This document shows, one piece after another, positions 1 to 64,000 of a stretch of 64,000 bases of DNA. The stretch is from Diplonema papillatum (lineage: Eukaryota; Euglenozoa; Diplonemea; Diplonemida; Diplonemidae): positions 84,980-148,979 of the forward strand of contig JAPJBO010000572.1 of NCBI GenBank assembly GCA_030068145.1, given 5' to 3'. Under the pieces are notes generated by a model. It was not told where the DNA came from. It was given only the letters and a program-made list of their open reading frames with translations, and did no database searches. Within the stretch, counting starts at the first letter, position 1; each line of letters begins with the position of its first letter. The translations under genes were made by a program, and so were the position numbers.

Positions 1-1543
1 GGCATCGCCGTCGGTGGCAGCGCCGCGTTTCACCAGCTGGAGCGCGGAGAGACAAGCATCGAAGCCTTCCCGGCGGCCATCGAGGCGGAGCTGGCGGCAG
101 CCCCCGGGGGCTCCGCGGGAAGCTGCCGGGGCGCTCGTTCGACGGCGCGCGGCAAACAGTCCCGGACATGGCTAGCCATTACCCACAACGAAAGTGTACA
201 CCCCCAAGAAACAACAACCCAGCTCTTACTTGCTCTAAGAGAACCCATTTTTAGCATTTGAGAGACCCTCAACCCCCGGAATCTCAAGCGAACTTTAACT
301 CTAAAAAACTTCTCGTTGCAGAAGTGGGAAATCATTAACAAGACACAACAACCCACAGCAGGGTTCTCGTTGCAGAAGTGGGGAGTCTTTGCCTTGGCAA
401 GACAGAACACACACAACTGGGGGGCTCTCGTTGCGTACACGAACAAATGCCGATCAAAGCGCTCATTTTCGATGTGGGAGGCGTGCTTGTGTCGTCGCCC
501 GTGCTGCGCATCCAGGAGTACAGCATCGGTTTGGGTCTGACGCGGCACGAGCTCGGCATCGCCGTCGGTGGCAGCGCCGCGTTTCACCAGCTGGAGCGCG
601 GAGAGACAAGCATCGAAGCCTTCCCGGCGGCCATCGAGGCGGAGCTGGCGGCAGCCCCCGGGGGCTCCGCGGGAAGCTGCCGGGGCGCTCGTTCGACGGC
701 GCGCGGCAAACAGTCCCGGACATGGCTAGCCATTACCCACAACGAAAGTGTACACCCTCAAGAAACAACAACCCAGCTCTTACTTGCTCTAAGAGAACCC
801 ATTTTTAGCATTTGGGAGACCCTCAACCCCCGGAATCTCAAGCGAACTTTAACTCTAAAAAACTTCTCGTTGCAGAAGTGGGAAATCATTAGCAAGACAC
901 AACAACACACAGCAGGGTTCTCGTTGCAGAAGTGGGGAGTCTTTGGCAAGACAGAGCACACACAACTGGGGGGCTCTTGTTGCGTACGCGGGAACAAATG
1001 CCGATCAAAGCGCTCATTTTCGATGTGGGAGGCGTGCTTGTGTCGTCGCCCGTGCTGCGCATCCAGGAGTACAGCATCGGTTTGGGTCTGACGCGGCGGC
1101 ATCGCCGTCGGTGGCAGCGCCGCGTTTCACCAGCTGGAGCGCGGTGAGACAAGCATCGAAGCCTTCCCGGCGGCCATCGAGGCGGAGCTGGCGGCAGCCC
1201 CCGGGGGCTCCGCGGGAAGCTGCCGGGGCGCTCGTTCGACGGCGCGCGGCAAACAGTCCCGGACATGGCTAGCCATTACCCACAACGAAAGTGTACACCC
1301 CCAAGAAACAACAACCCAGCTCTTACTTGCTCTAAGAGAACCCATTTTTAGCATTTGAGAGACCCTCAACCCCCGGAATCTCAAGCGAACTTTAACTCTA
1401 AAAAACTTCTCGTTGCAGAAGTGGGAAATCATTAACAAGACACAACAACCCACAGCAGGGTTCTCGTTGCAGAAGTGGGGAGTCTTTGCCTTGGCAAGAC
1501 AGAACACACACAACTGGGGGGCTCTCGTTGCGTACACGAACAA
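1..1543 (+). repeat. Three tandem copies of the 5' end of the downstream HAD-kinase gene
   Basis: Units start at 1, 555 and 1098, and the corresponding point in the intact gene is 1652, giving periods of 554, 543 and 554 bp. Each unit carries about 130-150 bp of coding sequence (the stretch after the residues LTRHEL of the intact protein). That is fused to a noncoding segment with two CTCGTTGCAG motifs and then to the start codon and first ~30 codons of the next copy. Within each unit the reading frame breaks where the coding stub meets the noncoding segment, so only the last copy leads into an intact gene. CTCGTTGCAG looks like a 3' splice site and could be the SL trans-splice acceptor (inference). 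The first unit is cut by the window edge. Confidence 0.85.
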
Positions 1544-3346
1544 ATGCCGATCAAAGCGCTCATTTTCGATGTGGGAGGCGTGCTTGTGTCGTCGCCCGTG
1601 CTGCGCATCCAGGAGTACAGCATCGGTTTGGGTCTGACGCGGCACGAGCTCGGCATCGCCGTCGGTGGCAGCGCCGCGTTTCACCAGCTGGAGCGCGGAG
1701 AGATAAGCATCGAAGCCTTCCCGGCGGCCATCGAGGCGGAGCTGGCGGCAGCCCCCGGGCTCCGCGGGAAGCTGTCGGCGCGCTCGTTCGACGGCGCGCG
1801 GCTGCTACGGATAATGGGCGGCGACGATTTCGGGGTCCACTGGGACGTCCTCGCTGCGGTCGACTCCATCCGCCGGTGGAACCCCGCGATCCGGACTGCG
1901 GTGATCACGAACAACTTCAAGTCGAAGTCCATGTTCGACCTACGAACCGCCATCGGCGGGCATTTCGACGTGTTCACGGAGTCGCACCTGGTCGGAGCGA
2001 GGAAGCCTTCGCCGCCAATTTATGAGAACACGCTGGCCCGCCTGGGGGTGTCAGCGGACGAGGCTGTGTTCATCGACGATCTCGGCCCGAACTTGAAAGC
2101 CGCGAAGAGCCTGGGGATGCGCACGATTCGCGTACGCAACAACGACACCGTGGCGCTGATCGACGAACTCAAGGCGTTGCTGCCGGGTTGGGAGTGCCCG
2201 CGGGTCTTGTACCCGCCCGGCGTCGCGCCTTCCGGCGTCCCGGACGTGCACCGGTTCGACGCGAAAACGGTCCTCCGGTTCCTGCGCGCGGCGATGCCTA
2301 CTGCGGTGAGTGATCTAGACGTTTCGCAAGGGTTCTCCCGCGTCGAGTTCTTCAGCTCCGGCGCGTCGAACCCGACCTACTACCTGCGCCTCGCAGCGTC
2401 CGGAAAGGAGCTCGTCCTGCGAAAGCAACCACCGGGAAAGCTGTTGAAGGGTGCGCACAACATGCAGAGGGAATATATGCTGCTAGCCGAGCTGAGTCGG
2501 TACACGGGGGTCCCGGTGCCGAAGGCGCACGTTTTATGCAGTGATCGGTCGGTCATCGGAACCGAGTTCTACGTCATGGACTACGTCGCGGGGAGGGTGT
2601 GGCGCGGGGGTGAGGCCCTTCCCCATGTCCCCACGTGGCACTTCGTCGACGCGTACCATGATGCGCTGCGGACTCTCGCCGGTATCCACTGCCTGCCTTA
2701 CGAGGAGCTAAGCCTGTTCCCAGCAAAGCCCCGGGCGGGCGCGGCTGCTCCTCCTGCCAAGCCGGTGTGCTACTTCCTGAAGACTGTCAACCTTTGGGCC
2801 AAACAGTACACAGCCGGCCTTCAACTCCAAGCGCCCCGCGTGTCGGACATCGAAGAGCTTGCGGTCGCCCTGCGTGACAGGCTGGGCTCCGTGTCTTTCG
2901 ACAAGAGCAAGCGCTGCTTGCTGCATGGCGACTTCAAACTGGACAACATCATCATGCACCCCCGAGAGCCACGTGTGTCGGCGCTGCTTGACTTCGAACT
3001 GTCTGGCATCGGACATCCGTACGCGGACCTGGGATACTTTATAATGTACCACCGGCTCCCCGTCAGCGCGAGGGGACTCAACAGCCCGAGCCACATCCCC
3101 GAAGACGAGCTGCTTGAGCGGTACGCGGAGTGGACGGGCGGGCAGAAGGTCACGCCGGAGGACCTGAACTTCCTCGTGGCGTTCTCGCACTTCAGGCTCG
3201 CCTGCATCGCGCACGGCGTCTGGTCGCGCGCCATCCGCGGGACGCTCTCTTTGTCGCAGGCGGACGTTGCGAAGTATGGCCTCAGCGTCAAGTACGTCGC
3301 GAGTTCTGGGCTTGCCCTTCTCAAGCCGAAAAACAGCAAGCTGTGA
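1544..3346 (+). CDS. ACAD10/11-type HAD-like + aminoglycoside-phosphotransferase-like kinase fusion, PTS1 C-terminus
   Basis: This 600-residue protein has two domains. Residues ~1-215 form a HAD-like domain: motif I FDVGGVL near residue 8, motif II VITNN near 120, the conserved Lys in [14 protein letters not shown] near 150, and motif [14 protein letters not shown] near 172. The second motif I Asp is Gly, as in ACAD10, so phosphatase activity is doubtful. Residues ~235-590 form an APH/ChoK-like kinase: the Gly-containing loop [25 protein letters not shown] with the ATP-binding Lys, the catalytic loop HGDFKLDN and the metal-binding DFE in [16 protein letters not shown]. The same domain pair precedes the acyl-CoA dehydrogenase domain of animal ACAD10; here that third domain is absent. 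The last three residues are SKL, a canonical type 1 peroxisomal/glycosomal targeting signal. The family is linked to hydroxy-acid phosphorylation in fatty-acid breakdown. The ATG at 1544 starts [12 protein letters not shown], directly at HAD motif I; longer in-frame reading upstream is repeat sequence. Confidence 0.88.
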
Positions 3347-3438
3347 CGGTCCTGTGAGTGAGTCCAGGCACACGCGCACCGTGAAGCAGCTTATTCTCGA
3401 GTGCGTGATAGGCTGCCCCGTCGAGTAAGCCTCGGCGG

Positions 3439-3957
3439 ATGTGGCGAAGTATTTCGCCTCAGCGTCAAGTTCGTGGCAGTTCCGGGTTTGCCCTCCTCAA
3501 GCCGGAAAACAGCAAGCTGGGACGGTCCTGTGAATGCTTGCTGCATGGCGACTTCAAACTGGACAACATCATCATGCACCCCCGAGAGCCACGTGGGTCG
3601 GTGCCTTCGAACTGTCTGGCATCGCATCCGTACGCGGACCTGGGATACTTTATAATGTACCACCGGCTCCCCGTCAGCGCGAGGGGACTCAACAGCCCGA
3701 GCCACATCCCCGAAGACGAGCTGCTGGAGCGGTACGCGGAGTGGACGGGCGGGCAGAAGGTCACGCCGGAGGACCTGAACTTCCTCGTGGCGTTCTCGCA
3801 CTTCAGGCTCGCCTGCATCGCGCACGGCGTCTGGTCGCGCGCCATCCGCGGGACGCTCTCTTTGTCGCAGGCGGACGTTGCGAAGTATGGCCTCAGCGTC
3901 AAGTACGTCGCGAGTTCTGGGCTTGCCCTTCTCAAGCCGAAAAACAGCAAGCTGTGA
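3439..3957 (+). pseudogene. Duplicated C-terminal fragment of the HAD-kinase (copy 1)
   Basis: An open frame of 172 codons starts with ATG and keeps the kinase catalytic loop HGDFKLDN and the C-terminal SKL. It lacks the ATP-binding lobe, and a small deletion has removed the metal-binding DFE segment, so it cannot be an active kinase. Its first ~30 residues come from reading the duplicated 3' end of the parent gene. It has no visible promoter of its own. It may be transcribed as part of the parent 3' region, but I consider it a by-product of tandem duplication. Confidence 0.6.
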
Positions 3958-4049
3958 CGGTCCTGTGAGTGAGTCCAGGCACACGCGCACCGTGAAGCAG
4001 CTTATTCTCGAGTGCGTGATAGGCTGCCCCGTCGAGTAAGCCTCGGCGG

Positions 4050-4568
4050 ATGTGGCGAAGTATTTCGCCTCAGCGTCAAGTTCGTGGCAGTTCCGGGTTT
4101 GCCCTCCTCAAGCCGGAAAACAGCAAGCTGGGACGGTCCTGTGAATGCTTGCTGCATGGCGACTTCAAACTGGACAACATCATCATGCACCCCCGAGAGC
4201 CACGTGGGTCGGTGCCTTCGAACTGTCTGGCATCGCATCCGTACGCGGACCTGGGATACTTTATAATGTACCACCGGCTCCCCGTCAGCGCGAGGGGACT
4301 CAACAGCCCGAGCCACATCCCCGAAGACGAGCTGCTGGAGCGGTACGCGGAGTGGACGGGCGGGCAGAAGGTCACGCCGGAGGACCTGAACTTCCTCGTG
4401 GCGTTCTCGCACTTCAGGCTCGCCTGCATCGCGCACGGCGTCTGGTCGCGCGCCATCCGCGGGACGCTCTCTTTGTCGCAGGCGGACGTTGCGAAGTATG
4501 GCCTCAGCGTCAAGTACGTCGCGAGTTCTGGGCTTGCCCTTCTCAAGCCGAAAAACAGCAAGCTGTGA
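4050..4568 (+). pseudogene. Duplicated C-terminal fragment of the HAD-kinase (copy 2)
   Basis: This is a near-identical second copy of the 172-codon fragment, 611 bp downstream of copy 1. It has the same DFE deletion and the same SKL ending. The near identity points to recent amplification or gene conversion. Confidence 0.6.
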
Positions 4569-4660
4569 CGGTCCTGTGAGTGAGTCCAGGCACACGCGCA
4601 CCGTGAAGCAGCTTATTCTCGAGTGCGTGATAGGCTGCCCCGTCGAGTAAGCCTCGGCGG

Positions 4661-5128
4661 ATGTGGCGAAGTATTTCGCCTCAGCGTCAAGTTCGTGGCA
4701 GTTCCGGGTTTGCCCTCCTCAAGCCGGAAAACAGCAAGCTGGGACGGTCCTGTGAATGCTTCACGTGGGTCGGTGCCTTCGAACTGTCTGGCATCGCATC
4801 CGTACGCGGACCTGGGATACTTTATAATGTACCACCGGCTCCCCGTCAGCGCGAGGGGACTCAACAGCCCGAGCCACATCCCCGAAGACGAGCTGCTGGA
4901 GCGGTACGCGGAGTGGACGGGCGGGCAGAAGGTCACGCCGGAGGACCTGAACTTCCTCGTGGCGATCTTCACTTCAGGCTCGCCTGCATCGCGCACGGCG
5001 TCTGGTCGCGCGCCATCCGCGGGACGCTCTCTTTGTCGCAGGCGGACGTGGCGAAGTATGGCCTCAGCGTCAAGTTCGTCGCGAGTTCCGGGCTTGCTCT
5101 CCTCAAGCCGAAAAACAGCAAGCTGTGA
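4661..5128 (+). pseudogene. Duplicated C-terminal fragment of the HAD-kinase (copy 3, more decayed)
   Basis: This copy has lost the HGDFKLDN segment. A short change near 4966-4972, where GTTCTCGCACTT has become GATCTTCACTT, shifts the frame. The last codons still read [11 protein letters not shown] before the stop at 5128. Confidence 0.55.
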
Positions 5129-5660
5129 CGGTCCTGTGAATCCGGCAAGGCATGCGCATATGCGCACCGTGAAGCAGCTTATTCTCGAGTGCGTGATAGG
5201 CTGCCCGTCGAGAAATCCTCGGTGGATGTGGCGCGGTATGACCTCAGCGTCAAGTTCCTGGCTTGCCCTCCTCAAGCCGAAGAGCAGCAAGCTGTGACAG
5301 ATCCCGTGAATCCGGCAAGGCACCCGTATCGTGGAGCAACTTGCTCTCGGGTGCGCGATAAGCTGCCCCGTCGAGTTTGGCCTCCGTGTCAAGTTCCCAG
5401 CGATTTCCGGGATTGCCCTTCGAGCAGCAAGCCGCGGCAGATCGCGAATCCGGCGAAGCATGGCGGTCTGTGAACAGCAGGATGTTGTGTATTCTTCTGG
5501 GGATAATTAGCTTCTAACCAGCAAATAACTTTCTGTTTAGCTAATCCCGGCAGCCACCAAGGGCTTATACGGCGGACTTGGCGAAGTATGGCCTCTGAGT
5601 CAAGTTCCGAGCTTGCCCTCCTCAAGCCGAAGAGCGGCAAGCACTGGCGGGTCCCGTGAA
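5129..5660 (+). repeat. Decayed remnants of the same 3' duplication series
   Basis: Short remnants follow one another. One ends LALLKPKSSKL-stop at 5297; another near 5385-5430 keeps only part of the terminal codons; a further piece lies at 5570-5660. Decay increases with distance from the gene, as expected if new units arise next to the intact copy. Between 5470 and 5570 is unrelated AT-richer sequence. Confidence 0.65.
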
Positions 5661-6436
5661 AACCGGCATGCGTACCGTGGAGCCTCGAGTGCGTGATAGA
5701 CTGCCCCTGCTCCTTTTTCACGAGTAAGCGCAGCTCGCGGTGGCCAGTATCGCCATGCACCCGACGAAGTGCCGCAGATACTCTCGCATTGCTGGACCCT
5801 GAGCCTCCGAGCATCGAACACCCCGATTGCCGAACTGGCCGTGCCCGATGGTCTCCAGCACCTGAGAAATGGAAGGCGAGCGTATACCTCTCCTCGTTTC
5901 GAGCTGCAAGCAGAGTCAGAAGACCTGGGTCTATTGACGCGCGTCTTCAATTGGTGCACGTATTGAGGATGGAACATTTAGCTATTCGGCCATACGCATT
6001 TGAACATGGCAGGCGACGACGTCAAAAGTAAGTTGCCTGGTGCATGTTGACCCGTGTGGTGCTGCGGGAAGCTGCCGCAAAATGCATGGGAAGTCGATTA
6101 ACCGGCACGCACAAACAACACAAGCACTCTGTCTTTTCTTGTTAGTTTTCTGTGTGCCCCCCGTCTCGTCCTTTGGATTTCGCGTCTCTTTTCGCCGGTC
6201 ACAGGTCTTGCATGTAAGCTTGCTCCGACCACTGCACCGTGTCGTCATGCGCTGTCTGTTGATGCACACCGTGTGGCAGCCCCATCCTGAAGTGCAAAAG
6301 CTGCCGAGCGGTTTGCGCTTGGATTGGCGCGGCTCAGGCTGTCTTGCGGCACGCGTTTGTTCGTAAATGCTGCCGCGCGCCGTTCTTCCTCCAGACCTGC
6401 TCCCGGACTAGAACGACACATACCACCACGGCTACT
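5661..6436. other. Intergenic stretch with a possible short first exon
   Basis: No convincing gene. An ATG at 6006 begins MAGDDVK followed at once by a perfect GTAAGT donor (6028-6033), which would suit a short first exon, but no matching second exon was found before 8325. A 65-codon ORF at 5769-5966 has no recognisable domain. Confidence 0.3.
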
Positions 6437-6529
6437 ACACGGTGCACTAGTCATGCCATTTATTTGTCACTTACTGCTGGTTTTACTAGTCATACCACTT
6501 AGTAAGCACTTTTCAGTAGTACCTACCAC

Positions 6530-6622
6530 CCCCCGTGTTTAAGATCGCGCCCTCCCCCCCCGTGTATAAGATCGGTTTTTTTGAGAAATGAGGGCGATCT
6601 TATACACGGGGGGGGAGTGGGG
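6530..6622. repeat. Hairpin with C-tract/G-tract arms
   Basis: CCCCCCCGTGTATAAGATCG at about 6556-6575 is followed by its reverse complement at about 6594-6617. The loop is roughly 20 bases with a T7 run. A second version lies at 7029-7135. Confidence 0.6.
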
Positions 6623-7028
6623 TGGGGTCCCGCGCAGCGGAAATTTTTTTTTTTGTCGTATAAGATCGCAGATCTTAGAAGATTAATATATCCGACGAAT
6701 ACCTAACACTCGTTACAGGTTGAATAACCCCGTCGCTATCCCGAAAACATCGTAACTTCACCCCTCGCTTGCCCACCCACCCTTGCCCCCCCTTTTTCTG
6801 AAGCCGTGTCCTGAGGCGTCACGACGATTGTGACAAACACACCGAATCCCTGCTTGACCTTTCTACTTTCGATTTATGCATCACCCGCGACGGTGAAGAC
6901 GAAGCAGCACGAAGCAGCAGACGGAGCCAGTATACGCAGTAGGAGGAGGATGTATTATGGGCGTTTTTACTGTGGGGGGGGGTTTCAGGGCCCCGCGCAG
7001 CGGAAAAAATTTTTGGGGTGTTTTTTGT

Positions 7029-7135
7029 CCCCCCCCCGTGTTTAAGATCGTCCCCCCCCGTGTATAAGATCGGTTTTTTTGGGGGGCGATCTTAAAAACG
7101 GAAAAACGCGATCTTAAACCCGGGGGGGGGGGGGG
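7029..7135. repeat. Second C-tract/G-tract hairpin
   Basis: Two CCCCCCCCGTGT(T/A)TAAGATCG boxes on the left face GATCTTAAAAACGG and GATCTTAAACCCGGGG boxes on the right, so a nested stem-loop can form. The long C and G runs could also form quadruplex or i-motif structures (inference). Confidence 0.55.
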
Positions 7136-7694
7136 TAGGTAATAGTAATATGACTAGTCATTACGCTGTTTTTCTAATGACTAGTGCACCGTGTACTGAG
7201 TGCGGGGGGGTTACACCCCCGTCTCCTCCTTTGTGATTCGCAACTGGCGGCCACCCCTCACCAGCTCTAACTCTCGCCAACGAGTGCGGAGTGGTACGAG
7301 TTTCGTCGTACAGGAAACGTACACGAGAAAGAACACTGCTCGTGGTATTTCCCTGCTCAGCCTCATTGCCTAGCCCAAGCCCGCCCCGCATTGCCTTCTC
7401 ACGAACGCTCGCTTTCTCTGCTCGTTTACCTGCCTTTTTACCTGAGTTGAGCCTGCAGGCAACGCAAGAAGCTGCAAAAAAAATTTCGGATTCTCAGGCG
7501 AACGTTCTTTCTGACCAACAAGAAGAACCAGAGTTGTACCCGAATTGTGCGAACTTCGACAACCCTCGAAATAACCAGAAGCGACGGATATACGGTATTA
7601 AGTATACACAGTGCTGCTACGCGCATGCAAGTATGTATGTGTACACGTACTGGTACGTGGTATGCAGGACCAATGGATCTCGGCGTCAACGCAC

Positions 7695-7891
7695 CTGCAG
7701 CGCATGTGCATACGCGGGTTCACGTCAGCGGCAACAGCAGCATCTAAAGGGGTCGGGGCTTGCTCTTCTTTCGCGGGTTCCGCCGCGTTCGCTTTGTCCT
7801 GAGCCGCGGCAGCTTCCTCGGCTTTTGCTGCCTTAACTTTCGCGTCTTCGGTCGCCTTCACAATATCTTCGGCCGCAGAAGGTGCTGCCGG
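7695..7891 (-). CDS. Possible internal exon of an Ala/Glu/Lys-rich protein
   Basis: On the minus strand an open stretch follows a TACTACAG acceptor and ends at CTGCAG|GTGCGT. It encodes a helical, charged segment (AAEDIVKATEDAKVKAAKAEEAAAAQ...). Codon use is GC-rich at third positions, unlike the surrounding DNA. No flanking exons were identified on either side, and it lies between a TIR element and the divergent succinyl-CoA ligase gene, so this is only a candidate. Confidence 0.3.
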
Positions 7892-7937
7892 CTGTAGTAT
7901 ACGCGTAGCAGTGCACTGTGTACACACACCACCTTCG

Positions 7938-7980
7938 GAGACTCTAAACCCCCCGGAGGATCAAGCAAGTGTTAACTCTA
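7938..7980 (+). repeat. Copy of a recurrent ~43-bp motif upstream of succinyl-CoA ligase
   Basis: The pattern is GAGACTCTAAACCCCCCGGA, then TCAAGC, then TTAACTCTA. Related copies lie at about 262-306, 819-862 and 1359-1402 (upstream of the HAD-kinase copies) and 14148-14192 (upstream of the rRNA-derived array). It could be a promoter or processing element shared by unrelated loci, or the relic of a short repeat. Confidence 0.55.
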
Positions 7981-8324
7981 GTCTATGCATGAAGGCGGCA
8001 GAGCGGGCCACTCGCTGCAGGACCTGTTGATTGAATGCTTGCGTAGTGCTCGCCTGCCTTGATGGCACTTGCACTTTACAGAACGCAATGTTTGCGCAGT
8101 GCTCGCCTGCCTTGATGGCACTTGCACTTTACAGAACGCAATGCTTGCGGTGCAATAAAGTGGTGGCGCAAAGTTGGCGTGCCACCCACCGCGCGCAACG
8201 TTGGGAAAACGGCGCAGAAGGCAACCAAGCCACCAGGAGTCGGGGGACCAACACGGAAACATCAAGGGAAGAGAAAACACACCGGAAACCCCACAAAAAA
8301 AAGCGCGGCGAAAAGCGAAGGAAG

Positions 8325-9242
8325 ATGTTCCGCCGCACGACTGTCGGCCTCAAGAAGATCTTCGTGGACAAGAACACGAAGGTGATGTGCCAAGGGATCA
8401 CCGGGAAGGCGGGCACGTTCCACTGCCAAGCGGCCATCGACTACGGCACCAAGCTGGTCGGTGGAGTGAACCCCAGGAAGGCGGGAACTACGCACATCGG
8501 CGTTCCGGTCTTCGGCAGCGTGACGGAGTGCATGAAGGAGACCGGCGCCGACGCGACCGTACTCTTCGTCCCGCCCCCGCTCTGCGCGGCGTCCATAGAG
8601 GAGGCCCTGCTGGCCGAGATCCCCCTCATCGTGACCATCACCGAAGGGATCCCGCAGCACGACATGGTGCGTGTCAAGCAGATGCTCATGTCGCAGTCGA
8701 AGACCCGGATGATTGGGCCGAACTGCCCAGGAATCATCACCCCGGGTGAGTGCAAGATCGGCATCATGCCTGGGCACATCCACAAGAAGGGTATCATCGG
8801 TGTTGTGTCCAGATCCGGCACGCTCACTTACGAGGCTGTCAACCAGACGACGCAAGCTGGACTTGGACAAACGACTTGCATCGGTATTGGAGGTGACCCG
8901 TTCAACGGCACGAACTTCATCGACTGTTTGACGGAGTTCTTGGACGACGAGAACACGAAGGGTATCGTCATGATCGGAGAGATCGGCGGGTCGGCTGAAG
9001 AGGACGCCGCCGAGTTCATCATGAGCCACAAGACGAAGAAGCCGATCGTCTCGTTCATCGCCGGCATCACCGCGCCGCCCGGCAGGCGCATGGGCCACGC
9101 GGGCGCCGTCATCTCCGGCGGAAAGGGCACCGCCCCTGCCAAGATCGAGGCCCTCACCGCAGCGGGCGTCACCGTCGTCGACTCCCCTGCCATCCTCGGT
9201 ACCACGATGCTCCGCCTCTGCAAGGAGCACAACCTCATCTGA
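8325..9242 (+). CDS. SUCLG1: Succinyl-CoA ligase (ADP/GDP-forming) subunit alpha
   Basis: This 305-residue protein is the alpha subunit of the TCA-cycle enzyme that converts succinyl-CoA to succinate with substrate-level ATP or GTP formation. The CoA-binding Rossmann part is seen in [16 protein letters not shown] and [18 protein letters not shown] (residues ~18-60). The ligase part has [18 protein letters not shown] (~130), [11 protein letters not shown] (~165) and [16 protein letters not shown] (~190). The phospho-histidine is the His of [12 protein letters not shown] (~250). All key residues are present and the length is close to the family norm of 290-330. The N-terminus [13 protein letters not shown] is short, basic and hydroxylated, consistent with mitochondrial import. 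The reading frame is open further upstream, but the ATG at 8325 gives the expected mature start. The gene has no intron. GGCGCAG at about 8210-8216 is a possible SL acceptor. Confidence 0.96.
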
Positions 9243-10990
9243 GAACGAGAAGGAAGAAAAAAAAGAGAAAAGAAAGAAGCAGGCGGCTCGAAAACAAAGA
9301 GTAAGAGAGAGAGAGAGCGGTGTGGCTGAGTGACTTGAATAAGCAAGAAATGTACCGGCTTTCTGAGAGCAATGTCTGAAACGCAAGCTCTCGCTAACAC
9401 ACGCACACTACACGCAAGTGTGATGGACCTTTCTTCGGAGGGGCTCACGCACTCAACGATCGACTTATACGCACAGTACACGCACCCTTCAAAGGAGGAT
9501 CTACCTGGCTGAACAAAACGCGCAACGAGACAGGAGAACACAATGAAGGTCGGCCCTACCTCAGGGCGCATTAGGAGTTCTTTTCTTTTACATAAGCGCC
9601 AGCTTGAAAGGAAATGCTCGACGATGCTGTCCGACAAAGAACCCAAGTGCTCTAACTACCGAACCACGTGTTGAACGGACGTGAGGTCATGCGGGTCTAC
9701 CCCAAGGGTGCAAGCGAAGAACAAATCAGCTTGTGTTTGTATTGTATTAGCCCCTTATATTTCCTCCCTTCCCTTCGGAGTCGAAGCAGCAACGTCAAGC
9801 ATTTTTTGTAAAAGCACCTGCTTTGCAGGGAAATGCTTGATAGGAGGCTGCCAGTTGCGAAATATCGAAGGAGGTAAATGTGATGCAGCCCGACTACACA
9901 TGTGCACAAACAAAGCCGGCAAAAACAAATAGGACCGGGTCGTCTTTTTCCCCTCTTCTTTTTACGAGAACAACCCTGATACCACGCCCAAAAAGAGCGC
10001 GTTGGGATTAAGTAGGAGATATACCATGTGAACCATGGTTCCCAGGGACAAACGGTGCGCATAAAAAGGCGTTCATGTAGGGTGTGTTATGGTGGTGGAT
10101 ATTAGCTCGCACGGAAAGAAGAGTGGATAAAGCACACGGAAACCGGCAGCCATTCTTTTTTTGTTTTTCTCTTACTACTGTTCTTTAGTGTGGACCGACG
10201 CGCCGCTGCTGTTCATTTTCTCTTTTTGCGCTCGGCTCGGACTTGTGCAGTCTACCGATTGTTGCTGCATGTCGAGTGCGAACTACTACTGCTGCTGCTG
10301 CTGCTGTTGCTGTTGTTGTTGTTGTTGTTGGCGCAGTCTGTTTCCAGACTGTCCTCATTTAGGCTACCGCCGAGTGCTGTTGTACTCGAATCGGGGCTCT
10401 CCCAAGAGCCCATGTGGTAGACGGGGGTCTAGCGACCGTTTTTATTTTTACCAAACATGAAATGTTGGAGGAAATGAGAAGCTCGTCGCCGCAAACCGTG
10501 GCGTTTTCACTTGCGTCCTGAAACCAGCTTTTACGTAAAAACGATCAGGCACTGCGTTCAACGAAAACCACTTCCTCTTCCCGTCATCATCATCATCATT
10601 AGTTTTGTATCAGCCGCGGTTGTGCGAGCGACGAGCTCTTATTTTGCCCTTCGCCTCTCAAGCTGTGTGCTGCCCGCCAGTCCGAGAGTTCAGAATCGAA
10701 CGTACCCGCGTTGTGTCAAAGGAGGACTGCTACCGACGGGTCACCTTCTTTGGCGACGCACCCTGCATTGCGGGTGCGCTTGTCACGCGGATGACGAGTG
10801 CATGCGCCGCGATGCTAGAGTGTTTGCCCTGGCGTGCTTCCGAAAATGTCCGTGGATTTCCCACCGGGTGAATCGGACTCGCCACAGGAAGTCGGGCAAG
10901 GGGGTGCCCGCCTGTGTGTCCCCTGCACGGCGGAGTCCCCAACCGGATGGGAGAGTGTTTGTGCGGTCGTTTGTGCGATCGGGTCACTCT
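9243..10990. other. 3' flank and gene-poor region
   Basis: An AG-rich 3' UTR-like tract (9243-9330) is followed by sequence without convincing genes. The segment at about 9830-9890 resembles 39425-39475 (both contain CTGCCAGTTGC and GAAGGAGGTAAATGTG), so a dispersed repeat is present. A small (CTG/TTG)n tract lies at about 10282-10330. Nothing else is supported. Confidence 0.5.
10282..10330. repeat. Short (CTG)n-(TTG)n trinucleotide tract
   Basis: About 16 triplets, CTG grading into TTG. It is not inside a supported coding frame. Confidence 0.8.
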
Positions 10991-11945
10991 CGCAATGCGG
11001 GAGTCCCGCTCCCGCATTGAGGGGGTCCACTCTCGCATTGAGGGAGTGCCACTCCCGCATTGAGGGGGTGCCACTCCCGCATTGAGGGGGTCCACTCTCG
11101 CATTGAGGGAGTGCCACTCCCGCATTGAGGGAGTGCCACTCCCGCATTGAGGGGGTGCCACTCCCGCATTGAGGGGGTCCACTCTCGCATTGAGGGGGTG
11201 CCACTCCCGCATTGAGGGGGTCCACTCTCGCATTGAGGGGGTGCCACTCCCGCATTGAGGGGGTCCACTCTCGCATTGAGGGGGTCCACTCTCGCATTGA
11301 GGGGGTGCCACTCCCGCATTGAGGGGGTCCACTCCCGCATTGAGGGGGTCCACTCTCGCATTGAGGGGGTGCCACTCCGCATTGAGGGGGTCCACTCTCG
11401 CATTGAGGGGGTGCCACTCTCGCATTGAGGGGGTCCACTCTCGCATTGAGGGGGTCCACTCCCGCATTGAGGGGGTCCCACTCCCGCATTGAGGGGGTGC
11501 CACTCCCGCATTGAGGGGGTCCACTCTCGCATTGAGGGGGTGCCACTCCCGCATTGAGGGGGTCCACTCTCGCATTGAGGGGGTGCCACTCCCGCATTGA
11601 GGGGGTCCACTCTCGCATTGAGGGGGTGCCACTCCCGCATTGAGGGGGTGCCACTCTCGCATTGAGGGGGTGCCACTCCCGCATTGAGGGGGTGCCACTC
11701 CCGCATTGAGGGGGTCCACTCTCGCATTGAGGGGGTGCCACTCCCGCATTGAGGGGGTCCACTCTCGCATTGAGGGGGTGCCACTCCCGCATTGAGGGGG
11801 TCCACTCTCGCATTGAGGGGGTGCCACTCCCGCATTGAGGGGGTCCACTCTCGCATTGAGGGAGTGCCACTCCCGCATTGAGGGGGTGCCACTCCCGCAT
11901 TGAGGGGGTCCACTCTCGCATTGAGGGAGTGACACTCCCTCAATG
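10991..11945. repeat. Minisatellite, 21-24 bp unit, more than 40 copies
   Basis: Two unit types alternate: TCCACTCTCGCATTGAGGGGG (core CTCTCGCATTGAG) and TGCCACTCCCGCATTGAGGGGG (core CTCCCGCATTGAG). The array is bounded on both sides by inverted versions of its own unit: CAATGCGGGAGTCCCG on the left (~10994) and CAATGCGGGAGCGGGACTCC on the right (~11941). Long minus-strand frames through the array are repeat artefacts. Confidence 0.92.
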
Positions 11946-14147
11946 CGGGAGCGGGACTCCCGCGGAAGATCCTCTCTCGTTTGCGCTTCCTTCCCCTCCC
12001 GCGTACACAAGGAAAGCAAGCGCGCACGCCCGCGCCTTGCGAAAGATCGAGTTCATCCTAGCCGTCCCCCCTCTACGAATAGACACAGTTGTACACGTGG
12101 CGGAGTCCAGCCTCGGAAGTTGGAGGTTAAAGTTGGAGTTGAAAAAGCGGGTGTCACACACGCTTTTCGGGTGTGGATTTCCACGTATTTTGGGTGTAAC
12201 GCACCCTCTTTAGCTCCAGCTTCCGATGCTGGACCTCACCGTGAAGGATTAGTCCTGCAGGTGGTGTTGTCTCAAAGGACCTCCCCTCTTTTTTTTAGAG
12301 TCTTTTTTTTTTTTTTTTTTTTTTTTTTTTCGACTCGTCCTCGTTCTGCGGCTCTTTCCCCCTCCATCTGCTGTTGTTTTCTTCGCCTTTTCTTTTTTGG
12401 GATTTTTTTTCTTCTTTTTTTTTTTTTGCTTTCTTCCTGGCGCCTTCCTTTTCTTCGACCGCGTATTGTTTCTGGTTTTTGGTCTGATTATTCTCTTTTT
12501 TCTGTTGTTCTTTTCTATTTTCCTTTTTTCTGTTTTTGGACAAGCGAAAGCTCGGAGGAAATAATTCACAACACGCAAACGCGGCTGGGGAAATAAAGAA
12601 AAGAAAACGTGAGTGGAGTCCGCTCGCTATGGAGCTGCGGCGCTACACCTTATTTGGAAGCAGCTCAGCGAATTCCCCCGCTTTTTACCAATACCGTAAA
12701 TGATGGGTTTATCAGTGAAGGGCTTTATTAGTGAAGGGTTTTATTAGTGAGCGGTCAAATTAGTGAAGTTTTCAGCTCAGAATTAGTGAACATTTTGACC
12801 GTTCACTAATTCCACCGGACCTTCTGGTGGGTGTGTCGTAATGAAAGAAGACGGCAAGAAACTGGCAACGGAGTGACTGGGAACGCTACCCCCGACTAGC
12901 ACGAAGGCGCTGACGACCCCGTTCTTATTACTGAACGGCCAACTTAGTGAAGCTTTTGGCTGATTTTGGGGTGAGTGAACATTTGGCCCTTCACGAATAA
13001 CCACACTTACGGTAGGGTCGGGGAAGGCTTTGGTACCGGAACATGGCAGGGGGGAGGAAGGGTGCCCCGCCCGGCTTCCCCCGGGTTTACCGCGACAAGA
13101 AGCGGGGGGGTGTAACAGCAAGTACCAAGAGTGAGCAACAGAATGCCACCCGAAGAGCTGAAGCAACTGTTGCAGGTATTCCTAGCACGCGGGTCGGCAA
13201 CACGTCAAAGCATTGCTCAACGACACGACCGGAGGATGCCGAAAGCAGGGGTGAAAAGGACAAACTAAACACGCCGTGTTTGATTCTCGAGTGCAAACTG
13301 GAGCATACACTCTGAAACAGAACACGAACATTTTCAGAGTTGGGGCTTGCACTGAATAAACGAAGTAACAGACGATCGGTGTCAACTGACCAAAGGTGAT
13401 GAAAATGATAGCTCCAAAAGTTGCTAGTTCCGCGTAGGGTACACACCTCTCTGAGGGGTTTCCTGTACTGTATTAGCACTTTTTCGCTGGCTTCGTTTCT
13501 CTTCCATGTGCAACCAATTGTTCCGGAAATGTCCCGTCAGTACGAATGTACTATAAATATAAAAAAAAACGAGCCCGAATGAAGACAAATATGCAAACAG
13601 ACGTCGTCGCTCAGTTATCTCGGCCTTCTCCTTTTTCTGCTCGTTCTTCTCGTAAAATATAATAAATTATTTCTCCCCTTTCTTTCCTTTTTTCTTTCGT
13701 TCTCCGGCGATGACAACACTGCAGAGTAAAAGAGAATGATGATAAGGGGCGCGGGCGCGACTGCGTTTTCGGGAGAGAGGAGTTTTCTCCCCCTCGGATA
13801 TAAAAAAAAAAAGAAGAAGAAAGGGAATTATCTCTCGCCTTTTTGAACGGTGTCGCTGTTTCTTGGTCAGAACTTGTGGCCAAAATGAAAGGGTGCGCTC
13901 CCCCAGCGAACAGCTGCGGCTAGACGAGCCATTCAAACCAGACACTGGCGAAACCACCAATGACCAACAACTGAAGGAATGAATACCAAAGGTCCAAGCA
14001 TCTTGCACTGCCTACCGTAAGTAAGGTATGTGGACAATGGCCGAAACCACCAATGACCACCCACCGATCCTTTTACCTCGTGTAACCACCACTCTTACGA
14101 CACTCAGAGCACAAAGGATATCTTCCCATAACGACGAAGGTCACCCG
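11946..14147. other. Gene-poor region with homopolymer and short dispersed repeats
   Basis: 12290-12545 is almost pure pyrimidine on the plus strand, with a T run of about 28. 12700-13010 holds several imperfect copies of a short repeat containing TTAGTGAA, some inverted. 13320-13553 is an inverted copy of the repeat in intron 1 of the YbjQ gene. 13555-13830 is A/T-rich. No coding sequence is supported. Confidence 0.55.
13320..13553 (-). repeat. Dispersed ~235-bp repeat (copy of YbjQ intron 1 repeat)
   Basis: In reverse orientation this matches 42212-42436. Shared blocks include the palindrome-like end AGTACATTCGTACTG, GTTCCGGAA, AACGAAGCCA and AAAAGTGCTAATAC. It probably belongs to a MITE family. 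Confidence 0.65.
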
Positions 14148-14589
14148 GAGACTTTAAACCCCGGAGTTTCAAGCGAACTTTCACTCTAAAAAGACCAGAT
14201 TGGGCATAAGCAGGGATTGCGATGAAGCCCGTGTCGAATGCTGAGATCATCCAAGACCGGAAAGAAGCCTTCGGCATGTTCTCCGCCGACGGAATGCGGC
14301 TGCGAGTTGCTGGTCGCCCTGCAGGCCGCGGGCCTGCGGCACGACGACGCCGCAGGCCTACCTAACCCCAGAAGGACACCAGAGACCTCCCGTGTATGTA
14401 TTGCCCACCAAACCGAGTCTAAGCCCAACGTTTTAGGGCCACCAGGGCGGTTGGCTTCCAGTTTTGGGTTCCGATGACCCCAATTTTCTGGCCAAATGGG
14501 GTCCAGAGGTGCTTCGTTTGTGGTCCCCGACTGTTTGGTGGTGAATGCCCAGGCGGCGAAGCATCGCCACTGGCCCGGCTCCGAATCCC
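14148..14589. other. Leader sequence of the rRNA-derived array
   Basis: It begins with the recurrent motif at 14148-14192 and continues GC-rich to the start of the array. I could not align this part confidently to rRNA, and no ORF with a recognisable product is present. Confidence 0.35.
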
Positions 14590-16220
14590 TGGGTCATTTC
14601 GATTGCGACGAGCCCTAAAACGCCGCACACCCAGCGTCGACGTGCAAATTGCTCGCCAAAGCTCGGTACAGGGGCGAAAGACCCTAGTAGCTGGTCCTCA
14701 CGATAGCTACAACCATGACGTGCGGGTATAGGGGCGAAAGACCCATCGAACCATCTAGTCGCTGGTTCACTCCGAAGCCTCCCTCACGATAGCTACAACC
14801 ACGACGTGCCAATCGCTCGCCAAAGCTCGGTACAGGGGCGAAAGACCCTAGTAGCTGGTCCTCACGATAGCTACAACCATGACGTGCCGGTATAGGGGCG
14901 AAAGACCCATCGAACCATCTAGTCGCTGGTCCACTCCGAAGCTTCCCTCACGATAGCTAGAACCACGACGTGCCAATCGCTCGCCAAAGCTCGGTACAGG
15001 GGCGAAAGACCCTAGTAGCTGGTCCTCACGATAGCTACAACCATGACGTGCCGGTATAGGGGCGAAAGACCCATCGAACCATCTAGTCGCTGGTCCACTC
15101 CGAAGCTTCCCTCACGATAGCTACAACCACGACGTGCCAATCGCTCGCCAAAGCTCGGTACAGGGGCGAAAGACCCTAGTAGCTGGTCCTCACGATAGCT
15201 ACAACCATGACGTGCCGGTATAGGGGCGAAAGACCCATCGAACCATCTAGTCGCTGGTTCACTCCGAAGCTTCCCTCACGATAGCTAGAACCACGACGTG
15301 CCAACCCCTCGGTACAGGGGCGAAAGACCCTAGTAGCTGGTCCTCACAATAGCTACAACCATGACGTGCAGGGGCGAAAGACCTATCGAAGCATCTAGTC
15401 GCTGGTTCACTCCGAAGCTTCCCTCACGATAGCTACAACCACGACGTGCAAATCGCTCGTCAAGCTGGGTACAGGGGCGAAAGACCCATCGAACCATCTA
15501 GTCGCTGGTCCACTCCGAAGCTTCCCTCACGATAGCTAGAACCACGACGTGCCAATCGCTCGCCAAGCTCGGTACAGGGGCGAAAAACCCTAGTAGCTGG
15601 TCCTCACGATAGCTACAACCATGACGTGCCGGTATAGGGGCGAAAGACCCATCGAACCATCTAGTCGCTGGTCCACTCCGAAGCTTCCCTCACGATAGCT
15701 AGAACCACGACGTGCCAATCGCTCGCCAAAGCTCGGTACAGGGGCGAAAGACCCTAGTAGCTGGTCCTCACGATAGCTACAACCACGACGTGCCGGTATA
15801 GGGGCGAAAGACCCATCGAACCATCTAGTCGCTGGTCCACTCCGAAGCTTCCCTCACGATAGCTACAACCACGACGTGCCAATCGCTCGCCAAAGCTCGG
15901 TACAGGGGCGAAAGACCCTAGTAGCTGGTCCTCACGATAGCTACAACCATGACGTGCCGGTATAGGGGCGAAAGACCCATCGAACCATCTAGTCGCTGGT
16001 CCACTCCGAAGCTTCCCTCACGATAGCTAGAACCACGACGTGCCAATCGCTCGCCAAAGCTCGGTACAGGGGCGAAAGACCCTAGTAGCTGGTCCTCACG
16101 ATAGCTACAACCATGACGTGCAGGGGCGAAAGACCCATCGAAGCATCTAGTCGCTGGTTCACTCCGAAGCTTCCCTCACGATAGCTACAACCACGACGTG
16201 CAAATCGCTCGTCAAAGCTG
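14590..16220 (+). repeat. Tandem array derived from LSU rRNA domain II
   Basis: The repeated sequence contains GGGGCGAAAGACCCATCGAA, CCATCTAGTCGCTGG, ACTCCGAAGCTTCCCTCA and ACGTGCAAATCGCTCG. These match the universally conserved LSU rRNA block that reads GACGTGCAAATCG...GGGTATAGGGGCGAAAGAC...CATCTAGTAGCTGGTT...CCGAAGTTTCCCTCAGGA in typical eukaryotes. GGGGCGAAAGAC or a close variant occurs about 20 times, mostly as a composite unit of about 163 bp made of a ~104-bp and a ~59-bp half. Short and long halves differ by whether the AACCATCTAGTCGCTGG stretch is retained. Confidence 0.85.
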
Positions 16221-16440
16221 GGTATAGGGGCGAAAGACCCATCGAAGCATCTAGTAGCTGGTTCACTCCGAAGTTTCCCTCAGGACAGCCAGCACCAAAA
16301 CAGGAGTTACGCCAGGTAAAGCAGGGGAAATTGCTTCCTCGGCCTGTTCAAACTTTGAATGCGCGAGCGTGGGATTACTGCACGGAACCCTGGCGTAGAA
16401 TCCTGGTTCTGAATGGGCCACTTTCGTATCTGTGCAGGCC
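16185..16440 (+). rRNA. LSU rRNA fragment (domain II), probably a pseudogene
   Basis: This is the best-preserved rRNA stretch: GACGTGCAAATCGCTCGTC, GGGTATAGGGGCGAAAGACC, ATCTAGTAGCTGGTTC, CCGAAGTTTCCCTCAGGA, then AGGTAAAGC, CCTCGGCCTGTTC and AAACTTTGAATG in the order found in eukaryotic LSU rRNA. Beyond about 16430 similarity fades apart from GGGCCACTTTCG. No SSU, 5.8S or complete LSU surrounds it, so I read it as a dispersed fragment. A functional fragmented rRNA piece cannot be excluded, since LSU rRNA is fragmented in other Euglenozoa. Confidence 0.7.
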
Positions 16441-16767
16441 ACGACTTGCACTGGCCTTGCGAATAGGACATGCCCCACCGGTTGTCAAATCGTATCCAGA
16501 TCTCGTGTCTGCAACCGAGGTTCTAGGGACATCGATAAACCGACCGTAGCACTGCGACGTGGCAGTATCCAAGTACGGTGGCACAGGCACGCCTTCCTGA
16601 ACAAGCGCCTGCCCTAGTAAGAAAGCATAGGTCACCAATTCCGCGGTATTTCGATTCACGCCTCGGTAGGTCGCTGCAGGTCAGATACCGATCGGATTTG
16701 ACCAGTCTTGGCTTCGTGTTTCGCGAGCCGAGCTCAGGAAGCTGTTTCGGCACCGAACCCCGCCAGG

Positions 16768-16935
16768 TGGGTCACTTCGAATGCGACGAGCCCAAAAACA
16801 CCGCACACCCAGCTTCGACGTGCAAATCGCTCGCCGAAGCTCGGTACAGGGGCGAAAGACCTCCGGTAGCTGGTTCACCTTACGATCGACGTGCAAATCG
16901 CTCGCCAAAGCTGGGTATAGGGGCGAAAGACCCAT
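16768..16935 (+). repeat. Outlying copies of the rRNA-derived unit
   Basis: GGTCACTTCGAATGCGACGA and the following ~95 bp repeat the entry sequence of the array at 14590-14685. Two more GGGGCGAAAGACC boxes follow at about 16851 and 16920. The sequence between 16440 and 16768 is not repeated here. Confidence 0.7.
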
Positions 16936-17559
16936 GCTGGCTGGCGTGGCCCAGCAGGATTATGTGCTCGCTTTTTTGACAACGACCGCGAATGTGCTCA
17001 TTGCGAATGGGCATCTGTGTAGTGACAGTTTAGTGTTAGTGACAGAGAACAGAGGGTAGCAAAAGCTGCAACTGGAAAAGGCCGCGTTGCCAGAAACGGT
17101 GAAGACGATAATTGGTGAAATGCAAGCGAGAATTCGGGCTAAGCCCTGATTATTATATTCGCGGTTAAACAAAGCTAGCGCACAAGGCTTGCTTGATCTC
17201 TACGATAACAAATAGATGCTCTATTCTAACTCGTACGAAGACCTATTCTACCCCGGAACCGAGCCCAACATCAACCTCGGCACGATCTCACCTCAGCTGT
17301 CAATCAACGGCATAGCAACACTGGCATCTTGAAAACCGAACCAATCTAAAACTCACTGCTTTTAGGCTACAAAGTGGGTGGCAGGAGTGCAAAAAAAAGA
17401 CCCGCAGTCCCTCCATTCTCTCCCCCCTGGAGAGATCCCTGCTGGGTGGACAGGTGCGTTCTGGCCGCGTCACACCCAACTGCTAGCCCCGGCTGCCGTT
17501 GCTTGCGGGCCTGTGGTGTAGCAGCTCGCCTTCGGTTCTCTCTGCCAGGCTCGCGTTGA
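16936..17559. other. Unassigned spacer
   Basis: No ORF of recognisable type and no repeat structure was seen beyond a short A run at about 17391. Confidence 0.4.
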
Positions 17560-19115
17560 CGGCTGACACTTGGTTGCACTTGCGAGGGTTAGCATCTTCG
17601 CCTTGGTGACGGGGTCGAAAGCCGAGCTCCGTGCCTTTATCGCTGCGTTCTGGTTGCACTCGTCCTCGAGGGTTGGTATCTTCGCCTTGGTGACGGGGCC
17701 GAAAGCCGAGCTCCGTGTCTTTATCGCTGCGTTCTGGTTGCACTCGTCCTCGAGGGTTGGTATCTTCGCCTTGGCAGCAGGGCCAAACGAGACGTGGGAC
17801 GAGTTGCGTGCCTTCGTCCTCACATTCTGGTTGCACTTGCACTCGATAATTAGAATCTTCGCCTTCGCAGGACCAAGCGAGGCGCAGGGACAAGTTGCGT
17901 GTCTTCTAACTGCAACTCGCTCTCAAGGGTTAGCACTTTCGCTGTTGGCAGCAGGGCCAAACGAGGCGTCGGACGTGTTGCTCGCTTTCGCTCGGCGCAT
18001 TCACATTTCCCTTCGCGTCCCCGATCGCTGACGGCACCTTGTGAACGCGTGCTTTGGGTCTCGCCGTGCTCATCTTCGCCTTGGCAGCAGAGCCAAACGA
18101 GACGCAGGACGAGTAGCTGCGTGCCTTTTGTCCTCGCATACTGGCTGCACTCGCTCTCGAGAATTAGCATCTGCGCCTACCAAGCGAGGCGCAGGGACAC
18201 AAGTTGCGTGTCTTTCTAACTGCAACTCGCTCTCAAGGGTTAGCATAGCGCCTACGCCCGTCGCATTCGCATTTCCCTTCGCGTCCCCGATCGCTGACGG
18301 CGCCTTGTGAACGCGTGCTTTGGGTCTCGCCGTGCTCATCTTCGCCTTGGCAGCAGAGCCAAACGAGACGCAGGACGAGTAGCTGCGTGCCTTTCGTCAT
18401 CGCACATCGCTCTCGAGAATTAGCATCTGCGCCTACCAAGCGAGGCGCAGGGACACAAGTTGCGTGTCTTTCTAACTGCAACTCGCTCTCAAGGGTTAGC
18501 ATCGCGCCTTCGCCCGTCGCATTCGCATTTCCCTTCGCGTCCCCGATCGCTGACGGCGCCTTGTGAACGCGTGCTTTGGGTCTCGCCGTGCTCATCTTCG
18601 CCTTGGCAGCAGAGCCAAACGAGACGCAGGACGAGTAGCTGCGTGCCTTTTGTCCTCGCATACTGGCTGCACTCGCTCTCGAGAATTAGCATCTGCGCCT
18701 ACCAAGCGAGGCGCAGGGACACAAGTTGCGTGTCTTTCTAACTGCAACTCGCTCTCAAGGGTTAGCATAGCGCCTACGCCCGTCGCATTCGCATTTCCCT
18801 TCGCGTCCCCGATCGCTGACGGCGCCTTGTGAACGCGTGCTTTGGGTCTCGCCGTGCTCATCTTCGCCTTGGCAGCAGAGCCAAACGAGACGCAGGACGA
18901 GTAGCTGCGTGCCTTTCGTCATCGCACATCGCTCTCGAGAATTAGCATCTGCGCCTACCAAGCGAGGCGCAGGGACACAAGTTGCGTGTCTTTCTAACTG
19001 CAACTCGCTCTCAAGGGTTAGCATCGCGCCTTCGCCCGTCGCATTCGCATTTCCCTTCGCGTCCCCGATCGCTGACGGCGCCTTGTGAACGCGTGCTTTG
19101 GGTCTCGCCGTGCTC
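17560..19115. repeat. Satellite of ~260-bp units (522-bp higher-order period)
   Basis: GAACGCGTGCTTTGGGTCTC recurs at about 18042, 18310, 18564, 18832 and 19088, with spacings alternating near 268 and 255 bp. Two unit types alternate to give a 522-bp period. The first part (17560-18040) is a more diverged series of shorter units containing GGGTTAGCATCTTCGCCTTGG-like boxes. The last copy breaks off after CGCCGTGCTC, 60 bp before the start codon of the giant gene. Confidence 0.88.
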
Positions 19116-19168
19116 GAAGCGCCGAAGGTGTCTTGCTTTGGAGGCGGGGGGCTGCCACACAACACGGG

Positions 19169-39233
<20,065 letters not shown>

Positions 39234-40647
39234 TGTTCCTCCTAGGTTTTGCAGCGAGAGAGAGAGAGGACACAAAACAAAAAAAGTTTCCGTGTCGGGG
39301 GCTGGCCAGACTCGGACCGGGTTTCCTGGGACCGAGGCGGGGTTTGTCACGCCTTAGCAGTCCCAGGGCCCGGCCCCACCCTCCTGTCATTTTTTTTTTT
39401 TTTTTGTTGTTGTAAACGCTCCTGCTTTGTTGAGGAGACTGCCAGTTGCAAAATCTTGAAGGAGGTAAATGTGCTGTAGCCACACGAAACACAGGTAAAT
39501 CTGGGTTTAGTGGCGGGCGTATGCGTTCAACGAAAAAGACCCACTTTGTAGTTGCATTGTTTTCTCCCCCTCTAGCCTTCCGTCGAAATGAGCACAAGGC
39601 AGTCCCTCGAGTATTTTGTTCTCGTTGTCATCGCTATCGCGCTGACTTTCCGAGAAGGTCGCAGGGAGGTGGTGACTACCGGCGTCGACTCCTTGACCGG
39701 CGCTTTCATGCTTCCCGCAGGCACTGCCAGCCTCTGTCTCCTTTTTCATCGGCCCGGTTCTGCGGCATCACCGACGCTTGGGGTTCCCGGCGGACGCTTG
39801 ACTGAACACCGCCGTTTCCCCGCGCGCGCCAGGACTTTGCGCAACTCTTGCACACGGGTAAAAGGCCACTTCGGACCCTTGCCGAGACTTGGTCCGCAGC
39901 AACAACCAGCACTTAATTGGCACACGCACTTCGCAATGCACACATTTACACACGTTCACTGCGCGCTTATCTTTTCCCCTAAGAGTACCGATCGCTGAGT
40001 TCCCTCAGGCGATGCTCTCGTAGAGTGGTTTACTTCGTCCATTCTGCTCCCTTTCAGTTGGGGCACAGCTTCTGCCAAACGAGAAACACGGCGTCGAAAA
40101 AGTCGAAGTTTGGGGCCAGGCGTACGTGGCTTGATTTGACTCTACGCGGCGAATCGTTCTGGGCAAGGACGATGAACACCCTCTTCCAAATTCTTGACGC
40201 CTATCACCCCTGAACGCGTGAGCTGAACTCGCTATTTTCCATGGAGGAACTCGAAAGGTTGCAGTGCGGGTTGCAGTAGAATGTGCAGATACTTGTGGGA
40301 AAGTAGACTAGCAGCGTGCGCACGATCGCGTCCGTTGGCATACAAATGCACACTCAGCCGCATACACATTGCACAACATCCTGCGGGGGGGGAAAGCGCA
40401 CCCTAACTATCTTGTTCACGGTTTTCACGACAGAGTAGAGTAATAGCCCCGTGCGCAAGTTGGGCCGATCGACTGCACCCACGCGATGCGGTGCGATCCT
40501 CCTTTGCGAGGGCGAAACCCTGCAGCGACACGAGAAGAGAGATCGCGTGCCTTCGGCCCTCCTCTCCTTTAGAGTCCAATCCATGAGCGAATTTCTTTAT
40601 GGGAGGCAACACCTTCATCCTCCCTACTCAAGCCTCTACGGTCATTT
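39234..40647. other. Gene-poor interval with dispersed repeat pieces
   Basis: 39425-39475 repeats 9835-9885. 39560-39640 resembles 42436-42500, the intron 1/exon 2 boundary of the YbjQ gene (both have CCGTCGAAAT and CCTCGAGTA). 39795-39830 is an inverted imperfect match to the last codons of the giant gene (ACCGCCGTTTCCCC). 39985-40647 has no recognisable feature. Confidence 0.5.
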
Positions 40648-41440
40648 TTTGCGCGAATTACGCCGGAAGCACAAAACGAGACAGGGTAACAGAAGGAAAA
40701 AAAGAGCAGCCGTCCAACCTCTTTCCCCCCGGTCCATCCGTCCGCTGTATCTGTCGGGAGCACATGCGGTAGCGCGGGCCGTGGGGCGGAGGCGTGCACG
40801 AAGCACAGCTGGGTGTCGCCGTTGAGCGCCAACGAAATGCACCGCCTCGAGATGGCGTTCGGGAACAGCGTCACAACGGAGTGACACATCACCCGAAACG
40901 AGCTGCACCTTCTCATTGTTTTCAACTCCTTCATCCTCCCTACTCAAGCCTCTACGGTCAACCGGGGACTTTAAATACCGACATTCTTTATCCACAAATA
41001 ACGCTAAAAAAGAACGCAGCCAAAGGCAACTGACTGCGTTTTTTTGCGCGAATTACGCCGGAAACACAAAACGAGACAGGGTAACAGAAGGAAAAAAAAG
41101 AGCAGCCGTCCAACCTCTTTCCCCCCGGTCCATCCGTCCGCTGTATCTGTCGGGAGCACATGCGGTAGCGCGGGCCGTGGGGCGGAGGCGTGCACGAAGC
41201 ACAGCTGGGTGTCGCCGTTGAGCGCCAACGAAATGCACCGCCTCGAGATGGCGTTCGGGAACAGCGTCACAACGGAGTGACACATCACCCGAAACGAGCT
41301 GCACCTTCTCATTGTTTTCAACTCCTTCATCCTCCCTACTCAAGCCTCTACGGTCAACCGGGGACTTTAAATACCGACATTCTTTATCCACAAATAACGC
41401 TAAAAAAGAACGCAGCCAAAGGCAACTGACTGCGTTTTTT
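40648..41440 (+). repeat. Two tandem broken copies of the 5' end of the YbjQ gene
   Basis: The period is about 396 bp. Each copy contains GCGAATTACGCCGGAA, the purine-rich AGAAGGAAAAAAAGAGCAG, the pyrimidine tract TCTTTCCCCCCGGTCC and a stub of exon 1 (HSWVSPLSANEMH). Deletions remove the start region and the LGVLRTL segment, and the stub ends after NSVTTE. Both lie upstream of the intact copy beginning about 41441. Confidence 0.85.
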
Positions 41441-41556
41441 TTGCGCGAATTACGCCGGAAACACAAAACGAGACAGGGTAACAGAAGGAAAAAAAAGAGC
41501 AGCCGTCCAACCTCTCTCCCCCCGGTCCATCCGTCCGCTGTATCTGTCGGGAGCAC

Positions 41557-43351
41557 ATGCAGGCGTTCCAGTCGAGGGCCTCCGTCGGGAGGGTAGCGCG
41601 GGTCGTGGGGCGGCAGGCGTGCGCGAAGCACAGCTGGGTGTCGCCGTTGAGCGCCAACGAAATGCACTGCCTCGAGATGGTCGGGATGCGGAACGAGGAC
41701 CTGGCGTTCGGGAACAGCGTCCGGTCGCTCGGCGTGCTCCGCACGCTGACGTCGTCGCTGTCGTCGCGCGCGGGCGGACGGAACCGGCAGATGTCCGACA
41801 TGATAAGGAACGGCCGAGTGTCCGCCTACCAAAAGATGCTGCAAGAGGTCGAGGCCAGCGGCGCCGACGGCGTCGTCGGCGTCAGCACGTCGATCGGTCC
41901 TCTGAGCGGCCTCGTCGAGTTCAGCTCGTACGGCGGCGCGGTGACGAGAATCGCGAAGGAGCCGCCGTCCTCGCCGCCGGGCGACAAGGACAAGGCGAAG
42001 GACAAAAAGCCGTTCGCGGCGACGTGCTCGGGCGAGCAGTACTACTGCATGGCCGAAGCCGGATTCCAACCCAGGTGCGTCGTCTTCGGCAACGAGGCAT
42101 ACAGCGCGGGGCTCGTAGGCTTCATCGCTGGTTCTTTTCGCCGCATGCTAACGGGAGAGGTCCGTTCCTACTCCGACGTCTTCAACCGAGGTCCGTCTTT
42201 TTTTTCTTAATAGTACATCTGTACTGACGGGAACATTTCCGGAACAACGGTTGCACATGAAAGAGAAAACGAAGCCAACGAAAAAGTGCTAATACGGGAA
42301 ACCCGAGAGAGGTTTATACCCTGTACGCGCGAAGAACAAGAAAAATTTGCATATCATTTTCATCACTTTGGGTCAGTTGATGCTGATAGTCCGTTACTTC
42401 GTTTATCAGTGCAAGCCCCAACTCTGGAAATGTTCTCCCCCCTCCAGCCTCCGTCGAAATATTACAAAGCAGCCCCTCGAGTACTTTCGCTCCAGTTGCG
42501 GGAAACCCACCAAACAGCGCGATCGACTGCTTTGTCCAAGCTGAGAGAAGACGCCTTCAATCAAGGGTGTAACTTCGTCTCGGGCGTCAAACTGTCGGCT
42601 GTCCGGCTGACGTTCATTCAAGAGGTCTCGTTTGTCGGAACCGGCTGCTACCATCCAAATTTGCCCGAGCCAACTTCGCCGGACGAGGTCATCACCTCAG
42701 CCCTTCCCGAAGAGGAGCTGTGGTCCCTGCTGGCCATCGGAAGAAGGCCAATTTCGATCATCACGGGTTGTTCAGTGTACAACCTTGGATTTGGCCGTGC
42801 TTTCGTTGGCTCGCTTCAACAGCTGAAAGGCGGCGAAGCCTCGCGGTACACCGACCTGACTCGACGGGCCCGGGAGAACGTCATGCAACAAATTAGGCAG
42901 CAGGCCGAACAGGTAGGCGCCGACGACGTCGTTTCCGTGCGCATCCACTACGAGCAGATCAGACCAGGTAAACCTTTTTCGAGACTAGAGGTCCTTTGAA
43001 AATGCAATATGAAAAGCCTCTGACCCGCACCGTGCAACGGATCCAATGAAGCGCCTCGGGTCGGTACTGCAGTACTACGACTACGATTCGTGGTGGGAAT
43101 GGGGCTCGGGCCTGCCGAAAGTTCCCAAGGCATCGTACGAAGGCGCGATCGACGGGGTTGAATATGGAACTTCTGCTCGCAGACTTCCCGCCAGTTTCGT
43201 CAACGTTCATGTATCTTTGGCGATCTCGCCGGCGAGCCTTCACACTGGTGGTCATTGGAATTTCCATGGCAACTGGGTTCGAATCCCACGGTGGGCATTT
43301 TTTGTGTCTAACAAATGCAATTTGTCAAGAACAAAAACAGATCGATGGTAG
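41557..43351 (+). CDS. Protein with two YbjQ/UPF0145 domains, three exons
   Basis: The proposed join is 41557-42190, 42473-42967 and 43017-43351 (1464 nt, 487 residues), with introns in phase 1 and 1. The first YbjQ-type domain includes MQAFQSRASVGRVARVVGRQ-like N-terminal sequence, MLQEVEASGADGVVGVSTS and VEFSSYGGAVTRI, then GEQYYCMAEAGFQPRCVVFGN. The second has ALSKLREDAFNQGCNFVSGV, EEELWSLLAIGRRPISIITG, QIRQQAEQVGADDVVSVRI and, after intron 2, GAIDGVEYGTSARR. Bacterial YbjQ forms pentamers and is annotated as putative heavy-metal-binding without proven function. A tandem eukaryotic version suggests a scaffold role (inference). The C-terminal ~45 residues after SARRLPASF look noncoding, so a further intron or different stop is possible. 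The ATG follows a pyrimidine tract suited to SL addition. Confidence 0.7.
42212..42436 (+). repeat. Dispersed repeat forming intron 1 of the YbjQ gene
   Basis: This matches 13320-13553 in inverse orientation and starts with AGTACATCTGTACTGACGGG. It fills nearly the whole 282-bp intron. Confidence 0.65.
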
Positions 43352-43456
43352 CGTACTGTCCTCACTCCCGTTAGATGAACAAAACAGGTTTGAAGGAAGT
43401 GCGCACAAACAAAAACTACTAAACCACAATAAACGCTAAAAAGGACGTAAGTGAAA

Positions 43457-43771
43457 ATGCCCGCCGTTCATCGTGACGACATTGATCTTTCTACTGTGAA
43501 ATGGAAGGACGTGGCCGCGGTTGAGTGGCCCACGGAGGAGGCGAAAGCTGTTGAAAGAACAACTTGTGTGTTCTATCCCTCATGCGACACCGTGCACGCC
43601 GAGGGTGCCAATTGTTACCGGTGTGGTAACAAAGGCGATCAGACCTGCCTGAAGAGCAGGCTGAAAAACAAGCAGGTGGTTGACCGGCTTGGCCTCCCGG
43701 AGGCAAAAAACGCTTGGGTGTGCCCCCCTTGTGCCTGGGCGATAAGCGGTGGTGCGCTGCCTCTCGATTGA
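43457..43771 (+). CDS. Small Cys-rich protein, unknown
   Basis: 104 residues from an ATG nine bases after GTAAGTGAA. Cysteines are arranged as CVFYPSC, CYRCGNKGDQTC and CPPCAW, suggesting one or two zinc-binding sites; the paired CxxC groups with intervening Lys-rich linker recall PHD/ZZ-like knuckles but fit no family clearly. A region of GGGACCCAAC repeats follows. It may be a host gene, or an ORF of the adjacent retroelement on the opposite strand's flank. Confidence 0.45.
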   Translation: MPAVHRDDIDLSTVKWKDVAAVEWPTEEAKAVERTTCVFYPSCDTVHAEGANCYRCGNKGDQTCLKSRLKNKQVVDRLGLPEAKNAWVCPPCAWAISGGALPLD

Positions 43772-43789
43772 GAATGGAAATTGTGTTCG

Positions 43790-43925
43790 AGAATGCAAAT
43801 TAGCCATCCCACACCTTTTGGGACCCAACTTTTCGGACCCAACATTGGACCCACAGCTTTTGGGACTCAACTTTCGGTACCCAACTGTTGGGACCCAACG
43901 TTTGGGACTTTTGGGATCCGGCTTT
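43790..43925. repeat. Short repeat with GGGACCCAAC(T/G)TTT units
   Basis: About eight degenerate copies of a 12-20 bp unit such as TTTTGGGACCCAACTTTTCG. Confidence 0.7.
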
Positions 43926-44013
43926 TGACGAGAACTGCCTTGCAGCAAGGGAGAAGTAAAAACACGTCTTTATACACTCCAGTCCGTAATTTATCAAGTT
44001 GGTAAGACGTGTA

Positions 44014-45128
44014 TCAACTTATGTTCGCCGCTCTTCTGGTAATGATGTCCTGGCAAGACGAGGCTACTAGTAGACGGTCTCTAGCGGGTATCACTGGTAA
44101 GATGTGGTACAGGAAGAGAACCGGCCCGAGGACGGTTCCCTGGGGTACGCCGTGCTTCAGGTGGAACTTTTCGCCGGTAGCACCATCGACTTTGAAAGCT
44201 GCCTTCCTGTTTCGCAAAAAGGACTCGAGCCACACAACTCAGCAAACGCGGTGGCTTTTTCGCGTTCCAGGATAGTGAGCTCCGGGGTCCACCAGGCTTT
44301 GTACGCGCGGCGACCCTGGGTGTGTTTAGGCACAAAGTCGTGAATGGCCCGGCGGAAACAGGAAGCGATGCGTTTGGCGAACTGGGTGTTGGTCGCCGGT
44401 CTGTTGGCGAGAAGGGCTGCGCTCTCAGCCTCTAACCGGATCATCATCTCTTCCCAGTCTGCTCGTTTCCAGGAAAACCATTTGGGCCGAGGGGCACGAG
44501 GCTGCCTGTAACCCCTCGGAACTTCGAAGGCGATCGGATAATGATCGGACTTCCATGAGTCTAGTCTCCTCCAGTTCAGGACGAGACCGGGAGTGCGGGA
44601 AGTGATGACTACATCGGGGGAAGAGTCCCGAATACCCGGCCTCGGCAGCATCGTGTGCACCGCGGGGTTGTTGCAAACCATCGCCGACACTTCGACAAGC
44701 CAGTCCTTCAAGTTGCGTCCGCCCGCGTTGATAGCCCCGTGGGACCAGTCCGGGTGGTGGGTGTTGAGGTCCCCGGCAATGATGACGGTGTCGTCCATTG
44801 GAAAGGGCTCCATGTCGAGGTTTGTGTGGGAGGACTTCGGCGGTGGGTGGTACACGTTGTAGATCTTCAGCGACGGGAGACCGATGCGGGAGATCTCAAC
44901 TGCCACGCATTCTGTTGTTGTATTTTGCAACCAGGCGGGAACGGGGATCTCTTTCACGTGTAGGTTGGCCTTGACGAAAATTAAGACACCTCCGCCTCTC
45001 ACGCCGCCACCCCGGTCCCGCCTAAACCCTGTAGCCGTAGAGGACTGGTGGAGGTGACCGGTGCGTCAACCAGGTCTCCTGCAGGAGGATCACGTCCGGT
45101 TCGTGCGGGTTCGTGGGCGGCTACGCCT
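44014..45128 (-). mobile_element. Non-LTR fragment: endonuclease fused to a scrap of reverse transcriptase
   Basis: Reading leftward, HEPDVILLQETWLTHRSPPP (catalytic Glu) is followed by a frameshift near 45025. Then come RGGGVLIFVKANLHV, IYNVYHPPP, VIIAGDLNTHHPDW, SSPDVVITS and WKSDHYPIAFEV. The element then jumps to VWLESFLRNRKAAFKVDG and KHGVPQGTVLGPVLF, which is the RT motif before the catalytic YxDD box. Linker, fingers and the rest of the RT are deleted. It is a dead element. Confidence 0.82.
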
Positions 45129-45199
45129 CTGCTGATGTTTTCCTCGCCTTGTGACAGATTCTCACGAGCGAAGAAAGAGCCACAGTTGAACGAGACGGA

Positions 45200-46025
45200 A
45201 CGTAGAGCTTCACCAGAACTCAGCTTTGCTTCGCCCGAACTTAACTCACCAGAACTTAGTTGCCCGAACTTTGCTTTGCTTCGCCCGAACGTTGCGTTCA
45301 CCAGAACTTAGCCTCCCCAGAACTTAGCTTCACCCGAACTTTGCTTTGACTTAGCTTCGCCCGAACTTTGCTTTCACTCAGCTTCGCCCGAACTTGGCTT
45401 CACCAGAACTTAGTATCGCCCGAACTTTGCTTTGCTTTGCCCGAACTTTGCTTTCACCAGAACTTAGCCTCCCCAAAACTTAGCTTCACCCGAACTTTGC
45501 TTTGACTTGGCTTCGCCCGAACTCTGCTTCACCAGCTTTGACTTAGCTTCGCTTCACCAGAACTTTGAACTTTGCTTCGCCGAACTTAGCTTCGCCCGAA
45601 CTTTGCTTCGCCCGAACTTTGCTTCACCAGAACTTTGCTTTGCTTCAGCAGAACTTTGCTTCGCCAGAACTTAGCATCGCCCAAACTTTGCCTTCACCCG
45701 AACTTTGCTTTGACTTAGCTTCGCCCGAACTTGACTCACCAGAACTTAGCATCGCCCGAACTTTGCTTTCACCAGAACTTAGCTTCACCCGAACTTTGCT
45801 TCGCCCGAGCTTTGCTTTGACCAGAACTTAGCCTCCCCAGAACTTAGCTTCACCAGAACTTTGCTGCTGACTTCGCCGAACTTAGCTTCACCAAAACTTA
45901 GCATCGCCGAACTTTGCTGCCGAACTTTGCTTTCACCAGAACTTTGCTTTGACTTAGCTTCGCCGAACTTAGCTTCACCAGAACTTTGCTTCGTCAGAAC
46001 TTTACTGTTTCCCGAACTTTAACTG
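45200..46025. repeat. Minisatellite of ~16-17 bp units
   Basis: Units like CTTCACCAGAACTTTG and CTTCGCCCGAACTTAG recur about 50 times with variable TTGACTTAG insertions. The frame is intermittently open but is not gene-like. Confidence 0.88.
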
Positions 46026-46426
46026 CTGCCTCTAGTCTCGCTGGGCGCCGGTCTTTACCGGCGCAAATGTACTTTGTGGTGGTGAGCCACCTTTTGGCTT
46101 CTGCGTGCGTGTGCCGCCTCTGGTGCACGATTGAACCAGCGTTAAACTCCGGAACACCGATCCAGCAACTCTTTTTGTGGCGGTTTTGTGTTTCTAAAGG
46201 AGCCCTGCGCCGCAGGCGCGGAAACTTTTAAACTGTCGCACTTACGGATCAAAGCAGATGGGCCGGTGGTTTCTGCTATGAGAAGATTTTTCGAGACTGG
46301 AGGTCCTATGAACATGCAATGTGAATAGCCTCTATTCGAGCCAACCCGGCTTTTCTAAGTTGCGAAAAGTGTATTGTTTTTGGACTAGATAATAGTGCGG
46401 AGCAAGCTTTTTTTACCTTCCGTGCC
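46026..46426. other. Spacer upstream of non-LTR fragment
   Basis: The stretch TTTTTCGAGACTGGAGGTCC at 46287-46306 resembles 42974-42993 in intron 2 of the YbjQ gene. Otherwise nothing was recognised. Confidence 0.45.
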
Positions 46427-48265
46427 ATGTCCGCAAACCCGCAAGCTCGCACCCTGCAAGAGAGAACAATTGCGGAGGAGAGCATCGGACAGGGCTCCGA
46501 CCGGCTGACGATCTCCCTGGTGAGGGAACTCGAATGGAAGAAGACCGTCACCCTACTGGGTCTAACCTTCGACGAGGAACTGACATTCGACCAGCATGTC
46601 AGCCGAGTGACGGCGGGCGCGGCCAAACACGCGTGCGTTCTCAGGCTTGTATCCGGTGCGGCATGGGGTCATCGTACGAAGACGCTCCGCTCGCTATACT
46701 ACACCTACGTACTCCCGAAGATGACGTACGCCCTGTCGGTATACGGCGCCTTTGCCAGACCGACGACCATGGCGAAGCTGGAGAGCCAGCACAAGGCCGG
46801 GCTTTGCGCCGTCACGGGATGCAGGCGCTCGGCATCCGTGGAGGCCGTTTCGATTGAGTCGCGAGTGCAGCCAATCTCGGTCTATGCCGATCTTCGACTT
46901 GCAACACTGTGCGAGAAGCTGGCGACCTACCCGCAGTGGCGGGACACCCTGGTCCCCACAAACAAGCACGACACGATCGCCGTCAAATACGGACTCCTGA
47001 AGAGGCGCGCGCGGACGGAAGACGTCGACAGGCAGACCCGCAAGGCGAACCCGTTCGCGCCGTGGGAGCCACGGTGCCCCAAAGTGCACATCTCGGCAAC
47101 ACTGAGGAAGAAGTCGGAGGACGTGGAGGCGAACAGAAGGGTAGTGGAACGTGTGTTAGCCGCCCTGCCGACGCCGCTCTTGGTAACCTGGACCGATGGC
47201 TCTGTTGTTGAGGAAACCACAATGGAACCGGCGCTAACAGTCCTCAACGGCACAACGGAACCGACACCCACGGAGACGAAATGGGGAGGAGCCGGGTTTG
47301 CCATCGAATCCGGAGAGAATTGGTCGATACGGAGAAGCGCGCAAGACGATCTTCCCTGGTGGGCGACGAACAGCGGTCCGGCCGGCAAGTGGGCGACAAG
47401 CTACCGGGCGGAACAGGTGGCGATGCAGAGAGCCCTGCGCGTCCTCGTGGGCAGTCTGAGCAGGAGGAACGACAAAACCCTGTGGATACTGACTGACTCG
47501 AGCTCGCTCCTCCAGGACCTCGACCATGGACCACATCGCCAAGTCGACCCAGCCAACATCGAGATCTGGCAGCTGCTGGGCAAGCTCGCCGATCGTGGGT
47601 ACACCATCCACCTCCAGTTCGTCTACAGCCACTGTGGACTGGCCGGGAACGACGAAGCGGATACCCGGGCGAAGACCGGCGCCAGCTCGCCAGGAGAAAG
47701 GGGACCCCGTCCCCCGCTCACGCGATCGACGGCGGCGGCCAGGCACAAGAGCTATGTGCAGAAGAGGTGGTCGGCAGGCGTGCTGAAGGCCCACCCGGAG
47801 TTGGGCTCCCACTACGACGGGAAACTCGCACACGCGCAGATCGTCAACGGGAGGAAACTCCCGAAAATTGATCACCTCACGCGACGGGCCGAGCGTGAGA
47901 TCAGGCAGATCCGCACGGGCCAGCACCGCCTCCTTCGCAATTGGTGCCGGGAGGACTACGACGCGTTAGCGAAGTCCGAACGGAGCTCGAATCGTCCCTG
48001 CCCGCATTGCGGAGAGGTAGCCGAGTGCCCGGTCTCGCACCTTTTCTTGGACTGCGGCCATGAGGGGACGCAAGGGAAGCGTGACCTGATGTGGGAAGTG
48101 GCCTCCCCGTTACGGCGGGAGGGTGGCCAACCGGTGTGGATACCGAGACACGAACAGCTGTGGAGATTGCTGTTCGAACACCCGGAGACGGCACTCGAGT
48201 ACCTGCAAGGGACCGGACTGCTGGAGGAGTACCGGATACTCGTGCCGACCACACCCGACGAGTAG
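46427..48265 (+). mobile_element. 5'-truncated non-LTR retrotransposon ORF2 C-terminus with RNase H
   Basis: The frame is intact for 612 residues. The start is the RT thumb region (VTLLGLTFDEELTFDQHVSR, SLYYTYVLPKMTYALSVYG). An RNase H domain follows at ~250-410: LVTWTDGSV (Asp), YRAEQVAMQRAL (Glu), LWILTDSSSLLQDL (Asp) and YSHCGLAGNDEADTRAK. A C-terminal zinc knuckle CPHCGEVAECPVSHLFLDC lies near 525. The RT core and endonuclease are missing. The sequence shows no frameshifts, so insertion is fairly recent. Confidence 0.85.
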
Positions 48266-48869
48266 CCCACCGAATCCCGCCCGCCCGCCACGAGAACCGC
48301 GACACAAACACGCGAACTCGAGGCCAGCGGATTTGCACGCCCGTAATCGGACTCGGCCCCGACTCAACCACCGCATACCGGGCCCCGCCTCGTCCGTCGG
48401 AGGGACAACCCCCCCGGCCCACGAGAGCGCGTCCGAGGAACAGTCACGACCGTGACTGCGAGACGGCCGACCCCCGACGTCGAAGCAACCTCGAAGAGCG
48501 ACGAAACGAAGGCAAAGCGAAGCGAAGTACAAAATGGAGAACGAGAGTAGGAAGCTAGAGAATTCTACTTCGGCACCTTGCACTTGACACTTTGAACCAA
48601 GAAAGTAGAAAGAGGAGCAGTGGCATTACTAGCGAAAAGCGAATTGATTTGCCCAGTACGTATAGGTTCCTCAAGCATCGCAAACAAAACTGAGGTCCGA
48701 TGCTCACCCGAGAAGGTACGGCTCGGAGGAGACAGCATTGAAACATGAAAGCTGCACGCCCCGACCACGCCCTCGGACTTGGAGTAGGACCTCAAACTTT
48801 TACGTGAACCGAAAACCGTTACCAGAAAGTGAACCAATTTACGTAAACCGGAAACCATTAGCGAACCCA
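48266..48869. other. Presumed 3' region of the non-LTR copy and spacer
   Basis: A GC-rich tail continues to about 48540 with no poly(A) visible. Then come unique sequence and a MITE. Confidence 0.4.
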
Positions 48870-49388
48870 TTACTGGGGGGGGGGTCGAATACAGGAGGTA
48901 CCTTGAATAGAAGAGGTACCTTGAATACAAGAGGCATTTTGGAAATCTGGAAAAAAGTTGGATTTTTTCTTGGTCCGCATAACAGACCTTTTTCGACGGT
49001 CTTCTGATCGCGATGAGCTCCGATGAAGAGAAGCGCGAAAAATAGACCCGGGGACCAAGAATTATGTGCGTCTTTACCAGATGCGGGGCACCGGGCGTGG
49101 AACCCACATTCAATGGAAAGGACGGGAATCGACCCACTGGTTGGTGACATTTGTTTGCTGGCCCGTGTAACAGACCTTTTTCGGCGAATTTGTGTTCGCG
49201 TTCAGCTCCGATGAAGAGAACCGTGAAAAATAGACCCGGGGACCACAAATTACGTGCGTCTTTCAAGAAGAAGGGAGTTCCCGCGGTTTCCGGGTTTGCG
49301 GTACTTTTTTTCCATTTTTTTCCGGGAAATTGCAGGATCGGCACGCCGAATAGAAGAGGTACCTCTTGTATTCGACCCCCCCCAGTAA
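48870..49388. mobile_element. Second copy of the TTACTGGG-end MITE
   Basis: TTACTGGGGGGGGGGTCGAA at the left and TATTCGACCCCCCCCAGTAA at the right. The interior is nearly identical to 19437-19953. Confidence 0.85.
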
Positions 49389-50115
49389 CGAGAACCAAGA
49401 AGGAAAACCAATTTGCGTGAAACAAAAAACCGTTAAACGAACAAGTAGTAGTCATCACTCCATCACAAACAACGCAACGGAGTAAATGGTGGCACAAAGA
49501 ACCACTGTACGCTTGCCCGTTAGAGACCGTCTTGCCTCGTCTTGCCCGGGCTTCGTTCCGCCCTACAGAACAGAACAGAATTTTTGCCATACCAAAGCAC
49601 TTTCTACACCCACCCTCCAGGGAAAGCAACCCGCCCTCTTCCAACACACCTCGACCCCTGCGACACAAAAGGAAAACAAGCGCGTGGCGTGCCTTCCGGC
49701 ACAAAGCGGGCCCAGTAACGCCCCTACCTGCGAGGACACTTGCGGGTGCCTCATGCAAAAAAAAAAACATGGCAGCATGTCAGGAGACAGGGTGAGTAGC
49801 GACACCCCCCCTATGCCAGCACAGTGCGAACCTTGGAGCCACGGCGTCGTGCCTGACGTAGCAGACTCAAGAAGATTAGAAAGGAGCCCCTTCAGCCAAA
49901 CACAACACTCACCAAACCCCTGGGCCAGAGTCCTCCCCCAGGCTCCCAGAGCGCAGGCACTCTCTTTTGCTCAGAGAAGTAAAACACCCCAGACCCAGGG
50001 CGAGACATGTTGTCCGCTTCGAAAGGATAGCCCCCACGCCACACACTTTTCCTCTCTGTCACGCACACAACGGCACCGCGTTCCAGGCGCAGCATTTTCA
50101 GGGCAGCATGTCAGA

Positions 50116-51794
50116 CAGTGTGGGGGCCAGCTACGGTAGCTGGTAGCTCGTGGTAGCTCAAAAAAAATTTTTTTTTTTCATGTCGAATTTGCTCGAAACT
50201 CGCAGGGGACGACCGAAAATTGCGGAAAACAGCAAAAAAACGCACAGAAAATTGTGCTTTTTCGAAAAGAATGGACGGGCGAATGGCCCCAAAGTGGAAA
50301 AACTATCGGTTCCCATTTGACAATGTCTGGGCTGTCCAATCGCGCTCCAGCTGCCCTGCGGAAGTGAAAGCCAACGAACCACAAAACAATCTTTCGTTTT
50401 CGGGTCTATTTTTCACGGTTCTCTTCATCGGAGCAAGAGACGAGCAAAAAAAACGGCGAAAAAGGTCTGCAACGTGGACCAGCGGGAGAATGACACCAAC
50501 CAGGGAATCGATTCGCGTCCACCCCATTGCAACCCTGGTGGTTTCCACGCCCACTGGTCTGCATGTTGTAAAGATTCACGAACCACGCACATACTTTCTG
50601 ATCCCCGGGTCCATTTTTCATGGATCTCTTCATCGGAGCTGATCACGAGCAAAAATTCGCCGAAAAAGGTCTGCTACGTGGACCAGCGAAGAAATGTCAC
50701 CAGCCAGGGGATCGACACCCGTCCTTGCCAATGCGCACCTGGTGGTTTCCACGCCCGGCGTTCTGCATCTGATAAGACCCACAAGCCATGCACGTACTTT
50801 GTGGTCCCCGGGTCTGTATTTCACCGTTCTCTTCACCGGAGCTGAGTACGAGCAAAATCTCGCCGAAAAAGATCTGCAACGTGGACCAGCGAAGGGATGT
50901 CACCCACCAGGGGATGGATACCCGCCCTTCCCAATGCAAACCTGGTGGTTTCCACGCCCGGTGCCCTGCATCTCATAAAGACCCACGATCCATGCACATA
51001 ACTTTCGATCCCCGGGTTTATTTTTCACAAATCTCTCCATCGGAGCTGATCACGAGCAAAATTTCGTCGAAAAAGGTCTGCTGCATGGACCAGCGAAGAA
51101 ATACCACCACCCGGGGGATCGATACCCGTCCTTCCCATCGAATCCCAAAGCAAACCTGGTGGGTTCCACGCGGCGGCGCCCTCCGCCTTGTAAGGACTCA
51201 CGAACCATGACACACTTTATGGTCTCCGGGTCCATTTTTCACGGATCTCGTCATCGAAGCTGATTGTGAGCTAAAATTCATCGAAAAAGGATTGCTACGT
51301 GGACCAGCGAAGAAATGTCATCAGCCAGGGGATCGATACCCGTCCTTTCCAATGCAAGCCTGATGGTTGCCACTCCCGGTTCCCTGCAACTTGTAAGGCC
51401 CCGCAAACCACGCACATACTCTTAGCACCCCGAGTCAAATTTTCACGGATCTCTTCATCGGAGCTGATCGCGAGCAAAAAATCGTCAAAAAAGGTCTGCT
51501 ACGACAGCCTGTGTGGATCGGCAAAAAAATCCCAACCAGTCTGAGCCACCAATGGCTGGTGGCTGCCACTGACTGCCCGTGGCTGTCACCTACACTGACC
51601 AGGGGGGGTCGAAAAAAGCCGGAAAAAGGCATTTCGTCACGTTTCATTGCATTTTTTTGCATTTTTTGGCCCTGAATACCGGTACATTTCCAGTTTCGGA
51701 CACAATCCATTTTTTCCACTTTTTGAGCTACCACGAGCTACCCGGTAGCTCTGGTAGCTCAGCTACCGGTAGCTGGTAGCCAGCCCCCACACTG
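50116..51794. mobile_element. TIR element, 1679 bp, 7-bp TSD, satellite-filled
   Basis: The ends are CAGTGTGGGGGCCAGCTAC and the inverted CTACC...AGCCCCCACACTG. TGTCAGA flanks both sides (50109-50115, 51795-51801) as a target-site duplication. Subterminal GGTAGCT(GGTAGCT) repeats lie at both ends. The interior holds five units of the ~205-bp satellite. No transposase is encoded. Confidence 0.88.
50400..51490. repeat. ~205-bp satellite, five units, inside the TIR element
   Basis: Unit landmarks are GGGGATCGATACCCGTCC, GGTGGTTTCCACGCCCGG, CGGGTCTATTTTTCACGGAT and TCGTCGAAAAAGGTCTGCTA. Landmark positions at about 50499, 50707, 50911, 51115 and 51329 give the period. Confidence 0.88.
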
Positions 51795-52594
51795 TGTCAG
51801 ATGAGGGTGAGTAGCGACACCCCCCTAAGCCAGCACAGTGTACCACGGGATTTGGATTCGACGAAAAAGGACGCTTTTTCTCTCCCCCCAGCCCCTGACA
51901 CACCAAAGCAAGGGCTTTCAGCCCTCGGAGACCCTGCCTGACACGAAGGACGCGCAACCGACATTTCATTGTCGGTCCCGAGTGTCAGGTCAATCTGCAC
52001 CTTCACAAGGTCAGAACCCCCTGCACGTAGCTCGTCTGACGAGTGCCCGGCGTGTGGGGGGATGCGTAACTTGCCTAACGGGCCGAAACGGGGGTCTCCG
52101 CGTGATGCCTATACCAAAGCACTTTCTACACCCACCCTCCAGGGAAAGCAACCCGCCCTCTTCCAACACACCTCGACCCCTGCGACACAAAAGGAAAACA
52201 AGCGCGTGGCGTGCCTTCCGGCACAAAGCGGGCCCAGTAACGCCCCTACCTGCGAGGACACTTGCGGGTGCCTCATGCAAAAAAAACACCAACGAACGAA
52301 ATAGAACACACACAAAGAGGGCGGAAGGCAAAACCCCGCCGAACACAGAGTCTGGACGGTGGAAAGGAGTGCGGAGGTAAAAACGCACCACACCCCAGGG
52401 CCGGTGCCCGGCGGGATTTTGGGGCAGCATGTCAGGAGACAGGGTGAGTAGCGACACCCCCCCTATGCCAGCACAGAGCGAACCTTGGAGCCACGGCGTC
52501 GTGCCTGACGTAGCAGACTCAAGAAGATTAGAAAGGAGCCCCTTCAGCCAAACACAACACTCACCAAACCCCTGGGCCAGAGTCCTCCCCCAGG

Positions 52595-53100
52595 CAGTGT
52601 GAGGTTTAGCTACAAAAAGCTATAGCTAGCTACAGCGTAGCTTTTTGTAGCCTTTTGTAGCCTTTTGTAGCTCTTTTTTTTGGGGGGGGTTCCCAGCCCA
52701 TTCAGGATACTTTTCGCCCCAATTTCTTCAGTTTCGAAGTTTTCTGGGCATATTTTGGCGTGTTTCCTGGCACCTGCTTTGCCCTGTGCACTGAGGCCTC
52801 ACTGCCGGGCCCGCTGCAGCTTACCGAGCCTCAGTGAGGGTCGGTGAGGCTGCAACCACGCAGGCGGCGAGGGTGATGCATCAGGGACTCTAGAAGCTTC
52901 TACTCTGGCTGACTTTTACTCCTTTCCCTCCTTCCCAGCACCCCTCCCACCTCTACCAAGGCCCCGCACAGCCCCGTGATAGAGTCACGGAGTGAGCCGC
53001 TTATCGAAGTAACAACCCCACACCGACGGACGAGAACCCGGAACGCCAGACCGGTGACCGGCAACCACAAACACAGCCGCCAGCCAGGGCGACAACAGAG
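52595..53100. mobile_element. Left end of another CAGTGTG-family TIR element
   Basis: CAGTGTGAGGTTTAGCTAC followed by many TAGCT and GTAGC boxes interrupts the duplicated host block right after CCCCAGG. No matching right end was found, so it is truncated or rearranged by later insertions. Confidence 0.6.
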
Positions 53101-54760
53101 CATAGCTGTCAGCCACAAGGTTGCCACATTGTGGCCCCATTTAGCCACAAAGTAGCCACAAACCTTGTGGCTACCGTTGTGGCTAATTATGCAAAATTTT
53201 GGTATCACGGAAACCCGCGTGGAACTAGCTTTTTCGGCCAGAAAATGCATCTGAAACACATTTTCTGATGATTTTGACAGGTTTTTGGGCCAGCATTTTG
53301 GTGAGCTGCTTCACCCTGGGCTCGGCATCCTGGTTGCGCACCCTGGGGTACCATTGGTAAACGGTTTACTAAAACTCTACTGCTACTAAAGTAGTAGTAG
53401 GCATTATGCACACAGAATCGTGCATAATTCAGGTTAGCGAGAGTGACAGACCCGTTCTACTTGCACAGCGCTTACCATTTCTGTCCTAAAACCCTCTGAG
53501 AGGGCCTCAACCAGCGACCGGCGCTCTCCGAGCCTCTTCAATGACCCCAGAGGAGGAGTGGGAGAGAGCGGCAACCAATACCGCCGCAGCAATCAGATTT
53601 GAATGATGCTAGAAAGCTGCAAAGAAAAGTGTCAGCCGTCTGATAATAGTCAGGAGCTGGCGGATGGTGACTGAGCTTGAGCTCCCTGCCGCGGGCCTGC
53701 GGCCGTGCTGCCCGGCAGGCTGGGACCGGTATTGTCGGCAAGTCAGCCACCAGAAGCCATTTCCCTTGTGCCCTGGCTGGAATTTCCAAGACGTGTGAGA
53801 GATTGCCCCCGCTACTTTTCTCGGATACTTTTTCATGGCTCCTTCTTGAACTCTTTCGGACATTGATTGCATCAAGTGTACCAGTGCCACTCAGTAACAG
53901 CTGTTGGGTACAGGGAGTCAGTCACACTGTCAGTGTGCTCCTGCTGTACTATGCCTGCTGCCGTGTAGTTGCGCTCAACGGCCGCGCACTGCGCACTTTG
54001 CAAGCAAGCAAGCAAACTCGCTGGTGACGGGGTAGCTTGCACACCGAGCAGAAGAGCTGTCGTAATTGTGAAATGCTCTGCCGTTTGCTGGGTCGTTGCT
54101 GTCCTCCTGCGTATCCCAGAATATCAGCGTGCTTTGTCGTCGTTACTAGTAACCTTAGACCACGGTTGTCACCACCTGCGTGGTTTGGTCCTTTGGCAGG
54201 AAAAGTTGGAGACTATGAACCCCGCAACTGAACGGGTTTGCGGACAAGAGACCCTTTGAACTAAATCGATTCCTTGCCTGCTCCGAAACCTGTCAACAGA
54301 AGCATTGGCAGGTTCGTACTGACTGCTGTCTGAACTATCAACTTCGCTTTCGACGGGTTCGTCTTCCTCCGGTGCACTCTCCGACTCAAAATGTACTAGA
54401 ATTATGGCATTAGCATTAGTTTTGCGACCGTGTTGGCACGATGCGGCAGTTTGTTGTTGTTTTCTGAACTTTTCAAGCCTTGAATTGCTTCGGTGTTGTA
54501 CGAAATTACTGATAGAGTTGCCAACGTTGCCGCTGACTCGCGGCTGAGGATACCGAGGCCAGGGCGAAGCAGCTTATCCAAATTCTGGCTCAAAAACCTG
54601 TCAAAATCGTCAGAAATTGTGTTTCGAAAAAGCTAGTTTCACGTGGTTTTCCTGGGTACCAAAATTTTGCATAATTAGCCACAAAGGTAGCCACAAGGTT
54701 TGTGGCTACTTTGTGGCTCCCAATTAGCCACTAGTGGCTATCTTGTGGCTGACAGCTATG
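53101..54760. mobile_element. TIR element, 1660 bp, 7-bp TSD, GTGGC-rich subterminal repeats
   Basis: The ends are CATAGCTGTCAGCCACAAGG and its inverse; AACAGAG is duplicated at 53094-53100 and 54761-54767. The terminal ~100 bp on each side are inverted and built from GCCACAA / TTGTGGC boxes, ending in GCATAATTAGCC and AAAATTTTG. The interior is unique and noncoding. Confidence 0.87.
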
Positions 54761-55037
54761 AACAGAGAACCGGTTGTTACTTCGAGCTGAAGGAATGCCC
54801 ACTCCTCACCAAACGACAAACAACTGTGTCGGATACAAGGCCGGGGAGGCTGGTGAGAACCACTGTCACCAAACAACCAAACAGTTTTCTTTTGCCGCGG
54901 CGGCACCACGGATTCGTCACCCGGCCGTACAGGCCCCGATGGGGAGAAGCCGCGCAGGTGCTGGCGGCAAGCAAGAAAAGCCCACCCGCAGCGACGCGAA
55001 CGTAGTGGGAGGAAAGGCACCCTGAGCAATCGGAAGG

Positions 55038-57212
55038 CAGTGTGAGACTTAGCTATAGCTAGCTGATAGCTAGCTATAGCTAGCTAGCTATAGCTGAAAA
55101 TAGCTAAAATAGCTAAAATAGCTGACTGAGCATTTTCGACGGAAATGTCACTATTCCGACTATTTTCTCGGATTTTGTGCCGTTTTCCACAGTTTACCGG
55201 GATTTTTCAGGCAGATGATCAGCATGAGGTTCACCGTGCTACCCCCCCCCCTTCATCGGGCTTCCCCCCTGTATACTATAGACTACTGCACAGTAATGGG
55301 TCTGGCTTGCTGCACTCTGGCAGTCTCTGCTAACAGTGCTGGTAGACTTGTATCGTAGTGCCTGGGGGGAAACCCGACGCACCACAAACAATCCTTTTCA
55401 TTTCCGGGTCCATTTCTCGCATCGGAGCTGATCGCGAGCAGGAATTCGAAAAAAGTCTGCCACGTGGAGTCACGGTGGACCAGCCAAGAAATGTCACCAG
55501 CCAGGGATCGATTCCTGTCCTTCCCACTGCAAACCTGTGGTTTCCAAGCCCGGTGCCTGCATCTTGTAAGGACCCCCGAACCACGCACATACTGGATGGT
55601 CCCTGGTCTATTTTTCACGGATCTCTTCATCAGAGCTCATCGCGAGCAAAAAGTCGTCGAAAAAGGTCTGCTGCGTGAACCAGTAACATAATGCCACCAC
55701 CAGGGGATCGATACCCGTCCTGCTCAATGCACACCGGGTGGTTTCCAAGCCCGGTGCTCTGCATCTTGTAAGAACCCACGGACCACGCACATACTGGATG
55801 GTCCCTGGTCTATTTTTCACGGATCTCTTCATCGAAGCTGATCGCGAGCAAAAAGTCGTCGAAAAAGGTCTGCTGCGTGAACCAGCAACATAATGCCACC
55901 ACCAGGGGATCGATACCCGTCCTGCTCAATGCACACCGGGTGGTTTCTACGCCCGGTGCTCTGCATCCTATAAGAACCCACGGACCACGCACGTAGTGTT
56001 TGATTCCCGGGTCTATTTTTCACGGATCTCTTCATCGAAGCTGATCGCGAGCAAAACTTTGTCGACAAAGGTCTGCTACGCGGACCAGCAACAGAATGCC
56101 ACCAGCCAGGGGATCGATACCGTCCGTGTTCAATGCACACCTGGTCAGGCTGGTGGTTTCTACGCCCGGTGCCCTGCAAATTGTAAAAACTACTGACCAC
56201 GCACATAGTTTTCTGTCTCCGGGTCTATTTTTCACGGATCTCTTCATCGGAGCTGTTCGCAAGCAAAAATTCGTCGGAAAAGGTCTGCTATGTGGACCAG
56301 CGGGAAAATGTCGCCAACCAGGGGATCGAAACCCGTTCTTCCCAGTGCACACCGGTGGTTTCCACGCCCGGTGCCCTGCATCTTGCACGGACCCACGAAC
56401 AATGCACATACTTTTTCGTTTCCGGGTCTATTTTTCACAGTTCTTTTCATCGGAGCTGATTGCGAGCAAAAATTCGTCGAAAAAGGTCAGCTACATGGAC
56501 CAGCGGGAAAAAGTTACCAACCAGGGGGTCGATACCCGTCTTGCTCGATGCCCACCTGGTGGTTTCCACACCCGGTGCCCTGCATCATGCACGGACCCAC
56601 GAACCACGCGCATACTTTTTCGTTTTCGGGTCTATTTTTCACGGATCTCTTCATTGCAGCTGATCGCGAGCTAAAATTCGTCGAAAAAGGCCTGCCGCGT
56701 GGTCCGGCGGGAAAATGCCACCACCCAGGGGATCGATTCCCGTCCTTCTCAATCCACACGTGGCGGCTTCCACGCCCGGCGCCCTGCAACTTGTAAAGGG
56801 CCCCGAACCACGCACATAGTTTTTCGTCTCCGGGTCTATTTTTCACGGATCTCTTCATCGGAGCTGAAAACGAGCAAAAACTCGTCGAAAAAGGTTTGCT
56901 ACATGGACCAGCGGGAAAATGTCACCAGCCAGGAAATCGATACCCTGCACACGCCGTGACACGGCCCGGAGAGGGCGGGGGGGGGTACCAGGGGGGGGTT
57001 GGGCGACTCTGAAAACGAGAACGAGGCAGAAAATCTGGTTTCGTCGCAATTTTTTTGCATTTTTGGGCACCTACCTGAGGTTTTCTGACGAAGAAGACGT
57101 GAACATATTTTCAGTCGTCTGGGCAGCTATTTTAGCTATTTTTAGCTATAATTACGACGATAAATAGCTAAAAATAGCTAGCTGGCCAAATAGCTAGCTA
57201 AGTCTCACACTG
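55038..57212. mobile_element. TIR element, 2175 bp, 7-bp TSD, satellite-filled
   Basis: The ends are CAGTGTGAGACTTAGCTA and its inverse TAGCTAAGTCTCACACTG; CGGAAGG is duplicated at 55031-55037 and 57213-57219. Subterminal TAGCTA boxes are dense on both sides. The interior contains eight satellite units. It is related to 50116-51794 by the CAGTGTG tip and the cargo. Confidence 0.9.
55380..56950. repeat. ~205-bp satellite, eight units, inside the TIR element
   Basis: The landmarks are the same as at 50400-51490, with the GGATCGATACCCGTCC-type box near 55506, 55704, 55905, 56110, 56322, 56527, 56736 and 56935. Confidence 0.88.
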
Positions 57213-57219
57213 CGGAAGG

Positions 57220-58799
57220 AGCTGCCCACAAGCACCCACAGACACGCAACCACCTACATAAGTACGCCGAAGTTCAAAAACTTGAAGACATGCAATGATG
57301 GAACCTCCGCTCAAATAGTAGTGGGCGCAGGGAAGCCACCGAGCGAAAAACGTACAATCAAGCAAACACTGTTTTCTTCCTGCTTTCACCCAAACCGGCA
57401 AACAAGCGGCCCAGTACAGCCGGCCTAACCTCGAAGCCGGCTCACAGAGCGGCTGTTCTTTTCTTCTTAGAATCGCGGTCCGTTGGGCCGGTGGAAAGGA
57501 AGGTGCCTGATGGAAAAAAAAATTTTAACACACCTGTTCCTGGAATGCAGAATCGGGGGCGACGAGAGAGCGACCATGTGGAGCAGGGCTGGTTAGCCAC
57601 AACTTGCCACAATGTGGCCCATTGGGCCACAACTTTAGCCACAATGTTGTGGCTAAATTGTGGCTAAATGCGCAAATTTTTTGATCGAAAAAAAGACCAC
57701 CCAAAACACGCTAAACACCGTTTTTCGGGTAGATTTTCGTGTTTTTTGGATGGTTTTGGGTATTCTGGGCCTCATACCCCCCCAATAGACCTCGAGTTCG
57801 CCTTTCGTGGATTCGAGTGGTTTTTGCCAACTTGCAGCCAAGTGCTGCCAATTTCTGGGGTGACTCAGCCAGAATTCGCTATTATTTTGCGAAATCCGCG
57901 GCTTGTGGGGGTTTTCCCGGATGGTACTGGACCCTTTCGACAATTTCAGGTGGATTCTGTGCGAATAAACGGGGGAAATGCTTGCCAGGCTCCCCGGTCC
58001 CGTGCGCTGCGCAACACGGGACTCGCCTTTCCTCTCAGCAGTCCTGATTCAGGCTGCGAAAGCTTGACATCCTTCAATTCATGCCACTGACATTCTGAAT
58101 TGAAGTTGTTCCAGCCGCGGACCTGCATGCAACGACGTTCACTCATCCACTCATCCGCTTTTTCGTTCTTCTTCGTCACGGCTTAGTTCAGTGCGAATCG
58201 CACCGAGCCTGGTCACCAGGTTGGTGCTGCTCGGAGCCGCACCCGAGGGAGATGCAGAACAGGTTGTATCACAACCGGTGCGCATCAGCTCTGCATCGCC
58301 GTGCACTGCACGGTGTAGCACTGCCCAGGCGCGGCGAGACCAGTGACCGTCATCCTGCTCGGTGTTCAGGAGGAGGTGACCCGCTTGGCAGGCAGCACCG
58401 CTGCGCAGTGTACTCTTCCGTACTCTGCACCGTGCAAGCGCCAGTCATGTGCTTACCAGACTCTCGGTTTCGCGTTCTCATCATGGCATCAAATTTGACG
58501 GTGAAATCAGCCCCCAGCCTGAGTCCAGGATAGGTTGCTTGCAATGCAACAGTTGCAACAAGTAATCGATGAACGGAAACTTTTTACAGTAGCAAGGAAC
58601 CGACAGCAAACTGGTGCACGGGTCGGTGCAAATCCTGTGCAACGGGTTTGCGGACATGATCGTGTCGCATTCGTAGTGAACTGTTGAAGTCATTATCCGC
58701 GATGACAGCCTACCCCGGGACTTGGACCGAGTCCTGCTGTCGAAAATACCACAGTGTTCAAAATCGCCGGCGATTGAATCGGTCTGGACAGCAGGCTGG
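57220..58799. other. Spacer with the left end of a GTGGC-type element
   Basis: At about 57586-57670 CAGGGCTGGTTAGCCACAAC is followed by repeated GCCACAA/TTGTGGC boxes and GCGCAAATTTTT. This resembles the ends of 53101-54760, but no right end was found. 57670-58799 has no supported gene or repeat. Confidence 0.5.
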
Positions 58800-60153
58800 T
58801 CGCCACACGGACGTATGGAGTGGGAGTCTGGGGCCTGAGCGTCCCCCGGCAGACGGGGAAAGACCTGGAAGCGCTGCACTACAAGGCAGCGAAGTACGTC
58901 ATTGGGTGTCCCCTGAGCGCGAAGAGAGAGGCGGTTTATGCCGAGGCTGGACTCCAGCCATTCGCGACTCTGGCGGCCTACGAAGCGACGCGGGTTCGAC
59001 AGCTCCTGCTACGCTCGGCTCGAGCTCCCTCCGACAGGCTCGCCGGGACCTCAAACAGGTGGCAAAAGGAGACGGACAAGGTGGCCGCAACAACAGGACT
59101 CGCGAAAGCGAAAATCGTACGGACTCAGTGCACGAACTCCTTCGCACCGTGGGAAGCGCCTCCGACGATACACATGGGATGCAAGCTGGACGGCGGGTTC
59201 AAGAAGAGCGGCGATGCTGCGAGAAATCGCCGAGCGGCAGAGGAGAAGATCGGCAGGCTCCCTCCCGCCGACGTAACCATTTGTACGGATGGCTCCCTGA
59301 CTACCCCTGCCGACGGCCTCCCACAGGGCTCGTACGGCATAGTGGTAGAGACCAAGGAAGGTCTCACGACGCTCGCGAAGAACATCGGTCTTTGCCACTC
59401 GAGCTTCCTCGCCGAGCTGAGAGCGATCGTCGTGGCACTCATGGAGGCCTGCTCGTGGGCTCCCGGCGACAGGCGGGTTCTACTGGTACTCACCGACTCG
59501 CAGTCCGCTCTCGCCGCGCTCAAAGATCATCAGCGAAACGGCGTCCTTGAGAGACTTGCGTGGCGGGCCCTCAAAATCCTCGCGACACGGTGGCAGGTGT
59601 ATCTCCAATACGTGCCCAGCCACTGCGGGATCCCAGGCAACGAGCGCGCCGACGAGGAAGCGACGAAGGCGCACGGCCTCCCCGCAGCAAAACCCGTGAT
59701 CGACTACGACATGGTCAAGGCGATCGTGAAGAAGGGGAGAAAGGAGTACCGCTGTCAGAAGCTGAAAGCCCACCCGTACAACAGGCCGCCATCTCGGCGC
59801 TGAGGGTGGGTGCGTCCCCAATGGTGTACGGCTTCGCCCAGACTGGAGGAAACTCCCCCCTGGCCGGCACATACGTCCGGGGACGCACGGCAAGGACGCA
59901 CGACGGCCTCTGCAGCGAGTGCGGAGCGAAGTACTCGCTCGCGCATGCTATCGAAGGGTGCCCCACAGCCACGGCCTACTGGGACCTGGCCGGGTTAGCA
60001 CCAGAGGACCGAACGACACGACATGTCGTCGGAAAGAACCCGCACCTGGCGCTGGGATACTTTGCCAGCCGAGGGCTGGTACCTCAGGAGTTCGCGGACG
60101 CGGTCTTGTCGAGCCGCCGAGACGACGCAATGGCTGAAGGGGGGTCAGGGTAG
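58800..60153 (+). mobile_element. 5'-truncated non-LTR ORF2 C-terminus with RNase H, frameshifted
   Basis: YGVGVWGLSV, ALHYKAAKYVIGCPLSAK is post-RT sequence. RNase H follows: VTICTDGSLTT (Asp), SSFLAELRAIVVALMEA (Glu), VLLVLTDSQSALAAL (Asp) and VPSHCGIPGNERADEEATK. Near 59781 a one-base indel shifts the frame; reading then continues as AAISALRVGASPMVYGF and ends with the knuckle CSECGAKYSLAHAIEGC and a stop at 60153. It differs clearly from the copy at 46427, so a second family is present. Confidence 0.83.
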
Positions 60154-61326
60154 CGCCTTCCCGGTAGAGCGCCCGACTCCGAAGGCGAGCCGCGCCAGAG
60201 AAGCCGAAGCGAAGCTCCCGCCGCCCGCCAAGACGAACCAAGAATTTCTGTTTTTTTTTTTTTTTTTCTTTCGTCTTTCAATCTCCTCCTTGCGATTCTA
60301 TCTCCCAAATGCCCCCACAACGGCACCGGGTCTCTTCCGCCCCACCACCCAGGAGGTGAGGGCCCAGACCAACACCAGATGTATGTACGGCATGCTTGAA
60401 AGTGCACGAACAAAAAAAAAGAAGGGACGACGCCAAGGAAACAGGAGAAAAAAAAAAAAGACACGGAGGGCGCAGCACGACCCAAGCATGCAGAGACATA
60501 AGAGACTAATGGGCCTAATTGACTTCCCCCCTTCATCCCCTCCTCGCCCCCGTCCCCGCAACCCATTCTTTTCTTATTGTTGATTTTATTACTTTTAACA
60601 TCATAAATATCACAAGACTGACGCTCTCGGGGGCACCACAACAATCTCAGCATGATGAGAGGAAAAGCAGTGTCAAAACAGCAAAGCAGAGGCACAAACC
60701 GCCCTAAAGATTAGCGACACCCCTCTATTTCCTTCCCTTCTATGTCACTCGTACTATGTGCCTCTCTAAGGCGACAGTACGTTTGAAACCCTTTTTTTTA
60801 TTTATTTTTTTTGTCTCCGCTATTGCTCTACCATTCACACCCTCCTCTACGCCTCATCATCCCATCATCATTTAATCATTCCTTCTTTTTCCTCTTATCT
60901 ACTCCTTTTTCCCGTTTTCACATTCCATCTCTTACATCCATCACTTCCTCCCCACTCCGCCGCAGCGCTCGTGCGAAAAACGAGAATGCTGGGGCAGAAC
61001 CGCACGAAAACAGCAGAGAAGCCCCAAGCAAACCACAGCAAGAGGCGACACACGGGGAGGAAACCACCCCCAAGAAAAACGAAAGAGCGTGCAACTGCTC
61101 CAGCATTCCCTCCCTGAGCTTCCCCTCTCGGGCCACGGCACGAGCCAGAAAGAAGCTCCCCAACCGGACTTCTAACCGGAGCCGACAACAAGGCACCCCG
61201 GAAACCGTTCCTCCTCCCGACCTAACGGAGCTAAAGGATGGCCAGGTACATTCATGTTCCCGATGTTTCCCTCTCAAAAGGCTAAGGCCCAGCCTCCGTT
61301 TGTTGTCCTAGTGAGCTCTATACATC
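60154..61326. other. Region with oligo(T)/oligo(A) tracts and a Cys-containing ORF end
   Basis: An oligo(T) of 18 lies at about 60250-60267 and A-rich tracts at 60411 and 60450. An open frame ends at 61311 with KNERACNCSSIPSLSF and GQVHSCSRCFPLKRLRPSLR. It runs straight into the A tract and the SL, so it may be the 3' end of a retrocopied RNA. No family was recognised. Confidence 0.35.
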
Positions 61327-61346
61327 AAAAAAAAAAAAAAAAAAAA

Positions 61347-61385
61347 AACCAACGATTTAAAAGCTACAGTTTCTGTACTTTATTG
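61347..61385 (+). other. Genomic copy of the 39-nt spliced-leader exon
   Basis: The sequence has the start AACCAACG and the end CAGTTTCTGTACTTTATTG. The T. brucei SL exon has the same length, with AACTAACG and CAGTTTCTGTACTATATTG at identical positions. It is preceded by about 20 A (61327-61346) and followed by 12 A, not by a GT donor, so it is not an SL RNA gene. It is the 5' end of a reverse-transcribed, trans-spliced mRNA. Confidence 0.9.
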
Positions 61386-61413
61386 AAAAAAAAAAAACCA
61401 ATGTCTACAACCA

Positions 61414-62511
61414 GTGTCTGAAAAGCGGATCATCGAACTGTCATCAATCAAGGACGACCTCAAGCGGCTCCTGTCCATCTGCGGGCCCATCGAAGGTTTC
61501 GCCGTCCTTTTCGAGAAGATGGGAGGAACAGCTGCTATCGAAGACGTGCGCAATGCGGTCGGGTTCTTCCGGTCCAACGGCGTGAAGCTTGTACGATTGA
61601 GGGAGAACTGCGATGTGCAGAAGGTTTTCCGGACAGTGAGGGAGTCCGGCTACAGCGCCTATTATGCTGAGTGGGCGCTGGCAGAACCGGGGTGGACGGA
61701 GCTGAAAACGTTCCAGCGAGCAGAGGCCAGGAAAGATACGACCGTCAGACCTTTCCACGAGGTCTTGCGAGCCTTGGAAGACACGGCCATCGAAGCCAGG
61801 GTCATAAGGTCGGGGGCGAACGAGTACTTGATAAAGGTGCGCCCCGAGTCCCAGAACAAATGGGAGGACCTGGCCGAACTGCTGGACCCATCCGGGATGG
61901 CCCTGAAGCACGGTGAAAGGTACATCGTGACAAAAGCACGACGCGAGGACCAGCGCAAGGTCTTCATAGAACGTTCAAAGAAGAAGTTCGGCCTCACTGG
62001 ATGCGACCGGACGTGGCACTCCTTAGAGGTCTCAGGCGCCTTAGCCACTGCAGCAATCCGCCCTGAAAGCGGCCTAACCGTTTACCCGGTTTTCGGCCTA
62101 CGGCCGGGGTTTGTTGCTTACGTGGTGGAGGGCCTCAGCCCCATCGACGAAGCTGAGCTCGCCCGGACCCCCTTCACCACCCCGTTTGGAAACGTGCTCC
62201 GCTTTGGGCACATAGAAACCCTAATGCAACCGGTGTCAGAGGTGGAGGAGCCGGAACACCTTGCCGACGACACTAGTGGCAGTGAGAGTGGCATCGGCGA
62301 TGACGCAGACGGAGACGGAGCAACACAGAGCGCAGCTGGAAAAGAGGAAGAAGGTACGAACGAAACGAACGAGAGCGCAGCCGGGGGCGGCACCCAGAAC
62401 ACGGAGGAATCCGTTGTCACCGGAAGCGATAGGGAGAGGCGCGGGACGAAGCGGGCAGCCTCATCCGAAATGGGTTTCACCCCACCGCCAAAGACGCCAC
62501 CCAGACTGTAG
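61414..62511 (+). CDS. ORF1 of the SL-bearing non-LTR element
   Basis: 365 codons are open from just after the SL. Counting back, the frame is free of stops to 61387 but has no ATG; the first in-frame ATG is at residue ~36. An ATG at 61401 is in another frame and stops after six codons, so a one-base change near the start is likely in this copy. The protein is basic and folded-looking for ~270 residues (SIKDDLKRLLSICGPIEGFA, NEYLIKVRPESQNKWEDLAE, VFGLRPGFVAYVVEGLSP) and ends in an acidic Ser/Gly/Glu tail with RRGTKRAASSE. Its position before the endonuclease ORF makes it the ORF1 (RNA-binding) protein by inference. Confidence 0.65.
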   Translation: MSEKRIIELSSIKDDLKRLLSICGPIEGFAVLFEKMGGTAAIEDVRNAVGFFRSNGVKLVRLRENCDVQKVFRTVRESGYSAYYAEWALAEPGWTELKTFQRAEARKDTTVRPFHEVLRALEDTAIEARVIRSGANEYLIKVRPESQNKWEDLAELLDPSGMALKHGERYIVTKARREDQRKVFIERSKKKFGLTGCDRTWHSLEVSGALATAAIRPESGLTVYPVFGLRPGFVAYVVEGLSPIDEAELARTPFTTPFGNVLRFGHIETLMQPVSEVEEPEHLADDTSGSESGIGDDADGDGATQSAAGKEEEGTNETNESAAGGGTQNTEESVVTGSDRERRGTKRAASSEMGFTPPPKTPPRL

Positions 62512-62675
62512 CCTTAACCTAACAAAGCAGCGACGACGTCGAGCTCTGTGTCGCAAACGCCCAGCTGCAGCTTTCACGATCAGCACCATCACACCCAGGC
62601 AACAAGTAGCTCTCTCCCTGGCCCTGGCCCACGCCTGATGCCGCAACCCCTTAACCCGGGCGGCGGCGCTTTGGC

Positions 62676-64000
62676 ATGAGCCAGGAACCTCAAGGGGAGC
62701 AGCGCGAGAGGCATCATCCACGTTTCAAAGGCCCACACACCCAGGCAACAAGTAGCACGCGCGGCCCAGCCTCAGCCCCCGCATCATCATCATTGTCCGT
62801 CCCACCCGCATCATCAGGTGTCCCCCTCCTCCCCTTGCCCGTCCCACCCGCATCATCAGGTGTCCCCCTCCTCCCCATCCCCACCAGAGCACGTGGTTCA
62901 CCAAAGCAGCCTATCCCCACCCACAACCCCATCATACTCCCTCCCCAAGTACTAATTCTACCAGCTGCCCCGCCAGCTACAAGTAATCAGCCGGATGCAG
63001 GACTCCGATCATCATCACCACAACAACCAGCCTCTTCACCGCCAAACAATCAAGCACCGGTTCAGCTCACCATGTTCCCACCCACCATCTCCAAAGAAGG
63101 CGATGCATACAACCCCGCAAACCACCGCCCTGTCACCCCATCCGCTGGAAGCAAAGTACGTATCGTAAGCTGCAACTCATGCTGCAAGAAGAGTCTGTCT
63201 GCCTTCTTCGACCTACTCCCTTGTGCGAACATCCTAGCTGTGAGCGCGATTCGAAGACATGGCGCGACTTAAAGGCTGGCAAGTGCTAGTAGTCGCAGTG
63301 GAAGAGTTGGGGTCAAAACGAATTGCCCGAAGCAGCATCCTTGTCCCGAACAGCTCATCGACGCACATCCTACGCACGGGATCGCACCGCACCTGCTGTT
63401 ACGCCGATCTGAAGATAGGAGAGCGAGTCCTGCGCATCGTTTCTGTATACGTCGTAAACAACACCCTAAAAGCAGAGGCGGAAGCCCTCGGCAGCTGGAT
63501 CGTGAACACAATGAGGAGGTCCCCAGGCGAATACGTGGTCACCGGAGACTTCAACGGAAATACGACACCCGCCGTCGAAGGATTCGTAAGGGACAAGGCG
63601 GGCGACGAACTCGTACGAGGACGGACGACCTACCAGCGCAGCAACGCCAGCACATCGCTAGACAGGGTTTTCGTACCCCGAGGAACAAGTTGCGTTTTCG
63701 TATCCGCGCGCTTCTCAGGCGGGAGCGACCATGCAGCAATCACCGTAGAGTACGACCACACGATCGTGAGGGTAATTCCACCGATGAGATACCCCAAAAA
63801 CGACCGACCTGTGGCAGACGACTTTGACGGGCTCATGGCGACAATGACTGGCCCCCTGGTAGTCAGACCACCACGCTACCGCACAACCAAAATCGCACGA
63901 CTCCAACGGGCCCTCAATACGAGGTTACTGAATCGACGCACTGCCACGAACGAGGACGAAAAGAAGGAGCTGAATCGCCAAATCAACGACATCCGGAGAC
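62676..64000 (+). mobile_element. ORF2 of the SL-bearing element: Pro-rich leader + AP-type endonuclease, partial
   Basis: The ATG at 62676 opens a Pro/Ser-rich region with a tandem VPPASSGVPLLP duplication (about 62805-62880). From 63160 the endonuclease begins: VRIVSCNSCCKKSLSAFFDL. A frameshift near 63250 moves reading to the frame starting ATG 63261, which stays open to the window edge: RIVSVYVVNN, YVVTGDFNGN (catalytic Asp/Asn), STSLDRVFVP and SGGSDHAAITVE (Asp-His). The Glu of the expected QE motif falls at the damaged site. RT lies beyond the window. Confidence 0.75.

Follow-up and report, generated by a model that had tools for sequence, protein, structure and literature searches.

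Introduction

DinoSL-tagged retrogenes of dinoflagellates were reportedly described by Slamovits and Keeling in 2008. In dinoflagellate genomes, relicts of the spliced leader (SL) mark copies of trans-spliced mRNA and tandem relicts count rounds, as set out in the accessible portions of three reports (PMC6050394, PMC12014239, PMC8045281), where cellular genes are the tagged copies and their machinery is given as unknown. A TG inside a truncated relict may serve as an acceptor, a suggestion drawn from truncated relicts in the available text of PMC12014239. RNA-virus EVEs with dinoSL, that is, non-cellular inserts with a spliced leader nearby, have also been described from dinoflagellates (PMC10235124, in the part accessible).

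Within the Euglenozoa, the retroelements SLACS, CRE and CZAR are linked to the SL by insertion at one position of the SL RNA gene, and carry a restriction-like endonuclease (PMC12278014, accessible text). The ingi/L1Tc elements of trypanosomatids are endonuclease-type non-LTR elements in hosts with polycistronic transcription and SL trans-splicing; L1Tc has an internal Pr77 promoter, an HDV-like ribozyme and unspliced transcripts (PMC8190864, PMC12278014, likewise from their accessible text). For Diplonema papillatum itself, a 39-nt SL exon has been reported, and essentially all mRNAs are taken to bear it, by extrapolation from validated genes; about 2500 retroelement gene models are given, and the accessible part of that report makes no mention of SLs on retroelements (PMC10161547). 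Thus SL-tagged retrogenes and the counting of relicts are known in dinoflagellates, while for LINEs, or for SL-tagged retrocopies in Euglenozoa, no report was found among the literature matches listed, a search that mostly left subscription papers outside.

This study focused on the 5' part of a non-LTR retrotransposon at the end of a 64,000-nt stretch of D. papillatum DNA (the window; contig JAPJBO010000572.1, positions 84,980 to 148,979, forward strand), in which an SL exon precedes the first open reading frame of the element (ORF1). Like the DinoSL retrogenes, the Diplonema element has an SL relict at an acceptor-type junction before coding sequence, as well as tandem relicts, but non-LTR elements make up many of the tagged copies, the SL has 39 nt and an internal CAG, and leaders captured at landing sites could be traced to genomic sources. 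It resembles ingi/L1Tc in element type, in its occurrence in Euglenozoa and in mode of host transcription, but differs from L1Tc in that its copies have little in common upstream of ORF1 beyond an A tract and CC..ATG, and the SL junctions indicate splicing. For an HDV-like ribozyme, there was no Rfam match at E<=1 in 60700-62600 and none at the gathering threshold in the whole window. In contrast to SLACS, CRE and CZAR, the SL is the copied 5' end of an mRNA, with the exon intact and no SL RNA intron after it. The dinoflagellate EVEs, for their part, are viral fragments and not a self-mobilising element with serial leader replacement.

Results

The SL exon copy and its flanks

The SL copy and the sequences abutting it are as follows.

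61327..61346, + strand: A tract directly 5' of the SL (from the sequence; likewise in 12 of 14 SL-bearing ORF1 copies)
61347..61385, + strand: complete SL exon copy, 39 nt (exact match, unique in the window; equals the exon of the SL RNA gene)
61386..61400, + strand: whole remaining leader, A12 and CCA (from the sequence; A12CCAATG also in copy L062)

Allowing up to 3 mismatches, the 39-mer AACCAACGATTTAAAAGCTACAGTTTCTGTACTTTATTG was the sole match in the window, while 100 shuffled sequences contained none. In genome loci fetched for comparison, the same 39-mer precedes GTACTTTAAC in SL RNA genes of D. papillatum. It includes an internal acceptor, GCTACAG/TTTCTG (the slash marks the junction), with its AG at 61368-61369. 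After the SL come A12 (61386-61397), CCA and an ATG at 61401, so that the SL-to-ATG distance is only 15 nt. The complete exon 5' of ORF1, the A12 and the absence of a GT donor, all claimed in the original prediction, were borne out by the sequence. A reading of the site as an SL RNA gene or SL RNA pseudogene was rejected, as the SL is followed by A12CCAATG and not by a GT donor and intron. Counting the first AA of the SL, the A tract before it is an A22 at 61327-61348, which we read, from the sequence, as the insertion target. Because this tract directly precedes the SL and merges with its AA, the earlier claim that the copy runs to the very first SL nucleotide, and so is full length at its 5' end, is undecidable at this site.

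ORF1 as listed begins at a GTG (61414) and is not in frame with the ATG at 61401, from which translation would meet a TGA at codon 7. In close copies the ORF1 start is uninterrupted, and comparison with them locates a small insertion at 61401-61414 that puts the ATG out of frame. With its ATG frame stopping at codon 7, the element copy in the window may be dead.

Coding regions of the element

The following ORFs were recognised in and upstream of the element.

58820..59803, + strand: RNase H ORF upstream of the element, on the same strand (RNase_H, E 9.4e-13)
61414..62511, + strand: first ORF (ORF1) of the non-LTR element, listed at 365 aa (112 matches in its own genome; no Pfam family)
62676..63272, + strand: 198-aa ORF within the element, without a Pfam match, overlapping the start of the endonuclease ORF
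63259..63999, + strand: endonuclease part of ORF2, open at the contig end (Exo_endo_phos_2, E 4.2e-05)

The end of the window is also that of the contig, so the element copy stops within ORF2 and its reverse transcriptase would lie beyond. A reverse transcriptase was recognised in L064, a related copy of the same ORF1 superfamily (RVT_1, E 4.6e-15), for which the matched solved structures include the R2 and LINE-1 enzymes. The Exo_endo_phos_2 matches in the window and in L062 (E 1.6e-04) are both below the Pfam curated cut-off. ORF2 relatives identified by protein search have a reverse transcriptase domain and, as read from their sequences, an RNase H-like stretch. Judged on its sequence, the element is an endonuclease (APE)-type non-LTR retrotransposon. 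The identification of the adjacent ORF as a non-LTR ORF1, made at the outset without database searches, is upheld by the 112 genome matches, the endonuclease downstream and the reverse transcriptase in a related copy. The RNase H ORF upstream is probably part of another retroelement.

ORF1 itself belongs to no Pfam family. Its best protein match was DIPPA_21945 of D. papillatum (99%), followed by DIPPA_01405, and no relatives outside Diplonema appeared in the protein searches, one of which scored only the best 7999 candidates by shared words. An AlphaFold model from 3 sequences had a mean pLDDT of 38.7, too poor for a fold search, and gave only a hint of a strand-helix-strand-strand-helix-strand order at residues 99-177.

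Some other features of the window may be recorded here. About 146 nt at 62590-62756, from one ACACCCAGGCAACAAGTAGC copy to the next, are missing from L062. At 32567-38511 there are one TG and four CA/AC dinucleotide tracts, all very long (59 to 157 units, 97-100% matches), and an ORF of 2380 codons at 20594-27736 contains several tandem-repeat arrays.

SL copies across the genome

The D. papillatum genome (271 Mb, 2910 contigs) contained 600 matches to the SL 39-mer when up to 3 mismatches were allowed; the reversed sequence, used as a control, had no match. Of SL RNA-like places, with the SL end joined to the intron start at up to 2 mismatches, there were 213; the published count is 110 SL RNA genes at >=90% identity, with a 39-nt exon and a 75-nt intron (PMC10161547, accessible text). 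Exact SL cores (32-34 nt) without a following GTA fell into three sets: 69 in which the next base is not G, 140 with G and then a base other than T, and 140 with GT and then a base other than A. All 69 of the first set were fetched, and only part of each 140 and of the 600; in the fetched loci, 91 distinct SL instances outside SL RNA were readable. Many of these dispersed SLs precede long ORFs that belong to a few families, and several of the scanned ORFs have reverse transcriptase or endonuclease domains, while many are without a Pfam match. As to the check named in the original prediction, whether 39-mers outside SL RNA arrays cluster at the 5' ends of one non-LTR family, they occur before ORF1 copies and before ORFs of several families.

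Several further observations were made on the dispersed SLs. With SL+GTA excluded, the base after exact cores is G in 280 of 349, which may reflect a preference at acceptor exon position +1 or a few dominant families. In L080 (C1261, SL at 1496, - strand) the SL stands directly before an ankyrin-repeat ORF (Ank_2, E 1.7e-44); this is likely an SL-tagged retrocopy of a cellular gene, and SL capture is accordingly not unique to elements. In L023 (1501), L035 and L063 the SL lies between two identical or similar short sequences, the left one preceded by AG in L023 and L063; these look like transcripts copied back beside their own acceptors. Eight SL-bearing copies of different families (L001, L005, L007, L019, L020, L029, L039 and L053) are inserted near ..acttaaaagaactcaatgct.., a shared neighbourhood that suggests a preferred target site.

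5' ends and insertion sites of the ORF1 family

ORF1 has at least 112 matches in the genome, from 99% to about 28% identity (112 scored of 180 candidates). The 5' flanks were compared in the first 30 start-intact copies by similarity to the query, with the start-missing copies C1451, C32, C1731, C712, C364 and C796 set aside. An SL lies just upstream in 14 of the 30 and is absent from 16; by identity, SL-bearing copies make up 5/7 at 99%, 1/10 at 72-73%, 5/9 at 43% and 3/4 at 35-36%. None of the 14 SLs is followed by an SL RNA intron, so the refuting case of an SL RNA locus, named in the original prediction, did not arise, although in L009 and L122 the SL is followed by the GT of another sequence.

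An A run of at least 8 occurs within 60 nt before the ATG in 29/30 copies, the exception being L009 with A6. In the 25 nt before the SL, a run of A>=8 is present in 12 of the 14 SL-bearing copies, compared with 0.6% of the window positions sampled; L122 and L123 have only A5 there. Flanks recur between copies: ..GGTGCTTATACA-A(n) precedes L104, L108, L110 and L114, and ..AGTTGTC.. ends before L102, L109 and L115, so insertion is often into the A-rich end of a second repeat that has the same orientation. Not every copy fits this: the flank of L105 is the reverse strand of window 60798-61128. Target-site duplications were sought as direct repeats at the 72 SL instances for which 1 kb or more of downstream sequence was available. 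Of 5 hits none was convincing: in L035 and L063 the repeat directly adjoins the SL on either side, L065 and L069 have one common 11-mer with its match 1.8 kb downstream, and L067 has a single 10-mer.

Between SL and A tract, the five SL copies at 99% have, respectively, no spacer; a 16-nt remnant plus TCTTCGCAAACAG; CAAGTCAAAAGTCTGAGTG; CACTCTG; and GC. Overall, 12 of the 14 SL-bearing copies have a spacer of their own. Only L009 and L122, of the 43% subfamily, have a leader in common (GTTGTACACGATTTTGAGGG.., L009 being about 270 nt longer before the ATG), so these two may be siblings or parent and child. The notion of the SL as the element's own fixed 5' end does not survive this comparison, as the SL is present in only 14/30 copies and, bar one pair, each with its own spacer.

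Splice junctions and captured leaders

Apart from indels, L062 and the window are 4 substitutions apart over about 1.3 kb. L062 reads ..GCAAACAG-A12-CCAATG where the window reads SL-A12-CCAATG. The SL/A12CCAATG of the window thus stands against CAG/A12CCAATG in L062, and is the product expected from trans-splicing at that CAG.

Where leaders had SL-free relatives in fetched sequence, AG precedes 10 of 14 (background 0.0598, binomial P 4.7e-10), a leader being counted only if AG stood before it in all relatives passing the SL filter. The related leaders of L045 and L070 reduce these to about nine independent cases. The four leaders whose relative has no AG are L048, L053, L057 and L100, and for L048 and L053 the compared relatives themselves carry an SL that the filter passed. 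With a looser SL filter, 11 leaders had AG and 12 did not, 14 SL-on-SL cases apart; for 10 of the 12, some or all of the copies compared have an SL a few nt upstream, so that these leaders bear on acceptor choice only weakly. As 37 of the 82 leaders had no SL-free relative and 8 were of low complexity, the AG test covers a minority of them.

Sources could be named for several leaders. That of L042 is a repeat ending in an A tract (GGCAG/TCTCC), and that of L044, common to L082, is also an A-tract-ended repeat (GGTAG or GGCAG/AGAAACC). The leader of L086 comes from the window itself, at ATTAG/CGACACC:

60715..60738, + strand: stretch reappearing as the captured leader behind the SL in L086, preceded by TTAG (24 nt identical, AG at 60713-60714)

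The element seems to have no fixed 5' UTR, its leader recording where its parents sat.

Serial SL remnants

A second SL fragment lies within 100 nt in 21 of the 91 SL instances. In 15 the two abut, and 14 of these second fragments begin at SL nt 24, right after the AG in GCTACAG/TTTCTG, the remaining one at nt 30. Three 16-nt remnants stand in a row in L046 and two in L079, the second with a substitution; L127 is another SL tandem, and the window copy has one SL only. These restarts after the internal AG make it appear that a genomic SL serves as the acceptor for the next one, and a relict SL so used can, going by these sequences, leave a 16-nt remnant. On this reading L062 has had at least two SL additions. 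Together with the AG-preceded junctions, the restarts point to templates that were trans-spliced mRNAs, and the proposal that such an mRNA was the template for reverse transcription in the window gains support from the junctions.

Where the SL copies begin

The 5' ends were sampled at 69 places fetched by SL nt 6-39 only, of which 63 were distinct and 15, lying in A tracts, were set aside. Of the other 48, the SL match begins with nt 2 in 27 instances and with nt 1 in 9; 6 more begin with nt 3, five of them with G at nt 2, and the last 6 further in. In kinetoplastid SLs the first nucleotide is heavily methylated, and a stop or misreading at a methylated first SL nucleotide would fit the starts at nt 2.

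Discussion

In all likelihood, the non-LTR retrotransposon whose 5' part lies in the window was copied from a trans-spliced mRNA, and its leader is replaced in each cycle. In the proposed cycle, a copy sitting in an A tract, which in some cases is where another repeat ends in A-rich sequence, would be transcribed with the local unit. The host would then trans-splice the SL onto a usable AG upstream of ORF1, either in the flank or in a relict SL, a step supported by the junctions in the DNA. Enzymes of the element would reverse-transcribe this mRNA, often to about SL nt 2, as the ends suggest, and the cDNA would be inserted in another A tract. Copies without an SL may be insertions that lost everything upstream of the leader's own A tract. 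The resulting leader would hold a stretch from the site where the parent had landed, and every cycle that used a relict SL as the acceptor would add one 16-nt SL remnant to it.

The broken start frame of the window copy, and the SL before the ankyrin-repeat ORF of L080, would be expected if the copy were a one-off, processed and pseudogene-like, with no bearing on the life cycle of the element. We consider this unlikely, as the SL is present in 14/30 copies, in subfamilies from 99% to about 36% identity, and serial remnants, such as that of L062, stand before ORFs of several families.

It is also quite improbable that the SL and ORF1 were joined by template switching, from SL RNA or from the leader of another mRNA, and not by trans-splicing. 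Such jumps could account for the 4 of 14 leaders without AG, and the 16-nt repeats could in principle come from slippage, but jumps predict neither the AG at 10/14 leaders nor the 14/15 restarts after the internal AG.

That five of the seven 99% copies with intact starts carry the SL would suit an SL acquired once, as a fixed part of the element's 5' UTR, and inherited by all copies. The spacers, however, differ in all five, the SLs of other subfamilies have other spacers again, 10 of 14 testable leaders match external sequence with AG before it, and a leader is shared by only two (L009 and L122) of the 14 SL copies, which makes a single acquisition highly improbable. Insertion of a SLACS/CRE-like element into SL RNA genes, the SL exon being flank, is scarcely credible even though SLACS-type reverse transcriptases are annotated in the D. 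papillatum genome (PMC10161547, accessible text), because the exon is whole and not split, no SL RNA intron follows it, and an A tract lies upstream.

Leader replacement in each cycle thus being the preferred reading, a wider one may be built on it, to which we would give an even chance of being correct: that a set of Diplonema LINE families gave up any fixed 5' UTR and promoter. They would ride on the transcription unit of the landing site and obtain a cap from the host SL at a nearby AG, the copied SL acting as a portable acceptor. This departs from the original prediction that a copied SL would gain the element a cap and translation signal wherever it lands downstream of a promoter, as a DNA copy of the SL alone brings neither cap nor promoter. 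Landing in the A-rich tails of repeats on the same strand would provide acceptors and make correctly oriented transcription more likely, and the leader would be a heritable pedigree, made up of the parent's landing site and one 16-nt SL remnant for each earlier round at a relict SL.

How a promoterless retrotransposon keeps a usable 5' end is an old question, and internal promoters, ribozymes and read-through from a target gene are among the answers. In the Diplonema element, host trans-splicing would supply the usable end. Since the sequence put in place of the leader in each round would be traceable, a single genome could reveal which copy gave rise to which and how many rounds there were at the least, so that retrotransposon genealogy, splice-acceptor choice and the formation of cDNA 5' ends on capped templates would become testable in an abundant group of marine protists. 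This would extend the counting of SL relicts from the genes of dinoflagellates to the mobile elements of a distant lineage.
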